Source of the DNA: Clostridiales bacterium
GTDB taxonomy: Bacteria; Bacillota; Clostridia; Christensenellales; Borkfalkiaceae
Assembly (NCBI GenBank): GCA_015055805.1
Contig: SVHN01000011.1
Location: 1-61,196, forward strand
Length of the DNA: 61,196 bases
Direction of reading: 5' to 3'
Shown here: positions 1 through 61,196 of the stretch, one piece after another
How the letters are laid out: each line of letters opens with the position of its first letter
Numbering within the stretch: position 1 is the first letter of the stretch
Program-made: the position numbers and the translations under genes
The notes under the pieces: generated by a model
Database searches by the model: none
What the model saw: only the letters and a program-made list of their open reading frames with translations
Told to the model about the DNA's origin: nothing

Positions 1-125
1 TGGGTAATCTCCTTTGATTTATTTGATTGCGGTTGGTCACCACTTTCATTTTATCACAGGAGATTTTTTATGTCCATAGCCATAGGCTTTTCCCACCACC
101 CGCATAGCAGGTGGTTTACTATACA
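1..125 (-). mobile_element. Probable left end of an IS200/IS605-type element (transposase gene would start at the left edge)
   Basis: On the minus strand a strong ribosome binding site (AAGGAGATT, about 6-14) sits just before the window edge, so a leftward gene probably starts at about position 1. A 6-bp palindrome ACCACC/GGTGGT (95-100 and 110-115, loop of 9) lies upstream, like the subterminal hairpin of IS200/IS605 ends. A promoter-like pair TGGACA-17-TAAAAT occupies 48-76, and AATCTCCT (6-13) is perfectly inverted at 58-65, so it can pair with the ribosome binding site. No transposase residue is visible, so the family is inferred from end structure only. Confidence 0.42.
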
Positions 126-175
126 AACAAAAAACCGCGCTAGAAAGTTTAACTTTCATGCGCGGTTTTATTTTT
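125..175 (-). terminator. Terminator of the ftsY operon (probably bidirectional)
   Basis: AAAACCGCGC (131-140) is perfectly inverted at 160-169, with an inner GAAAG/CTTTC pairing and T-runs on both strands. It lies 10 bases past the ftsY stop codon. Confidence 0.88.
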
Positions 176-184
176 TATATTATC

Positions 185-1081
185 TTAAAACAATGCATCT
201 ACAAATTCTTCTGCGTCAAAATCTTCGATATCGTCAATCTTTTCGCCGGTACCGACGTAGCAAACGGGAATTTCTAATTCGTAAGACAGCGATATTATAA
301 ACCCACCTTTTGCCGTGCCGTCAAGTTTCGTTAGTATTATACCGTCAAGCCCGACCGCCTCGTTAAAGACTTCCACCTGATTATAAGCGTTTTGTCCGGT
401 AGTTGCATCTAACACTATTAATTTATAATAGTTAGCATCAGGATATTCACGCTTAATAACCCTATCCATTTTCTTAAGTTCTTCCATAAGGTTTGCTTTA
501 ACGTGAAGTCTACCTGCCGTATCAACTATAAGAATATCGGTATTCTTTGCTTTTGCAGAGTCAATAGCATCAAAAACCACAGCCGATGCGTCCGCACCTT
601 CTGAGTGCTTAATAATCCTTACCTTTGCCCTATCCGCCCAAACCGAAAGTTGGTCGGCGGCAGCCGCGCGGAAAGTGTCCGCCGCAGCGATTGTTACACT
701 CTTCTTTTCTTGAACGAACTTGTTGGCTAGTTTACCGATAGTAGTGGTTTTTCCTACGCCGTTTACCCCTACAATCATAATGATAGCAGGTGTTTTAATT
801 TCCAAGGGGTCGGCATAGTTTAACGTGTCGAAAAGTTCGGTTTTTAACAGTTCTATGACGTAGTCTTTATCCTTGCATTTTTCTTTTACTGCGATATCGC
901 GGATTTCGTCAACGATCTCCATCGTAGTCTTTACCGAAACGTCGGAAGATATCAAAATATCTTCTAGTTCTTCGTAAAACTCTTCGCCAAGTTTATTTTT
1001 AGCAAACAGTTCGGTAAGTTTTTTTGATATGCCGTCCCTTGTCTTTGAAAGAACGGCTTTAAGTTTTCCGAATAATCCCAT
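185..1081 (-). CDS. ftsY: Signal recognition particle receptor FtsY
   Basis: GTPase that docks SRP-ribosome complexes at the membrane for co-translational insertion. The 298-residue protein has a helical N domain (about 1-90) and a GTPase G domain with P-loop GVNGVGKTTT (about 105-114), DTFRAAAADQL, DTAGR and TKLDGTAKGG (about 251-260), the SRP-GTPase signature set. The acidic A domain of the E. coli protein is missing, as usual in Firmicutes. It is the last gene of a minus-strand run asnS-plsX-rnc-smc-ftsY, 42 bases after smc, and is followed by a strong terminator. The start gives the expected MGLFGKL beginning. Confidence 0.97.
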   Translation of the reverse strand: MGLFGKLKAVLSKTRDGISKKLTELFAKNKLGEEFYEELEDILISSDVSVKTTMEIVDEIRDIAVKEKCKDKDYVIELLKTELFDTLNYADPLEIKTPAIIMIVGVNGVGKTTTIGKLANKFVQEKKSVTIAAADTFRAAAADQLSVWADRAKVRIIKHSEGADASAVVFDAIDSAKAKNTDILIVDTAGRLHVKANLMEELKKMDRVIKREYPDANYYKLIVLDATTGQNAYNQVEVFNEAVGLDGIILTKLDGTAKGGFIISLSYELEIPVCYVGTGEKIDDIEDFDAEEFVDALF

Positions 1082-1123
1082 AAAAATCCTTTTTTATTAG
1101 TCGTTTTCCTATAAGAATTGATT

Positions 1124-4100
1124 TTAAGCAAGCGTAGCGTCGCCCGTAATATCCGCAACGTCGGAAAGTTTAACCGATACCATTTTACTTACGCCCTTTT
1201 CCTGCATGGTTACGCCGAACAGCGCGTCTGCAAGTTCCATAGTCGGCTTTCTGTGCGTGATAACGATAAACTGAGTTTCCTGACTAAACTTCTTTAAGTA
1301 ACGCGCAAATCTATCTACGTTAGCCTCGTCGAGTGCCGCCTCGATTTCGTCGAGTACACAGAACGGCATGGGACGAAGTTTCAATATTGAGAACAGTATG
1401 GCAATAGCGGTAAGTGCTTTTTCGCCACCCGACAAAAGCGAAAGCTTTTGAAGTTTCTTTCCCGGTGGTTCGGCAACTATTTCTACGCCTGCCTCTAACC
1501 TGTCTTCTACTTCCGAGTAGTCTATTTGTAGCATTGCTCTACCGCCACCGAAAAGTTCTTTAAATATTCTTTGGAAGTTTTCGTTAATCTTAGTAAAACC
1601 TTCGTCAAACTGAGTTAGCATTTCCGCCTTAATCTTGTCGATAGCCTCTTTAAGGTCTTTTTCCGCCTTTTCAAGGTCTTCTTTCTGGGTAGTCATTTCG
1701 TCGTAACGCTCTTTTAACGCCTTGCAATCGTCAATTGCCGTAGCGTTGATTGCGCCGAGAGAACTACGTTTTTTACGGATACGGTTGATCTCAGACTCAC
1801 CAAAGTTTGCGTCGTAATTTTCAGCTTTTTGCTTAACTGCCGTTTCATAAGTCTCTTGGTAGTCTTCCCAAATACTCTGTTGTAAATACTCTAAATCTGA
1901 ATCGATTTTAGCAAGCGCGATTTCTTCCGAGTGTTTTTTCTCCGAAAGATCGGTTATTGCGCTGATAAGACTTTGCTTTTTCTCGTCGTTACGGTTAAGT
2001 TTTTCGCGAAGTTCGGACTTATCGTTTTCGATATTTTCTATCTTTTCTCTTATGCCGTTAATATAATCCTGTTCGGCTTTGGTGAGTGCGACCTTTTCTT
2101 GGTCAAGTCTTAATTCTTCAATAATGCCTTCTGCACCGACGTTGCTCTTCTTTAAACCTTCGTTGGTCTTTTTAGCCTCGTCTATAACGCCGCTAAGTCT
2201 TGCATTTTCGCTATCAAGCGAGGAAACTTCTGCTTTAAGTTCGGTTATCTTCACTTGAATTTCCGTGCTTTCCGCACTCAAACTTTCACGTTCTTTCTTT
2301 AACGCTTCGTACTCGGCCTGATTTTTATCGGCGTTTTGCGTCGCGTTAGCTCTATCCGCCTCGAGTTTTCTGCCGCCGCTTTGAACGGCCTCAAAGTCTG
2401 CGTCGAGTTTGTTTAGTCTATTCTTAACTTCTTCAATGAGATCAGTAGCGTTTTCTATATCCTGACCTATTTCGCTAAGCGATTTTTCTGCTACCGCCTG
2501 CTTTTCACGTTCAATAAGTATTTGCTGGCGTTTGCCGTTATATAAGTCACCGAGCATAGTGTGCTCGTTAAGCGCGCGGTCACGTTTCTTTTCAAGCTCA
2601 ACTTTTTCTGCCTTAACACCGTCCATCTCCGCGCGTTTAGTCTTTAACTGTTCTGCATTATCTTCAATCTTTCTGTCACTAGACAGTAGTCCTACAGTAT
2701 CAGTTCTTCTTGAACCACCCGTCATTGCGCCTTGGGTACTGAACACGTCGCCGTCTAAGGTAACCATTCTGAACGCAAAACGGTATTTATCTGCTATACG
2801 CGTCGCGTTCTCCAAAGTGTCGACAACCAAAGTGTTTCCCAAAAGATTGGATATAACGTTTTCGTACTGCTTGTCGTAGGTAACGAGTTTATTCGCTACG
2901 CCAAGCGCGCCACGCTCGTTAAGAGCGGAAGTAACCGCAACGCTTTGTTCTCTGGGTTTAACAGAAGTTATGGGTAGGAAAGTTATTCTTCCTAGTCTAT
3001 TTACCTTTAAGTATTCAATTAAATATTTCGCGTCGTCGGGCGTTGCCGTAACGACGTTCTGCGCTGCTGCGCCGAGCAAGGTTTCAAGCGCGATATCGTA
3101 CTTTTTCTCACTCTTTATAAGTTCTGCGACTACGCCTTTGATGCGTTTTTTTAGTTCACCGTTATCCTTTGCTTTATTAAATAAGGCTTTTACCGCAGGG
3201 GCATAACCTTCGTAACTGTCCTTTAAGGCTTTATAGAAGTTATCCTTGGTAACGAGTGTGGTAATAACCGAGTTAAGCGAATATATTCGGTTATCAACGC
3301 CTGCAACTTCTTCATTGCAGTTTCGTATCTCGTTTTCCTTGTCTTCTATCTGATTTTTAAGGTCGTAAACGGCGCGATCAAGTTCGTCTATATTCTTGTC
3401 GCAACGTTCTTTTTCGTTAAACAATCCGTCACGCTTAACGGAAAGTTCGTCTATCTTGTTATTGAGTTCTTCAAGTTTTTCCAAAAGGTTATTCTTTTCA
3501 ATAGACATTGCGCCCTTGCTCTGCTTGATATCAGACAAGGATTCAATTGATTCGATAACCTTTCTAGTATGCGCCGATTGAAGTTCTTCGCCAAGCGTAA
3601 TCTTTTCGGAAACCGAAAGAAGTTTACGGCTTAGTTTATCTGCTTTTTCTTGAAGTTTTTTAAGTTCTTCCTTGTCCGCGTCAAGTTTTGCTTTGTTGGA
3701 CGTGAAAGAATTTTCGCAGTCTTCAATGAGTTTAATATTGTCTTCAATCTCTTTTTCTGCGCGCTCTATTTGGCTTTTAAGGTAAGAAATCTTCTGTTCG
3801 TAAAGTTGTTTTGCACCCGAAGATTTTTCCATGCTGACGCGCTTTTCCAAAAGTTCGTCGTTAAGGTTTTTAAGGTTAGTATCCGCCTCGGAAATATCCG
3901 AGAAAATCTTGTCGTACTCGTTCTGTGCTTTCTCTAACTCGCTCTGCCTTAACGCGGTCTGCTCGTCTATACCCTTAATTCTAACGTAAATTTTATTCTT
4001 AGCCGATTCAACACCGTCAACTTTAGATATGTAGGTGTTTAGTTCGTGATATTTAAGTTCAGCCGACAGTTCGTTAAACTCTTTGGCCTTTGCCGCCTGA

Positions 4101-4720
4101 CGTTCTAACGGTCCAAGTTGGTTTTCTATCTCGGTAAGAATATCCACGTACCTTATAAGGTTTTCGTGCGTACGCTCTAATTTTCTTTCCGATTCGTTCT
4201 TTCTAGTCTTAAACTTTGCTATACCCGTCGCTTCTTCAAAAATCATACGGCGATCTTCGGGTTTAGCTGACATTATCTCTTCGACCTTACCTTGACCTAT
4301 TATGGTGTAACCTTCTTTACCTATACCGCATTCGTGAAGTAGGTCTACTATTTCACGCAGTCTTGCTGGTTGCTTGTTTATATAGTATTCACTTTCACCA
4401 CTACGGAAAAGCTTACGGGTAATAATAAGCTCGTTATAATCGATACTAAACATTCTCGTCGAGTTGTCAAAGTACAGCGAAACTTCGCAGTACGAAAGGG
4501 ATTTTCTGCCCTGCGTACCGCTAAAAATAACGTCCTGCATACTTGAACCACGAAGACTTTTTGCAGACTGCTCGCCTAGCACCCAACGTATAGCGTCGGC
4601 AACGTTACTCTTGCCGCAACCGTTTGGTCCGACTATTCCCGTTATTCCATCGCCGAATTTTATCTCTGCTTTATCGGCAAAGGATTTGAATCCGTAAATT
4701 TCCACTTTTTCGAAATTCAC
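1124..4720 (-). CDS. smc: Chromosome segregation ATPase SMC
   Basis: Condensin ATPase for chromosome compaction and segregation, acting with ScpA/ScpB (not in this window). At 1198 aa it is the normal family length. The N-terminal Walker A is GPNGCGKSN (about residues 32-40). Two long coiled coils flank a hinge at about 500-660 that contains the glycine-rich GAMTGGS segment. The C-terminal head carries the ABC signature LSGGEKALTA and Walker B FCVLDEIEAALD. The start codon is GTG, overlapping the rnc stop codon (TAGTG), so the two genes are probably translationally coupled. The order rnc-smc-ftsY is the conserved Firmicute arrangement. Confidence 0.98.
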   Translation of the reverse strand: MNFEKVEIYGFKSFADKAEIKFGDGITGIVGPNGCGKSNVADAIRWVLGEQSAKSLRGSSMQDVIFSGTQGRKSLSYCEVSLYFDNSTRMFSIDYNELIITRKLFRSGESEYYINKQPARLREIVDLLHECGIGKEGYTIIGQGKVEEIMSAKPEDRRMIFEEATGIAKFKTRKNESERKLERTHENLIRYVDILTEIENQLGPLERQAAKAKEFNELSAELKYHELNTYISKVDGVESAKNKIYVRIKGIDEQTALRQSELEKAQNEYDKIFSDISEADTNLKNLNDELLEKRVSMEKSSGAKQLYEQKISYLKSQIERAEKEIEDNIKLIEDCENSFTSNKAKLDADKEELKKLQEKADKLSRKLLSVSEKITLGEELQSAHTRKVIESIESLSDIKQSKGAMSIEKNNLLEKLEELNNKIDELSVKRDGLFNEKERCDKNIDELDRAVYDLKNQIEDKENEIRNCNEEVAGVDNRIYSLNSVITTLVTKDNFYKALKDSYEGYAPAVKALFNKAKDNGELKKRIKGVVAELIKSEKKYDIALETLLGAAAQNVVTATPDDAKYLIEYLKVNRLGRITFLPITSVKPREQSVAVTSALNERGALGVANKLVTYDKQYENVISNLLGNTLVVDTLENATRIADKYRFAFRMVTLDGDVFSTQGAMTGGSRRTDTVGLLSSDRKIEDNAEQLKTKRAEMDGVKAEKVELEKKRDRALNEHTMLGDLYNGKRQQILIEREKQAVAEKSLSEIGQDIENATDLIEEVKNRLNKLDADFEAVQSGGRKLEADRANATQNADKNQAEYEALKKERESLSAESTEIQVKITELKAEVSSLDSENARLSGVIDEAKKTNEGLKKSNVGAEGIIEELRLDQEKVALTKAEQDYINGIREKIENIENDKSELREKLNRNDEKKQSLISAITDLSEKKHSEEIALAKIDSDLEYLQQSIWEDYQETYETAVKQKAENYDANFGESEINRIRKKRSSLGAINATAIDDCKALKERYDEMTTQKEDLEKAEKDLKEAIDKIKAEMLTQFDEGFTKINENFQRIFKELFGGGRAMLQIDYSEVEDRLEAGVEIVAEPPGKKLQKLSLLSGGEKALTAIAILFSILKLRPMPFCVLDEIEAALDEANVDRFARYLKKFSQETQFIVITHRKPTMELADALFGVTMQEKGVSKMVSVKLSDVADITGDATLA

Positions 4721-5463
4721 TATTTTTTACCACCCTGTCTTTTTATCGTTATGTTTTTCGGTTTTGCTTGCGCCTTTTTAGATATCTTAATTAGCGCAAG
4801 TTCCGCCGCTACCGCCTCGGCAGCCTTTTTACTGCCACCTTTTCCTTCGGCAACTCTTATTCCGTTAAGAAGTACCGCCACCCTAAATTCTGGGGAATGG
4901 TCGGGCCCGATTCTTCCTAGAGTTTGGTAGGAAATACTGCCGAGTTTATACTTTTGAACGTATTCTTGAAATTTATTTTTTGAATCGTTAGTAGGCTTAA
5001 CTTTATTAGCGACGCTCTCTTTTTGTTCGTAGTCGGCAATTATCGTACGCCTAATAAAGTTTTTTGCCTCAGTTAGTCCGCCGTCAAGGTAAATACCTGC
5101 AACGATTGCCTCATAAATACTAGAAAAAAGCTTTTCGTCTTGCTTTGAAGATTTTTCTTGTCCCCTACCTAGCAGCACGAAGTCTTCTAGCCCTAACTTT
5201 TTCACCGCTCTTAAAAGCGGATCTTTAGACACGATTTCCGCGCGCTTTTTGGTGAGTTTGCCTTCGTCCCCAGCGGCGTTTTTATAAAGATATTCGGTTA
5301 CGACGAATTCAATTATGGAATCGCCGAAAAATTCCAACAATTCGTTGTCTTTTTCACCGTGCTCATAGGCGTATGACGCGTGAGTAAAACAGTTCCTAAG
5401 CAACATTTTGTCGGTAAACGTATACCCTATTTTTTCTTCACAACCGCTAAGATCAAAAATCAT
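4720..5463 (-). CDS. rnc: Ribonuclease III
   Basis: Double-strand-specific endoribonuclease that processes rRNA precursors and structured mRNAs. The 247-aa protein has an N-terminal nuclease domain with the signature ELLEFFGDSIIEFV (the ERLEFLGD motif of the family) and a C-terminal double-stranded-RNA-binding domain from about residue 160 (NKFQEYVQKYKLG ... GGSKKAAEAVAAELAL). The tail is lysine-rich. It starts 3 bases after plsX stops. The acpP gene often found between plsX and rnc in Firmicutes is absent here. Confidence 0.97.
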   Translation of the reverse strand: MIFDLSGCEEKIGYTFTDKMLLRNCFTHASYAYEHGEKDNELLEFFGDSIIEFVVTEYLYKNAAGDEGKLTKKRAEIVSKDPLLRAVKKLGLEDFVLLGRGQEKSSKQDEKLFSSIYEAIVAGIYLDGGLTEAKNFIRRTIIADYEQKESVANKVKPTNDSKNKFQEYVQKYKLGSISYQTLGRIGPDHSPEFRVAVLLNGIRVAEGKGGSKKAAEAVAAELALIKISKKAQAKPKNITIKRQGGKK

Positions 5464-5466
5464 CTT

Positions 5467-6486
5467 TTAAGCCTCTTCACCGCTTTCTTGAAGTTCAAGT
5501 TTTGCAGTAATTTTATCAGCTATATCGAAGTGCGCGTATTTTTTAGCCTGCAAAACAGCCGCCTTAATAGCCGCGCGTTTAGAAGAGCCGTGCGCCTTGA
5601 TAACCGCTTTGTTTACGCCCACGAATAGCGCGCCGCCGTGGTTATTGTAGTCCATTTTTTTGCCGAGCGTCTTAAAGGTGTCTTTTAGTAGCATTCCACC
5701 GAGTTTGCCTTTAAAACTTGAATAGATACCCTGTTTCATAAGGGTCATAAAGGTCTTGATTGCGCCCTCTATTGCTTTTACCGCAACGTTACCGGCAAAC
5801 CCGTCGCAAACGACGACGTCAATATCACCCGACAAAATATCTCTCGCCTCGATATTGCCGACGAAGTTTATACCCTTTGCCGCTTTAAGCATGGGGAAAA
5901 CTTCGTGGTTTAGCATATTGCCTTTTTCGTCTTCCGTACCGTTAGATAAAAGCGCGACCTTGGGGTTTTCTACACCGAGAGCCTCAGCGTAGACCGTACC
6001 CATAAGCGCGAACTGCAAAAGGTTAATACTCTTGCAATCGGCGTTTGCGCCTGAGTCTAAAAGAATAACTTGTTTATCACCCTTTGCCGTCGGCATAATC
6101 GGGCAGAGCGCAGGGCGATTAACACCCTTAATTCTGCCGAGTTTTAAGGTCGCGCCAACAAGTACCGCCCCTGTCGATCCAGCAGATACGAACGCCCTTG
6201 CCTCGTCGTTTTCCTTTAATTCCTTAAATGCAACGCAGATAGAACTTTCAGGTTTTCTTCTTACGGCAACGGTGGGTTCTTCTTCGCAAGTGATAACGCC
6301 GGGCGCGTTGATAATTTCCACTCTCGACTTATCGTATTCGTAACCTTCTAAAAGGTTTTTAATAACTTCTTCTTTGCCGACTAAAACTGCGACAAAATCA
6401 GATTCTTCTTTTAACGCCTCAATAGTACCAGCAATAACTTCTTCGGGTGAATTATCACCGCCAAAAGCATCAATTAAAATTTTCAT
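5467..6486 (-). CDS. plsX: Phosphate acyltransferase PlsX
   Basis: Makes acyl-phosphate from acyl-ACP, the acyl donor used by PlsY in phospholipid synthesis. Length 339 aa is typical. The N-terminus carries the family motif DAFGGDNSP, and the protein contains SAGSTGA (about 102-108), DSGANADC and the C-terminal NNHGGALFVGV segment. It is co-oriented and nearly contiguous with rnc, so probably co-transcribed. The stretch between asnS and plsX holds a structured repeat element (6526-6652) rather than an obvious strong promoter. Confidence 0.97.
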   Translation of the reverse strand: MKILIDAFGGDNSPEEVIAGTIEALKEESDFVAVLVGKEEVIKNLLEGYEYDKSRVEIINAPGVITCEEEPTVAVRRKPESSICVAFKELKENDEARAFVSAGSTGAVLVGATLKLGRIKGVNRPALCPIMPTAKGDKQVILLDSGANADCKSINLLQFALMGTVYAEALGVENPKVALLSNGTEDEKGNMLNHEVFPMLKAAKGINFVGNIEARDILSGDIDVVVCDGFAGNVAVKAIEGAIKTFMTLMKQGIYSSFKGKLGGMLLKDTFKTLGKKMDYNNHGGALFVGVNKAVIKAHGSSKRAAIKAAVLQAKKYAHFDIADKITAKLELQESGEEA

Positions 6487-6525
6487 ATCATTTTCTCTCT
6501 TTTTTGATTAGTTAAAGGTTTAGAT

Positions 6526-6652
6526 AATAAGGGGTTAGATACAAGTGTGGCTAGGCTCGAAAAAGGGTTTGGACTGATTTGACCTTGTTGGTCACGAAGG
6601 TCAAATCCCTTTTTCAGTAAACGACGCCACACGCCGTATATAAGCCCTTATT
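6526..6652 (-). repeat. Structured intergenic element, copy A (starts at the asnS stop codon)
   Basis: One of two related elements (see 49920-50044). The ends form a perfect 8-bp stem AATAAGGG/CCCTTATT. Next come the shared 12-base stretch GTTAGATACAAG (also in copy B), a 7-bp stem GTGTGGC/GCCACAC, a stem GAAAAAGG/CCTTTTTC and an 11-bp stem GATTTGACCTT/AAGGTCAAATC. Read on the minus strand, the element begins at the asnS stop codon (TAATAAGGG) and ends CTTGTATCTAACCCCTTA. There is no long T-run after the hairpins, so it is not a standard terminator. Confidence 0.8.
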
Positions 6653-8039
6653 AAATATTGCTGCCCACGGTTCTCGGAAACGGCAACACATCACGGATAT
6701 TTGAAATACCGGTTAAATACATTATCATTCTTTCAAAGCCTAAGCCGAAACCTGAGTGGATAACACCACCGTATTTTCTTAAATCTAGATAGCAACTGTA
6801 ATCTTCTTTATTAAGACCGCACTCAGCCATTCTCTGCTCTAAAATATCCATTCTTTCTTCCCTTTGACTTCCGCCGACGAGTTCGCCGATACCGGGAACG
6901 AGAAGATCGCTTGCAGCAACCGTCTTTTTATCGTCGTTAAGGCGCATATAAAAGGCTTTAATTTCCTTGGGATAGTCGGTCAAGAATACCGGCTTTTTGA
7001 ATACTTCTTCGGTAATATAACGTTCGTGTTCACTTTGAAGATCCACACCCCAATAAACGGGCGCGTCGAAACGGTCTTTTACCTTTTCAAGTATTTCGAT
7101 AGCCTCGGTATAAGTTAAACGTTTGAACTCGTTGTTCTTAACGTTATTTAGTCTTTCGATAAGTCCGTTATCTACGAACTTGTTTAGGAATTCTATTTCT
7201 TCCTTACAGGTGTTCATTACCCTTTCGATAATGTATTTTACCATTGCCTCTGCGCAATCCATATCGTCGGAAAGGTCGGCAAAAGCAAGTTCAGGCTCAA
7301 TCATCCAGAATTCCGCCGCGTGACGAACGGTGTTAGAATGCTCTGCCCTAAACGTCGGTCCGAACGTGTAAACATTTGCGTATGCCATAGCAAAGTTTTC
7401 AACGTCGAGCTGACCAGATACGGTAAGACTTGCCTTTTGCCCAAAGAAGTCCTGCGCATAATCTGCCTTACCGTTCTCGGTGGGAAGATTATCTAAATCC
7501 AAAGTGGTAACTTGGAACATTGCGCCTGCGCCTTCACAGTCACTACCTGTAATAATGGGCGTATGAACGTATACGAATCCGCGTTCGTTAAAGAAACTGT
7601 GGATTGCAAACGCTGCCTCACTTCTAATCTTAAATACAGCGTTAAAGGTATTAGTCCTTGGACGTAAATGCGGCATAGTGCGCAAAAACTCCATGGTATG
7701 ACGCTTTTTCTGTAACGGATAATCGGGGGTACTAGTTCCGAGTATCTCAATCGTATCAGCGTTTATTTCAAACGGCTGTTTATTTTCGGGGGTTAGAATA
7801 AGCGTTCCCGTAACCATAAGGCACGCGCCGACGTTCTGCTTTGCAACTTCGTCGTAATTATTAACCTTAGTTCTGTCAAATACTATCTGACAGTTCTTAA
7901 AGTACGAGCCGTCGTTAAGCTCGATAAACCCGAACGACTTGCTATCCCTAATGGTTCTTGCCCAACCGCAAACGGTAACCGTTTTTCCGCCAAATTCGTC
8001 ACTTGATAAAAAAATCTTTTTTAACTCTGTCCTTTTCAT
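6651..8039 (-). CDS. asnS: Asparaginyl-tRNA synthetase
   Basis: Class II aminoacyl-tRNA synthetase charging tRNA-Asn. An N-terminal OB-fold anticodon-binding domain (about residues 15-100, [20 protein letters not shown]) is followed by the catalytic domain with motif 2-like FRAEHSNT, the AsnRS-type GGSQREER and the C-terminal motif 3 [10 protein letters not shown] start at the ATG at 8039, which has AAAGGTG 6-8 bases upstream; a further in-frame GTG lies 9 bases earlier but overlaps that site. It has its own promoter (8085-8113). The stop codon is the first codon of the structured element at 6526-6652. Confidence 0.96.
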
Positions 8040-8084
8040 AAATAGCACCTTTTAAGTTATATATATTTAAAATAATACTTATGT

Positions 8085-8113
8085 ATTATAGCACTATTTA
8101 AAATGATTTTCAA
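8085..8113 (-). promoter_or_regulatory. Sigma-A type promoter of asnS
   Basis: On the minus strand TTGAAA and TATAAT are separated by exactly 17 bases. The -10 lies about 45 bases upstream of the asnS start codon. No T-box or other leader fits in this short 5' region. Confidence 0.8.
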
Positions 8114-8156
8114 GAATTTTTATAAACATTTTCCACTCTTTGACAAAAACGGCAAA

Positions 8157-8192
8157 AAATATCCCGACTTTTGCGCAAAAGTCGGGATATTT
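8157..8192 (-). terminator. Terminator after the GNAT-like gene
   Basis: A perfect inverted repeat AAATATCCCGACTTTTG/CAAAAGTCGGGATATTT forms a 17-bp stem with a 2-base loop. It sits about 60 bases past the stop codon at 8250 and upstream of the asnS promoter, so it insulates the two genes. Confidence 0.85.
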
Positions 8193-8249
8193 ATCGTTTT
8201 TGTTATTACTTAATAATGGACGAAAAAACTATTCGCCGTTAAATTTTTA

Positions 8250-9389
8250 CTAATCAATTAAACTGCCGATGGCTTTTTGATAGGTTTGACGGCGTTTGAC
8301 TATTTCATTCTCGGCAAACTTCCATTGATGGTGGATACTGTAGTTATGTTCTAGCATGGGGTTGGATTCTATCTTTTCTATGCCGTCTTCGATAACGTGT
8401 TTCATTATTCTTGATATGACGATAGAGTTTATGCCTGAATTTTTATACTCGTTCTTTACGCCGATAAGTGCCATTTCAAGCTGTTTTGGTGCTTTAATAC
8501 TCTTTAGTACTCCTATAAACCCGAACGGAAAAAGTTTTCCCTTATGTTTAATAAGGGGTTCGCAAATGGACGGCAAAACTATGCCAAACGCAGCGACGTC
8601 GTCGTTTTTATCGACGAGTATACTTATATACCTTGTGTTTACGATAGTTGCAAACTGCGAAAGCACGTTGTCGATAGACTTTCCTTCAATAGGAACGTAG
8701 CCGTCTAGGTGCGCGTAAGATTCGTTAAGGGTATCGAACAATTTTAAGCCGTATCTTTTTATAATATTTTTTAGGCTCAAAGTGTCGGCGACGTCCACGA
8801 CGTTTAGTTTTTCTTTGAGTTTATCCGATATTTCGACGATACGGTCATAAGGGTGGTTGGGAATAACAAAGTTTCGCTCCGCCCACTTAGACTCGTCGTC
8901 AAAGCCGAGTTCTTTCATGCGCTCGCAAAAATACGGATAATAATAGTTTGTGGAATAGGTACTTCTCTCTTCAAACCCAAAGGTGAGCATACCTTCCCTA
9001 TCGGTATCGTTAAAGCCCCACGGCCCGTGGATAATCTCCATACCGTTATCCAACCCAAACTTTTCCACCGCGCCTAAAAGTGCGCGGAATACCGCGGGGT
9101 CGTCAATGCATTCAAAGCGAGAAAACCTGACGTATTTTTTGCCACTTATCTCGTTTTCCTTTCTGTTGATAAGCCCTGCAATTCTACCGACGAGTTTTCC
9201 GTCCTTATACGCCAAAAACGCCTTGCAAATACTGTTTCTTAAATTAAAGTTCTTTTTGGGATTAAAGGTATTAATTTCGTCACTTCTTAGCGACGGAACG
9301 TAAAACTTACACCCTTTATAAAGTTCAATCGGATATGCCGCAAACTTCTTTATTTGGCGGCGTGTATTGACTTCCTTTACTTCAATCAT
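8250..9389 (-). CDS. GNAT-like acyltransferase of unknown substrate
   Basis: 379 aa. The start MIEVKEVNTRRQ at 9389 is chosen because AAGGAAG lies 8 bases upstream and because the promoter at 9429-9457 excludes the longer reading frame. The protein resembles the large conserved GNAT-fold proteins annotated only as hypothetical or N-acetyltransferase in Clostridia: an N-terminal part with YPIELYKGCKFYVPSL and AYKDGKLVGRIAGL (an acetyl-CoA-binding-type strand and turn), and a second half with IGVKNEYKNSGINSIV, which looks like a second GNAT CoA-binding segment. It forms a monocistronic unit. I cannot assign a substrate. Confidence 0.8.
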   Translation of the reverse strand: MIEVKEVNTRRQIKKFAAYPIELYKGCKFYVPSLRSDEINTFNPKKNFNLRNSICKAFLAYKDGKLVGRIAGLINRKENEISGKKYVRFSRFECIDDPAVFRALLGAVEKFGLDNGMEIIHGPWGFNDTDREGMLTFGFEERSTYSTNYYYPYFCERMKELGFDDESKWAERNFVIPNHPYDRIVEISDKLKEKLNVVDVADTLSLKNIIKRYGLKLFDTLNESYAHLDGYVPIEGKSIDNVLSQFATIVNTRYISILVDKNDDVAAFGIVLPSICEPLIKHKGKLFPFGFIGVLKSIKAPKQLEMALIGVKNEYKNSGINSIVISRIMKHVIEDGIEKIESNPMLEHNYSIHHQWKFAENEIVKRRQTYQKAIGSLID

Positions 9390-9428
9390 CAATAATTCTT
9401 CCTTATAGGTAACGTTAAAGATGACTTT

Positions 9429-9457
9429 ATTATAATACAAACGCTTTCAAAACACAA
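9429..9457 (-). promoter_or_regulatory. Promoter of the GNAT-like gene
   Basis: Minus-strand TTGTGT-17 bases-TATAAT, with the -10 about 40 bases upstream of the chosen start at 9389. Confidence 0.65.
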
Positions 9458-9519
9458 ACGATTGAACAACTTTCTCCGCTATTAAAGAAAATTTTGTTGA
9501 CTTAACAACAAATCGCACT

Positions 9520-9648
9520 TTAAGGTTTCTCGTTTTTCTGTGTTTCTTCGATAATTTTCGGGGGTTTTTCATCTTTTAACGCCATAATATATGCGCCGTA
9601 CTGTTCGTCGGTGAGTTTTATTACTTTATTCTTTTTCTTTTTTGACAT
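9520..9648 (-). CDS. Small lysine-rich protein, 42 aa, unknown
   Basis: A short reading frame starting MSKKKKNKVIKLTDEQYGAY and ending in a proline/glutamate/lysine-rich tail. It is supported mainly by a perfect AAGGAGG site 6 bases before the ATG. It lies between the GNAT-like gene and the HEAT-like gene in the same orientation. I recognise no family. The basic head and the L-T-D-E-Q-Y segment, which resembles the start of a helix, are all that can be said. It could also be the leader peptide of the GNAT-like gene, although that gene has a promoter of its own downstream of this ORF. Confidence 0.5.
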   Translation of the reverse strand: MSKKKKNKVIKLTDEQYGAYIMALKDEKPPKIIEETQKNEKP

Positions 9649-9749
9649 AATAGCCTCCTTGAATTTGTTGGAATAAATTTCCGTACAGTATTATCGGCAA
9701 TGAGAGCCTTTTTTATACTGAAAATCAAGGCGGAATATTTATAGGCTAT

Positions 9750-9788
9750 AAAAAAGGGTTCTCACAATACTATATGTGAAAACCCTTT
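9750..9788 (-). terminator. Terminator after the HEAT-like gene
   Basis: AAAGGGTT and TCACA pair with TGTGA and AACCCTTT around a short AT loop, followed on the minus strand by a run of six T. It lies 11 bases past the stop at 9799. Confidence 0.88.
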
Positions 9789-9798
9789 GAGTTATGGT

Positions 9799-10632
9799 TT
9801 AATTTATTAATTTTTCGTTCTTGACGTTTTTTATTCTTTTATAGGTTTTATCTGCTGAAAAATCGCGTTCTTTGGTGTATTCACCGCCAAGCGTTTCTAT
9901 TGCGAACCTAAGTTCTTCAAAGTCGGCGTAGCTTATCTTTTCCTTTTCTATCGCCACGGTCAAAAACGGTATAGCGCGCTCGTCGCCGAACTTGCTTAAA
10001 TACCCTGCGTATACGGGGATATTTTCCTGATGTTTCATAAACTCTGCAACGAGAATATCGAACACTCTATCGTCGTTTTTGCAGTTGGAAAGTATTTCGG
10101 TAAGGTTTACCTTTTTGCTCTCTTCCACGTCCTTAAACTGAGCAAGGATTTTTTCCTTGACGCGCTCAGCAAATCCGCACAACAATTCGGTTGCGAGTTC
10201 CCTTATCACTTCGCTATAATCCCAAAGCACAAATTCAAGGTATCTATCCGCCGCTTTTTCCGAGTTCATATCCGATAACATATTCATTAGATACAGCGTA
10301 AACTCTTCGTCGTTATCCTGTTTCAATTCCTTACATAAAGCGTCTTCGTTTTTCTTGTTCCCCGTTATTGCCTCGCATAGAAAATCGGATACGGCAACGC
10401 CTTTATTTAAGTGACCTTTCAAGCACTCCAAAAGTTCTTCGCCACTATAATCTTTATAGAAAGTGTTCGGGGTTTTGCCGTCTAAATCTTTTAGCGATTT
10501 ATCGCCAAACTCAACGTAGAGTTCGGGTATTCTATTCTCGATCTCTTCAGGTTTAACTTTACCGATATTTTTATAAACGTAGTCGGATATATACTTATCA
10601 AAAAGTTCGTCTATATCTATTATTTTAATCAT
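9799..10632 (-). CDS. HEAT-repeat-like protein, function unknown
   Basis: 277 aa, acidic and mainly helical, with no signal peptide or membrane segment. The segments RELATELLCGFAERVKEKILAQ and FGDERAIPFLTVAIEKEKIS look like HEAT-type helical hairpins (degenerate alpha-solenoid). It overlaps the upstream TPR protein gene by 8 bases, so the two are almost certainly co-translated and may act together. Terminator follows. No enzymatic motif is visible and I do not assign a role. Confidence 0.75.
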   Translation of the reverse strand: MIKIIDIDELFDKYISDYVYKNIGKVKPEEIENRIPELYVEFGDKSLKDLDGKTPNTFYKDYSGEELLECLKGHLNKGVAVSDFLCEAITGNKKNEDALCKELKQDNDEEFTLYLMNMLSDMNSEKAADRYLEFVLWDYSEVIRELATELLCGFAERVKEKILAQFKDVEESKKVNLTEILSNCKNDDRVFDILVAEFMKHQENIPVYAGYLSKFGDERAIPFLTVAIEKEKISYADFEELRFAIETLGGEYTKERDFSADKTYKRIKNVKNEKLIN

Positions 10633-12307
10633 TTTTATCTCCTTTCAAAAGCCCCCTTAAAACGTCGAGCTTTTGTTTTTCTATCTCGAAAAAGTTCATA
10701 ACGTCCCTATCGCTTTTGCACCACTTAAACGCGCACTCAGACACGACGAGTGCCGCTATTTCTTCGTTAGTAACGTCCCTATCGGATATCTTGTCCTTAA
10801 GTTTATTATACACCTTATCGGTTATTAATGCAACTTTGTCAAGACCGTCGCCGTCCCAGAACGCCACGCGCGCTACGCACAGGGCGTATGCCGAAAAATA
10901 GACCGCTCCGTCGTCCTTTCGTTCGCACGCTAATTTCTTGGGTTTAATCCTTACGTAAAAATTCCCTGCAACCGCTCCGAATTTTTCCTTGTGTCCCTTT
11001 ACGATAAGAACGTATATTATAACGCGCTTTATTTCTTCTTTGACTTCGGGATCTATCAGCGCGGATAATAAAAGTTTCTTAGCGTATGGCGTATATCCCG
11101 ACGATAAGATATACACGGCGTCCCTTGCCGTCTGCCCGTCCGCGTGGTAAACTGCCCACTCCAAAAGGTTTTTCATCTCATCGTTGCGTACCGCCCACTC
11201 GATTTTTTCAGGGCTTTTAGCAATCGTTTGTATCTTTTGGCAATATTTTTTGGCTACCTTTTTAGGAAGTTCTTTAACGTACTCTAACGGCAACAGTTTT
11301 TCCGCCGTCTGCTCTCCGCTAATCAAGCGGTCTGCAAGGTCAAGATAATACTTAACGATACTGTCGGACGGATTCCATCTATACGCTGTTTTAAGTTGGT
11401 CTTTCGCACGGTCAAACCTTCCCAAATTTATAAGCGCGACACCGTAGAAAAAGCGCATGGTTAGTTCGTACGGTCTATCGTCTAAAATGTTTTCTAAGCA
11501 CTCTTTTACGGTAAGGTGGTCTTCTCGCTCTATCGCGCAAGTGGCTATCTTATACGCCTCGGTTTTTTCACCTTTTCTAACGCCCAAAGCCTTTCGGTAA
11601 TAATATTCCGCGTTATCAGCGTCTTCTCTCATATCGAAAACGGTGGAAAGATTGCACAGCGCAGTAACGTTTTCGCCGTGACGAACTAGCGAATCTCTAC
11701 ATACCGCCTCGGCAAGTTCTAGTTCGTCGCTCATAAACGACGCCACCGCAAGGTCGCCTGAAATCTCTTCGGTACGGTTTTCCTGCGGTATCCTTAAAAG
11801 GGATAACCTTGCCTCTTCAAACGCGCCTATTGCCAAGGCGTGTTTTGCGCGTTTTGTTTCAAAGGTATAGTCGGCGCGGTCAAAAGGATACGCCACCCTA
11901 TACGCGTTCTTCTTCATCTCTTCGCCCGAAAAGAAATCTATTATTTCCTTGTCCAGCCCGTCTTTCATAATCTGTCCGTCGGTGGTTAGTTTTAGGTGAA
12001 AATAATAGCTGGACGCCCAATAATTGTCTAGATAGAAAAAGTTTATAGCAAGTTCTTCGTAGGCTACCGAAACCTTTTCTTTCGGGGCTTTATCCATATA
12101 CATAAACCAAAACTTATTTGAAAGTTCCAAAAGCCCCATATCTGCGTAAGCGTCAGCAATATCCATTATAACTTCGTAGGTAAGCGATATGCTTTTTGCA
12201 GAAAACAAAAAGGCGAGCGCGCCTGAAAAGTCTTCTTTTCCTGCGCGTTCTTCGGCAAGTTTTCTATAAGTACCTACGCTTTTTATAAACGGAATAATCT
12301 GTCCCAT
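10625..12307 (-). CDS. TPR-repeat protein, function unknown
   Basis: 560 aa, soluble, with tetratricopeptide-like helix pairs across about residues 12-330, for example EDFSGALAFLFSAKSI, NLSTVFDMREDADNAEYYYRKAL and YGVALINLGRFDRAKDQLKTAYRWNP. The C-terminal 220 residues are helical without recognisable repeats. The gene starts 2 bases after hslO stops and overlaps the next gene by 8 bases, so hslO, this gene and the HEAT-like gene form one operon. TPR proteins are generally scaffolds; a link to Hsp33-mediated stress is only suggested by position. Confidence 0.82.
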   Translation of the reverse strand: MGQIIPFIKSVGTYRKLAEERAGKEDFSGALAFLFSAKSISLTYEVIMDIADAYADMGLLELSNKFWFMYMDKAPKEKVSVAYEELAINFFYLDNYWASSYYFHLKLTTDGQIMKDGLDKEIIDFFSGEEMKKNAYRVAYPFDRADYTFETKRAKHALAIGAFEEARLSLLRIPQENRTEEISGDLAVASFMSDELELAEAVCRDSLVRHGENVTALCNLSTVFDMREDADNAEYYYRKALGVRKGEKTEAYKIATCAIEREDHLTVKECLENILDDRPYELTMRFFYGVALINLGRFDRAKDQLKTAYRWNPSDSIVKYYLDLADRLISGEQTAEKLLPLEYVKELPKKVAKKYCQKIQTIAKSPEKIEWAVRNDEMKNLLEWAVYHADGQTARDAVYILSSGYTPYAKKLLLSALIDPEVKEEIKRVIIYVLIVKGHKEKFGAVAGNFYVRIKPKKLACERKDDGAVYFSAYALCVARVAFWDGDGLDKVALITDKVYNKLKDKISDRDVTNEEIAALVVSECAFKWCKSDRDVMNFFEIEKQKLDVLRGLLKGDKND

Positions 12308-12309
12308 GC

Positions 12310-13167
12310 TTACTTAAAAAATTTATCCACGTCATCTTTGGTGAAAACGTATTTCTTGTTACAGAACTGACAGTCCACCGTGACGTTACCTTCCTTTTCC
12401 ACTATATCGTCGAGTTCCTTTTTCCCTAAGGAAATAAGCACCCCTTCAATGTATTCTCTACTGCAAAGACAGTTGTACTTAGGCTCGTAAGCCGTGTACT
12501 CAACGTCCCCTATAAACTTATCGAATATACCTTCCGCACCTATCTCTTGTATCAGAGAAGAAACGTTATTCAACTGGCTCATAACGTCTTCCGCCATAAA
12601 GATAGCCGCATCACTTGCGCCGGGCATGACTTGCATTACAACGCCGCCTGCGCCCACGCACGTTCCGTCCGTGCCTATCTTGACACCCAAAGCGATTGCC
12701 GTGGGTTGCTGTTCACTATACGCGTAATAGGCGGTAAAGTCTTCGGCTATTTCACCGCTAACTAATTCCGCGCTGCCCGAATACGGATCTTTAAGTCCCA
12801 TACTGCGAACGACGGTAAGTCTGCCGTGTTTTCCTACGCAACCGCCGACGTCGAGTTTTCCGTCCGCACGAAGTGGAAGATCAGCCTGCGGATTGTCGAT
12901 AAAACCGCGCATGTCTAGGTCGCCGTTTCCACACACGGTAATCTTTCCGCCAACGCCGTCACCTGCAACGGTAACCGAAAGTTTATCCTTTTGGTTTTTT
13001 AAGTTGCTTGCCATAAAGGTGCATACGGTAAGAGTTCTGCCGAGTGCCGCCGCCGTTAACGGCGTGAGATTATGTATTTTAATTGCGTCGTTCACCATGT
13101 CCGTGGTATCTAACACCGACATGGATATTTGACCTTCAAATATCAAAGTTTTTAATAGTTTGTTCAA
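12310..13167 (-). CDS. hslO: Redox-regulated chaperone Hsp33
   Basis: Holdase activated by oxidation of a zinc-binding cysteine centre. 285 aa, typical length. The C-terminal zinc site is complete: CLC (in YNCLCSREY) plus CQFC (in DCQFCNKKY), matching the family CXC...CXXC pattern. The N-terminal domain contains GKITVCGNGDLDMRGFIDNP. The start codon is TTG with GGAGG 6 bases upstream, which supports it over any downstream ATG. It heads an operon with the TPR and HEAT-like genes. Confidence 0.96.
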   Translation of the reverse strand: MNKLLKTLIFEGQISMSVLDTTDMVNDAIKIHNLTPLTAAALGRTLTVCTFMASNLKNQKDKLSVTVAGDGVGGKITVCGNGDLDMRGFIDNPQADLPLRADGKLDVGGCVGKHGRLTVVRSMGLKDPYSGSAELVSGEIAEDFTAYYAYSEQQPTAIALGVKIGTDGTCVGAGGVVMQVMPGASDAAIFMAEDVMSQLNNVSSLIQEIGAEGIFDKFIGDVEYTAYEPKYNCLCSREYIEGVLISLGKKELDDIVEKEGNVTVDCQFCNKKYVFTKDDVDKFFK

Positions 13168-13202
13168 GGTTTGCCTCCAAGCGAATAAACGCTCTTTTCT
13201 AT

Positions 13203-13236
13203 CAAAAACGCCTTGAGAATATCTAAGGCGTTTTTA
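13203..13236 (-). terminator. Terminator after the polytopic membrane protein gene
   Basis: AACGCCTT is inverted as AAGGCGTT around 10 bases and is followed on the minus strand by T residues. It lies 7 bases past the stop at 13243. Confidence 0.85.
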
Positions 13237-13242
13237 TAAAGA

Positions 13243-14514
13243 CTATTTGTTTCTGTTGCGCTTAGCAAGTTCTTTCTTTGCTTTTTCTATGCGCTTTTCT
13301 CTATCTTCTTTTTCCTGATTTTCAATCGCGATTTCTTCTTCGGACTGCTGGAATTGAGGATCGTTCTTGTGTTCTTCAACGTATTTTTGATGGTCTTCTA
13401 TAATTCTCTGCTTGCTTTCGTTAAGTTTGATTATATCTTCACGCCTAAACGACGTCGGCAACTCTTCAAGTTTAAGGTCGTCTGTAATAGGCTTAATAGG
13501 TCTTGAACTGAGCGCAGTTTTCGACGCCATTGCAATCTGCTCTCTGTACTGTTTAAGCGCGCCAGCGTCGCTTTCTTTAATCTTCTCGTAAATACCCCTA
13601 TTCTTCTGAGCACCTGGGACTTTATCGTTAATGAACTTATCGTAAGACCATTGGCAGAAATCCGTCCATACCAAGAATATAAGTGACAACCCGAATAAAA
13701 GTATAAGCATAATTCCGAGCGTTTGCATAAATCTTCCGAACAGCAAGAATATAAACGGCAACGCGCCGAGCGCAAGGAAGAAAATGTTTTGCGGGAACAT
13801 ACCTATCGTCAAAAGGAAAGAGTTCTTCAAAAGTTGACGGAACTTAATGTCGTAAGTTACCGACATAGTTATCATGTGGAAGGTCATTATGGAATATAGC
13901 GCAAGTAAACTGTACGACAATATTTCCGACACGACGAACATCCATTTGTGGTCCGCGCCCATAGCAATGCTCTGTTCGCACATAGCAACCGACAGCATGG
14001 TAAAATAGAATACCAGCGAATAGGTTAATGCAATAATAAGCATCTGTTTGATGTTTTGCTTTACGCCACGCCAAAAGTCGTTAGCAACGAAAATACCTTC
14101 GGTCCAAACCATATTCCTTATTACGTATGCGCCGCCCGAGATTCCAACCGCCGCTATACACGATACTATCGGCAAAAACAGATACATAAGCATGTTTACG
14201 TTAAAGACTATGTTTTCCGAATACCCAACGAGCGAAGTTGCCGCCGCGTACCCTACGCCAAAGCCTTGGTTAAAGGGATATAAAACGCCGTAGTTGACAA
14301 GCGCGATATACCTAAAAAATATAAGAGCGACCAAGGGAATAAAGAATAAAAGCATTAAAAGGTTGATGATAACCAGTTTCCAAAATCTTCCCTTAAAAAT
14401 ATCCCAAAACAACTCCCAACGGTTAGAGGGAAGTTGCGCTCTTGCATAGCCTTCGGATTTTTCTTTACCGAGCAACATTCTGTCGATTAAGCCCTGTTTC
14501 TTTTTCTGTGCCAT
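13243..14514 (-). CDS. Polytopic membrane protein (YesL/DUF624-like), function unknown
   Basis: 423 aa with an N-terminal cytoplasmic segment containing PSNRWELFWDIFKGRFWKL, about six hydrophobic helices (roughly residues 50-300) and a long charged C-terminal tail rich in E, K and Q with a run of KRIEKAKKELAKRNR. The N-terminal W-x-x-F and the overall pattern recall the YesL/DUF624 membrane proteins of Firmicutes. The ATG at 14514 is preferred over the adjacent GTG at 14517 because GGAG lies 6 bases before it. It is monocistronic, divergent from asd, with a 16-bp palindrome between them. Confidence 0.72.
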   Translation of the reverse strand: MAQKKKQGLIDRMLLGKEKSEGYARAQLPSNRWELFWDIFKGRFWKLVIINLLMLLFFIPLVALIFFRYIALVNYGVLYPFNQGFGVGYAAATSLVGYSENIVFNVNMLMYLFLPIVSCIAAVGISGGAYVIRNMVWTEGIFVANDFWRGVKQNIKQMLIIALTYSLVFYFTMLSVAMCEQSIAMGADHKWMFVVSEILSYSLLALYSIMTFHMITMSVTYDIKFRQLLKNSFLLTIGMFPQNIFFLALGALPFIFLLFGRFMQTLGIMLILLFGLSLIFLVWTDFCQWSYDKFINDKVPGAQKNRGIYEKIKESDAGALKQYREQIAMASKTALSSRPIKPITDDLKLEELPTSFRREDIIKLNESKQRIIEDHQKYVEEHKNDPQFQQSEEEIAIENQEKEDREKRIEKAKKELAKRNRNK

Positions 14515-14602
14515 CACGTTCTCCGTCTATATTATTTCCACACTAGGATCTTTTTCAGCAAAAAAATTCCGCCGAAAAAGGTTTCTCAAAAACTATATTG
14601 CT

Positions 14603-14618
14603 TTTAGTGTACACTAAA
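14603..14618. promoter_or_regulatory. 16-bp perfect palindrome in a divergent intergenic region
   Basis: TTTAGTGTACACTAAA lies between the membrane protein gene (minus) and asd (plus). Plausible promoters overlap it on both strands (minus TTGTAA-17-TACACT; plus TTGCTT-17-TAAATA), so it looks like an operator for a dimeric regulator. The regulator is not identifiable in the window. A second, looser inverted repeat (AAGTAAA/TTTACTT, about 14655-14675) lies nearer to asd. I see no riboswitch in the 214-base gap. Confidence 0.5.
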
Positions 14619-14728
14619 TTTAAATATTTTACAAACAAAAATCGCGTATTAAGTAAAAAAAACTTTACTTTTTGCTCTCGGTTTGTTAAACTATGCTTAT
14701 ATTATGTTTATCAGGAGTATAAAACGCA

Positions 14729-15742
14729 ATGAAAAAGTACAACGTAGCAGTCGTCGGTGCAACCGGCATGGTAGGAAATAAGTTTTTGGAAGTTTTGACC
14801 GAAAAACAACTTCCCGTTGAAAATTATTATTTATTCGCATCTGCTAAATCCGCAGGCAAGGTAATCGACTTTATGGGCAAACCCCACGAGATTATCGAGC
14901 TTAGCGAAAAAAATATTGAAGGTAAGAACATTGATATCGCGCTTTTCTCTGCTGGCGGTGACGTCAGCAAACAGTTTGCGCCCATATTTGCTAAACACGG
15001 CATTTTGGTCGTTGATAATTCTAGCGCGTGGAGAAGAGATCCCGAAGTTCCGCTAGTAGTTCCAGAGTGTAACGCTGAAGATATCAAGTGGCATAAAAAT
15101 ATTATTGCTAACCCCAACTGCTCGACCATACAAGCTATGGTTGTTCTTAAACCCTTACACGAGGCGTTCAAGATTAAGAGAGTTATTTACTCGACCTATC
15201 AGGCTGTATCAGGCGCAGGCGTAAAAGGCTTTAACGACCTTAAAGGTGGTATCTGTGGCGAAGCACCCCAGAAATTCCCCTATCCTATCTTTGGCAACTG
15301 TATTCCGCATATCGACGTGTTTATGGACAACGGTTACACTAAGGAAGAAGATAAGATGATTTTTGAAACCAAGAAAATTCTTAACGACCAGTCGATTAAG
15401 GTTACGGCTACTTGCGTTAGAGTTCCCGTATACTTCGGTCATAGCGAGTCAATAAACATTGAGTTTGAAAAGGCTTGCACTCCCGAACAGGTTAAGGAAA
15501 TTTTGGCAAACGCTGAAGGCGTTGTCGTTCAGGACGACGTTAAGAACAACGTTTACCCCATGGCTTTAACCGCTGAGAATAAGAACGAAGTTTTCGTTGG
15601 AAGAATTAGACGTGACGACACGGTAGAAAACGGCATCAATCTCTGGTGCGTTGCCGACAATATTAGAAAAGGCGCGGCAACCAACGCCGTTCAGATTGCT
15701 GAAAAGGCTATCGCTCTTGACGCAATCAAAGGTAAAATCTAA
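14729..15742 (+). CDS. asd: Aspartate-semialdehyde dehydrogenase
   Basis: Reduces aspartyl phosphate to aspartate semialdehyde, the branch point for lysine/diaminopimelate, threonine and methionine. 337 aa. The NADP-binding N-terminus reads VAVVGATGMVGNKFLEVL. The catalytic cysteine is in NPNCSTIQ (about residue 133), and SGAGVKGFNDL and RVPVYFGHSES are family segments. An AGGAG site precedes the ATG. First gene of the plus-strand run asd-dapA-dapB-yggS-sepF, 24 bases before dapA. Confidence 0.97.
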   Translation: MKKYNVAVVGATGMVGNKFLEVLTEKQLPVENYYLFASAKSAGKVIDFMGKPHEIIELSEKNIEGKNIDIALFSAGGDVSKQFAPIFAKHGILVVDNSSAWRRDPEVPLVVPECNAEDIKWHKNIIANPNCSTIQAMVVLKPLHEAFKIKRVIYSTYQAVSGAGVKGFNDLKGGICGEAPQKFPYPIFGNCIPHIDVFMDNGYTKEEDKMIFETKKILNDQSIKVTATCVRVPVYFGHSESINIEFEKACTPEQVKEILANAEGVVVQDDVKNNVYPMALTAENKNEVFVGRIRRDDTVENGINLWCVADNIRKGAATNAVQIAEKAIALDAIKGKI

Positions 15743-15766
15743 AATTTGAAATAAAAGGATATCCTT

Positions 15767-16660
15767 ATGAACAAAACAATTTTCAAGGGTACTTGTACGG
15801 CGGCAATAACACCTTTTACCGCAGACGGTGTTGATTACGACGCCTTTGCCCGTCAAATCGAATATCAGATCAATAACGGCATAGACGCGCTTTGCGTACT
15901 CGGTACTACCGGCGAAGCACCTACTATTACCGATTCCGAATACGACAGTATTGCTAAGTTTGCTTACGACAAAATCGCAGGCAGGGTTAAGTTTATTCTC
16001 GGTTCTGGTAGCAACTGCACTAAAAAGGCTATTGAGAAAAGTCAGTTAGCGCAAAAAATAGGCGCGGACGGCTTACTTGTCGTTACCCCCTACTATAACA
16101 AATGCACCCAAAAGGGTTTGGTAAAATATTATAACGATATCTGCAACAACGTGGATATCCCCGTTCTTTGCTACAACGTTCCAGCGCGTACGGGTGTAAA
16201 TATTCTTCCACGCACTATGGAAGAAATCGCTGAACACAAGAATATCGGCGGAATAAAGGAAGCGTGCGGAAACATGGAACAGATCTGCGAAACCGCTCGT
16301 CTTATCCGTGGCAAAACCGCACTCTATTCGGGTGACGACAACCTTAACTTAGCAATGATGTCCATAGGTTCTATGGGGCTTATATCGGTTGCGTCTAACA
16401 TTGCGCCGAGAGAAGTTGGCGACGTTGCAAGACTTTATTTTTCTGGTAGAAACAAAGAGGCTTACGAATTGCAAGAAAGACTTCTTCCATTAATCGACGC
16501 TATGTTCGTGGAAGTCAATCCTATCCCCGTCAAGAAAGCGTCCGAACTTATCGGACTTGGCAGCGGAATAGTTCGCGCGCCGCTTACCGAACTTGAAGAC
16601 GAACACACCGAACAGATGATCAAAATCTTAAAAGACTTCGGTTTTTGCATTAAGGAGTAA
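15767..16660 (+). CDS. dapA: 4-hydroxy-tetrahydrodipicolinate synthase
   Basis: Condenses pyruvate with aspartate semialdehyde, the committed step to diaminopimelate and lysine. 297 aa TIM barrel. The pyruvate-binding LGTTGEAPT motif is at about residues 45-53, the catalytic tyrosine is in CYNVPARTG, and the Schiff-base lysine is in GGIKEACGN (about residue 164). It sits between asd and dapB with 2 bases separating it from dapB, consistent with one operon. Confidence 0.97.
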   Translation: MNKTIFKGTCTAAITPFTADGVDYDAFARQIEYQINNGIDALCVLGTTGEAPTITDSEYDSIAKFAYDKIAGRVKFILGSGSNCTKKAIEKSQLAQKIGADGLLVVTPYYNKCTQKGLVKYYNDICNNVDIPVLCYNVPARTGVNILPRTMEEIAEHKNIGGIKEACGNMEQICETARLIRGKTALYSGDDNLNLAMMSIGSMGLISVASNIAPREVGDVARLYFSGRNKEAYELQERLLPLIDAMFVEVNPIPVKKASELIGLGSGIVRAPLTELEDEHTEQMIKILKDFGFCIKE

Positions 16661-16662
16661 TT

Positions 16663-17418
16663 ATGGCAAATATACTCATTAGCGGTGCTAACGGAAAAAT
16701 GGGCAAAAAGGTGTTTGAGGCGGCAGGATTTAACGACCTTTCAAAAGCCGTTTGCGGCGTGGATATCACCTGTGATTTTTCTAACCCCAACTTTCCCGTT
16801 TACAATAGTTTCGATAAAGTTACCGAAAAGGTTGACGTCGTGGTGGACTTCTCTTCCCCCGTCTGCCTAGACAATATTCTAAACTTCTGTTTTAAGAATA
16901 ACTGTCCAGCCGTTCTTTGCACTACCGGATATACCGAATCGGATATCGAAAAGATAAACGCCGCTAGCAAGAAGATTGCAGTCTTCCGTTCGGGTAATAT
17001 GTCGCTTGGCGTAAACCTTCTTCTTGACCTAGTAAAAAAGGCGGCGGCTACCCTATACGGATTCGATATTGAAATTATAGAAAAACACCACAACCAAAAA
17101 GTGGACGCGCCGAGCGGTACTGCCCTTATGCTTGCGGACGCTGCAAAAGAAGTTCTGCCCGAAAAAGAGTATACATACGGCAGAAAAGGTATTTGCGGTA
17201 AACGCGACAAAAAGGAAATAGGTATACACGCAGTACGCGGCGGTAATATCGTTGGTGAACACGACGTTATTTTTGCAGGCAACTTTGAAACGGTGACTAT
17301 ATCTCACCAAGCGACTGACCGCAGCGTTTTTGCAAACGGTGCTATCGCAGCGGCTAACTTTATCGCAGGCAAAAAGAGCGGACTTTATAACATGACCGAC
17401 GTTATAAATTCAAAATAA
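16663..17418 (+). CDS. dapB: 4-hydroxy-tetrahydrodipicolinate reductase
   Basis: NAD(P)H-dependent reductase following DapA. 251 aa. N-terminal nucleotide-binding SGANGKMGKKV, the active-site segment EKHHNQKVDAPSGTA (about 143-157) with the catalytic histidine pair and lysine, and the C-terminal SVFANGAIAAANF. GGAG lies upstream of the ATG. Its stop codon overlaps the yggS start (TAATG). The remaining lysine-branch genes are not in the window. Confidence 0.97.
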   Translation: MANILISGANGKMGKKVFEAAGFNDLSKAVCGVDITCDFSNPNFPVYNSFDKVTEKVDVVVDFSSPVCLDNILNFCFKNNCPAVLCTTGYTESDIEKINAASKKIAVFRSGNMSLGVNLLLDLVKKAAATLYGFDIEIIEKHHNQKVDAPSGTALMLADAAKEVLPEKEYTYGRKGICGKRDKKEIGIHAVRGGNIVGEHDVIFAGNFETVTISHQATDRSVFANGAIAAANFIAGKKSGLYNMTDVINSK

Positions 17419-18095
17419 TGAATACACAAAACCTTAAAGCCGTCTTAGAAGAAATATCAAATGGCAACAACCTTGGTGAAAAAATCACCCTAGTTGGCGC
17501 GACTAAGACTATGAGCGCGGAAACCATTAACGACGCTATAAGCGCAGGGCTTAAAGTCGTTGCGGAAAACCGAGTACAAGAATTTAGGGAAAAACACGAT
17601 AAAATCGTGGGTGCGGAACAACAGTTTATCGGGCATCTGCAAACCAACAAGGTCAAGTATCTTGTAGGAAAAGTTTCCCTTATTCAGTCGGTTGATAGCG
17701 TGCATTTAGCAGAAGAAATATCTAAGCAGGCAATAAAACTTAATACCGTGCAAAACGTACTTATCGAAATAAACGTTGGCGGTGAACTCTCAAAAAGCGG
17801 ATTTGATACCGATAACGCTGAGAGTTTTGTTAAAGAGATTGCATCTAACCTTAACGGCGTCAAAGTCGTTGGACTTATGGCAATGCTACCCCAGACCGAC
17901 GATAAAGAACTACTTAAAGAATTGTGCTTGAAAATGCGCGGAATTTATGATAAACTAAAATCTAGTGGACTTAACCTTTCCATACTTTCAATGGGTATGT
18001 CCTCTGATTATAAAATCGCTATAAATAACGGCAGTAATATGATAAGGCTTGGCAGAACTATTTTCGGCGAAAGAAATTACGGAGAGAAAATATAA
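17418..18095 (+). CDS. yggS: Pyridoxal-phosphate homeostasis protein (YggS/PLPBP family)
   Basis: Small PLP-binding TIM-barrel protein involved in vitamin B6 and amino-acid homeostasis; it has no known catalytic activity. 225 aa. The PLP lysine is in LVGATKTMSAETI (about residue 30). Other family segments are AENRVQEFREKHD, FIGHLQTNKVKYLVGKVSLIQSVDS and the C-terminal MGMSSDYKIAI ... IRLGRTIFGER. It is coupled by TAATG overlaps to dapB upstream and sepF downstream. Neighbouring yggS and sepF is a common Firmicute arrangement within the division cluster; here it is attached to the dap genes. Confidence 0.95.
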   Translation: MNTQNLKAVLEEISNGNNLGEKITLVGATKTMSAETINDAISAGLKVVAENRVQEFREKHDKIVGAEQQFIGHLQTNKVKYLVGKVSLIQSVDSVHLAEEISKQAIKLNTVQNVLIEINVGGELSKSGFDTDNAESFVKEIASNLNGVKVVGLMAMLPQTDDKELLKELCLKMRGIYDKLKSSGLNLSILSMGMSSDYKIAINNGSNMIRLGRTIFGERNYGEKI

Positions 18096-18430
18096 TGGGA
18101 CTTTTTGATTTATTTGGTAAAGAACCTAAAACAAGAAACGATCGTGTAAACTTTGGTGAGTTTGAAACCGTTAAACCCGCTGAGCAGACCGCAGACACAA
18201 AAGGTCCTGTCTCGGTATTTTCACCGTCGTCATACTCTGACGTCGAAGTTATTATCGATTCGCTTAAAGCAGGTAAAAACACTATCGTTCATTTAACCGA
18301 ACTTAAACCCGAAACGGCGGTTAGAGTTTTGGATATGTTATCCGGTGCTATATACGCTTTGGGCGGCGGCATTTACGAGATGGGTAAAAACATCTTTATG
18401 TTCTCCCCTACGGGCGTTGAAGTTTATTGA
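18095..18430 (+). CDS. sepF: Cell division protein SepF
   Basis: Anchors and bundles FtsZ at the septum. 111 aa. It starts MGLFDLFGKE (amphipathic membrane-targeting helix in the family), then a short linker, then the SepF fold with VIIDSLKAGKNTIVHLTEL and RVLDMLSGAIYALGGGI. The start overlaps the yggS stop codon. Last gene of the operon, followed by a terminator at 18455-18485. It is shorter than the B. subtilis protein because of a short linker. Confidence 0.94.
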   Translation: MGLFDLFGKEPKTRNDRVNFGEFETVKPAEQTADTKGPVSVFSPSSYSDVEVIIDSLKAGKNTIVHLTELKPETAVRVLDMLSGAIYALGGGIYEMGKNIFMFSPTGVEVY

Positions 18431-18454
18431 TTAGATTTAAAGAGATTTAAAGTT

Positions 18455-18485
18455 AAAAAGGCAGGATCAAACCTGCCTTTTTTGT
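18455..18485. terminator. Bidirectional terminator between sepF and the permease gene
   Basis: AAAGGCAGG/CCTGCCTTT, a perfect 9-bp stem with a 6-base loop, followed by T6 on the plus strand and a shorter T-run on the minus strand. It serves convergent genes. Confidence 0.9.
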
Positions 18486-18504
18486 TTTTCTTAATGATTT
18501 TCCG

Positions 18505-19878
18505 TTACATTCCCCACACGAACCAGCAGAACAGATATCCGCCGAGAACGGCAACGAGTGTGAACGGTATTCCGATTTTGAAGAAGTCGCTCGACTTAAC
18601 TTTATACCCTTCTTTATTGAGCATACCGATTGCAACGACGTTTGCTGATGCACCGACGGGGGTAATATTTCCGCCGAGTGTTGCGCCGCAAAGTAAGCCG
18701 AAGTATAAAAGGTACGCAATGTTTTGCGATACGCCCGGCATACCGATAACGAGTTCTGATATTACAGGCAACATTGTCGCAACGTAAGGTATATTATCAA
18801 TAAACGCTGATATAAGCACCGAGCCAAATACGATAAGGGTATATAACAAGAATATGTTCTTACTTCCTACCGAACGGAAGAAATTGCTTATGTCGGTTAT
18901 AATTCCCACCGCAGTAACGGCTGAAATTATGACGAAAAGGAAGATTAAGAACAGCACGGTCGGGAAGTCGATAGAGTTAACGACGTCCTTTAACGCCTGT
19001 TTTTTACCGTTTACAACCTTAGTCACCTGTTCGCCGCTCTCGCTAGTTTCAACAACTTCCCTATCCTTAACGGTAAATAAGTGATACACCATACACACCA
19101 AACCGAAGAACAAGCAAACTAGACCGTTTATGTGGTCTGCAATAAAGCCTTCGGGGATAGGGATAAACGAACATAAAACTAATGCGAGAATATTTAAGAT
19201 AAGCATATACGTTGGGAAAAGGTTTTTAACTTGAATATTTTCCGACGCATAAGAAAACCTAACGTTCTGCTTTCTAAACAGTATAATAAGTACGGGAATA
19301 GTTAAAACCATGCCTAACTCAACCGCCCAGAATATAGACGGCTTACCGTGCATAAATAAGAAGTCCATAAAACTCATATTAGCGTGTGCACCTAGCATAA
19401 CCGACGTAGTATCGCCAACCAACGTTGCAGCACCCTGCAAGTTACTTGAAACGGATATACTTATCAAGACTGGTATGGGTGAAACACCGACCTTTTTAGC
19501 AATGGTAAGACCGATAGGCGCAAGCATTAGCACGGTTGCAACGTTATCTACAAACGCTGAGATAACGCCACTTAATACTGACAAAAGCACTAATATCCAC
19601 ATAGCGTTTGGAACTTTTGAAATAAGCTTGTCCGCAAGTTTATTCGGCATACCCGATTCGGTAAACAGTCCAACGGTAATCATAATACCGACTAGCATCA
19701 TAACTACGTTATAGTTTATCGCACTAGTTATAGGCTCATGCCACTTGGTATAACCTGCGATAATACAGCTTACCGCGCACACAAGTGCCGCCGCGCCCGT
19801 TGCGTGCGGTTTATACTTAGGAAACGCGATAATTAGAACGTAAGTCAGAGCAAACATTATAAGAATAAAAATTTTCAT
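18505..19878 (-). CDS. Ion-transporter-superfamily permease (ArsB/NhaD/SLC13-like), candidate Mn2+-linked transporter
   Basis: 457 aa, 11-12 predicted membrane helices, with an internal duplication typical of the IT superfamily. Each half has its signature: SAFVDNVATVLMLAPI (about 108-123) and SAFIDNIPYVATMLPV, plus GNITPVGASANVVAIG in the second half. Family members are Na+/H+ antiporters, arsenite exporters or dicarboxylate carriers, so the substrate cannot be read from the fold. A yybP-ykoY-type riboswitch and terminator directly upstream suggest control by Mn2+. AAGGAG lies before the ATG. It lies downstream of ldh in the same orientation. Confidence 0.85.
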   Translation of the reverse strand: MKIFILIMFALTYVLIIAFPKYKPHATGAAALVCAVSCIIAGYTKWHEPITSAINYNVVMMLVGIMITVGLFTESGMPNKLADKLISKVPNAMWILVLLSVLSGVISAFVDNVATVLMLAPIGLTIAKKVGVSPIPVLISISVSSNLQGAATLVGDTTSVMLGAHANMSFMDFLFMHGKPSIFWAVELGMVLTIPVLIILFRKQNVRFSYASENIQVKNLFPTYMLILNILALVLCSFIPIPEGFIADHINGLVCLFFGLVCMVYHLFTVKDREVVETSESGEQVTKVVNGKKQALKDVVNSIDFPTVLFLIFLFVIISAVTAVGIITDISNFFRSVGSKNIFLLYTLIVFGSVLISAFIDNIPYVATMLPVISELVIGMPGVSQNIAYLLYFGLLCGATLGGNITPVGASANVVAIGMLNKEGYKVKSSDFFKIGIPFTLVAVLGGYLFCWFVWGM

Positions 19879-19920
19879 ATGTATCTCTCCTTTTAAGGCT
19901 TTAACGAATAAAGTAAAACC

Positions 19921-19961
19921 AAAACAAAAGACTTCTACCGTTTAATTACGATAAAAGTCTT
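19921..19961 (-). terminator. Riboswitch expression-platform terminator
   Basis: On the minus strand AAGACTTTTATCGT pairs with ACGGTAGAAGTCTT (14 bp, including G-U pairs) around a 6-base loop and is followed by TTGTTTT. It lies between the aptamer and the permease start. The 5' part of the stem can alternatively pair with AAAAGTC near 20073, giving a switch. Confidence 0.85.
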
Positions 19962-20075
19962 GTTAAAACTACCTTAGGTAATCTTGCAATACCGGACAAA
20001 TTGCCGTACTGACGATATTGCAAACGCAAAAACTTTGCGCAAACTACTCCCTTTTATAATCCCTAACCGGGACTT
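19962..20075 (-). promoter_or_regulatory. yybP-ykoY (Mn2+) riboswitch aptamer
   Basis: The minus-strand leader contains, in order, AAAAGGGAGTAGTTTGCG (20038-20055), a local hairpin, CGTCAGTACGGC, then TTGCAAGATTACC and AAGGTAGTTTT (19965-19987). This matches the remembered yybP-ykoY consensus (GGGGAGTAG, CGTCAGTACG, TTGCAAGAC, GGTAGCTTTT). Helices can be drawn for TTGCAATA/TATTGCAA and GCGCAAA/TTTTGCG. It begins within 40 bases of the ldh stop codon. The class assignment comes from motif recall, not from a covariance-model search. Confidence 0.78.
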
Positions 20076-20081
20076 TTTACC

Positions 20082-21044
20082 TTACTTTCTAACGTTAAGC
20101 GCGTTAAAGGTATTATCAAGAGATTGAAGTTTTTCCGAGAAGAGTTTCATTTCGTCTTCAGGAAGTTCAACGTTTACGATTTCTTTAATACCACAACCGC
20201 CAACCTTACAAAGAACGCCGGTGCAAAGATCTTTCGCGCCGTATTCGCCGTTAAGAAGTGTAGATACGGAAAGGATAGTATCGGTATCAGCAACCAAAGC
20301 CTTAATAAGCTGAACGGTTGACGCTGCGATAGCGTAGAAAGTTGCGCCCTTAGCCTTGATAACCTTAGAACCAGCTGCAACCATACCTGCGTAAATATTG
20401 TTGAGTTCTTCTTCTAACGCATCAGGTTTAACGCCCATAATCTTAGTGCAGTAATCCCTAATCGGCATACCGCAAACGGTGCAAAGACTCCAAGGAGCCA
20501 TACAAGCGTCGCCGTGTTCACCGAAAACGTAAGCGTTTACGTTCTTAGCGTCAACGTTGCAGTAAGCAGCAACAGCCTGAACAAGTCTATTTGAATCGAG
20601 TAACGTACCCGTTCCGATAACCTGATTTACGGGAAGACCGGTATCTTTAATAGTAACGTAAGTAAGAACGTCAACGGGGTTAGAAACTACTACGTATAAA
20701 GCATCAGGTGCGATTTTTGCAACGTTGCCTATAACGCTCTTCAAAATACCAACGTTAATGCCTGCTAAATCCAATCTAGACTGACCGGGTTTTCTACCTA
20801 CGCCGAAAGTAACTACTACGATATCCGAACCAGCAACGTCTTCGTATTCACCGCTCCAAACCTTAACGGAAGGAACGCACGCAGCGCATTGAGAAATATC
20901 GAGAGCCTCGCCCTCTGCCTTTTCCTTGTTGATATCAACGAGAACGATTTCCGAGCAAACGCCCTGTAAAGTTAAAGCATACGCGATAGTCGCGCCAACG
21001 TTTCCCGTACCGAGTACGGCTATCTTTCTTTTTTTCTGCACCAT
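20082..21044 (-). CDS. ldh: L-lactate dehydrogenase
   Basis: NAD-dependent reduction of pyruvate to lactate at the end of fermentation. 320 aa. Rossmann motif VLGTGNVGATIAYAL, coenzyme/substrate loop with GRKPGQSRLDL (the GRKPGQSR segment marks LDH rather than malate dehydrogenase), VVSNPVDVLTYV, and the catalytic histidine in FGEHGDACMAPWS (about residue 176). A GGAG site precedes the ATG. It has its own promoter (21081-21109), and its 3' end runs into the Mn2+ riboswitch leader without an intervening terminator. Confidence 0.96.
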   Translation of the reverse strand: MVQKKRKIAVLGTGNVGATIAYALTLQGVCSEIVLVDINKEKAEGEALDISQCAACVPSVKVWSGEYEDVAGSDIVVVTFGVGRKPGQSRLDLAGINVGILKSVIGNVAKIAPDALYVVVSNPVDVLTYVTIKDTGLPVNQVIGTGTLLDSNRLVQAVAAYCNVDAKNVNAYVFGEHGDACMAPWSLCTVCGMPIRDYCTKIMGVKPDALEEELNNIYAGMVAAGSKVIKAKGATFYAIAASTVQLIKALVADTDTILSVSTLLNGEYGAKDLCTGVLCKVGGCGIKEIVNVELPEDEMKLFSEKLQSLDNTFNALNVRK

Positions 21045-21080
21045 TTTGCAAATTTTCTCCTATTATAATTTTGTAATTTA

Positions 21081-21109
21081 ATAATACAACGAAATGAAAA
21101 TTTTTGCAA
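21081..21109 (-). promoter_or_regulatory. Promoter of ldh
   Basis: Minus-strand TTGCAA-17 bases-TATTAT, with the -10 about 37 bases upstream of the ldh start. Confidence 0.7.
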
Positions 21110-21224
21110 ACGTTTTTAGGTGTCTTTTTTAAAATTTTAACTAGGCTTTTATATAAATTTGATTTTATCAACGCCCTTCACCATTAAGGTAGATAAATCG
21201 TGTTAAAATTATTCTTCGCCTAAA

Positions 21225-22574
21225 TCACTTCTTTAATACGCAATCGTTAAAAATCTCGTATATATCCCCTGCGCCTAGAACGAGTGCCTTGTCGTATCCT
21301 TTAAGAGAACTTAATAACGCGTTAAGGTTTTCTATATCGTAAACGTAATTGCAGTCGCAGCCTTCTTTTTTAAGGTTTTCGTAAAGTTTTTCCGCGCTGC
21401 CGTCCACATCAAAATCTTCTCTTGCCGCATAGGTTTTATAAATGATAAGACTATCAACATCTTTAAACGCGTTTACGAATTCACCCATTAAAAACTTGGT
21501 TCTTGAATAGGTATGCGGTTGAAATACCACGAAAAATCTTTGACCCGTTTGTCTATACGCGCTTAGTGTTGCCGCTATCTCGCTTGGGTGGTGGGCGTAA
21601 TCTGCAAAATATTGAACGCCGTACTTTTCGCCCAAATATTCGTTGCGGCGTTTTACTCCGCAAAAGCCTTCTAACGCGCGTTTTACCGCACGCGTAGAAA
21701 CCCCTAAAAGATCGGCAACAGCGCAAGCGGCAAGCGCGTTATAAACGTTATGCCAGCCGAAAACTTGAAGATTAATTCTTGCAATAGGACGGTAATGCTT
21801 GCATAGACTAAACGAATACCCCCTTCCGTTATACTTAATAGATTTTGCAGTATAGGTCGCAGGGCGGTCTATACCGAACGTTACGGTGGCGGAATTAAAT
21901 AGTTTATCCAAATATAAATCGTCGGCGTTTAAGACGGCAAGGCTTTTTTCGGTAAACTTTCTAAACGTTTCGGTCATCTCTTTCATGCCGTTATAACAGT
22001 CCATATGGTCGTTGTCAAGGTTTAATACGACGGCGATTTTAGCGTCTATATCAAGCAAGTTCTTTTTGTATTCGCACGCCTCTGCAACCGCAACGTCGGA
22101 GTTTCCCAATCTAAACCGTTTTGCACCCACATAATCACCACCTATAAACACGGTTGGATCTTTTCCACCCTCTATCAGTATTTCGGATATCATAGCTGTG
22201 GCGGTAGTTTTTCCGTGACAACCTGCAATCGCCACAGAGTTTTTGTAAAGTGAAATAATATCGCCAAGCACCTTACTTCTGTCAAACACGTCCACCCCAC
22301 GCCGTTTAGCCTCTAAAACTTCTGGATTGTCCACACTTACAGCAGACGTTACCACAACGGCGTCAGCGTTTAAAACGTTGCTTTCCTTGTGCTCGTTAAA
22401 AATCTTCGCACCCAATTTTTCAAGTTCGTCAGTAACGTCGTTTTTTATAAGATCGCTACCACTTACACTTCCGTTTTTTGATAAAACGTACTTTGCAATA
22501 CCGCTCATTGACACACCGCCTATACCTACAAAATGTATTTTTTCATAACTACTAAGACAAAATTTGGTTCTCAT
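21225..22574 (-). CDS. murC: UDP-N-acetylmuramate--L-alanine ligase
   Basis: First amino-acid ligase of peptidoglycan precursor synthesis. About 449 aa. N-terminal UDP-binding IHFVGIGGVSMSGIAKYVL, ATP-binding loop AGCHGKTTATAM (about 108-119), central LNLDNDHMDCY and the C-terminal domain with DYAHHPSEI (about 328-336) and QPHTYSR, the standard MurC landmarks. I use the ATG at 22574; an in-frame TTG lies 6 bases earlier, and neither has a clear ribosome binding site. It is divergent from spoVG and not placed in a mur/fts cluster. Confidence 0.95.
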   Translation of the reverse strand: MRTKFCLSSYEKIHFVGIGGVSMSGIAKYVLSKNGSVSGSDLIKNDVTDELEKLGAKIFNEHKESNVLNADAVVVTSAVSVDNPEVLEAKRRGVDVFDRSKVLGDIISLYKNSVAIAGCHGKTTATAMISEILIEGGKDPTVFIGGDYVGAKRFRLGNSDVAVAEACEYKKNLLDIDAKIAVVLNLDNDHMDCYNGMKEMTETFRKFTEKSLAVLNADDLYLDKLFNSATVTFGIDRPATYTAKSIKYNGRGYSFSLCKHYRPIARINLQVFGWHNVYNALAACAVADLLGVSTRAVKRALEGFCGVKRRNEYLGEKYGVQYFADYAHHPSEIAATLSAYRQTGQRFFVVFQPHTYSRTKFLMGEFVNAFKDVDSLIIYKTYAAREDFDVDGSAEKLYENLKKEGCDCNYVYDIENLNALLSSLKGYDKALVLGAGDIYEIFNDCVLKK

Positions 22575-22649
22575 ACCCAAAATTTATGCAAAAAAGGGTA
22601 AAAATAGCACAAAAATTTAAAAAAATTAAAGTTTTTTTAAAAAAACCTA

Positions 22650-22678
22650 TTGAAATTATTAAATTTGTGTGATACAAT
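22650..22678 (+). promoter_or_regulatory. Promoter of spoVG
   Basis: TTGAAA-17 bases-TACAAT ends about 33 bases before the spoVG start. This is a housekeeping-type promoter rather than the sigma-H type known upstream of B. subtilis spoVG. Confidence 0.75.
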
Positions 22679-22710
22679 GTACATAATATATGTTAAGGAA
22701 GGTAACAACT

Positions 22711-22983
22711 ATGAAAATTTCCGACGTCAGAGTCAGAATCGTGAAAAAAGACGACAGCAAACTTAAAGCTGTTGCATCAGTTACCTTTGATGACTGTTTT
22801 GTCGTACACGACATTAAGGTTATTGAAGGCAACGAGGGCTATTTTATTGCAATGCCCAGCAGAAAGACCGGCGACGGCGAATACAAAGATATAGCTCACC
22901 CCATCAAGACTGAGACCAGAGAAGAGCTTATTAAAGTTATTCTCGCTGCGTTTGAAGAAGAAAAACTCAAACCCGCTGAATAA
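22711..22983 (+). CDS. spoVG: Septation/regulatory protein SpoVG
   Basis: Small nucleic-acid-binding regulator affecting septation, sporulation and virulence in Firmicutes. 90 aa. It contains the family segments [32 protein letters not shown] and [21 protein letters not shown]. The ATG at 22711 (AAGGAAGG upstream) is the true start; an upstream in-frame extension of 7 residues covers the ribosome binding site. A terminator-like hairpin follows at 23019-23063. SpoVG alone does not prove that the organism sporulates. Confidence 0.95.
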
Positions 22984-23018
22984 TTTTTTTCTTGAGAATT
23001 TTAACTTAAAAAAACACT

Positions 23019-23063
23019 CAAAACTCTCCGTCGAACTAAGGGCGGATAGTTTTGTTGTATTTT
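23019..23063 (+). terminator. Terminator after spoVG
   Basis: CAAAACTCTCCG pairs with CGGATAGTTTTG (one mismatch) and is followed by TTGTATTTT. Confidence 0.7.
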
Positions 23064-23080
23064 AAATCGAGGAGCATTAA

Positions 23081-23704
23081 ATGAATATCGTAACCATAAG
23101 CCGTGAATTCGGTAGTGGCGGAAGAGAGCTTGGGAAAAGACTTGCAGAACTTTTAGGCTATGACTATTACGATAAAGAAATTATCGCGACCATTGCCTCC
23201 CGTCACAACCTTGATGAAAACTACGTTGAACACGCTTTAACGAGCGCGCACCTTCACGTTGCACCTTTAACGTTTAAGCATTCATTTTCTTCGCCAATGT
23301 ATATTGCTGCGCCAAAAATGGAAATACTTCTAGAACAAAAACGCGTTATCGACGAAATTGCCGCGCTCGGCAAAAACTGCGTTATCGTCGGCAGAAACGC
23401 TGACGTTCTTTTAAAAGAACACGACCCGTTTAATATCTTCGTTTGCGCTGATATTAACGCTCGTATCGCTAGATGTATTGAAAGGGCAAACGACGGCGAA
23501 AACCTTTCCCCTAAGGCGATAAAGAAAAAAATCAATCACATTGATAAAAACCGTAAGCGCACTAGGTTTCTTATATCAGAAAAGGACTGGGGCGAAAGAA
23601 AATCTTATCACCTAATCGTAAACACTACCGACTGGAATATAAGTTCTCTTGCGGAAGGCGTTTGTGAAATCGTTAAAAACTGGTATAAAGACAAAAATTC
23701 TTAA
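23081..23704 (+). CDS. Cytidylate-kinase-like family protein
   Basis: 207 aa P-loop nucleoside-monophosphate-kinase-like protein of the Firmicute cytidylate-kinase-like group. It starts MNIVTISREFGSGGRELGKRLAELLGYDYYD-type, i.e. a P-loop SREFGSGGRELGK (about 7-19), and has VGRNADVLL and an arginine-rich lid region (RARCIERAN-like, then HIDKNRKRTRFL at about 150-161) and the family ending. True Cmk proteins are similar in length but differ in the lid and CMP site, so the substrate is uncertain. GAGGAG precedes the ATG; a terminator follows. Confidence 0.85.
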   Translation: MNIVTISREFGSGGRELGKRLAELLGYDYYDKEIIATIASRHNLDENYVEHALTSAHLHVAPLTFKHSFSSPMYIAAPKMEILLEQKRVIDEIAALGKNCVIVGRNADVLLKEHDPFNIFVCADINARIARCIERANDGENLSPKAIKKKINHIDKNRKRTRFLISEKDWGERKSYHLIVNTTDWNISSLAEGVCEIVKNWYKDKNS

Positions 23705-23706
23705 AA

Positions 23707-23741
23707 TAAAGAAGTCGCTATGCGATAGCGGCTTCTTTATT
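23707..23741 (+). terminator. Terminator after the cytidylate-kinase-like gene
   Basis: AAAGAAGTCGCTAT/ATAGCGGCTTCTTT (one mismatch pair) with a 3-base loop, followed by an AT-rich stretch. Confidence 0.8.
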
Positions 23742-23765
23742 AGTTAGATTAGTTTAAGGTGAACT

Positions 23766-24443
23766 ATGGCAGAGATTAAACCGATAGCTTATATTCAATC
23801 GGACTTTAAGGAAAAATTCGGAATACCCAGACAGAGCGGAAGAGCACCGTCTATTTTATCGCGCGTGGTTTTTCTTCCCGAATACCGAACCAAGGACGCT
23901 CTGCGCGGCATAGACGGGTTTTCTCACCTTTGGCTTATCTTTGACTTTTCGCTATCCCACGTCAAAGAGTTTACCCCCACCGTTAGACCGCCACGCCTCG
24001 GTGGAAACGAGCGCGTCGGCGTCTTTGCAAGCCGTTCCCCTTTCCGCCCTAACAGTCTAGGACTGTCGTCGGTAAAACTTGTAAACGTTGAACACACCGA
24101 CAACTACGGTGACGTGCTTATAGTGTCGGGCGCAGACCTTTTGGACGGAACGCCTATTTACGATATTAAGCCATATCTTCCCTTTACCGATTGCCACTTA
24201 GACGCAACGGGCGGATACGCAGAGAAAGTCAAAGATTATAAATTGCAAGTGGTTGTAAGCAATGAATTATTATCGGTTATCCCCGAAGAAAAACGCCAAG
24301 GTTTAATCGAGTGTCTATCTGACGACCCACGCCCGTCCTATCAGGACGACGGCAGAGAGTACGGCATGAATTACGCAGACTTCAACGTAAAGTTCACCGT
24401 AAAAGATAACACTCTAACCGTTAAAGAAATAAATAGAAACTAA
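23766..24443 (+). CDS. trmO: tRNA (N6-threonylcarbamoyladenosine-37-N6)-methyltransferase TrmO
   Basis: SAM-dependent methylation of t6A37 in tRNAs reading ACY codons. 225 aa. The N-terminal beta-barrel TrmO domain shows PIAYIQSDFKEKFGIPRQ, DGFSHLWLIFDF, TVRPPRLGGNERVGVFASR and SPFRPNSLGLSSVKL, which are diagnostic, and the C-terminal part has DGTPIYDIKPYLPF. A GGT-rich weak site precedes the ATG. It is monocistronic between two terminators and unrelated to its neighbours by function. Confidence 0.95.
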   Translation: MAEIKPIAYIQSDFKEKFGIPRQSGRAPSILSRVVFLPEYRTKDALRGIDGFSHLWLIFDFSLSHVKEFTPTVRPPRLGGNERVGVFASRSPFRPNSLGLSSVKLVNVEHTDNYGDVLIVSGADLLDGTPIYDIKPYLPFTDCHLDATGGYAEKVKDYKLQVVVSNELLSVIPEEKRQGLIECLSDDPRPSYQDDGREYGMNYADFNVKFTVKDNTLTVKEINRN

Positions 24444-24447
24444 ACTT

Positions 24448-24480
24448 AAAGCCCCGCTCGTAAGCAGGGCTTTTTATTAT
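24448..24480. terminator. Terminator between convergent trmO and ABC exporter
   Basis: AAAGCCCCGCT/AGCAGGGCTTT with a 4-base loop (one mismatch), followed by TTTTATTATTTTT on the plus strand. Confidence 0.85.
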
Positions 24481-26198
24481 TTTTCTTCGTCCTTAAATTG
24501 CATTTTGTAGAGCTTAGAGTATTCACCGTTTAGGTCAAGTAGTTCTTCGTGCGTGCCTTGCTCTATTATTCTGCCGTCGGATACGACTGCAATCTCGTCT
24601 GCGTTCTTTACGGTTGAAAGTCTATGCGCGACGACTATAGTCGTTCTGCCTTTACAGAGTTCGTCGAGTGATTTTTGTATAAGAAGTTCGGTTGTATTAT
24701 CAAGCGCGCTAGTCGCCTCGTCCAAAATCAGTATGGGCGGATTTTTAAGGAACACTCTTGCGATAGACAGCCTTTGTTTCTGTCCGCCTGAAAGTTTTAC
24801 GCCCCTTTCGCCGATTACTGTATCATAGCCTTTTTCAAGCGATAACACGTAGTCGTGGATATTAGCGCGTTTTGCCGCCGCTATGACTTCTTCTTCGGTT
24901 GCGGACGGTCTACCGTATAAGATATTATCGCGTATACTAGTATTAAAAAGATGAACGTCCTGTTGAACTATGCCTATATTCTGTCTTAAACTTGCAGCGG
25001 TTATATCGTGCAGTTCATAATCGTCGACGTAAATTTTGCCGCGCTCAACTTCGTAAAAGTGCGGTATAAGGTGACATATAGTAGTTTTACCGCCGCCGCT
25101 AGGTCCGACAAGCGCGAACATCTGTCCTTTTTTAACTTCAAGAGAAAGGTCGTGCAAAACGTCGCCTTCTTCGCCGTAACCGTACGTTACGTTTTCAAAG
25201 CGTATTCTGCCTTCCAAAACGCCGACGTCCTTTGCGCCGTCTTTATCCTTTTCGCTCTCGGTATCCATAATCTCGATAAATCGCTTAAATCCAGTAACGC
25301 CGTTCTGATACTGTTCCATAAACATTATGAGTTGGCGAACGGGTGCCAAGAACACGTTTATTGAAACTATAAACGTCGCGTAGTCGCCGAGTTCAATTGA
25401 ACCTGCGTATAAGAACAGACCGCCTGCAATCAACACCACAACGTTAAAAATTTCGGTTACGAAAGTGGACGTTGAGTGGAATATTCCCATAGCGTGGTAA
25501 GACTTTTTGCGTGAAGACACAAAAGATGCGTTGCCCTCTTCAAACTTTGCCTTTTCGGTTTCAGAGTTGTTAAAGGCTTTGGTTACCCTTATTCCCGATA
25601 TGCTACTCTCCAACGACGCGTTGATCTGCGCTATTGATTTTCGACTTTCCATAAACGCATCTCGCATTTTCTTTCTTACCGAAAAGGATATAATGATTAA
25701 AAACGGTACGCAAACGAAAATTATTAAGGTAAGGTAAACGTTTATAGTCATAAGATATATAAACGCAACTATTATGGATATGCCCGATATTAAAATGTTT
25801 TCAGGGCCGTGGTGAGCGAGTTCGCTTATGTCGTTTAAATCGCTGGTCATTCTTGACATAATCTTGCCCGTTTCGTTATTGTCGTAAAATTTATAAGGCA
25901 AGGTTTGCAGATGGTTAAACATATCGCTGCGCATTTGCGCTTGCATCTTTACACCGACCATATGTCCTTCGTACTGTATGAAATAGTTAAGCAGTAGTTT
26001 AACAAAATATAGCGCAAGCAGCGCACTACCGCAAATTATTATCATATTGTACTGTTTTTCGGGGATAAAGTCGTTTAACATTGCCCTTGTTATTATAGGA
26101 TAAACAATCCCAAGCATAGCCACCAAAAACGACGCTATCATATCCAGCGTAAAGGTAAGTTTATGCGGTTTATAGTATGATAAAAATCTCTTTAACAT
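24477..26198 (-). CDS. ABC exporter, fused membrane and ATPase domains (half transporter)
   Basis: 573 aa after choosing the ATG at 26198, where GAGGG lies 6-10 bases upstream; the longer frame starts upstream of this site. Six membrane helices span about residues 1-320 (type I exporter fold), then an ATPase domain with Walker A GPSGGGKTT, the signature LSGGQKQRLS and Walker B ILILDEATSALDNTT, and the H-loop in VVAHRLSTV. It is like multidrug/lipid exporters (MsbA/BmrA type); as a single half-size gene it probably acts as a homodimer. The substrate cannot be inferred. Confidence 0.9.
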   Translation of the reverse strand: MLKRFLSYYKPHKLTFTLDMIASFLVAMLGIVYPIITRAMLNDFIPEKQYNMIIICGSALLALYFVKLLLNYFIQYEGHMVGVKMQAQMRSDMFNHLQTLPYKFYDNNETGKIMSRMTSDLNDISELAHHGPENILISGISIIVAFIYLMTINVYLTLIIFVCVPFLIIISFSVRKKMRDAFMESRKSIAQINASLESSISGIRVTKAFNNSETEKAKFEEGNASFVSSRKKSYHAMGIFHSTSTFVTEIFNVVVLIAGGLFLYAGSIELGDYATFIVSINVFLAPVRQLIMFMEQYQNGVTGFKRFIEIMDTESEKDKDGAKDVGVLEGRIRFENVTYGYGEEGDVLHDLSLEVKKGQMFALVGPSGGGKTTICHLIPHFYEVERGKIYVDDYELHDITAASLRQNIGIVQQDVHLFNTSIRDNILYGRPSATEEEVIAAAKRANIHDYVLSLEKGYDTVIGERGVKLSGGQKQRLSIARVFLKNPPILILDEATSALDNTTELLIQKSLDELCKGRTTIVVAHRLSTVKNADEIAVVSDGRIIEQGTHEELLDLNGEYSKLYKMQFKDEEK

Positions 26199-26260
26199 AT
26201 TTTTTCCCTCGTGTATATACATTTTAACATTTTTATGACAAAATGTATATCACTTAGCAT

Positions 26261-26295
26261 AAAAAAATTCCGCCTTTATTAAAAGACGGAATATT
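26261..26295 (-). terminator. Terminator after the ligase fusion gene
   Basis: ATTCCGTCTTTTA/TAAAGGCGGAAT stem followed by T7 on the minus strand, 18 bases past the stop at 26313. Confidence 0.88.
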
Positions 26296-26312
26296 TTTTA
26301 TTATGCTTTTTA

Positions 26313-28607
26313 TTAAAGTTTATTTCTCTGTATCTTACCGCTAACGGTTTTGGGCAGTTCATCTCTGAACACGACTATTCTAGGATACTTATAGGGCGCG
26401 GTCTTAGCCTTGACGTAGTTTTGGATATCTTTCTTCAATTCTTCGCTCGGCTCTGTACCTTTAACGAGAACTATACTTGCCTTAACTACCTGACCACGGA
26501 CTTCGTCTGGTTCAGCCGAAACGCCGCACTCTAAAACGTAGGGAAGTTCCATGATAACGCTTTCAATTTCAAACGGTCCAATACGGTATCCCGAAGACTT
26601 AATAACGTCGTCTACACGACCAACGTACCAGTAGAAACCGTCTTCATCACGCCAAGCGGTATCGCCCGTGTGATAAAATCCGTCGTGCCATACTTCTTTG
26701 GTTTTTTCTTGGTCGCGATAGTAGCCTGTGAACAATCCGCAAGGCGCGCCGTTAGAAACGTTTACTACTATCTCACCAACTTCACCGACCTTAACAGAAT
26801 TGCCGTTATCGTCAACTATATCTATATCGTAAATAGGCGCAGGTCTACCCATAGAACCTATCTTATGCGGTTTTCCAACCAAGTTGCCGACTAGCATAGT
26901 CGTTTCCGACTGACCGAAACCTTCTTTTATCTGCAATCCCGTAAGTTTTTCGAACTGATAATAAACTTCGGGGTTAAGAGCCTCACCTGCCGTTGACATA
27001 TGCTGAACGGAAGAGAAATCGTATCTTGAAATATCTTCTTTAATGAGCATTCTCAGCATTGTGGGCGGTGCGCAGAACGTAGTGATATGATATTTTGCAA
27101 ACATAGGCAGAATATCAGCCGCGTCAAACCTATCGAAATCGTAAACGAAGGTTGCCGCCTCACACAACCATTGTCCGTAAAGCTTACCCCACATAGACTT
27201 TGCCCAGCCCGTATCTGATATAGTAAAGTGCAGTCCGTCGGGGTCAACGTTGTGCCAGTATTTAGCGGTATGGAAATGACCGAGCGGATATTTATGGTTA
27301 TGAAGTGCCATTTTGGGATAGCCACTCGTTCCCGAAGTAAAGAACATAAGCAACGGATCGTCTCCGCACGGGGTTTCCGCAGTACGCTTGAAAGTCGTGC
27401 TATACATAACGTATTCTTCGTTAAAGTCACGCCAGCCGTCCCTTTTACCGCCGACCATAATCTTAATCTTCATATCGGGGCAGTTAGCGGCTGCAATCTC
27501 CGCCTGATGCGCCGTTTCACCGTCCGCAGTACAGATAATCGCGCTTGCGCCTGCCGCCTTAAAGCGATATTCAAAGTCGTGCTCTTGAAGTTGGTTGGTT
27601 GCAAGTATTGCTATCGCGCCGAGTTTATTAAGACCTATCATTGCAAACCAGAACTGATAATGACGTTTTAATACTAACACTACCCTATCGCCTTTCTTAA
27701 TGCCTAACGACTTAAAGTAGTTAGCGCAACGAGCAGACTCTTTCTTTATATCTTTAAAAGTAAATCTTCTCTCGGTTTTATCCTTAGCAACGTGTAGCAT
27801 TGCGAGTTTATCAGGCTCACGCTCAGCAAGCGCGTCAACCAAGTCGAACGCAAAGTTAAACTTGTCGGTATTCTTAAATTTAATAGAAGTCGGCGTACCG
27901 TCTTCGTCTTCTGTAACGTCGATATAATTTTTATAAATACGGTCTTTATCGTCCTTACTCTTTTCCCTTTTAACTTTGACAGTCTCTAACTTTCTATCCG
28001 AAAGTTCAGGGATAGGCTCGCCCGTAGGATTTAGAACGATTGCGTAGAAAATACAATCCTTGCCGTTTACCGCTATCATGCCGTGAGGCTTATCACTATC
28101 GTAATAAATACTGTCCCCCGGTCCTAAAACTTCTTTATGCTCACCGATTTGAACCATCAAATATCCGTCAACGACGATATCGCACTCCTGCCCTGCGTGA
28201 GTGGTAAGTTCGATATCCTTATGCTGCGCCTCTTCCGAGTAAACGCTCTTGACGTAAAGTGGTTCTGCAATACGATTTTGGAAGGCGTACGCCATATTAT
28301 AATAGGTCATACCGTGAGCGTTAGCAATCTGCTGACCTGCACCGTTTCTAGTAACCGTATAACCTTTAAGTTTGGGACTATAACCTTCTATAATATCGGT
28401 AACGTTTACGCCGAGCGCAAGCGCGCAACGATAAATAAACGCAAAGTTAAGGTCGTTATTTCCGTTTTCACATAAAATATATTCTTCTTCGGAAACACCC
28501 GTTTTTTGCGCCATGTCTGCAACTGAAAGCCCGACGACATCGCGAAGTTCGCGAATACGGCGCGCCATTTCTTTAATTTTCAAATCCAGACCTGTCATTT
28601 GTTCCAT
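26313..28607 (-). CDS. XRE-type HTH + cupin + acyl-CoA synthetase (AMP-binding) fusion protein
   Basis: 764 aa in three parts. Residues about 13-75 are an XRE helix-turn-helix (IRELRDVVGLSVADMAQKTG ... ALALGVNVTDII). Residues about 125-195 are a cupin (HAGQECDIVVDGYLMVQIG, GPGDSIYYDSDKPHGM). Residues about 250-764 are a class I adenylate-forming enzyme most like medium-chain acyl-CoA synthetases: P-loop TSGTSGYPK (424-432), EGFGQSETT, YHTGDTAW, GRVDDVIKSSGYRIGP and the catalytic lysine in KTVSGKIQR. The ATG has AAGGAGATAG upstream. A canonical T-box leader precedes it, so amino-acid supply controls the gene. The substrate is unknown; a short or branched acid is only a guess. Confidence 0.9.
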   Translation of the reverse strand: MEQMTGLDLKIKEMARRIRELRDVVGLSVADMAQKTGVSEEEYILCENGNNDLNFAFIYRCALALGVNVTDIIEGYSPKLKGYTVTRNGAGQQIANAHGMTYYNMAYAFQNRIAEPLYVKSVYSEEAQHKDIELTTHAGQECDIVVDGYLMVQIGEHKEVLGPGDSIYYDSDKPHGMIAVNGKDCIFYAIVLNPTGEPIPELSDRKLETVKVKREKSKDDKDRIYKNYIDVTEDEDGTPTSIKFKNTDKFNFAFDLVDALAEREPDKLAMLHVAKDKTERRFTFKDIKKESARCANYFKSLGIKKGDRVVLVLKRHYQFWFAMIGLNKLGAIAILATNQLQEHDFEYRFKAAGASAIICTADGETAHQAEIAAANCPDMKIKIMVGGKRDGWRDFNEEYVMYSTTFKRTAETPCGDDPLLMFFTSGTSGYPKMALHNHKYPLGHFHTAKYWHNVDPDGLHFTISDTGWAKSMWGKLYGQWLCEAATFVYDFDRFDAADILPMFAKYHITTFCAPPTMLRMLIKEDISRYDFSSVQHMSTAGEALNPEVYYQFEKLTGLQIKEGFGQSETTMLVGNLVGKPHKIGSMGRPAPIYDIDIVDDNGNSVKVGEVGEIVVNVSNGAPCGLFTGYYRDQEKTKEVWHDGFYHTGDTAWRDEDGFYWYVGRVDDVIKSSGYRIGPFEIESVIMELPYVLECGVSAEPDEVRGQVVKASIVLVKGTEPSEELKKDIQNYVKAKTAPYKYPRIVVFRDELPKTVSGKIQRNKL

Positions 28608-28630
28608 AACCTATCTCCTTGTTTTAAGGG

Positions 28631-28895
28631 CAAAAAAAATCGCCCCAAAGATTCGTTCTTTGAGACGAGCATTATTAATACCCGCGGTACCACTCAAATT
28701 GCGGAAACTCCGCCACTTCAGGATCTATCAATCCCTATGACCTTAACGCAGCAATCACGGAAGGGGTCTACTCACTACGGTTTTCTTCCCTTCGGCTCAA
28801 AAGCTACCGCAACGACAATCCACCAAACGACTTGCACCACCCGTCGTCTCTCTGAACGGCTTTCCTTCGCGCGCTCTTCTTCAACGCCTTTAATT
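28631..28895 (-). promoter_or_regulatory. T-box leader (tRNA-responsive riboswitch) with terminator
   Basis: The minus-strand leader shows all T-box landmarks: CAGAGAG (AG bulge region, about 28847-28854), GGGTGGTGCAAG, TGAGC at the end of stem I, GTGAGTAGACC, and the T-box GAGTGGTACCGCGG (TGGTACC at 28686-28692) with GCTCGTCTC closing the antiterminator. The competing terminator TCTCAAAGAACG...CTTTGGGGCGA ends in T8 (28632-28639). The specifier lies in GCGGTAGC before the stem I base; GTA (Val) or GCG (Ala) fits a TGGT bulge (discriminator A73), while GGT (Gly) fits less well. Confidence 0.93.
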
Positions 28896-28901
28896 AATGG
28901 T

Positions 28902-28930
28902 ATTTTATCATAACCTTATGCTTTTGTCAA
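28902..28930 (-). promoter_or_regulatory. Promoter of the T-box leader
   Basis: Minus-strand TTGACA-17 bases-TAAAAT. The predicted transcript start (about 28895) immediately precedes stem I of the T-box. Confidence 0.85.
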
Positions 28931-28951
28931 CGATTTTTTTGCACTAAACGT

Positions 28952-28983
28952 AAAAACGGTGGGTAACTCTTGGCTACCCACCG
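28952..28983 (-). terminator. Terminator after the ceramidase-like gene
   Basis: CGGTGGGTA/TACCCACCG, a perfect 9-bp stem followed by T5 on the minus strand, 18 bases past the stop at 29001. Confidence 0.88.
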
Positions 28984-29000
28984 CTTATCAAATACAAAAC

Positions 29001-30344
29001 TTATTTTCTAAGGTCTGCTAAAATCTTCAAACCTTCTTCAATAATCTTTTCTGCCGTTCCTGCCTTAAATCCGGAAGAACGCGCTTCGTATCCGCCTTCG
29101 TCGTAAGAGTCTTTCATTGGATAATAGCCTTCACTACCGTTGGTTAAACAGCACGGAAGAACGTAGTCCCAACCAGCAGCCTCTTTTATTCCCCTACCGA
29201 TACCCGTGAACGGTTCGCCCGGAATACCAAAGAACGCTACGTTACCGATAGCAACGCCTGCAAACGGAAGTTTGAAGAAATCGTCGGCATTTTCTAGTCT
29301 TACCATTCTTGCTGCTTCTGCAACAACGGTAGTGAGCATCATTGCCTTGTAAGGAATTTCGTCGTCTTTACCTGCGTTATGTAAATCGTTATACTTATGT
29401 GCTAAAACGAGTTCTTCCTTAGTTGCCTTGTTAGCTGCGATATCTACGATATTTAACGAGTATCTAATAGAATCAACGTCAACGTATTCAACCTTGTCGT
29501 AAACTTGCAATACTGCGCCAGTTACAACGCGTGCCATGTGCCTTGCGTGTCCGTAACCACGTGAGCAACCGTCAAAGTCGTTGAACATATCGTTGAAATC
29601 ACCGGGCTTGGGGTGAACGTTAACGTGGTTCACGTCACCTTGCGCACCGTTGAATAGTATGCACTTGGTATTGTCTATGGATTTTTCCACAAATCTTCTG
29701 GTCATCGACGGCCAGTCACCTGAGATTTTGCATCCGCCAACTACGTCGGGGTGATCTGCAAAGTGAACTAAAACGATAGTGTCTGCATTTTCTCTGTCGA
29801 AGCGGAGAACGATAACTCTTTCGTCAACGTCGCCGATAGGCGCAACGATATCGGGGTTGTTTACACCGGGGTTGGTTTTAGCCGTACCGTCTTTCATACG
29901 GAAACGACGAACGAAACTGATGTTGGGTGCTAAGCCTTGACCTTGACCCATTTTTGCGGGCTTTAAATCTTCGATAGCGAACTGCGCAACGTCTGCAAAT
30001 CTCGTTGCCACGAAGTCGATATAACCATCTTCCAAAGGATTGTTAAGTCCAAAAGCAGGACCCGTATGAGTGTGGGTTGCCGACATAAATATAGCGTCTT
30101 CTTCAATACCCGTTCTTTCGGTGATAGCCGCTTTGAACTTTTTGATGTAGTTCATTTTAACGCCACAATGATCGATACTCATAAAGAGTACGGTTTTGTC
30201 GTTTGCCTTTAATGCGAGACCTACAATTTCTAAATCGTCTAATATGCCGTCTGCAATACGGACTTTATAATAACCTGCGATATTGATTCCCATAGGGGGA
30301 TTGATGTTTGCTTTTGCATATCCTGCTTGAAGTACGTTAGCCAT
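29001..30344 (-). CDS. Neutral/alkaline ceramidase-like hydrolase (N-terminal domain family), cytoplasmic
   Basis: 447 aa. It matches the N-terminal catalytic domain of neutral/alkaline ceramidases: AGYAKANINPPMGINIAGYY at the start, a metal-site segment SATHTHTGPAFG (about 88-99), HFADHPDVVGG and FNGAQGDVNHVN. There is no signal peptide and no C-terminal beta-sandwich domain, unlike secreted ceramidases. Many such short bacterial proteins are annotated only as hypothetical or 'neutral/alkaline non-lysosomal ceramidase N-terminal domain', and their substrate may not be ceramide. Monocistronic or followed by the terminator at 28952. Confidence 0.8.
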   Translation of the reverse strand: MANVLQAGYAKANINPPMGINIAGYYKVRIADGILDDLEIVGLALKANDKTVLFMSIDHCGVKMNYIKKFKAAITERTGIEEDAIFMSATHTHTGPAFGLNNPLEDGYIDFVATRFADVAQFAIEDLKPAKMGQGQGLAPNISFVRRFRMKDGTAKTNPGVNNPDIVAPIGDVDERVIVLRFDRENADTIVLVHFADHPDVVGGCKISGDWPSMTRRFVEKSIDNTKCILFNGAQGDVNHVNVHPKPGDFNDMFNDFDGCSRGYGHARHMARVVTGAVLQVYDKVEYVDVDSIRYSLNIVDIAANKATKEELVLAHKYNDLHNAGKDDEIPYKAMMLTTVVAEAARMVRLENADDFFKLPFAGVAIGNVAFFGIPGEPFTGIGRGIKEAAGWDYVLPCCLTNGSEGYYPMKDSYDEGGYEARSSGFKAGTAEKIIEEGLKILADLRK

Positions 30345-30445
30345 GATTTTTCCTTCTTTATTATTGATTTAACCATTATATGGTCATATTATAATTTACC
30401 ATTAACCAAAATTTTTGTCAATGGTTTAAATAATATTTATTTAAA

Positions 30446-30721
30446 TTAGCTGTTTTTCTTAATGCTTATGATAATACCTGCAACTATTTGAGCAATTGAA
30501 ATAACGCCGCCTATAACGATAGGAATTATACCGAAAAGATTGTTTTTTTCCGTAATGAGAACGCAGCCCCAAATTATAAGGGCAGCCACCCCTATTAAAA
30601 CGGTGAACGCAATAAGCGCAACCAACACTCTAAACTTTTTAGTAGTAGTTTTTTCTTCGGGAACGATGAGCCCCATAAGTTCAACGTAAACTTCAAACAA
30701 AATATCTAATAGCAAATCCAT
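30446..30721 (-). CDS. Small membrane protein, two helices, unknown
   Basis: 91 aa from the ATG at 30721 (AAAGG upstream); an upstream in-frame extension is less likely. An N-terminal amphipathic part (MDLLLDILFEVYVELMGLIV) and a charged EEKTTTKKF turn precede two hydrophobic helices (about 36-57 and 66-86). I recognise no family. It lies between the glycan operon and the ceramidase-like gene, in the same direction. Confidence 0.65.
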   Translation of the reverse strand: MDLLLDILFEVYVELMGLIVPEEKTTTKKFRVLVALIAFTVLIGVAALIIWGCVLITEKNNLFGIIPIVIGGVISIAQIVAGIIISIKKNS

Positions 30722-30812
30722 AATAAACCTTTGATTAATTGTACTACTTTTCCCTCGCTTTATCAAGCAATATTTTGTTTGTACATTGCTAAATAGTTGT
30801 TTAATTAGATTT

Positions 30813-32960
30813 CTATATGGACGTCAACTCTTCGATAAGTTTATCGGTGTTTATAATTTTTTCCAAAAGATTTCTTTCAGTATAAAAATAATGATTTGAC
30901 GCTTCAAACCCGATACGAGCATCCTTTGCAATAAGTTTAATGAGTTCGACGGTTATTTGTCTTTCTTTATTCAAACAGTCTAATAGAACTTCTTTGTTTT
31001 TGATAGGTTTATTTTTATAATGAGAAAACCGCGTCTGTAACAAATCAGCCTTAAAATGCACGTATGCAACTCGAATATAATTATAAATTTCACATATATC
31101 CTTATCGCTTGTATATTTTTCCAGCAGATCCATGGCTTTCATAAACCTATTTAAGAGTTTACGATACAAACGAACGTATACCGCGTAAGGATACGGCGAC
31201 GTATAATTTTTGTAATCATCAAAAGAAAAACACACCATTGACGAGCGTTTGTTTTCTTGCTTTAAGCTCCAAAGATTTGATGGTCCAAGCGTATGCGGTG
31301 AATAATACAAGACGTTTATTGAAAATGGAAAACTTCTAAACCCTTCGCAAAATAAGGATACTGCTTTTTTCACTATTTCTGGATAATTATAGTTATCTTT
31401 ATAAAATTTCTCAAGAGAAAAATTAGTATCGCTATAAAATTCATTTACAAGTTTTAAGGTTTTTGACGGATACCCACCGGTAGTCCACGAAAGCAGCAAG
31501 TTTTTAACACCAACTGCTTGTAAATTATTCAAGTGTTCTACAACCAAATCAAACGCTGGCAGATACGGAACACAAGAACATTCCCAACTATTATTAAATT
31601 GCACTTTTGCATATACTTTATGACCTTTCTGTTTAGCCTTTTTATACTTTAACGCAGAAAGTTTGCTTGGTCCTGGATTTGAAACGGAATAGTCTACTAG
31701 ATTTAACTTTACGCCACCTTTATTAAGATCTAACCAAAATTCGCTTGTTTCCATAATGGAAACGTCCTTGTCAATCAACTCTATGCCATGCAAAATTTGA
31801 GTTTCGTTCCACATATTATTTGGTGACCAGCCCCAAAGGTTAGCAATCATTTCAGTATTTTTACCACTATCACGGACTGCCTTTGCTATCAAATTAATCG
31901 TATCCGCGCAGAGTTCTTCCATAGGAATATCTTTGCATCTAGGGCAATCTGTTTGTACGTGCGATTTACAATGCGTAAGATATTCGCTCATTGTAATATT
32001 AAAAATACCGCCTAAATTTTCGCAATATACAACCAAATCCTTTACGGCATTATATAAGTATTCTCTTACTTCTTTAGTAGAAGTACATAAACTACCGAAC
32101 CCGTTTAAAACAGTACCGCATAGGTGTTCTTGACCTTTGAATTTTTCCAAAGGAATTCTTCTTGGCTCGTTAAGATAAAGATAAATTTTTATACCAAACT
32201 TTAAGGCTCTGTCAATCAGCGATTTTAATTCCTTACGGTTGTCTTCATAACCTACACTTTCTTCTGGATTGAAAGGATTATATGACAAGGTCGAGAGTAC
32301 TCCATGTATCCATATACCTTTTATTCCGCAATTAGCATATTCACTTAACAGTTGGTCTGTAAGATACTCTCTACTGTCCGTTTTGAACGCATTGCCACAC
32401 GGCGAAAGATAGCCGTGAACAATCAAATTGTTATCATTTACTTTTCTTGCGCTATCGGTTTGGCAATTTTTATTAAGGCTATCGAAAAACTCAAACGGTT
32501 TAACTTTATCTTTTTGCAAATATTTTTTTATAACGCTTGCAATTTTTTCCGTTTTAACTATTTCATCTTCAGTTAATGGGCAATAATAAACTTCTTCACA
32601 GCAAGGCTTAAATCCGCCAAGTTTACCAGCAAAAAAGTCCTCTTCTCTTAATATGAAGTTCAACCTTTCTTCCGTCATTTTAGTCAACGTCGTCAACTGC
32701 GAGTAAGGCAATATAAACCAATTATTGCGAATAATAGTTTGGTATCCTTTCTGGCTAAAAATCAAGTTTTGCTCTTCAAAAACAAGCCCTAGACGACTCG
32801 CCTCTTTATCAATTACTGCAACGTCTGTTTTAAGCACACTAGCAATGTTTTCTGTTGGCACGTAAGAATAATTACGAAAAATAACCGTCTGCCAATCTTT
32901 TACAAAATTTAGGTCTTGTAAAACTGTTTTTTTAATCTCTGGTAACACCCTATACCTCAC
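30813..32960 (-). CDS. Putative glycoside-hydrolase-like TIM-barrel protein, family not recognised
   Basis: 715 aa, no signal peptide. An N-terminal part (about 1-150) looks like a helix-turn-helix-type domain (TENIASVLKTDVAVIDKEAS). From about 180 a (beta/alpha)8-like order appears: CGIKGIWIHGVLSTLS, FGIKIYLYLNEPR, GGIFNITMSEYLTHC with a four-cysteine cluster (C...C..CPRC), ANLWGWSPNNMWNE and SIMETSEFWLDLN. Conserved acidic residues in MSEY and METSE could be catalytic. It is the last gene of the glycan operon, so it may act on the same substrate. The family and reaction are not assigned. Confidence 0.6.
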   Translation of the reverse strand: MRYRVLPEIKKTVLQDLNFVKDWQTVIFRNYSYVPTENIASVLKTDVAVIDKEASRLGLVFEEQNLIFSQKGYQTIIRNNWFILPYSQLTTLTKMTEERLNFILREEDFFAGKLGGFKPCCEEVYYCPLTEDEIVKTEKIASVIKKYLQKDKVKPFEFFDSLNKNCQTDSARKVNDNNLIVHGYLSPCGNAFKTDSREYLTDQLLSEYANCGIKGIWIHGVLSTLSYNPFNPEESVGYEDNRKELKSLIDRALKFGIKIYLYLNEPRRIPLEKFKGQEHLCGTVLNGFGSLCTSTKEVREYLYNAVKDLVVYCENLGGIFNITMSEYLTHCKSHVQTDCPRCKDIPMEELCADTINLIAKAVRDSGKNTEMIANLWGWSPNNMWNETQILHGIELIDKDVSIMETSEFWLDLNKGGVKLNLVDYSVSNPGPSKLSALKYKKAKQKGHKVYAKVQFNNSWECSCVPYLPAFDLVVEHLNNLQAVGVKNLLLSWTTGGYPSKTLKLVNEFYSDTNFSLEKFYKDNYNYPEIVKKAVSLFCEGFRSFPFSINVLYYSPHTLGPSNLWSLKQENKRSSMVCFSFDDYKNYTSPYPYAVYVRLYRKLLNRFMKAMDLLEKYTSDKDICEIYNYIRVAYVHFKADLLQTRFSHYKNKPIKNKEVLLDCLNKERQITVELIKLIAKDARIGFEASNHYFYTERNLLEKIINTDKLIEELTSI

Positions 32961-33025
32961 GATAATTTATTCACTAATACGCTATACGCTAATCTCTTAA
33001 AGCATACGTCTTAATATTGTTTGCT

Positions 33026-34231
33026 TTAATTTTCATAATTTATATCTATTTGCGACAAATGTATTACCACACCGTTATCTTTCAACGTCTGTTGCAATTT
33101 ATCTACGTCTATTTTAGAAAAATCGTCGCACATAGCAGCGGCAGTACCTATTGCCTGACCACTTAGGGCACATACAGGAATAACCCTAGTCAATTCCCAC
33201 ATATTTTCGGTAGTAGATATACTTCGTCCGGCAGTACCGCAATTTTTTAGTGTTTTAGACCATAAACACCTGAACGGAAGTTCATAACACGGTCCCCGTC
33301 TAATCCAGTCGGGGAAAGTTCCAACGCTGTCGCTAAAATACTTTTTGTTGTCAGGAATTCTGTCTAGATAATATTCACCTATTATCTTTCTAGTCATTCT
33401 AACGTCAGGAATCGTAGGAATTATTGCCAAGGTATGTTTTAATGATTCTTCGCCGTTTGATAAGAAATCATCAAGTAATTTGCCGTGTACTTTTACCGTT
33501 TTATCGGTTAATTCTCTAGCGTCTATCCCTTCAAATCCGCCGACAGAACTGTTAGTAGCACTATCTATATCTCTTGACCCACGTTCTCTAACGTACATTT
33601 CACCGTCAAGTAGTTCGTAAAACCACCAAGCAAGGGTATTGCCCTTAACGGTTTTATCCGTGGTTTCCCCCACAAAACGATAAAGCGACGCGTCACCCGT
33701 AGTATCAACAAAGCTTTTTCCAACTATTGCATATCTTCCGCCACGCGTTTCAATGAAAACAGCTTTTAAGAAGTCGCCCGACTGATTTCTGATTCCGCCG
33801 ACAAGTGTTGTACCATATAAAATTTCTACACCGTTTTCTATTAGCAACTGTTCACATAGAATAGCAAACACGTTAGGATTAAAATAAACCTGATAACGTT
33901 TTTTCTCTTTTTCTTCTAAAGTACCGCCTTCTATCCATGCTTTCGGGTATTCTTTATCATATCCGTGCTTAATAGAAAGTTTCAAAAGTTCTTCTGCTAT
34001 TCCGAAAGCAACTTGTTTTCCATTGCCGTCACATATGGGTAGATAATTTGTTACGACACCGCTTGTTGCAAGTCCACCAAGCATATAAGTGTTTTCAATC
34101 AGTACGGTTTTTGCGCCTTGCCTTGCCGCAGCGAGTGCCGCTGATATCCCAGCAACACCACCGCCAGCAACAACTACGTCGTACTCACCGTAAATTTCCG
34201 TTTGCCTTGCAGGTTCTTTAAAAAATCCCAT
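33026..34231 (-). CDS. FAD-dependent oxidoreductase of the glycan operon
   Basis: 401 aa. Dinucleotide-binding VVVAGGGVAGISAALAAARQGAKTVLIE (split here as VVVAGGGVAGISAALAA and RQGAKTVLIE) at about 19-46, followed by LGGLATSG and GKSFVDTTGDASLYRFVGE, which is typical of the FAD_oxidored family often found in glycan-degradation clusters. The C-terminal part has SGQAIGTAAAM for FAD binding. It starts 14 bases after the fucosidase gene stops. In such loci these enzymes are proposed to oxidise or rearrange a sugar, with Gfo/Idh/MocA proteins; the exact reaction here is unknown. Confidence 0.82.
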   Translation of the reverse strand: MGFFKEPARQTEIYGEYDVVVAGGGVAGISAALAAARQGAKTVLIENTYMLGGLATSGVVTNYLPICDGNGKQVAFGIAEELLKLSIKHGYDKEYPKAWIEGGTLEEKEKKRYQVYFNPNVFAILCEQLLIENGVEILYGTTLVGGIRNQSGDFLKAVFIETRGGRYAIVGKSFVDTTGDASLYRFVGETTDKTVKGNTLAWWFYELLDGEMYVRERGSRDIDSATNSSVGGFEGIDARELTDKTVKVHGKLLDDFLSNGEESLKHTLAIIPTIPDVRMTRKIIGEYYLDRIPDNKKYFSDSVGTFPDWIRRGPCYELPFRCLWSKTLKNCGTAGRSISTTENMWELTRVIPVCALSGQAIGTAAAMCDDFSKIDVDKLQQTLKDNGVVIHLSQIDINYEN

Positions 34232-34245
34232 AACTTCACCTTAAA

Positions 34246-35442
34246 TTATATTTCAAGTTCTAACACGGCTACACGCACTTGCATGCTCGTGCCGTATAAA
34301 AATGGTTCAGCATAAAATGAATTATCCGTTACTGGTATGCTTTTACCACTATCTAACCATTTAGCATTAGTAACTTTTGCATTTATCACAACTTTCTTAG
34401 CACCGCCCATTTCTATAGTAACGTTCGGATTTCCACTCATTCCCACACCTTTTATAACTGCATAATATTTTTCACCGTCGGTGAGAACGTCTGCATTTTC
34501 CGCAGTTATGGTGCTTGCTTTTATATTGTAAATAAATCCTTTGTTTAAAGAAACCCACTTTCCGATTTCTTCTAATATGCCTTTATCTATCGTTCTTAAA
34601 CTGCCGTCGCCACACGGTCCTACGTTTAATAAATAATTGCAATTATATTTTCTGCAATCAACCAAATCTTCTATGAGCGTTTTTACGGGTTTATAATCAA
34701 TATCGTATTTTGCATAACCCCAATGGTCATTGAAAATTTGGCACATTTCCCCTGCTACGGGGCGTTCACTTTTGTCTACGAATTTTGGCTTGCCACGTTC
34801 AAACGTTACGCTGTCGAGTTCTTTGTGACCAAGCTTTCCTAATTCAGAAAGTCCAGTATTATTAATTATCATTGCAGTCGGTTGATATTTTCTTATCGTT
34901 CCGTAAAGCCTGTCTTCTTGCCAATCTGCACCTTTTTTGTCCCACATGCCGTCAAACCAAAATCCACCGATTTTCCCGTATGACGTGCAGAGTACTTCTA
35001 CGCTCTTTACAAGATAATCAATATACTTACTAAAGTCTAAATTATATTCAGGTACATGCCAGTCCAATAACGTGTGATAGAAAAACGGCACGATACCGCC
35101 CTTATTACACTCATGAACAAACTCTTTAATAAGGTCTCTACCGCATGCCGAATGCATAACGTCATAATCACTTAACCCCTTTGTATCAAAGAGCGAAAAC
35201 CCGTCGTGATGACGAGTTGTAATCGTTATGTATTTGCAACCGGCTTTTTTAGCATTATTAACAAGTTCTTTTGCCCAAGTCTTTTTAACCTTAAAACGCT
35301 TAATCAACTTATCATACTCGTTATCGGAAATTTTAAGAATGTTTTTAGACCATTCGCCTTTTCCTAAAACGCTGTACAACCCAAAATGTACAAATAGTCC
35401 AAACCCTAACTTTTCAAAATCGTAAACATAACTTCTGTCCAT
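34246..35442 (-). CDS. Alpha-L-fucosidase, GH29-type, intracellular
   Basis: 398 aa from the ATG at 35442, chosen because AGGAG is 5 bases upstream. GH29 landmarks: FGLFVHFGLYSVLGKGEWSK (about 12-31), TTRHHDGFSLFDTK (about 88-101), KIGGFWFDGMWDKKG with the nucleophile aspartate, and YLLNVGPCGDGSL. There is no signal peptide, so it acts on imported oligosaccharides. The C-terminal 80 residues form a beta-rich domain. It lies between the permease genes and the FAD oxidoreductase, with a GC-rich hairpin (35462-35489) just upstream. Confidence 0.93.
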   Translation of the reverse strand: MDRSYVYDFEKLGFGLFVHFGLYSVLGKGEWSKNILKISDNEYDKLIKRFKVKKTWAKELVNNAKKAGCKYITITTRHHDGFSLFDTKGLSDYDVMHSACGRDLIKEFVHECNKGGIVPFFYHTLLDWHVPEYNLDFSKYIDYLVKSVEVLCTSYGKIGGFWFDGMWDKKGADWQEDRLYGTIRKYQPTAMIINNTGLSELGKLGHKELDSVTFERGKPKFVDKSERPVAGEMCQIFNDHWGYAKYDIDYKPVKTLIEDLVDCRKYNCNYLLNVGPCGDGSLRTIDKGILEEIGKWVSLNKGFIYNIKASTITAENADVLTDGEKYYAVIKGVGMSGNPNVTIEMGGAKKVVINAKVTNAKWLDSGKSIPVTDNSFYAEPFLYGTSMQVRVAVLELEI

Positions 35443-35461
35443 CTTTGCTCCTAAAAACACG

Positions 35462-35489
35462 TATCCGCCCGCCAAACAGCGGGCGGATA
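35462..35489 (-). promoter_or_regulatory. GC-rich intercistronic hairpin upstream of the fucosidase
   Basis: TATCCGCCCGC/GCGGGCGGATA, a perfect 11-bp stem with a 6-base loop, far more GC-rich than its surroundings. It sits 20 bases before the fucosidase start inside the operon; a short T5 run follows on the minus strand. It may be an mRNA-processing or partial-termination element adjusting gene dosage along the operon. Confidence 0.7.
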
Positions 35490-35584
35490 AACCGTTAATG
35501 TTTTTTAATAAATTATATATCTCTAACTTTTAATAAGTTATAAAATACAATCTATTTGTTTGTATAAAATTATCCTTTTTTTTG

Positions 35585-36823
35585 TTAAGCATTTTTAACA
35601 AAACTTATTTCTGCAAGATACAAGGTTGTAGTACTACCGATATTTCCTTTTATTTGAACGCCTGCCCCGTCACTGCCCACTTTTTCAAGGAAAGTATTTA
35701 AATCTGTATTTGCACTAATTATATCTGCAATAGAAATATCATAGGTTCTCCATGTGTTAATAGGTGTAGCAGGTAAAGCAACTCCGAAAACGGTCGTATT
35801 TACAGCAGAATAACTTGCCGTAGTCGTCCAAAGCAAAGTGATTGAAATAGTATCGTTTTCATCTAAGCCAAGCGATTTCAGTTCAGCGGCTGTCCTATTA
35901 AACCTTACGCTCATATCATTTGCATAACCATTTACAGAAACCACACCTGTTTTTTCAACACCAACAGTAGGGGTGATTGAGATTATTAATCCTGCAAAGA
36001 AGTAAGGCATATCGCCCGTTCCCCTTGCAATATCTTCTATTTCGTACAAACCAGACGCCATTGTAGGATAATCAGGCATATACATTAAAACGGTCATATA
36101 ATCGTTCCAACTGGTAATAAAAGACACTATACTTAGAGTTAGAATAGACATTGATGCTTGTGGTAACATTACTTTGAAAAATGCTGCACAATGTCCGCCG
36201 CCGTCTAAAAATACCGCCTCGGCATAACTCCACGATACGTTCTTAAAGAATCCGTACATTACCATAAAGTTAAAGCCCCACCCACTAAGACTAGTAACTA
36301 TTACGTACATAGGCGTATTATGAATACCCATATCGTTTACGAGTTTAAATAGTGACGCCGTCGTACCTACTACCGGTATGGTCATACTGAATATTACTAA
36401 TGCGTATATTACTTCTTTACACTTGAAGTTATACTTAGCCATTGCGTAACCGGTAAAACAACTCATCAATACCTGTCCGCCTACGTGTATAGTACAATAC
36501 CATAAACTGTTAAAGAACATTTCCGGAAGATAAATATTTCTTCCCAAAGTATTAACCGTGTGCAAAGAAAATGCTTTTACATAGTTTTCAAAATGCCAAA
36601 CTTCGGGCAATGCAAACGGACTTACGTTGCCGTTTACACGCATATCTATATAGCCGTAAGCATCATAGAAAGAGTTTATCAACAAATATATAAGCGGATA
36701 AAGTAATACTGCGGAGTAAATAGCAAATATCAAAACTACAACAGTAAATAGTATTTTTTCACCTTTAGTACGCCTTGTAAGTATACTCGCTTCATCTTTT
36801 TTAGCGTGTTTAAATAAAGCCAT
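35585..36823 (-). CDS. Chimeric CUT1 sugar ABC permease (MalG-type) with a foreign C-terminal beta-sandwich-like tail
   Basis: 412 aa. Residues 1 to about 286 are a MalG-type permease: five full membrane helices, the EAA-loop equivalent AEAVFLDGGGHCAAFFKVMLP (about 200-221) and SFITSWNDYMTVLM. The last helix starts (YFFAGLIISITPT, about 274-286) but then changes to VGVEKTGVVSVNGYANDMSV and about 125 residues of Thr/Ser/Asn-rich, beta-type sequence ending SFVKNA, like the tail of a secreted carbohydrate-binding protein. Normal members end about 15-20 residues after that helix starts. The DNA junction is near 35960-35970. It is 11 bases downstream of its partner permease. Confidence 0.88.
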   Translation of the reverse strand: MALFKHAKKDEASILTRRTKGEKILFTVVVLIFAIYSAVLLYPLIYLLINSFYDAYGYIDMRVNGNVSPFALPEVWHFENYVKAFSLHTVNTLGRNIYLPEMFFNSLWYCTIHVGGQVLMSCFTGYAMAKYNFKCKEVIYALVIFSMTIPVVGTTASLFKLVNDMGIHNTPMYVIVTSLSGWGFNFMVMYGFFKNVSWSYAEAVFLDGGGHCAAFFKVMLPQASMSILTLSIVSFITSWNDYMTVLMYMPDYPTMASGLYEIEDIARGTGDMPYFFAGLIISITPTVGVEKTGVVSVNGYANDMSVRFNRTAAELKSLGLDENDTISITLLWTTTASYSAVNTTVFGVALPATPINTWRTYDISIADIISANTDLNTFLEKVGSDGAGVQIKGNIGSTTTLYLAEISFVKNA

Positions 36824-36834
36824 TATTCTTCTCC

Positions 36835-37863
36835 TTAATATTCTACTGGTTCGATTTTTTCAGTTAATTTGCGGGCAAGCAAAATAAGGGGCACTCCTAC
36901 CAGAGTGAAACATAATCCTGCACACGCAACTATGTTATACGCGCCAAGGGACGGTCCTGTTCCGTCTAATCCGTAAACTTTAGAGAATATCCAGAACGCA
37001 ATAGTTGAAGTTCCCTTATCGCCGTTTGTAAACAACAGAATAGGTCCGCCAGCACTAAATAATCCCGTCATAGTAAAGATTAACTGTGTAGAAAACGTCG
37101 GCCAAATAAGTGGGAAAATTATTTTAACAAGTTCCCTTCCCGGTCCTACACCGTCAAGTTTTGCCGCCTCTAATATTTCAAGCGGAATTCTCGCCATGCC
37201 GCCACTAAACAGCAAAACGTTCGTCGTAAGGCCTGTTAATATCGTATAGACGATAATAGTATTTGTTGCCGTTGCAGAACTTCCTAAAAAGCTTACTTCA
37301 TAACTAACGCCAAACGCTTGCATTATAGCACCGAGCGGCCCGTTAGGATCTATAAATTCCTTATATGCGGTAACCATTGCCATACCCGAAATGATTGCCG
37401 GAAGATAAAATATTACTCTAAAAACTTTATAACCCCAAATTCTCTTATACAAAAAGAAACTTACCACAAGACAAAGTGGAATTATAATTAAAATGGTCGT
37501 ACCAAAATACTTCAAAGTATTGACTAATGCAAGACCTATCGTATTATTAGTTTCCGAAGTTATCTGCCGCCAAACTTCTACGAAGTTATTTAAGGTAAAG
37601 CCTGACCCGTCTATCGTGTAAGACTGAAAAGCAAGAATTATCGATTGCAAATTGACGTACAGCCAAAATATTAACCAATGTACAACGGGGATTACTAATA
37701 GAAAGAATATAAAACCTTTTTCACGTCTTTTCATACTGCTTACGGCTTCAATTTTTTTACCGTCACGCTTAGGGAAAAGTTTTCTATTAAGTTCATAGAA
37801 AAAATCGCCTATAACAGTTTTCAAAGAACGCTTTTCTTCAGAATGAGCACTACTTTTTTTCAT
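36835..37863 (-). CDS. CUT1 sugar ABC permease (MalF-type)
   Basis: 342 aa from the ATG at 37863 (GGAG about 10 bases upstream). After a basic N-terminal segment (about 1-55) come six membrane helices, with the EAA loop LEILEAAKLDGVGPGRELVKIIFPLIWP (given here in parts: LEILEAAKLDGVG and KIIFPLIWP) at about 225-250. It is the first permease of the pair in the glycan operon. No solute-binding protein or ATPase gene lies in the window; the ATPase is often supplied by a shared MsmX-type protein in Firmicutes. Confidence 0.92.
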   Translation of the reverse strand: MKKSSAHSEEKRSLKTVIGDFFYELNRKLFPKRDGKKIEAVSSMKRREKGFIFFLLVIPVVHWLIFWLYVNLQSIILAFQSYTIDGSGFTLNNFVEVWRQITSETNNTIGLALVNTLKYFGTTILIIIPLCLVVSFFLYKRIWGYKVFRVIFYLPAIISGMAMVTAYKEFIDPNGPLGAIMQAFGVSYEVSFLGSSATATNTIIVYTILTGLTTNVLLFSGGMARIPLEILEAAKLDGVGPGRELVKIIFPLIWPTFSTQLIFTMTGLFSAGGPILLFTNGDKGTSTIAFWIFSKVYGLDGTGPSLGAYNIVACAGLCFTLVGVPLILLARKLTEKIEPVEY

Positions 37864-37900
37864 ACCATATTTTCTCCATAATTTATCGTAAAAAAACAAT

Positions 37901-39769
37901 CTAAACGTCTACGTCAATAAATCCGTCGAAAGAGTTTACACTCGCTATCGCCATATAAGAGAACAAGTCGCATCTACCGTCGCTTTTTATTCTTGACACG
38001 GCATCTTTATTGAGCGTTTCTTCAAGTTCGGGAATTGTTTTGGTTACGCCTTGCAGATATTCTTCAAGTCTTAACCTACACCCAGTAAGTCTTTCTTTTA
38101 GTCCACCTAGCCTAATCTCTTGAATTTCAAGTCCGTTTGGCTTATTCTCTTTAAGCCATTGCCTACGGTAAACTTGAATAAACTTTTCAAGTTTGTTTAT
38201 TACCGTATCAATATCTAAGCATATCACTTTCAGTTCATTTAAGTTTTTTTCTTGGTATGCCTTTCTAAGTCTTATACCCAAGTCGTATTTTACGAACATC
38301 AGATCGTTAAGCGCGTATGCCGTTTCAAACAAATACCCGTACTGTCCGACAAACATATTCTTAATTTCGTCTTTAGCCTTAGCAAAAAACACTTTATCTT
38401 CAGCATTTATCACTACGTCTACGTAACCTGAAAAGACGTCGTTATACAGCCCGTATTTTAATGGATTAGCAAAGTCCGCCTTGTGCTTTCCACAGAAATT
38501 CTGTCCGTGTTCAATCTTTATAAAGTCATCAAATTCATAACCTGTGAGAGTTTCAAATTCCTTTTTTAACCGTTCTTCTTCTACACCAAGTGCCGTGTAA
38601 GAATATTGCATTATTGCGGGTAATTGCGAGAAAATCGCACATTCCCCACCGTTATCGCCCCAAGAAGTTTCAACCAAATGCTTTATGCCAAACTTTTTCG
38701 CTTCTTTTATGGCTGCTTTTGCAGTGTTCATTGAATAGCTTAAAAGCGGTATAAATCCACGATTATCCATAGACGTTCCGCCTGCAAACCATATTTCGTT
38801 TTCAAATTGCTTGTGTATTTCCAGTTTTTCAGTAAATCCCTCAGGAACTATCGAATGATAATCCCAATGACACAATATAAGATTTTTAGGAATTTTTTCT
38901 AAAATCTCTTTAGGGATTTTCACCTTTCCATCTGCATCTTTACAGTTTTCATCGGCGTATGCTATTCTCCAAAACATATCGCTCCAAATCATGGGCGTTA
39001 TGCCGTATTTTTCCGCAATCTCACAAATCTTGTATAAATGACTAAGTATAATGTCGAACGGATTTTTATAGCCGTTAATCATTAAGTATTTGCCACGCCC
39101 CAAAAGCCACGCCTCGTCCATTCCGATATGCGCTATTCGTGAAGAAAAACATTCGGCTAACGTACTAAAAATATTGTCGATAAGTTCATACGTCCTTTCA
39201 TGCCCTACAAGCAATATGTCCGAACAGTCAAAACAGTTAAAATGCTTTAACGAATATCTAGTGAGCTGGTTTAAGTGCGCCAACGTTTGAACACAAGGTA
39301 TTAACTCTATGCCCAAGTCTTTAGCATACGCGTCAAGTTCTTTTAATTCGCTCTTAGAATATCGCCCACGAAGATATCCAAACATAGGTTCATTGTTTAC
39401 TTCGTACGTGTCTTCCGTATAAAGCATTAACGAATTATAGCCCATTACAGCAATATTTCTTATGAGTTTTTTTACGGTTTCTACGTTTCTAACGGCGTTT
39501 CTTGAACAATCTATCATAAGACATACGTCTTCAAAGACGTAGTTTTCTTTAATAGAATAATCGCTTTCCGTTTGGTTTGCTTTTATGAGCAAAAGTGACC
39601 TAGCAATATCACTTTTTTTGCTATAAAACACCGTTATTTTTGAATTTTTTCTCTCAACTTTTAAACCCGAATCGGTTTTAATAAACTCTATATTCTCTAA
39701 GGATAAATTTAGGTTTAATTCTTTTTTGATTTCATCAATAATTTTATTTATACTACTCATTTTAACCAT
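37901..39769 (-). CDS. Beta-N-acetylhexosaminidase-like glycoside hydrolase, GH20-type, intracellular
   Basis: 622 aa, no signal peptide. A short N-terminal alpha/beta domain (about 1-75) is followed by a TIM barrel with the GH20 Asp-Glu pair in HIGMDEAW (D218, E219). Also present are GYNSLMLYTED, ELIPCVQTLAHLNQL, WSDMFWR and CHWDYHS. The family removes terminal GlcNAc/GalNAc from glycans. The C-terminal 170 residues are helical, as in non-secreted Firmicute members. It precedes the permeases in the operon. Two in-frame starts are close (39769 and 39760) and neither has a strong ribosome binding site. Confidence 0.88.
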   Translation of the reverse strand: MVKMSSINKIIDEIKKELNLNLSLENIEFIKTDSGLKVERKNSKITVFYSKKSDIARSLLLIKANQTESDYSIKENYVFEDVCLMIDCSRNAVRNVETVKKLIRNIAVMGYNSLMLYTEDTYEVNNEPMFGYLRGRYSKSELKELDAYAKDLGIELIPCVQTLAHLNQLTRYSLKHFNCFDCSDILLVGHERTYELIDNIFSTLAECFSSRIAHIGMDEAWLLGRGKYLMINGYKNPFDIILSHLYKICEIAEKYGITPMIWSDMFWRIAYADENCKDADGKVKIPKEILEKIPKNLILCHWDYHSIVPEGFTEKLEIHKQFENEIWFAGGTSMDNRGFIPLLSYSMNTAKAAIKEAKKFGIKHLVETSWGDNGGECAIFSQLPAIMQYSYTALGVEEERLKKEFETLTGYEFDDFIKIEHGQNFCGKHKADFANPLKYGLYNDVFSGYVDVVINAEDKVFFAKAKDEIKNMFVGQYGYLFETAYALNDLMFVKYDLGIRLRKAYQEKNLNELKVICLDIDTVINKLEKFIQVYRRQWLKENKPNGLEIQEIRLGGLKERLTGCRLRLEEYLQGVTKTIPELEETLNKDAVSRIKSDGRCDLFSYMAIASVNSFDGFIDVDV

Positions 39770-39805
39770 AAAATATTTGCGTGTTTTATTTTATAAACAC
39801 GACAA

Positions 39806-40834
39806 TTATTTACTGAAATTTTTCTTTCCTACGCGGTAAATCTCACAAATAAGCTTATGCGTTTTTAGTGCCTCTTCGCCGCTAATTTCTAGTTTTTCCT
39901 GCTTTAAGCATGCCTTATAAAACTGTTCTATTTGACGAATATGCTGAAATCCCCAGTAATCCTTTCCGCCTTCGGGCATAACTTCAGTATCCGCTTGATG
40001 CGTTTGTTCTACCGTACCGTCATTATAAGTTATCACGGCGTCGTCATAACCAAATACCACCTTAGCGTTTTCACAATAAAGACGAATTTCAATCGGTTCG
40101 TCAGTACCGTAGTTATTCATGCAGTAAAACCCGTACTTCACTCCGTTTTTATAGGTTATAAGCCCTTCCGCGCTGTCTTCTACGTTTACGCAACTATGCC
40201 CTCTGTTCGCCATAGAACAAGATACCTTTTCCACTTCGCTGTTTATTATCCAATTTACTAAGTCTATAGAGTGTATAGCCTGATCGATTACTACGCCACC
40301 GCCTTCTTTATCCCAAGTGCCTTTCCAGTCGCTGCTATTATAATATTCGTCAGGTCTTGCCCAAGTAAGTACAGAACGTGCGGAAATTATCTTACCAAGT
40401 TTTCCGTTTTCGTACGCCGCTTTTACGAGTTTAGCCGAATTATTGTACCTACATTGCATGATTACACCAAAAGTAACCCCACATTCTTTTGCCGTTTCAA
40501 CAGCCTTTTCCGCACTTTCTAAGTCCACGTCCATCGGTTTTTCTGTCAGAACGTTTACACCCTTTTTAAACGCGTAACAAGCAACGGTTGAGTGCAAATA
40601 ATGTGGCAAACAAATATGTACTGCGTCCAAGTTTTCTTTGTCGATCATTTCTTTATAATCGACGTAACTCTTCACGCCGTATTGCTTTGCCGTTTCTTCC
40701 GCTCTCTCACGTATTATATCGCAACATGCAATAAGTTCTGCTTGCTCTAAACGTTTGATTGAACCTAAATGCATAACGGAAATTCTTCCGCAGCCGATTA
40801 CCCCTACTCTAAGTTTTTTCACAATGCCAGCCAT
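39806..40834 (-). CDS. Gfo/Idh/MocA-family oxidoreductase 1
   Basis: 342 aa. NAD(P)-binding motif VGVIGCGRISVMHLGSI (about 10-26), then ELIACCDI, HICLPHYLHSTVACYAF and the catalytic-lysine segment VLTEKPMDVD (about 95-104), then a C-terminal beta-sheet domain with GGVVIDQAIHSIDLVNW carrying the conserved histidine. Family members oxidise or reduce sugars and inositols. Overlaps the preceding gene by 16 bases, giving tight coupling. Confidence 0.9.
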   Translation of the reverse strand: MAGIVKKLRVGVIGCGRISVMHLGSIKRLEQAELIACCDIIRERAEETAKQYGVKSYVDYKEMIDKENLDAVHICLPHYLHSTVACYAFKKGVNVLTEKPMDVDLESAEKAVETAKECGVTFGVIMQCRYNNSAKLVKAAYENGKLGKIISARSVLTWARPDEYYNSSDWKGTWDKEGGGVVIDQAIHSIDLVNWIINSEVEKVSCSMANRGHSCVNVEDSAEGLITYKNGVKYGFYCMNNYGTDEPIEIRLYCENAKVVFGYDDAVITYNDGTVEQTHQADTEVMPEGGKDYWGFQHIRQIEQFYKACLKQEKLEISGEEALKTHKLICEIYRVGKKNFSK

Positions 40835-41661
40835 GCGCCTTCTTTTCCTTTCGCCTCTATAAGTTTCTCGATTATTTTCATTACTTCTAGCGTTTCCGCT
40901 CCGTCAAAGTCACTCTTGCCCGTTTCAAAAAATTCTAAAATTTTATGCATTAAATTCTTGAAATAACCAAACGACAAATTTGTAAACTTCAACTGTCCCT
41001 CTTTATTACATACAGACAAAGCATACGGCATGCCGGTAGCAAAGTTCAACGTTACCATCTTGCCGTCGCCGTAATCAAGCGTGCATACGTTTTGCTTTAT
41101 TTGATTTATGGTCCTTACTCTCTTACAACCGATACCCATTATCTTAACGGCAATTTCTACCAAGTGTATTATATATTCATCAAAAGATACACCGTCACCC
41201 ATAACTATTGCCGATTGACACTCTTTAAAGTCTGCTAGTTCACTCGCATACCTTAGCGCAGAAGTGCTAAAAAACGGCGTTCCGTATTCGTTACCAAGCT
41301 CAAATATTTTCTTTGCAGTCTTGTAATCGGGCGCGAACGTTTTATCTATATACGTATTCTTGTTAAACTTTAAAACTTGCTCGGCATACTCTAAATGCTT
41401 TTCAGGATTTGCAGGTGCTAAAACTATTATATAATCGCTTTTTTTGCAGAGTTCTTCGATAGTATCGCACTTTTCAATGTCATGTTCCTTACACCATTCG
41501 TCGGTATTCATTCCACCAACAGGCGCAACGTCTTTTTCCGCCCAAGCATATTTAACGACAAAATCTTTGCCGGTGTTTTCAGATATTTCTTTTATCCATT
41601 TAGGATAGTTATTTGCGTGCCATTCGTTTATATAATAATCAACTAATCCAATAGTTTTCAT
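40819..41661 (-). CDS. Divergent Gfo/Idh/MocA-like protein 2
   Basis: 280 aa, shorter than its neighbours. The N-terminus (MKTIGLVDYYINEWHANNYP) lacks the GXGXXG nucleotide-binding loop, but later segments match the fold: SDYIIVLAPANPEKHLEYAEQVL, then NTYIDKTFAPD, where the usual EKP lysine motif is replaced by DKTFAP. It is therefore a variant that keeps a lysine but has an unusual cofactor site, possibly binding a sugar without NAD or acting as a partner of gene 1 or 3. Overlaps genes on both sides. Confidence 0.75.
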   Translation of the reverse strand: MKTIGLVDYYINEWHANNYPKWIKEISENTGKDFVVKYAWAEKDVAPVGGMNTDEWCKEHDIEKCDTIEELCKKSDYIIVLAPANPEKHLEYAEQVLKFNKNTYIDKTFAPDYKTAKKIFELGNEYGTPFFSTSALRYASELADFKECQSAIVMGDGVSFDEYIIHLVEIAVKIMGIGCKRVRTINQIKQNVCTLDYGDGKMVTLNFATGMPYALSVCNKEGQLKFTNLSFGYFKNLMHKILEFFETGKSDFDGAETLEVMKIIEKLIEAKGKEGAWLAL

Positions 41662-42716
41662 TAAAACTTTAACTCCTTTTTCTTATCAGCAGATTCATAT
41701 AAAGCATCTAAAAGTTTAGCACTTTCTAAAACGTATTCTATGTTGTTTTTATCTTTCTTCCCAGTCTCTATCGACTCAATAAATGCCTCATCTTCACATT
41801 TATACATATTAGGAATATCATAATCTGGGGTTATGGTTTCTAAAGTTGAACCGTCGGTAAACTCAAACTTGCCACCGTAAGTAAGTCTAGCGCCGCCTTT
41901 ATCGCCCATAAAATCTATAAACATTTCATTTTTGCTTATATTCTGCGCCCACGCGCCGTTAAATGATATGCTAGCTTTATCCGTTCTTATATGTCCGGTA
42001 ATATAGTCGTCAACGTCGTTAGTACCGTTTTCAAAATCAGCAGTATCTTCCGCCCACATATTGGAATACTTATAAGCTTTCATATCTTTTGCCATTTCAT
42101 TATACGCATCACAAGTAACGGTCTTTATCTTTGCGCTACCGAGTATGTATAGTATCAAGTCAAAGAAATGTACACCCCAGTCAATTAACACACCACCACC
42201 TGACTGCGCTTTTGTAGTAAATGCGCCGCCAAGTCCAGGTATACTTCTAAAACTTCTAAAAGAACAATAAACGTGGTAAATATTACCAAATTTACCTTCT
42301 CTATTCATTTGTTCTAGCAATTCTACAGATTTATTATAACGATTGCATACGCCTATATTCAAAATTAAATTGCGCTTTTTAGCCGCTTCTGCCATTTCAC
42401 ACGAAAGCTTATAATTAACGGTAATCGGTTTTTCACAAAATACGTGTTTGTTAGCTTTGAGCGAATCCATAGTAACGGTGTAATGTGCATAGTTTGGTGT
42501 AAAAACAAATACAGCGTCCACTTCATTATCCGCAAGTGCAACGTTGTAATCAGTTATTACGTTCTCTATTTTAGGAAATTTTTCTTTTAATTTTACTGCT
42601 TTTTCTTCAATAATGTCGCACGCATATTTAATCCTTACGTTTTCCATTTCTGATAAAACACGCAAATGCATATTGCTTGCTATTCTTCCACAGCCAATAA
42701 TCGCTACAGTTTTCAT
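41661..42716 (-). CDS. Gfo/Idh/MocA-family oxidoreductase 3
   Basis: 351 aa from the ATG at 42716, with GAGGAG 8 bases upstream. NAD(P)-binding VAIIGCGRIASNMHLRVL, FVFTPNYAHYTVTMDSL, catalytic segment HVFCEKPITVNY (about 92-103) and GGVLIDWGVHFFDLILY with the conserved histidine. First gene of the operon; its start lies 30 bases downstream of the -10 element at 42746-42751. Confidence 0.9.
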   Translation of the reverse strand: MKTVAIIGCGRIASNMHLRVLSEMENVRIKYACDIIEEKAVKLKEKFPKIENVITDYNVALADNEVDAVFVFTPNYAHYTVTMDSLKANKHVFCEKPITVNYKLSCEMAEAAKKRNLILNIGVCNRYNKSVELLEQMNREGKFGNIYHVYCSFRSFRSIPGLGGAFTTKAQSGGGVLIDWGVHFFDLILYILGSAKIKTVTCDAYNEMAKDMKAYKYSNMWAEDTADFENGTNDVDDYITGHIRTDKASISFNGAWAQNISKNEMFIDFMGDKGGARLTYGGKFEFTDGSTLETITPDYDIPNMYKCEDEAFIESIETGKKDKNNIEYVLESAKLLDALYESADKKKELKF

Positions 42717-42745
42717 ATAATTTCTCCTCAATTTCTGTTTTCATT

Positions 42746-42774
42746 ATTATAAGACAATTCATCGCTAGTGTAAA
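42746..42774 (-). promoter_or_regulatory. Promoter of the glycan-utilisation operon
   Basis: Minus-strand TTTACA-17 bases-TATAAT, with the -10 ending about 30 bases before the first start codon. The upstream stretch to 42950 is AT-rich and contains no gene or obvious operator that I can see. Confidence 0.82.
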
Positions 42775-42951
42775 TACTTATTTTTTACTAAAAAGATAAT
42801 ATTTTTTTGGATTTTAATTTTTAAACCTCTTGAATATGATAGTTAGATAAAATACAGTTCGCTCAAAGAAAATCGGCGATTGAAAGGATAATATTTCTAT
42901 TCGTCCTAAGACCTAAAAAACAATAATAATATTACAGAAAAGCAAAAAAAC

Positions 42952-42981
42952 AAAACGGCTTTTTTGCCGTTCTATTTTTTT
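42952..42981. terminator. Terminator-like hairpin beside the tRNA region
   Basis: AACGGC/GCCGTT with a T6 loop, then CTATTTTTTT on the plus strand. No plus-strand gene precedes it. On the minus strand it follows a decayed tRNA-3'-end-like segment, so it may be a relic. Confidence 0.6.
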
Positions 42982-43060
42982 GTGGTCCTTTGAGAACACC
43001 TACTCTTCGCTACGGTGGCAAAGCCGAACCCCTTCGGGGTTCTTATCGCTTTGCGATAAC

Positions 43061-43096
43061 AAAAAAAACAAACCACCTAACGGTAGTTTGTTTTTT
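43061..43096 (-). terminator. Terminator of tRNA-Arg
   Basis: CAAACTACC/GGTGGTTTG (with one G-T pair) around GTTA, followed by T8 on the minus strand, directly after the CCA end of the tRNA gene. Confidence 0.85.
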
Positions 43097-43171
43097 TGGC
43101 GGTCCCACAGGGAATCGAACCCCGAACTAGCCCTTAGGAGGGGCTTGTTATATCCGTTTAACTATGGAACC
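43097..43171 (-). tRNA. tRNA-Arg, anticodon CCT (reads AGG)
   Basis: Folded by hand on the minus strand: acceptor GGTTCCA/TGGGACC (one G-T), D-stem GTTA/TAAC, anticodon stem AGCCC/GGGCT with loop CTCCTAA (anticodon CCT), T-stem CGGGG/CCCTG with loop TTCGATT, discriminator G and an encoded CCA. Cloverleaf complete. Followed by its own terminator. Confidence 0.95.
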
Positions 43172-43212
43172 TTATGTGTTGTACAGGTTTTAATTTATCA
43201 ATTATTTACAAA

Positions 43213-43331
43213 GTTCTATATGATTAACGGATAGAACAATGTTTTGCCGAGCATCGCTAGATGCGAACGCCGTCGAGATTAACTCGACATATCCATTTAA
43301 CTAAGGAAGCTTATGTGTATTGTGTTTTTAA
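43213..43331. pseudogene. Degenerate tRNA-like fragments beside tRNA-Arg
   Basis: At 43289-43331 the minus strand repeats the 5' part and upstream flank of tRNA-Arg with few mismatches (AGTTAAATGGATAT against AGTTAAACGGATAT, and the flank ACACATAAG in both), but after the D-arm it diverges into two plain hairpins (GTCGAG/CTCGAC, GCATC/GATGC) with no T-arm. On the plus strand 43220-43237 (ATTAACGGATAGAAC) resembles another D-arm. No complete tRNA can be folded. 42978-43000 may be a decayed 3' end. Confidence 0.45.
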
Positions 43332-43468
43332 GCCTCTATATTTTACTACAAAGTTTACAGAGTGTCAAACGTAAAGTGGTAAAAATTTTTAATAATGGTT
43401 AAAATTTTGAATTTTAAGTATACGTTGCCCATTAAAAGGTTAAAATCTTCGTAGCGGAAAAGTAACCA

Positions 43469-43497
43469 TTTACACCAAAAATACATATATTGATAAT
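43469..43497 (+). promoter_or_regulatory. Promoter of mazF-like gene
   Basis: TTTACA-17 bases-GATAAT, with the -10 ending 30 bases before the start codon. This leaves no room for an antitoxin gene in the same transcript. Confidence 0.72.
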
Positions 43498-43527
43498 GGG
43501 GAAAATACTTGACGCGTCGGAGACATT

Positions 43528-43893
43528 ATGATTAAACGAGGAGAACTTTACTATGCCGATTTAAGTCCCGTAGTCGGCAGCGAGCAAGGTGGCGTACGAC
43601 CTATACTTGTCGTACAAAACGATACGGGTAACAAATACAGTCCGACCATTATCGCCGCGGCGGTAACAAGCCAAATTAACAAGGCTAAACTTCCCACACA
43701 CATAGAAGTAAGCGAAGGCGAGTTCGGACTGTCAAAAGATTCGGTAATACTATTAGAACAAATTCGCACGCTTGATAAACGCCGCCTAAAAGAACGTATC
43801 GGCGAACTGTCCCCCGTTGCAATGAAAAAGGTTAATACCGCCCTTTTGATAAGCTTAGGCTTTAATGAAAACCTTTATTCCCCAGCAAACTAA
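43528..43893 (+). CDS. MazF/PemK-family mRNA interferase (EndoA-like toxin), no antitoxin visible
   Basis: 121 aa. Typical start [31 protein letters not shown], seen here as [17 protein letters not shown] and [11 protein letters not shown] (residues 4-32), then [27 protein letters not shown], seen as [18 protein letters not shown] (about 69-86), matching B. subtilis EndoA (MazF), which cuts mRNA at a short motif. GGAGA precedes the ATG. EndoA is normally preceded by its antitoxin; here a promoter lies 30 bases upstream and no MazE-like reading frame is present. A terminator follows. Confidence 0.92.
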
Positions 43894-43920
43894 AAGACGG
43901 CTTTCGCCATCTTTTTTATT
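43894..43920. terminator. Terminator between mazF and nitroreductase (convergent)
   Basis: AAGACGGC/GCCATCTT (one mismatch) with loop TTTC, then T6 on the plus strand. Confidence 0.75.
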
Positions 43921-44447
43921 TACAAAGTTTTGATTGTTTCTTCTATCGGTTTTCTCTTTTTTTCGCGCAAAGGAATATCCGAGTATCCTAACGCAACGGC
44001 AACGTTGCAAATCTCACCGTCGCCTAAGCCAACCGCATCACCGATAAGGTTTTGGTCTACCATACCTATAATGCAACTCTCTACACCCATGCTTTTTGCG
44101 CCGAGTGTTATATACGCTAAAAGTTCGCCGATATCGTATTTAACAAAATGATTGCGGTCAAATCTTACGCCCGGTTTTAACGTTGCCGATTTTTCCGCTA
44201 GCACGATAAACGCCTTAGCACCGCTTAAAAACTTATTATGACCGTTTACGCCTAGCGCATCAGCGGTAAGTTTTAAGCGTTCGGGCTCGGTAACTAAATA
44301 CATTTTCCAAGGCTGACTATTGCAAGCAGACGGCGCGAGCGCGGCTAAACTTGCTATCTCTTCAACCGTTGCTTTATCGAGCGGTTTATCGTTAAAATCC
44401 CTACATGACTGCCTTGATTTTACTAACTGTTCAAAGTATTCTTTCAT
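43920..44447 (-). CDS. Nitroreductase-family FMN oxidoreductase
   Basis: 175 aa. Typical N-terminus FEQLVKSRQSCRDFNDKPLD (RxSxR FMN-phosphate binding), then LAPSACNSQPWKMYLV (about 37-52) and the C-terminal VALGYSDIPLREKKRKP, all standard for the nitroreductase fold. Members reduce quinones, flavins or nitro-aromatics with NAD(P)H; the physiological substrate is unknown. It stands alone, convergent to mazF. Confidence 0.92.
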   Translation of the reverse strand: MKEYFEQLVKSRQSCRDFNDKPLDKATVEEIASLAALAPSACNSQPWKMYLVTEPERLKLTADALGVNGHNKFLSGAKAFIVLAEKSATLKPGVRFDRNHFVKYDIGELLAYITLGAKSMGVESCIIGMVDQNLIGDAVGLGDGEICNVAVALGYSDIPLREKKRKPIEETIKTL

Positions 44448-44569
44448 ATTAAACTCCTAAAATCAGTTTTCATACATTATTATACAGAAAAACCAAGTCA
44501 AACGCAACAACAAAAGAAAAGTTTTTTACTTATATGACCATAATTACGATTATTAGTGAACAAGTAAAA

Positions 44570-44660
44570 GTGAAAAGTGAAGAGTTGCGATTCATACATT
44601 ATTAGAAGAGATTCTTCGATTGCCCATCACGTGGGCTTTGCTCAGAATGACAGAAAAGTG
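44570..44660. repeat. Probable dispersed repeat (intergenic)
   Basis: This 220-base gap (44448-44667) has no gene. It contains GAGATTCTTCG, a hairpin GCCCA/TGGGC and GCTCAGAATGACAG, which resembles a repeat family seen in many bacterial intergenic regions (ending in ...CAGAATGACA). It is preceded by a purine-rich AAGTGAAAAGTGAAGAG stretch. Confidence 0.45.
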
Positions 44661-44667
44661 CAAAAAA

Positions 44668-45069
44668 TCAGGATTTATACTCTATTGCTTTTTCCTTTCT
44701 AAACCGCTCTACCGCTTGCAAATACTTTTCGGACAAACTCAAAGTATATCTTTGTTGCTCGTCATAAGATAAGGTTTTATAATACTCTGTATCGGTAAGC
44801 CGTCCTATGGCGTTCGAGATCTCACCCTCTTCAATCAAGATTTTCTTTACCTTTTTATAAAACTCTTCCTTTTCTTCACTAACGCTCTTTATATCGTCAG
44901 ATACTTTACTTACGTAATATTCCTTGACCTTAGATGCGGCAACGCCGGCTTTTTCGGCACGGTCAAGCTCGTTCTTTAAGTTTTGGTGATAGTTCTGCCA
45001 AAACCCGTTTTTTAGTCTCTTTTTGGCTTCCCTACAATATTGCTTTAAGGATTTCAAATCTTCCTGCAT
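44668..45069 (-). CDS. Conserved-looking helical protein, unknown
   Basis: 133 aa from the ATG at 45069, chosen because AAAGGGG lies upstream; a longer frame has no ribosome binding site. Highly charged and mainly helical (LKQYCREAKKRLKNGFW, KVKEYYVSKVSDDIKSVSEE, RLTDTEYYKTLSYDEQQRY). It has no membrane segment or signal. It follows rpsU past its terminator; the segment resembles 'hypothetical' proteins near rpsU in Clostridia, but I recognise no named family. Confidence 0.65.
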   Translation of the reverse strand: MQEDLKSLKQYCREAKKRLKNGFWQNYHQNLKNELDRAEKAGVAASKVKEYYVSKVSDDIKSVSEEKEEFYKKVKKILIEEGEISNAIGRLTDTEYYKTLSYDEQQRYTLSLSEKYLQAVERFRKEKAIEYKS

Positions 45070-45129
45070 AATTACCCCTTTAATTTTAATAGTGATACCG
45101 ACAATTTTCGACAAAATTCCCCAACAATG

Positions 45130-45161
45130 AAAAAAATCTACCGAAATTATCTTCGGTAGAT
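45130..45161 (-). terminator. Terminator of rpsU
   Basis: ATCTACCGAA/TTCGGTAGAT, a perfect 10-bp stem with a 6-base loop and T7 on the minus strand. Confidence 0.92.
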
Positions 45162-45172
45162 TCTTCATTTTT

Positions 45173-45352
45173 TTAGCCTTTAATGCTTCTCTTTCTTGCA
45201 GCTTCGGACTTTTTCTTTTTTCTTACGGAAGGTTTCTCGTAATGTTCTTTCTTCCTAAGATCGCCGATAATACCGTCTCTAGAGCATTTTCTCTTAAAAC
45301 GACGAAGTGCGCTGTCAATGTTTTCGTTTTCACCAACTCTTACTGTGGACAT
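45173..45352 (-). CDS. rpsU: 30S ribosomal protein S21
   Basis: 59 aa from the ATG at 45352 (AAGGAAGG 8 bases upstream); the longer reading frame is not translated. Starts [20 protein letters not shown], with [19 protein letters not shown] at the C-terminus, the usual S21 pattern. Followed immediately by a strong terminator. In Firmicutes it is often near dnaK/yqeY; here it stands beside the BspA lipoprotein. Confidence 0.95.
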
Positions 45353-45466
45353 CTCTTTCACCTTCCTTTGCCCTGTGGCAGTTCGATAAAGCCTAATTAG
45401 TATACCAACGATAAATTTTTTTGTCAACGATTTATAAGCCGATATTAAAATTTTAATTAATTTTCT

Positions 45467-46807
45467 CTAGCTTTTTGCCCAAACGGTCGGCACACCGTCA
45501 ACGTAATGCCAGTAATTCCAGTAATGGATAGGCAAATCGCTTTCATTTTCTACATAATAATATCGCGTTGCGTTTGTTAATTCTGTGTTGTAACTGCCGA
45601 TAGTAATTCCTGTCCAGTCGTCCGCATTGCCACCATAGTAAACATCTGTTAATGAATCGCAAGCTATGAAAGCAAAACCATCTATCTTTATCACGCTTCT
45701 TGGTATTACTATACTTATTAATGAACGGCAATTATAGAACGCCTCTTTGCCTATACTTGTTACGCTATTTGGTATTTCTATACTTGTTAATGAATCGCAA
45801 TTATAGAACGCAGAATTACCTATACTTGTTACTGTCGACGGAATAGTGAATGAAGTTGCCGTTTTGCCAATCGCATATTGTATCAATGTTTTACCATCTT
45901 TACTATACAAGTTGCCGTCTATATCTTTATAATTTGCATTGTTTGAATCTACAGTAATGCTTGTTAATGACCTGCAATAAGCGAACGCAAAATTACCTAT
46001 ACTTGTTACACTGTTTGGTATTTCTATACTTGTTAATGAACTGCAACCAAAGAACGCAGAAGAACCTATACTTGTTACACTGTTTGGTATTTCTATACTT
46101 GTTAATAAACTGCAATAAGCGAACGCATAATCAACTATACTTGTTACGCTGTTTGGTATTTCTATACTCGTTAATGAACTGCAATTATAGAACGCAAAAT
46201 AACCTATACTTGCCACTAGTTTATCTTGATAAATTGATGGTATCACTATTTCTGTTGCTGTACCATTATAATCCGTTACCTTATATGTTTCTCCGTCAAG
46301 TTCAAATACTAGACCTTCCGTATAATATGTAGACTCGTATTCACCACAAGAACATTTGCCTTTGGTATAGTTGTGTACATTGCCTAATTCTCCGTATGGT
46401 TGATTACATGTAGTACAAACGGCTTTCGCGCTACAAGTAGCCGTCCCACCACTATGGTTACCTATATCACCATACTCTTGTTTGCAAGTTACACATATCG
46501 CTTTTGCCAAGCACGTTGCCTTGCCACCGCTATGCGCTGTTAAATTTTTCTTATCACCACACTCACACTCTTCCCAGTGGTTGTTGTTGTCGAATTTTAA
46601 GACGTAAGCATGGGTATGTTCGGGCGTTTCCGTCTCATTACTTTCTTCACCGTTATTTTCTTTGCCGTCGTCAATTACTTGGTTTTGCTCTCCGTTTCCG
46701 CTACTGCCGTCTATGTCCCCACTATCGGGCGTGCAGGCGAACGCAAAGCAGACTATCGTTAAAATTGATAGTAATAGGGTTAAAAGTTTCATTAGTTTGT
46801 TTTTCAT
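45467..46807 (-). CDS. BspA-type leucine-rich-repeat surface lipoprotein
   Basis: 446 aa. Lipoprotein signal peptide with a lipid-attached cysteine at about residue 25 (VCFAFAC). A low-complexity Asp/Glu/Asn/Gly linker follows, then a cysteine-rich module repeating CSAKAVCTTCNQPYGELG-type units (about 70-155), then 6-7 BspA-type LRRs (about 190-400) built on SLTSIEIPNSVTSIGNxAF, and a C-terminal HYWNYWHYVDGVPTVW ending. Such proteins are adhesins or surface-protein scaffolds in gut and oral bacteria. The downstream modules are almost identical at the nucleotide level. A structured leader and terminator precede the start. Confidence 0.93.
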   Translation of the reverse strand: MKNKLMKLLTLLLSILTIVCFAFACTPDSGDIDGSSGNGEQNQVIDDGKENNGEESNETETPEHTHAYVLKFDNNNHWEECECGDKKNLTAHSGGKATCLAKAICVTCKQEYGDIGNHSGGTATCSAKAVCTTCNQPYGELGNVHNYTKGKCSCGEYESTYYTEGLVFELDGETYKVTDYNGTATEIVIPSIYQDKLVASIGYFAFYNCSSLTSIEIPNSVTSIVDYAFAYCSLLTSIEIPNSVTSIGSSAFFGCSSLTSIEIPNSVTSIGNFAFAYCRSLTSITVDSNNANYKDIDGNLYSKDGKTLIQYAIGKTATSFTIPSTVTSIGNSAFYNCDSLTSIEIPNSVTSIGKEAFYNCRSLISIVIPRSVIKIDGFAFIACDSLTDVYYGGNADDWTGITIGSYNTELTNATRYYYVENESDLPIHYWNYWHYVDGVPTVWAKS

Positions 46808-46822
46808 ATTTTCTCCTTTTCA

Positions 46823-46862
46823 ACAAACAAAAAGTGCCGTATGCAAAACGCAAACGACACTT
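46823..46862 (-). terminator. Terminator/attenuator directly upstream of the BspA lipoprotein start
   Basis: On the minus strand AAGTGTCGT pairs with ACGGCACTT (9 bp, one G-T) and is followed by TTTTTGTTTGTTG. It lies between the promoter at 47003-47031 and the ribosome binding site at about 46812-46816, so it would end transcripts before translation unless relieved. Confidence 0.75.
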
Positions 46863-46999
46863 AGTAAAAATGCCATTTTCGCTTGCTGCGACACAATTTT
46901 AACAATAGTCTTAACCAAAAGATTTGTAATGCGAAAAAGATACACTCCTACCCCAGAAGTATATGCTTTCGATTAAAAACTATTAAATTATGTCGCAAG
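46863..46999 (-). promoter_or_regulatory. Structured leader of unknown class (candidate riboswitch or MITE)
   Basis: The transcript would start near 46996 and fold into one long imperfect helix: TGCGACATAATTTAA (46983-46997) pairs with TTAAAATTGTGTCGCA (46887-46902), and AATAGTTTTTAATC with GGTTAAGACTATT further in. Its apex holds CGAAA...TTTCG enclosing a loop with TGGGGTA. Together with the following terminator this has the architecture of an aptamer plus expression platform. I cannot match it to a known class. Confidence 0.5.
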
Positions 47000-47002
47000 T
47001 TC

Positions 47003-47031
47003 ATTTTAACACTTTTACGTATAAAAATCAA
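47003..47031 (-). promoter_or_regulatory. Promoter of the BspA lipoprotein leader
   Basis: Minus-strand TTGATT-17 bases-TAAAAT. The predicted start of transcription (about 46996) coincides with the first base of the long helix in the leader. Confidence 0.7.
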
Positions 47032-47058
47032 GAATATTTATATAATTAAAAAATCCTA

Positions 47059-47949
47059 CTAAATATTCATTAAGACTATGCCTGAAATTGCGATTATAAC
47101 GCCTGTAATCGCGCTTAAAGACAGTTGCTCTTTTAGGATAAGTTTTGATAGAGCTGCCGTTGCTATTAAGTTCGCGGCTTGCAAGGTTGGGTACATTACC
47201 GAGCCGTCAAGGTAGGTAGCGGCTAAAGTTTTAGTGAGTGACGATGAAAACAGCGCAACCGATATAACGATAAAAATAATAAGGTGTTTTTTATCGAAAA
47301 GTTTTTTATTTAACGCTTGAGATTTATTGTTTCTTAATATAAATATAAGTAGTAGTTGCGGAACGATTGTTAAAGCATAGGTATAAAAGGTAAAAGTAGT
47401 GACGTGGGAATAATCACCCCTTACCCAAACCTTTTGCATAAAGTCGGCAAGGGATAGCGAAAGTCCGCCCAAAATCAAGGTTATCATACCTTTAAGAGTG
47501 ATTTTACCTGTGATTTTCTTATTAAAAATGGACGTAAAGTAGACGGCGACAATCAATACAGCCATGCCTATTATCTTAGTTGTTTTAATGTTTTCGCTAA
47601 AAAAGATCCAACCGAGAAGTCCTGTTACTATTGATGCGAGCATAGTAAACACACTCAAAAAAACGTACGCTTCATTGCGGTAAGCGTACAGCCAGCTTAT
47701 GCAAAAGGTCGCCATAAAAACCGACGAACATAAACACACGATAAAGCCATCGCTACTTATCGCTAATCCGTTAAAGCCTTGAAACAAAAGCAATAAGACA
47801 AGCCCTATTAACGCGCAAAGAATTGTTCTTAAAGTATTTACGGCGACGCCGTCGTAAAGGCTGAAAACTTCACGGCTTAAAGTTTTTCCCGAAAAGCCTT
47901 TAACTAGCCCTGAAACTAGTGCTAAGAATAAAAACAGATAACCTATCAT
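47059..47949 (-). CDS. DMT-superfamily (EamA-type) transporter
   Basis: 296 aa with ten hydrophobic helices in two halves, the drug/metabolite transporter pattern. The last helices include ATYLDGSVMYPTLQAANLIATA and LILKEQLSLSAITGVIIAISG, the latter typical of the EamA repeat. Substrate unknown. It is divergent from the MFS gene at 48109, with about 160 bases between them. Confidence 0.85.
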   Translation of the reverse strand: MIGYLFLFLALVSGLVKGFSGKTLSREVFSLYDGVAVNTLRTILCALIGLVLLLLFQGFNGLAISSDGFIVCLCSSVFMATFCISWLYAYRNEAYVFLSVFTMLASIVTGLLGWIFFSENIKTTKIIGMAVLIVAVYFTSIFNKKITGKITLKGMITLILGGLSLSLADFMQKVWVRGDYSHVTTFTFYTYALTIVPQLLLIFILRNNKSQALNKKLFDKKHLIIFIVISVALFSSSLTKTLAATYLDGSVMYPTLQAANLIATAALSKLILKEQLSLSAITGVIIAISGIVLMNI

Positions 47950-48108
47950 TTTAACCCGATGATTTTAATTAACTTCAAATTATTATACGCAAAAATATCG
48001 TTTTTGTAGAAAGTTTTATCCTTTTTTGCTCAATTAAATATCTTGACCCTTATTTGATTGACTTGCAAATTTTTTAATAATATAATTGTTGATGTTTTTA
48101 GGTGGATT

Positions 48109-49338
48109 ATGGAAAATAGAAAGTATCAGAATTTTTTGATTTTCGCTTGCTTTTTCATTTGGATTATGATGATGGGCAGCAAAAACGTTTACACAGCGGA
48201 AATAGTTGAACTGCAAGAGATTTTTAGCGTGGGCAAACAACAGGTTGCAATGGCTATGACCTACTACTTTATAACCTACTCGATAGCGCAAGTAATACTA
48301 TTTTTCTTTATGGAAAAGATAGATATAAAGTGGTTTTTAGGGCTATGCATATTCCTATCTGGAATAGTTACCGTCTTAGTTGCGTTCGTTACTGGTATGT
48401 GGCAGATATGGTGGCTGTTATCGCTAAACGGTATCTTACAAGCAGGCGTTTGGGGCATGTGCCTTGCCGTGCTTAAAAGATATTTACCCGAAGAAAGACT
48501 GCCGTTTGCAAACACGGTTATGAACGTCGGCATGGCTGTTGGTGGGGTTATATCTTACGGTTTTGCAGCCGTATTCGTAGGTATTGATATGTGGAACACC
48601 CCCTACATAATACTTGGCGCAATACTGTCCGTATCGGCAATAGTATTCTTTATTGCCGTTTATCTTTGTGAAAAACACGTTACGGTAAAAAAATCGTTTA
48701 AAAGTGAAATAGAAGAAGAACATCAACCGATTATAGTATTAAAATCTAAAACGGCAAAAACTATTTTTCTCATCGTATCGTTTGTACTCAGTTTCTTTAT
48801 ACATAGCGTTTTTTACGGCACAATGAACTGGCTACCCGACCTTATGACAGAAGTCCACGGTTTAGAAAGTCATTTTGGCATTTTAATATCCGTTCTTGCC
48901 CCGATAGCAACTATTCTAGGCGCAGTAATATCTATCTACCATTGCGAAAAATACAGTAACTTTATAGCTGTGAGCGTAGTTTACCTTGCAATAGGCACGG
49001 CTTTATCACTAGCAATGATATTTATTTTCGATATAAGCGTAATCCTTTCACTTGTCGTTCTAGTCGCTTACTTGGTTATCTTCCAAGGCACAATTTCAAT
49101 AGTATTTGCCGTTTTGCCTTTAAAAATGAGTGGCGGAATAAGTTCGGGCGGGCTTGGTTGTCTAATGAACGCCGCAGGCGGTTTTGCCGCTGGTTTTGCG
49201 CCTATGATCGTCGGCAGTATTATTGAAACTTCCGGCTGGCAAATCTCATACGTTATAGTTTTTATAATAACCATTGCGCTATTTATTGCGCTACTAGCAA
49301 CAATGTTTTTACTAAACAAAAACAAGAAAAAGGCTTAA
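48109..49338 (+). CDS. Major-facilitator-superfamily transporter
   Basis: 409 aa from the ATG at 48109, chosen because AGGTGG lies just upstream; the longer reading frame begins in AT-rich sequence. Twelve hydrophobic helices. The loop 2-3 region (FFMEKIDIKWFLGLCIFLSGI) and GGLGCLMNAAGGFAAGFAPMIVG in the second half resemble the anion/organophosphate-type MFS carriers. The substrate is not assigned. Followed by a strong terminator. Confidence 0.85.
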   Translation: MENRKYQNFLIFACFFIWIMMMGSKNVYTAEIVELQEIFSVGKQQVAMAMTYYFITYSIAQVILFFFMEKIDIKWFLGLCIFLSGIVTVLVAFVTGMWQIWWLLSLNGILQAGVWGMCLAVLKRYLPEERLPFANTVMNVGMAVGGVISYGFAAVFVGIDMWNTPYIILGAILSVSAIVFFIAVYLCEKHVTVKKSFKSEIEEEHQPIIVLKSKTAKTIFLIVSFVLSFFIHSVFYGTMNWLPDLMTEVHGLESHFGILISVLAPIATILGAVISIYHCEKYSNFIAVSVVYLAIGTALSLAMIFIFDISVILSLVVLVAYLVIFQGTISIVFAVLPLKMSGGISSGGLGCLMNAAGGFAAGFAPMIVGSIIETSGWQISYVIVFIITIALFIALLATMFLLNKNKKKA

Positions 49339-49351
49339 ATAAACTCAACTT

Positions 49352-49390
49352 AAAAACGCTTACAAGCAGGGTACTTGTAAGCGTTTTTTC
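49352..49390 (+). terminator. Terminator after the MFS gene
   Basis: AAAACGCTTACAAG/CTTGTAAGCG with a short loop, followed by T6. Confidence 0.9.
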
Positions 49391-49456
49391 ATTTTAATAT
49401 AATTCATAGTCTGAATGACCAAAAAACGTAACAACCATTACTATCCCCTAACCCTT

Positions 49457-49577
49457 TATGAATGTATACATTCATATATTAACACAGCCACCTTTAAATA
49501 GCAAGCAATAAGGAAGTATCCATTCATATATTTTTGACGTGGAAGAATATAATAATTATGGAAGTGCACTTTCATAC
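49457..49577 (+). promoter_or_regulatory. Repeated operator-like sites upstream of the XRE gene
   Basis: A 20-bp perfect palindrome TATGAATGTATACATTCATA (49457-49476) overlaps GTATACATTCATATATT (49464-49480), which recurs with one mismatch as GTATCCATTCATATATT (49516-49532) and more loosely as GTGCACTTTCATAC (49564-49577). Spacing is 52 and 48 bases, about five helical turns. A possible promoter TTGACG-17-TATGGA begins just after the second copy. The pattern suggests autoregulation by the XRE protein. Confidence 0.55.
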
Positions 49578-49598
49578 GTGTTCTTTTGGAGGTAAAAG

Positions 49599-49841
49599 GT
49601 GACTGTAAATGATGCCGTAGCAAAAAGAATTATTGAACTGCTTGCTAAAAAGAAAATGACACAATACAGATTAGAGCAACTGTCAGGAATTCAACACGGG
49701 CATATGCAATGGATACTAAGCGGAAAAAGCAAGACTGTAACGTTTTCAACCGTCTTGCGTTTAGCTAACGGATTTGGTATGACGGTAATTGAATTTTTAG
49801 ACGACAGTAAATTTCTTTTTGAAAACCTTGATGTTGAATAA
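49599..49841 (+). CDS. Small XRE-family transcriptional regulator
   Basis: 80 aa, essentially one helix-turn-helix domain (about residues 8-70): RIIELLAKKKMTQYRLEQLS, then GIQHGHMQWILSGKSKTVTF and LRLANGFGMTVIEFLDD. The start codon is GTG with GGAGG about 8 bases upstream, so the annotation depends on a non-ATG start. It has operator-like repeats upstream and a terminator downstream. The target genes are unknown; the arg operon is convergent with it. Confidence 0.88.
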   Translation: MTVNDAVAKRIIELLAKKKMTQYRLEQLSGIQHGHMQWILSGKSKTVTFSTVLRLANGFGMTVIEFLDDSKFLFENLDVE

Positions 49842-49854
49842 ATAATTATAATGC

Positions 49855-49894
49855 AAAAGGACGAGATTGAGTTTATCAATCTCGTCCTTTTTGT
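49855..49894 (+). terminator. Terminator after the XRE gene
   Basis: AAAGGACGAGATTGA/TCAATCTCGTCCTTT, a 15-bp perfect stem with loop GTTTA, followed by TTTTGTTTG. Confidence 0.92.
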
Positions 49895-49919
49895 TTGTTT
49901 TGATCAACTTGTTTATACG

Positions 49920-50044
49920 CTTTAAGGGGTTAGATACAAGCAAGAGCAGGAAAACTAGGATTTACGAAGTGCGCGTACTTGCCGTACGCAATCTAGTAAA
50001 TCCGACGTTTGACGAACTATTGCGCAGTAGATAAACCCTTAAAG
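49920..50044 (-). repeat. Structured intergenic element, copy B (starts at the argF stop codon)
   Basis: Related to copy A at 6526-6652. The ends form a perfect 9-bp stem CTTTAAGGG/CCCTTAAAG, where A has AATAAGGG/CCCTTATT, so the outer bases covary. GTTAGATACAAG follows unchanged. Inside are GGATTTAC/GTAAATCC and GCGTAC/GTACGC hairpins and a weaker GCAA/TTGC helix in place of A's GTGTGGC/GCCACAC. On the minus strand the element starts exactly at the argF stop codon (TAAGGG), as in copy A at asnS. The rest of the gap between the XRE terminator and argF is this element. Confidence 0.8.
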
Positions 50045-51025
50045 AAGGGTTGATAGCATAACTGCCTTTATAGTATGCATGCGGTTTTCTGCTTCGTCAA
50101 ATACTATGGACTGATTACTTTCAAACACTTCGTCGGTAACTTCCATAGCGGATAAACCGAAATTATCAAAAATATCTTTGCCGACGGTGGTTTTAAGGTC
50201 ATGGAAGGCTGGTAAGCAATGCATAAACCTACACTTTTCTCCTGCGTTATCCATTACGGTTTTGTTGACCTGATACGGTAAAAGGTCTTTTATACGCTCT
50301 GCCCAAACTTCTTGCGGTTCACCCATTGATACCCAAACGTCGGTATAAATAACGTCGGCGTTCTTTGTAGCAATCATCGGGTCTTCGATAAACTCTAACA
50401 CCGCGCCCGTGCTTTTAGCAATCTTTTTGCACTCTGCTACGAGTTCAGCGTTGGGAAAATATTTTTTCGGTGCGCAAGCAACGAAGTGCATACCCATTTT
50501 TGCGCAACCAACCATAAGTGAATTTCCCATATTGTATCTTGCATCACCCATATAGCAAAGTTTTCTGCCTTTAAGTGTGCCAAAATGTTCTTCAATAGTC
50601 ATAAAATCGGCTAGAATTTGTGTGGGGTGGAATTCGTTAGTTAGGCCGTTCCAAACGGGAACGCCTGCATACTTTGCAAGGTCTTCGACTATTTCTTGAC
50701 CGTAACCGCGGTATTCTATACCGTCGAACATTCTGCCTAAAACCCTTGCCGTATCTGCAATGCTTTCTTTCTTGCCTATCTGTGATCCCGACGGATCAAG
50801 ATAAACGGGGTGCATTCCAAGATCTGCCGCTGCCACTTCAAAACTGCAACGCGTTCTAGTGCTTGTCTTTTCAAAGACCAAGGCTATATTTTTGCCTTGC
50901 AAATACCTATGCGCCTTGCCTTTTTTCTTTTTGGCTTTTAATTGTTTTGCTAAATCTATGAGTCCTTGTATTTCTTCAGGGGTAAAATCCAAAAGTTTCA
51001 AGAAACTCTTTCCTTTCAAATTCAT
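50039..51025 (-). CDS. argF: Ornithine carbamoyltransferase
   Basis: Makes citrulline from ornithine and carbamoyl phosphate. 328 aa from the ATG at 51025 (AAGGAG 5-6 bases upstream); an in-frame TTG 27 bases earlier overlaps argD and is not needed. Carbamoyl-phosphate motif STRTRCSFE (about 56-64), [13 protein letters not shown] and the C-terminal HCLPAFHD cysteine loop. Last gene of the arginine operon; its stop codon opens the structured element at 49920-50044. Confidence 0.96.
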
Positions 51026-51035
51026 AATATTCTCC

Positions 51036-52199
51036 TTACTTTGCCGCTGCAACCATTATGACTTCTACGGCTTTTTTGAGCATTTCCATAGGAATATTAA
51101 GCGCAGGTAACAGCCTTAATTTATCCTTTGCAGTAAGGCACAGTACGCCGTTTTCTATGCACTCTGAAAGCACTTCTTTTACTGGACGAGTGGTTTTAAT
51201 ACCCACCATAAGTCCCATTCCGCTAACCGACTCTATGCCCTTAGCATTTTTTAAGGTATTAAAAACGTACTCGCCCTTAACCTTAACTTCATTTAAGAAC
51301 TCGTCGGTTAATCTTTCCACAATAGAAATTGCGCCTGCCGCGCATACGGGGTTACCGCCAAAGGTTGAGCCGTGATCACCGAAACCTAAAACGCTTTGAG
51401 TTTTCTCGTTCATCATGCAAAGCCCTATCGGAAGTCCGCCGCCAAGTCCTTTTGCGGTAGACACGACGTCGGGTTTAACGCCATAATTCATATATGCATA
51501 AAGCGCGCCCGTCCTACCGTTACCCGTTTGAACTTCGTCAACTATAAACACGAGGTCGTTATCTTTACAGATCTTTTCAACCCCTTGAACGAACTCTTTA
51601 TCTAGCCCTATAACGCCACCTTCGCCCTGTACACACTCAATCATAACAGCGCAAGCCTTGTTTTCCTTAACCGCTTTTTCAACGCTGCCTAAATCGTTTG
51701 CCGTTGCGTGAACGAAACCACCCGTTAAAGGCTGAAAAAGTTCGTGGAACTTGTCTTGTCCTGTTGCCGCTAAAGTGGTTAGCGTTCTGCCGTGAAAACT
51801 GTTTTTAAGGGTGATTATTACGTTATAGTCCTGACCTTTTTTATCCGCTGCGTACTTTCTTGCGACCTTGATTGCGCACTCGTTAGCCTCTGCGCCAGAG
51901 TTTGCAAAAAAGACTTTCTTCATGCCCGTTCTTTCGCAAAGCATTTTTGCTAGGTTTGCGCAAGGCTCGGTATAATAAAGGTTAGAAGTATGCTGAACTT
52001 TATTAAGCTGCGCTATAACCGCGTCTTTCCATATATCGTCGGATATACCGAACGCAGTTACGCCGATACCCGAACCCATATCAATATATTCTTTGCCGTC
52101 GGCTGAATAAAGAAGAGAGCCTTTGCCATTTACTATTTCTATCGGGAAACGCGCGTAAGTGTTTGCAACGTATTGTTTATCTATATCAATAAAACCCAT
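51036..52199 (-). CDS. argD: Acetylornithine aminotransferase
   Basis: PLP-dependent transamination of N-acetylglutamate semialdehyde to N-acetylornithine. 387 aa. Segments: [58 protein letters not shown] and the PLP lysine in [13 protein letters not shown] (about residue 240). Stops 11 bases before argF starts. Confidence 0.96.
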
Positions 52200-52210
52200 A
52201 ATCTACTCCG

Positions 52211-53074
52211 TTAGTCGCCGTGCACCATCGTGCCTGCGCCTTCGTCGGTGAAAAGTTCCATTAGTATTGAGTGCGGAACTCTTCCGTCCATAATAATAAC
52301 CTTTTTAACGCCGCGGGATATTGCTTCGATACAGCAATCGACCTTGGGTATCATACCGCCCGAAATAACCCCTTCGTCAAAGAGTTTTTTGGCTTCGCTT
52401 ACCCTTATGTCGGGAATAAGCGTAGACGGATCGTCTTTATCTTTAAGAACGCCTGCGATATCAGTCATCATAATAAGACGCTTTGCGTTAAGCGCGCCTG
52501 CGATATGCGCAGCCGCCGTATCTGCGTTTATGTTATAGGTATTGCCATCTCTATCACAGCCGATAGTGGACACTACTGGGATATACCCTTTTTCCAAAAG
52601 ATCGGATACAGGCTGAATATTAATCTTGGTTATCTCACCGACGTAGCCTAGTCTTTCGTCCTTAATCTTTGCTTCGATAAGTCTGCCGTCCATGCCAGAT
52701 ATGCCCATTGCCTTTCCGCCCTTTGCTTCAAGGTAGGTTACAAGCGACTTATTGATTTTTCCCGCAAGCACCATTTGCGCGATATCGACGGTTTCTTTAT
52801 CGGTAACCCTAAGACCGTTGACGAACTCGGATTTTTTGCCGAGTTTATTCATCATATCGCTTATTTCCGGACCGCCGCCGTGAACTAACACGACCTTTAC
52901 ACCCGTAAGCCATAAAAGCACGATATCTTCCATAACCTGCTCTTTAAGTTCGGGGTTTATCATAGCGTTACCGCCGTATTTTACGACTACGACTTCGCCG
53001 TTATATCTTTTTATGTAAGGAAGTGCTTGCACTAACACTTCCGCTCTCTGTAAGTTTGTAAAGTTTTTATCCAT
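52211..53074 (-). CDS. argB: Acetylglutamate kinase
   Basis: Phosphorylates N-acetylglutamate. 287 aa. Amino-acid-kinase fold with VVVKYGGNAM (about 25-34), VLVHGGGPEISDMM, TDIAGVLKDKDDPSTLI and SGGMIPKVDCCIEAI. Acetylglutamate kinases of this length with a basic N-terminal helix are often feedback-inhibited by arginine; the N-terminal helix here is present (FTNLQRAEVLVQALPYIKRY) so feedback control is plausible. Confidence 0.96.
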   Translation of the reverse strand: MDKNFTNLQRAEVLVQALPYIKRYNGEVVVVKYGGNAMINPELKEQVMEDIVLLWLTGVKVVLVHGGGPEISDMMNKLGKKSEFVNGLRVTDKETVDIAQMVLAGKINKSLVTYLEAKGGKAMGISGMDGRLIEAKIKDERLGYVGEITKINIQPVSDLLEKGYIPVVSTIGCDRDGNTYNINADTAAAHIAGALNAKRLIMMTDIAGVLKDKDDPSTLIPDIRVSEAKKLFDEGVISGGMIPKVDCCIEAISRGVKKVIIMDGRVPHSILMELFTDEGAGTMVHGD

Positions 53075-53114
53075 AACTATATTCCTAAAATAATGATTAA
53101 ATCAGAGTTTTTTA

Positions 53115-54332
53115 TTAGGTGCGGTAATCGCCGTTAATCTTAACGTAATCGTAAGTTAAGTCACAGCCCCACGCCTTGGACGAATAGTCGCCCGAATTAA
53201 GATTTACCGCTATAACGATTTCTTTTTCAAGAAGAATCGTCTTTGCTATTTCTTCAGAGAACTCAACGCCTGCGCCGTTTTTGCAGACCTGAATACTGCC
53301 TTTAATCGACTGGAAAGACACGTCAATCTTATTGACGTCAACGTCTGCTCCGCTATAACCGATGGCGCAGAGTACACGCCCCCAGTTAGCGTCAGCACCG
53401 AACATTGCGGCTTTTGTTAGGCTAGAACATATAACGCTCTTAGCAACCGTCTTTGCCGTCTTTTCGTCCTTTGCGCCTTCAACCGCACACTCTAAGAGTT
53501 TGGTTGCGCCTTCTCCGTCGCCTGCTATCATTCTGCAAAGGCTTACGGTAATGGAATTAAGCGCAGTCATAAAGGTCTTATAATCTTCGCCGTCCGCATT
53601 GATCTCGTCGTTACCTGCCATACCGTTTGCAAGCACGGTAACCATATCGTTGGTGGACGTATCGCCGTCAATGCTTATCATATTAAAGGTGTTTTGAATA
53701 TCGGATTTTAAGGCTTTTGACAGCATTTCTGACGATATACAAGCATCAGTAGTTATAAACACTAGCATTGTTGCCATGTTCGGGTGGATCATACCGCTAC
53801 CCTTAGCAATGCCGCCCATACGGCAAATTTTACCGCCAAGCGTAAATTCAACGGCTACTTCCTTTTTAGCAAGGTCGGTAGTCATAATCGCTTCGGCAGC
53901 GTCACTTCCGCCATTTTCAGAAAGATTTTCAACGAGTTCAGGAATTCCCGATTCTATTGCTCCGATATTTAAGGGCTGACCGATAACGCCGGTCGACGCA
54001 ACGACTACGTCGTCTGATGCAACTTTAAGATTTTTAGATAGCATTTCGCACATGCGTTTAGCAATCTCTACACCGTTTGCGTTGCAAGTGTTTGCATTTC
54101 CACTGTTGCAGATAACCGCCTGCGCTTTTCCGTTTGTTAGGTGTTCTTTGGTTACGATAAGCGGTGCGCCTTTAACAAGGTTAGTAGTATAAACCGCCGC
54201 TGCGGTTGCTATATTTTCGCTATATATAAGTGCTAAATCCTTTTTGGTGCGGTTATGTCTTATTCCACAATGAACGCCGCTAGCTTTAAATCCTTTGGCA
54301 GCACATACACCGCCGTCTATAACTTTTAACAT
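53115..54332 (-). CDS. argJ: Bifunctional ornithine acetyltransferase / N-acetylglutamate synthase
   Basis: Recycles the acetyl group between N-acetylornithine and glutamate. 405 aa proenzyme. The self-cleavage site is ATML in GSGMIHPNMATMLVFITTDA (about residues 177-196), with threonine becoming the nucleophile of the beta subunit. DGDTSTNDMV and the C-terminal CDLTYDYVKINGDYRT are standard. Its presence means the cyclic acetyl pathway is used; no separate argA or argE is needed in the operon. Confidence 0.97.
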   Translation of the reverse strand: MLKVIDGGVCAAKGFKASGVHCGIRHNRTKKDLALIYSENIATAAAVYTTNLVKGAPLIVTKEHLTNGKAQAVICNSGNANTCNANGVEIAKRMCEMLSKNLKVASDDVVVASTGVIGQPLNIGAIESGIPELVENLSENGGSDAAEAIMTTDLAKKEVAVEFTLGGKICRMGGIAKGSGMIHPNMATMLVFITTDACISSEMLSKALKSDIQNTFNMISIDGDTSTNDMVTVLANGMAGNDEINADGEDYKTFMTALNSITVSLCRMIAGDGEGATKLLECAVEGAKDEKTAKTVAKSVICSSLTKAAMFGADANWGRVLCAIGYSGADVDVNKIDVSFQSIKGSIQVCKNGAGVEFSEEIAKTILLEKEIVIAVNLNSGDYSSKAWGCDLTYDYVKINGDYRT

Positions 54333-54354
54333 AATTTCTCCTTTCGTCCGTCTA

Positions 54355-55278
54355 TTATAACGCTAATCCCGTTGTTTCGTCTACACCGAGAAGTATATTC
54401 ATATTTTGTATGGCTGCGCCTGACGCGCCTTTTCCTAGGTTATCAAACCGTGACACGAGCAGTATTCTTTCTTCGTTACCAAAAACTGATATTTCCATAC
54501 CGTCTTTGCCTTTCATAGAGTTAGCCGATAAAAATCCGCTTTCGTCCGCCGTATCTATATATTTAACTACGCTACCCGTGTATAGGTTTTTATAAACCGA
54601 TTTAATATCTTCCACGCTGCCTTTTAGATCTTTTGCAAATAGCGGAACGGTCACTTCCATACCGCAGTCGTAATCGGAAACTATCGGGCAGAAAATAGGC
54701 GCGTTATTAAGTCCGCAAACCGACTGTATCTCGGGTAAATGCTTGTGCTTTTGGGGAAGCGCGTATTGCCTTGGTGCGTCGTAAAGGCGCGGTTTATCCG
54801 CGCTTTCGTACTCGGCAATCATTTTCTTTCCGCCGCCCGTATATCCCGTAATTGAAAAGCAAGTAAGCGCAATATCTTTACTTATAAACCCAGCATCAAT
54901 AAGTGGGTTTATAAGGGATATAAAGCCACTTGCGTGACAACCTGGGTTTGCTATACGGTTAGAATTCTTAATAGCGTCGAACATGCCTTTAAGTTCTGGG
55001 AATCCGTACGTCCACTTTTCATTAGTTCTGTGCGCCGTTGAAGTGTCGATAATCTTTACGTTAGGATTTTCAACTAGTGACACCGCTTCTATTGCCGCAG
55101 CATCTGGTAAACATAAAAATGCTACGTCGCACGAGTTTATCGCTTGCTTTCTTGCCGAAAGGTCTTTCCTTTGCTCTTCGGGAAGAATTATTAAACTTAT
55201 ATCTTTACGGTCTGACAAGCGGTCTAAAATTTTAAGCCCGGTCGTTCCTGCGCTACCGTCAATAAAAACTTTATGCAT
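54355..55278 (-). CDS. argC: N-acetyl-gamma-glutamyl-phosphate reductase, type 2
   Basis: Reduces N-acetylglutamyl phosphate to the semialdehyde. 307 aa, the short 'type 2' form (usual type 1 is about 345 aa). N-terminal HKVFIDGSAGTTGLKILDRL, catalytic cysteine in NPGCHASGF (about residue 117) and GYTGGGKKMIAEYE. It overlaps the argH stop by 8 bases. Type 2 enzymes are less usual in Firmicutes arg operons than type 1, so its origin may be worth a phylogeny. Confidence 0.95.
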   Translation of the reverse strand: MHKVFIDGSAGTTGLKILDRLSDRKDISLIILPEEQRKDLSARKQAINSCDVAFLCLPDAAAIEAVSLVENPNVKIIDTSTAHRTNEKWTYGFPELKGMFDAIKNSNRIANPGCHASGFISLINPLIDAGFISKDIALTCFSITGYTGGGKKMIAEYESADKPRLYDAPRQYALPQKHKHLPEIQSVCGLNNAPIFCPIVSDYDCGMEVTVPLFAKDLKGSVEDIKSVYKNLYTGSVVKYIDTADESGFLSANSMKGKDGMEISVFGNEERILLVSRFDNLGKGASGAAIQNMNILLGVDETTGLAL

Positions 55279-56650
55279 TTTTGATTTTTCCTTTTACGTA
55301 ATCTATCTGCGCTTGAACCGATTCGGGTGAAGTTCCGCCTTCCGAAACACGCTTATTGACGCAGGTTATAAGGCTTATTTCATGATACAAATCAGCGTCG
55401 AATAACTCGCTGTATTTTTTATAATTTTCAAGTTCTAGGGTTTCTAACACCTTTCCGTTTGCGATACAGTCGCCTACTATCTGACCGCAAATCTTATACG
55501 CGGATCTAAACGGCAAACCTTTCTTTACTAAATAATCGGCAAGGTCGGTGGCGTTTATAAACCCTTTTTGCGCCGCAGTCAACATATTCTTTTCAAGAAC
55601 GGTCATGCCCTTTATCATAGGCGCGAATACGTCCAAACACATAATAACGGTATCCGCCGCGTCGAAAACGTTTTCTTTATCTTCTTGCATGTCTTTGTTA
55701 TATGCTAGCGGTAAACCTTTAAGCATTGTAAGAAGTGCGATAAGGTCACCGTATACCCTACCGGTCTTACCACGAACAAGTTCTGCCATGTCGGAATTCT
55801 TTTTCTGAGGCATTATCGAAGAGCCCGTTGTGAACGCGTCGGATAGTTCAACGAACTTAAATTCCCAACTCGTCCAAAGAATAATCTCTTCGGATAGTCT
55901 TGATAAGTGCATCATAAGCATTGAGCAAGCGGCAGCAAATTCCACGCAAAAATCCCTATCAGAAACGCCGTCGATACTATTAAGCGCGATTTCATCAAAG
56001 CCTAATGTTTTGGCTTCCATACGCCTATCCGTCGAATAGGTCGTCCCTGCCAAAGCGCAACTTCCGATAGGACAAACGTTTATACGCTTTTTAAGGTCGC
56101 TAAATCTTTCTATATCGCGAAGTAGCATCATTGCGTACGCCATTAAGTGATGTCCGAAAGTTATAGGCTGAGCGCGTTGAAGATGTGTATACCCCGGCAT
56201 AATGGTAGATTTATGCGCCTCTGCCTTTACGGTGATTTCTTGGGTTAAGAGCTTAATTTTTTCTACGATAGAGTCGGTAATATCCCTTAAATACATACGG
56301 GTATCAAGCGCGACTTGATCGTTACGGCTTCTTGCGGTATGCAGTTTTTTACCAACGTCGCCAAGTCTTAAAGTAAGTTCTTGCTCAACGAACATATGTA
56401 TATCTTCTGCGGTCATATCTATTTTAAGTTTACCGCTCTCGATATCGTTTAATATGCCTTCTAATCCATCAATCAGGGTATCAGCTTCACTCTTGGTAAT
56501 GATATTTTTTGCGCCGAGCATACTTGCATGCGCCATACTGCCAAGAATATCTTGCTTATACATTCTGCTGTCGAAAGCGATTGATGAATTGAAGTCGTCT
56601 GCAATTTTATCGGTAACACCGTCGGTGCGTCCCGTCCACATTTTAGCCAT
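55271..56650 (-). CDS. argH: Argininosuccinate lyase
   Basis: Splits argininosuccinate into arginine and fumarate. 459 aa, fumarase/aspartase superfamily. LHTARSRNDQVALD (about 108-121), TILPGYTHLQRAQPI-like sequence TIMPGYTHLQRAQPI, and the signature GSSIMPQKKNSD (about 280-291). Second gene of the operon. A hairpin at 56679-56705 separates it from argG. Confidence 0.97.
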   Translation of the reverse strand: MAKMWTGRTDGVTDKIADDFNSSIAFDSRMYKQDILGSMAHASMLGAKNIITKSEADTLIDGLEGILNDIESGKLKIDMTAEDIHMFVEQELTLRLGDVGKKLHTARSRNDQVALDTRMYLRDITDSIVEKIKLLTQEITVKAEAHKSTIMPGYTHLQRAQPITFGHHLMAYAMMLLRDIERFSDLKKRINVCPIGSCALAGTTYSTDRRMEAKTLGFDEIALNSIDGVSDRDFCVEFAAACSMLMMHLSRLSEEIILWTSWEFKFVELSDAFTTGSSIMPQKKNSDMAELVRGKTGRVYGDLIALLTMLKGLPLAYNKDMQEDKENVFDAADTVIMCLDVFAPMIKGMTVLEKNMLTAAQKGFINATDLADYLVKKGLPFRSAYKICGQIVGDCIANGKVLETLELENYKKYSELFDADLYHEISLITCVNKRVSEGGTSPESVQAQIDYVKGKIKNA

Positions 56651-56678
56651 TTTTTAATCTCCGTATAAAACGATAATT

Positions 56679-56705
56679 GTCCTGCGCGGAAAATCCGTGC
56701 AGGAC
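56679..56705 (-). promoter_or_regulatory. Intercistronic hairpin between argG and argH
   Basis: GTCCTGC(G)CGGA pairs with TCCG(T)GCAGGAC around an AAA loop (about 11-12 bp). No adequate T-run follows on the minus strand (ATTATCGTTTTAT), so it looks like an mRNA-stability or partial-termination element. Confidence 0.6.
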
Positions 56706-56722
56706 GATTGATAATATGCTAC

Positions 56723-57943
56723 TTATTTATTGTCCTTGTCAACCATTGCTTGAACCTTAATGGGTAAGCCGAATAGGTTGATAAATCCGTCTGCATCTTT
56801 TTGGTTATAATCACTTTCACCAAAGGTTGCAATCTCTTCACTATATAGCGAATAAGGACTCCATACGCCTGCGTTTATCATGTTACCTTTGTAAAGTTTT
56901 AAGCGAACTTTACCAGTAACCTTTTCCTGCGTTTTGTCAACAAATGCTGCAAGTGCTTCGCGGAGCGGTGTAAACCATTGTCCGTTATATACTAGTTCAC
57001 CGTAAGTGATTGCAAGCTTTTGTTTTTCGTGCATGGTAATCTTGTCAAGGCACAAGGTTTCCAAAACGCTGTGCGCTTTGTAAAGGATTGCGCCACCGGG
57101 GGTTTCGTATACGCCACGACACTTCATACCAACCAAACGGTTTTCAACGATATCAAGTAATCCTATGCCGTTTGCACCGCCGAGTTTGTTAAGTTCTAAA
57201 ATGATGTCTTTCGCGCTCATCTTCTTGCCGTCTAAAGCAACGGGCGCGCCCTGAACGAAGTCAAGTTCAACGTAAGTGGGCTTATCGGGAGCATCAATCG
57301 GTGAAACACCGAGTTCTAAGAACCCTTTCTTTTCATACTGCGGTTCGTTACCTGTATCTTCTAAGTCCAAACCTTCGTGTGATAAGTGCCATAGGTTTTT
57401 ATCTTTTGAATAGTTGGTTTCTCTGTTAATCTTTAGGGGTACGTTATGCGCTTCTGCATAATCGATTTCTTCTTCACGTGACTTAATGTCCCATTCACGC
57501 CACGGCGCAATGATAGCCATGTCGGGAACGAAGTGCTTAAAGGTAAGTTCAAAACGCACTTGGTCGTTACCCTTACCCGTACAACCGTGAGCAATAGCGT
57601 CAGCACCTTCCTTAATTGCAATTTCAGCAAGAGCCTTTGCTATGCAAGGACGTGCGTGAGAAGTTCCGAGAAGATATTCTTCGTAAATTGCGCCAGCTTT
57701 AACGCAAGGAATAATATAGTTGTCAACGTAATCGTCGGTCAAATCCAAAACGTAACACTTGCTTGCGCCAGTCTTAATTGCCTTTTCTTCTAATCCGTCA
57801 AGCTCGTCCGCCTGACCAACGTTTGCAGCAACTGCGATAACTTCACAGTTGTTATAATTTTCTTTAAGCCAAGGTATGATAATCGAAGTGTCAAGTCCAC
57901 CCGAATATGCTAATACAACCTTCTTAATGTCCTCTTTTTTCAT
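56723..57943 (-). CDS. argG: Argininosuccinate synthase
   Basis: Condenses citrulline and aspartate with ATP. 406 aa from the ATG at 57943 (GGAGG 6 bases upstream). The longer reading frame is excluded because the promoter (57978-58006) lies inside it. ATP-binding [13 protein letters not shown] (about 8-20), [14 protein letters not shown] and the C-terminal [13 protein letters not shown]. First gene of argGHCJBDF. Confidence 0.97.
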
Positions 57944-57977
57944 AATTGCCTCCGCAAAACTTTTATTATCGTTTGTT

Positions 57978-58006
57978 ATTATAGTACAATGTTTTTTCAT
58001 TGTCAA
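57978..58006 (-). promoter_or_regulatory. Promoter and possible operator of the arginine operon
   Basis: Minus-strand TTGACA-17 bases-TATAAT, a perfect consensus. Its spacer contains the inverted repeat ACAATG-6-CATTGT (57986-58003), a possible repressor site. About 105 bases upstream the palindrome TGAATATATTCA (58109-58120) resembles an ArgR half-site pair but with a shortened spacer. No ArgR gene is in the window. Confidence 0.85.
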
Positions 58007-58149
58007 ATCTTTTACCACTAAATTTAAAAATTTATTAAATTTTTTTAGAATATTTTTTGATAATATTCATTATTTTATGCATATTTCATTTTATTATTTA
58101 TTTTATAATGAATATATTCAAAAACGACAAAAAGACAAAAAAGAATAAT

Positions 58150-58188
58150 AAAAAAAAGCATAAAGCGCGGAGCAAAACTGCTCCGCGC
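58150..58188 (-). terminator. Terminator after the large BspA-like gene
   Basis: GCGCGGAGCA/TGCTCCGCGC, a perfect 10-bp stem with a 4-base loop, then TTTATGCTTTTTTTT on the minus strand. Confidence 0.88.
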
Positions 58189-58245
58189 CAAATAATGCGT
58201 TTAATTTTTTACTCTAACTATTCACTAACCCTTTAAGGCACTCTT

Positions 58246-61196
58246 TTAGGCGTTAGGCGTAGGCACTCCGTCAACCAAACTCCACTCTCCTGCCCAGTAT
58301 ACTGGACACTTGTATTCTTTCCAAGCACTACTCCAACCGCTCGGTTTCTTATCTACTTCGCAGAATAGTGTCAATAAATCGCAGCCATAAAACGCATAAT
58401 CACCAATACTTGTTACACTGTTTGGTATTTCTATACTTGTTAATGCACTACAATTATAGAACGCATAAGAACCTATACTTATTACGCTGTTTCCTATCGT
58501 TACATTTGTTAATAAACTGAAATTTCTGAACGCTGAAGATCCTATATTTGTTACACTATTTGGTATTTCTATACTTGTTAATGAACTGCAATTATAAAAC
58601 GCGCTTTCGGCAATACTTGTTACATTGTACGTATTTCCTTTATAAGTTACGCTCGACGGTATTGTTATATCCCCCGAAATATTAATCGGTTGACGTACTA
58701 CTATTGCCTCCCCGTCTTTTAGCGAATATCTTATCCCGTCTATCACTTGATAGATATATCCGTCATTTGCGACGTCGTTATTGTTACAATTCCAAACCAC
58801 TGGACACGAAGAATTCCAATTATTATCCCAACCACTCGGTTTTTCACTTGCTTCACAGTATATGGTTAATAAATTACAATTACCGAACATATGAGAACCC
58901 ATACTTACTACACTGTGAGGGATTACTATACTTGTTAATGAATAACAATCAAAAAATGCAGCTTTACCTATACTTTTTACATTGTTAGGAATCACTATAT
59001 CTGTTAATGAATTACAATTATTAAATGCGCCATCACCTATATCTATTACACTATCAGCTATTATAATACTTGTTAACGAGGCATCGTCGCTAAATGCAGA
59101 ATCATCTATTCTCGTTACACTATCCGGTACAATAAATGACGTATCTTTTTTACCTGCTGCATATTGAATTAAAGTTGTTCCGTCTATGTTGTATAGGTTT
59201 CCGTCTACATCTTTATAATATTCATTGTTTTCTTCAACAATTATATTTTCTAGAGAAATGCACCCTTCAAACACACGAATACCAATAGTCGAAACGGATG
59301 CCGGAATAGTTATACTTTTTAAGGAAGAACAATCCTTAAAGGCATCACTTCCAATAAACTTAAGACTATTCGGCAGGTCTATATTAATTAAAGAAGTACA
59401 ACCGACAAAAGCACTACTAGATATTGCAGTAACACTGTTAGGTATCTTAATTTCTTCTAACAATGTACAATAAGCAAATGCATCTGCCTCTATACTAATA
59501 ACCCCATCCGAAATAACAACTTTAGTTAAATGCGTACCATTAGCTCGGAACGACCAAGCACCAATTTTTTCAACACCGCTAGGAACTTCAAATACTGTTT
59601 CTGTTTTTCCGCCGGCATATTGCACAAGTTCTTTCCCGTCATAGGTATATAAATTCCCGTCAATCGCCTTAAAAGACCTATTGTTTTCATCAACTTCAAA
59701 TCGTAACAAGGAAGAACAACCGTTAAATGGTGTTGAAATATACGTTACAGTAGCAGGAAGTTTTATCGTTTCTATTCCAGTATAATAAAACGCACTATGT
59801 TCTATCTTTGTCAACTGACTATTTTCACCAAAGTAAACGCTCTTTAGAGTCCCAGAATGAGCAAATGCGTGTTGACCAATGATTTTAACGCTATCAGGTA
59901 TTTCGACACTTAAAATTGTCGAGCACTGATAGAACGCAGAATCACCAATACTTGTTACAGGTTTACCCTGATACGTAGCAGGAATAATAAGGTCTATTAA
60001 AGTTCCTTGATAACCAGTAACAGTGTATTCTTCGCCCTTCAACTCATATTTTAATAAATAATCTAAAGCAGTACCTTCAGCAGTTATAGTATCTTTTTCT
60101 CCGCAACCGTGTTCGCAAATTGCCGTTTTAGTACCATCAACTTGATATTGCGCGTCTTTATTGTAAACATAATTTACAAAATTGTGACCACCAACACTTT
60201 CCGTATCCATTATAGTGCTCTTCGCACCACAACCGTAGTCACAATAAGCAGTTTTTGTGCCATTCTTAACGCAAGTTGCGTTTTCGTCATAAATATATTG
60301 AGTATATACGTGACTAAGTTGAGTATTGTTTGCCGTAACCGTTTTTGTTAATCCACAACCATTGTCACAATACGACGTGCTTGTGCCGTTTTTAGTGCAA
60401 GTTGCGTCTTCATTATAAACGTAGTTACTGTAAGCATGATCGCACAAGAACTGCTGATACGTAGCCCCCCAATGAACTTTCGGTTGATATCCCGTAACTA
60501 GATCCCAGTGATTCCAGTCTTCATGCCAACTTGTAGGTTGACTTTCTATCTCGCAATATATCGTTAAATCTTCACATCCATACGTCGCCCAATACCCCAC
60601 TGAAGTAACTTTTTTATTGATGAAAATTTTCCTCAAATCGTTGCAGTAAGCAAACGCATTTTTATCGATCGTAGTTACGTTATCCCCAAGTTTTATACTG
60701 CGCACCCCACTGCACCAAAACGAATGCTGTCCAATAGTCGTTACTGGTTTCCCCTTGTAGATACTAGGAATAATCAAGTCGCCAGTTGCGCTACCGTTTC
60801 CACCAACTTTATACGCGGTATCTCCATTTATCAATTCAAAATATATACCTTCCGTATAATAATCTTGACCACATGCAGTGCAAATATCGTCTACAAAGTT
60901 GCATTTCACTAATTCGCCATACTCTTGTTCACAAGTTGCACATATCGCTTTTGCCAAGCACGTTGCCGTGCCACCTGAACAGTTTTCAGTTATAACGTGA
61001 CTACTGTCGTTTGCACAAGTTTTTACGTGTTGATTATTGCCATTTGATTCCCACTCGCCATAATTATGACCTAACGCACTGCCATACTCAGTATGACAAT
61101 TTTCACACGTTGCTTTTTCCGTACACGTTGCCGTACCACCGCTATGGTCACCTAATTCGCCATACTCTTGTTCACAAGTTGCACATATCGCTTTTG
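58246..61196 (-). CDS. Large BspA-type leucine-rich-repeat protein (5' end outside the window)
   Basis: The reading frame stays open to the right edge: before the first in-frame start-like codon at 60957 it continues with the same type of Cys-rich repeats (CATCEQEYGEL, CENCHTEYGS), so the true start lies beyond 61196. At least 983 residues are visible. N-terminal part: repeated CxxC modules (KAICATCEQEYG) and CxxG-type repeats (CTKNGTSTSYCDNGCG, CVKNGTKTAYCDYGCG). Then many BspA LRRs (SLTSIVIPHSVVSMG type) and a C-terminal YWAGEWSLVDGVPTPN. Probably a cell-surface adhesin like the lipoprotein at 45467-46807; several modules of the two genes are nearly identical in DNA. Confidence 0.93.
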   Translation of the reverse strand, partial: KAICATCEQEYGELGDHSGGTATCTEKATCENCHTEYGSALGHNYGEWESNGNNQHVKTCANDSSHVITENCSGGTATCLAKAICATCEQEYGELVKCNFVDDICTACGQDYYTEGIYFELINGDTAYKVGGNGSATGDLIIPSIYKGKPVTTIGQHSFWCSGVRSIKLGDNVTTIDKNAFAYCNDLRKIFINKKVTSVGYWATYGCEDLTIYCEIESQPTSWHEDWNHWDLVTGYQPKVHWGATYQQFLCDHAYSNYVYNEDATCTKNGTSTSYCDNGCGLTKTVTANNTQLSHVYTQYIYDENATCVKNGTKTAYCDYGCGAKSTIMDTESVGGHNFVNYVYNKDAQYQVDGTKTAICEHGCGEKDTITAEGTALDYLLKYELKGEEYTVTGYQGTLIDLIIPATYQGKPVTSIGDSAFYQCSTILSVEIPDSVKIIGQHAFAHSGTLKSVYFGENSQLTKIEHSAFYYTGIETIKLPATVTYISTPFNGCSSLLRFEVDENNRSFKAIDGNLYTYDGKELVQYAGGKTETVFEVPSGVEKIGAWSFRANGTHLTKVVISDGVISIEADAFAYCTLLEEIKIPNSVTAISSSAFVGCTSLINIDLPNSLKFIGSDAFKDCSSLKSITIPASVSTIGIRVFEGCISLENIIVEENNEYYKDVDGNLYNIDGTTLIQYAAGKKDTSFIVPDSVTRIDDSAFSDDASLTSIIIADSVIDIGDGAFNNCNSLTDIVIPNNVKSIGKAAFFDCYSLTSIVIPHSVVSMGSHMFGNCNLLTIYCEASEKPSGWDNNWNSSCPVVWNCNNNDVANDGYIYQVIDGIRYSLKDGEAIVVRQPINISGDITIPSSVTYKGNTYNVTSIAESAFYNCSSLTSIEIPNSVTNIGSSAFRNFSLLTNVTIGNSVISIGSYAFYNCSALTSIEIPNSVTSIGDYAFYGCDLLTLFCEVDKKPSGWSSAWKEYKCPVYWAGEWSLVDGVPTPNA

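Follow-up and report, generated by a model that had tools for sequence, protein, structure and literature searches.

Dispersed ~125-nt palindromic elements at gene 3' ends in a Clostridiales genome and its relatives, with outer stems that may be inverted copies of the gene end

The DNA considered here is a 61,196-nt stretch (the window) of contig C11 from a Clostridiales bacterium whose genome (G000) comprises 1.73 Mb in 20 contigs and is 95.7% complete. Two structured elements in this window lie against the ends of two genes, asnS and argF, and, as the initial annotation had seen, their outermost pairs have changed between the copies and yet remain complementary. What kind of element sits at a stop codon and keeps its fold while its sequence changes? 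The initial annotation offered three possibilities, namely a new 3'-UTR RNA, a REPIN-like palindromic element or a mobile element that targets stop codons.

Copy A (class A) occupies 6526..6652 (+), exactly as first placed, while copy B (class B) occupies 49921..50043 (+) rather than the 49920-50044 originally given. We define the + strand of the element as the one on which the far arm comes first and GTTAGATACAAG is found, a sequence indeed common to both copies as had been noticed; this strand is antisense to the host gene. In copy A, the far arm (AATAAGGGGTTA, 6526..6537, +) pairs with the gene-side arm (6641..6652, +) except at the variable ninth position, and the core between them (6538..6640, +) contains conserved helices and internal loops (AGATACAAG, AGGCTCG, GACCTTGTTGGTC, and CAGTAAACG). 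Copy B has its far arm (TTTAAGGGGTTA) at 49921..49932 (+) and its gene-side arm at 50032..50043 (+). Both host genes, whose names are those of the initial annotation, are on the minus strand: asnS (asparaginyl-tRNA synthetase, 6651..8048, -) has its 3' end inside copy A, and argF (ornithine carbamoyltransferase, 50039..51052, -) ends in copy B. The stop codon had been thought to coincide with the first base of each copy; it does lie near the element end, but not exactly there, since the asnS stop (6651-6653) shares two bases with the end of copy A, at the outer end of the gene-side arm, and the argF stop (50039-50041) lies inside the gene-side arm of copy B, at its bases 3-5. The only tRNA that ARAGORN found in the window is tRNA-Arg (cct) at 43097-43171 (-).

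These two copies belong to a larger family. By blastn, copy A had 20 matches in its own genome at E<=0.001 and copy B had 28 at E<=1, several of them fragments, and a 13-nt pattern with <=1 mismatch had 30 matches compared with 3 when it was reversed. A covariance model built from ten class A copies (R1), which include copy A as its best-scoring match (141.9 bits), gave 45 matches at E<=0.1 when 150 of 1021 first-look candidates were scored; dropping one minus-strand self match and one 40-position fragment left 43 full-length places. Copy B is likewise one of eight input sequences of a second model (R2) and its best-scoring match (140.8 bits). Judged by the blastn, pattern and R1 counts, the observation is real, far above chance and larger than the initial annotation could see.

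In a survey of 81 genomes with R1 at E<=0.01, using stricter filters under which weak copies are lost, 35 genomes had a match, including 18 of the 48 of good quality. Counted by rows, matches were present in 29 of 44 genomes of the genus and 6 of 37 outside it. The number per genome ranged from 0 to 39, with 39 in G000, 33 in each of G010 and G023, 29 in G007 and between 29 and 33 in G003; G015, which is 98% complete, had none. Two genomes from other families of the same order, G077 and G079, had 30 and 28 matches at E<=0.001 in a laxer search of six genomes and 23 and 3, respectively, under the stricter survey. The covariance-model search of own and related genomes that the initial annotation had called for thus returned many further copies, with their pairing conserved. 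A phage, plasmid or viral carrier was set aside, as phage and plasmid records gave no blastn match to copy A, the only query, and viral contigs gave none to the one exact pattern searched.

Copies A and B fold far more strongly than their shuffles on either strand, both as RNA (z -5.1 to -8.1) and as DNA (z -4.0 to -6.9). Across ten own-genome class A copies, double changes occurred in 27 of 42 pairs, compared with a shuffled mean of 16.7 and none of 500 shuffles as high, and not one of the 42 pairs varied on one side only; in slid controls, the paired fraction of these copies dropped from 95% to 34-45%. One of the five covariation measures, the number of further pair types, was not unusual (38 versus 34.7 in shuffles, reached by 68 of 500). 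Eight class B copies had double changes in 15 of 42 pairs, a count taken without a shuffle control. Alignments and folds indicate that the two classes have the outer part in common and differ in the inner hairpin.

The imperfect pairs point to the strand that folds. Read on the + strand, G-T outnumbered A-C by 68 to 15 in the arms and by 301 to 42 over all stems of 123 aligned copies (103 to 41 once two nearly fixed G-T pairs were removed), and by 54 to 15 in the arms of a second set from outside the genus, although the model and alignment were built for the + strand and bias these counts towards G-T. The six class B rows gave only 8 G-T and 5 A-C. Because G-T outnumbers A-C among imperfect pairs, the folding strand is probably the one antisense to the host gene.

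The relation to genes is one-sided. For the genus, 89 loci from nine genomes, represented for the relatives by the better matches listed in the survey, were searched with R1 and R2; overlapping matches of both models and strands were merged to 131, and removal of two duplicates left 129 copies. In 105 of 129 copies, an ORF of >=80 codons that reads into the element ended between -200 and +40 nt of its right end; for the left end, the same was true of 30. Stops on the right clustered at -5 to +3 and at +12, such that 73 of 129 copies had a stop at -5 to +12 on the right, compared with 3 of 129 at the mirror position on the left; two of these 73 (offsets 5 and 6) belong to ORFs traversing the remains of older copies. 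Of 68 matches from outside the genus, a few of which come from the same family, 67 were used; a stop was found at -5 to +12 on the right in 30 of these 67 and on the left in 3 of 67. TAA made up 72 of the 73 element-adjacent stops in the genus. As background, TAA ends 38 of the 49 ORFs that reach 150+ codons in the window and, with element-adjacent ORFs included, 190 of the 233 that reach 200+ codons in the fetched loci. In the second set, stops within -10 to +15 were TAA in 26 of 37 cases, TGA in 8 and TAG in 3; the TAA preference is not a general rule.

Other hosts include groEL-, dnaK-, fabG-, yebC-, hydrogenase- and galE-like genes (named from C-terminal residues or translations). Given these other hosts, the amino-acid and tRNA theme of the two window genes looks like chance, as the initial annotation had allowed. 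In own-genome contigs with >=2 copies, 40 of 41 copies share the majority strand of their contig, compared with ~80% of long window ORFs by a rough count; this replication-strand bias is suggestive only, as units within arrays are not independent. At two loci, L253 (G007) and L273 (G016), genes that we name acyl-CoA-ligase-like end in ...SGKIQRNKL with the TAA of the element as their stop, and the insertion may have trimmed the protein; the same far arm is found in the own genome behind a different gene (L148).

We then compared the arms with the rest of the element. A unit of ~125 nt consists of a 12-nt arm, a ~101-nt core and a second 12-nt arm. In the 125 copies that remained after filtering by length and flank, with arm positions numbered from 0 at the outermost, positions 1-4 were Watson-Crick pairs in 114-120, position 0 was paired in 103 and position 8 in only 58. 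Beyond the arms, pairing fell to 64 of 125 at -1 and to 24-44 at -2 to -14, a sharp boundary that the search did not impose, because positions beyond the trimmed model edge were unmodelled.

In most genomes examined, the arms pair at each locus while varying largely independently of the core, and they differ even between copies with similar cores, less so in G010. In G077, where 24 of 25 fetched matches passed the length filter, 22 of the 24 copies were paired at >=7 of 8 outer positions, and 23 distinct outer 8-mers were present. Arm identity in this genome was 0.52 for cores >=90% identical (6 pairs) versus 0.54 for cores 50-70% identical (71 pairs); by this measure, arm similarity in G077 is independent of core similarity. 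In G000 and G003, arm identity was 0.80 for cores >=95% identical (20 and 7 pairs, respectively) and ~0.5 at 90-95% (8 and 9 pairs). The arms of G010 stayed similar, at 0.79 for 90-95% core identity (7 pairs) and 0.60-0.65 below, and those of G023 showed little trend (0.65 to 0.57-0.64).

Some arms recur: AATAAGGG is present in 6 of 39 own-genome copies, TTTAAGGG in 6 of 26 copies in G003 and TTAAACGG in 6 of 20 in G010, and identical cores are found in the own genome with two arm types. Most arms of G079 (L419-L438) are of one CTGACGG type, and TGA stops occur within or close to the arm; elsewhere, arms are variable and rich in TAA. Since arm types recur within genomes, in most of G079 and in part of G000, G003 and G010, arms can apparently also travel with the element. 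Both arm types of the window copies recur in the own genome, so these two copies alone do not show host copying. In 67 of 197 copies, the gene-side arm contains the stop; the far arms of these copies are complementary to the ORF-ending bases at 236 of 268 positions, compared with an average of 130 and at most 162 when far arms were re-dealt among copies of the same offset in 2000 trials. This comparison shows that the arms are matched locus by locus; which arm came first, and whether the last codons are native, is left undecided by the matching.

Because far-arm matching cannot separate host-derived from element-brought arms, the direct case for a host origin rests on few loci. A gene that we name triosephosphate-isomerase-like, compared at 23 orthologous loci, has the full element in G000, G020 and G017, a copy that by eye looks truncated in G009 and none in the other 19. 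Its last codons in element-free G007 are CGTCAAGGCAAA TAA. These 15 nt recur in G020 and G017, where they lead directly into the core, and the far arms (TTTACCTTGACG in G020 and TTCACCTTGACG in G017) are the reverse complement of the native codons at 11 of 12 and 10 of 12 positions. These copies could descend from one old insertion, with the arms following the gene. A second gene, named NifU-like by us, was compared at 20 orthologous loci, 7 of which were included in the follow-up scan for element-free sites; in G000 it ends AAAAAGGCGTTA and its element has the far arm TAACGCCTTTTT, an element-free relative has AAAAAGGCGAAC, and the G000 gene-side arm equals that relative at 9 of 12 bases. The NifU-like gene of G011 also carries an element.

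The yebC gene (named from its C-terminal residues), fetched from part of the genomes that have it, points to the opposite origin in at least one case. Seven genomes (G000, G003, G007, G010, G019, G021 and G036) have an element at its end, 13 other fetched loci had no match and one more runs off its contig. The gene-side arm of the G003 copy, TTTAAGGG, is unlike the Glu-rich ends of element-free orthologues, and on account of this mismatch it was most likely brought by the element. Element-free yebC genes in L278, L284, L286, L288, L289 and others are followed by another conserved hairpin (ACCTTACTTGCC...TATCGGCGGTAAGGT), often with a T-run behind it, possibly a terminator, possibly a structured RNA of its own. 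For asnS, no element matched at this place in the 32 of 80 loci scanned, some of which end close behind the gene, and the closest relative found (85% identical protein) is also without one; the argF-like genes of G003 and G010 do end in an element. Hosts occupied in several genomes (argF, gdh-like, yebC and isomerase-like genes) could include vertically inherited copies with co-evolved arms. All of these comparisons are between different species, none between near-identical strains, and small later changes are therefore inseparable from the insertion itself. Dispersed copies together with element-free orthologous sites place the family among mobile DNA elements.

Tandem arrays were ambiguous with regard to mechanism. 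In distal units, we expected the far arm to be closer to the gene-proximal arm than to its own, which was so in 16 of 28 cases, with the opposite in 10 and ties in 2, and at least one array, L419, looks like a plain tandem duplication; because of this split and of the L419 duplication, arrays do not decide how the arms arise. At L249, L217, L257, L260 and L265, older element fragments (e.g. ...AAGGCTCG) adjoin the far arm of some copies, as if new insertions had occurred time and again between the gene and a copy already there. A ZMP/ZTP riboswitch (Rfam RF01750, 56.7 bits against a gathering threshold of 39) lies ~30 nt from an element copy in the own genome (L159:1441-1527, contig C18).

The arms could instead be carried by the element, with cores homogenised by gene conversion and arms that drift yet stay complementary through compensatory change or hairpin correction, no host sequence being copied at insertion. 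This reading accommodates the arm types that recur within genomes, the tracking of core similarity by arms in G010, the G003 yebC arm that seems element-brought and the identical own-genome cores with two arm types, as core conversion would give, and it is compatible with the locus-by-locus matching as well. It is harder to reconcile with isomerase-like far arms in G020 and G017 that mirror native coding sequence, with a NifU-like arm in G000 that is mostly native sequence and with the almost entirely distinct arms of G077 whatever the core similarity, and we consider it possible but rather doubtful. Selection for an mRNA function, in which the element is a 3'-UTR RNA acting as a terminator or as a translation or mRNA-stability hairpin, would explain its fixed sense relative to the gene and its closeness to the stop. 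Several hosts also look highly expressed by our own reading (groEL-, dnaK-, gdh- and argF-like genes), and E. coli REPs <=15 nt from a stop codon are reported to stall ribosomes (PMC12306157), which would suit such a function. However, the excess of G-T pairs favours the antisense strand, presence at orthologous genes is patchy, no terminator pattern was found around the first copy and Rfam had nothing on the element, either at gathering level across the window or at E<=5 on four loci. The first suggestion of the initial annotation fits in sense and position, but the strand to which the G-T excess points speaks against it, and we regard it as unlikely. An intrinsic terminator and a known RNA family were rejected on the terminator scan and the Rfam searches, respectively; the earlier dismissal of a normal terminator was right, and the lack of a T-run was borne out for the first copy by the same scan.

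Known mobile systems provide further comparisons. An integron attC site sits behind the stop of its cassette gene and has the R-box pair consensus RYYYAAC ... GTTRRRY. A related site whose bottom strand folds and is then acted on by a tyrosine recombinase would account for hairpins directly behind genes, conserved unpaired bases and tandem arrays. As described for attC (PMC2727003), structure is kept more than sequence, unpaired bases are present and the antisense strand is favoured, and in our element, too, one strand probably folds preferentially (in class A; class B has too few rows). In contrast with attC, the element lacks an R-box pair and cassettes, is dispersed at single genes and has variable arms; by eye, only one end resembles GTTRRRY, on the inverted side, so the initial annotation was correct to dismiss a canonical attC, and array units follow one another nearly end to end without cassette genes. 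Tyrosine recombinases (PF00589) were present in at least 44 genomes, at least 27 of them of the genus among the matches listed, and did not track copy number by eye: G021 (24 copies, 58% complete) had none among the matches listed, and G001, G002, G004, G005 and G013 had no R1 match yet had Xer-sized enzymes. An attC-like origin is thus very unlikely in our view. REP and REPIN elements are tied to Y1 (RAYT) transposases, and movement by such an enzyme, or descent from IS200/IS605 relics, would also produce dispersed palindromes at gene ends, as clusters and singletons. REPs are described as 20-40 bp palindromes with a GTAG or CGTC tag (PMC3733652), and accounts of REPs and REPINs as non-autonomous dispersed palindromes, some just behind stops, single or clustered (PMC12306157, PMC3116915), resemble what we find. 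The element differs in its length of ~125 nt, in forming one long hairpin with ends that differ in each copy and in its fixed orientation to the gene. Moreover, Y1 (PF01797) had no match in the copy-rich genomes G000, G007, G010 and G023 (96, 94, 69 and 76% complete); it was found in 17 of 81 genomes, including one gene in copy-rich G003, and did not track copy number by eye. The REPIN-like suggestion is apt as to general kind but fails in its tie to Y1, and mobilisation of this type appears extremely improbable. Reverse transcriptase (PF00078) had no match in G000, G003, G007, G010 and G023 and was present in 12 of 81 genomes, and a group II intron or other retroelement was rejected on the lack of a match in these five copy-rich genomes. 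In all enzyme searches, incomplete genomes leave room for a missed gene.

ERIC/IRU (RU-1) elements are similar in form. They are described as 127-bp imperfect palindromes of the MITE type that are non-autonomous and have no known mover, and some ERIC/RU elements extend or alter gene 3' ends (PMC2759123). Our element is likewise a dispersed, non-autonomous imperfect palindrome of about this length; however, its ends vary and pair mutually, a distinction from ERIC drawn by description rather than by sequence. TA ends with a TA duplication are reported for ERIC/RU, and inspection by eye of the sequence flanking our copies revealed no direct target-site duplication. The element is thus like REP and ERIC in kind, while failing the REP tests made here.

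The reading that we favour, at a little better than even confidence, is that the family consists of non-autonomous ~125-nt mobile palindromes at gene 3' ends, in which the outer stem often arises by copying the gene end in inverted orientation. Of the three original suggestions, a mobile element that targets stop codons is the best and is well supported by the fixed orientation, the one-sided stops, the patchy distribution and the element-free sites. From the sequence comparisons, we infer that host sequence, reaching up to the last four codons, often supplies the gene-side arm and that the far arm is a reverse-complement copy of it, made at insertion or soon after. Under this proposal, the element would insert at or next to the stop codon, with the same end facing the gene. 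By the simplest route, the core on the antisense strand, or its nascent complement, would fold back at the gene end, a polymerase would copy ~12 nt of the gene end in the inverted direction by template switching or fold-back extension, and the copied strand would then rejoin the downstream DNA.

Template-switch (quasipalindrome) mutation is described as a single step that yields both reverse-complement copies and double compensatory changes (PMC8794818, PMC7202029, PMC3820800), as we propose for the element. It predicts double changes without one-sided variants (PMC8794818), which is the pattern in the ten copies. Template switching is, however, a mutation process and not a mobile family, and the inverted stretch here is near-constant at ~12 nt and accompanies a dispersing core; neither this length nor the spread to stop codons follows from template switching alone. 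We suggest, tentatively and at less than even confidence, a new insertion mode in which a hairpin recognises stop codons and joins to them through fold-back synthesis. The gene end would thereby be left with an inverted 12-nt copy of itself in place of the direct target duplication of known transposons, and each host gene with a custom stem. Our literature searches, limited to open-licence papers, turned up no such family or footprint by name among the papers listed.

To our knowledge, the bacterial mobile elements described so far either duplicate their target directly or leave no duplication. If the proposed mode is true, an inverted target copy of near-constant length, taken from the last codons and the stop, would set its footprint apart from theirs. 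With so many copies at hand, genome sequences alone suffice to test the idea. Such insertions would also offer a natural route by which genes gain a structured hairpin directly behind the stop codon, and would bear on how gene ends acquire terminators, REP-like signals and possibly attC-like sites.
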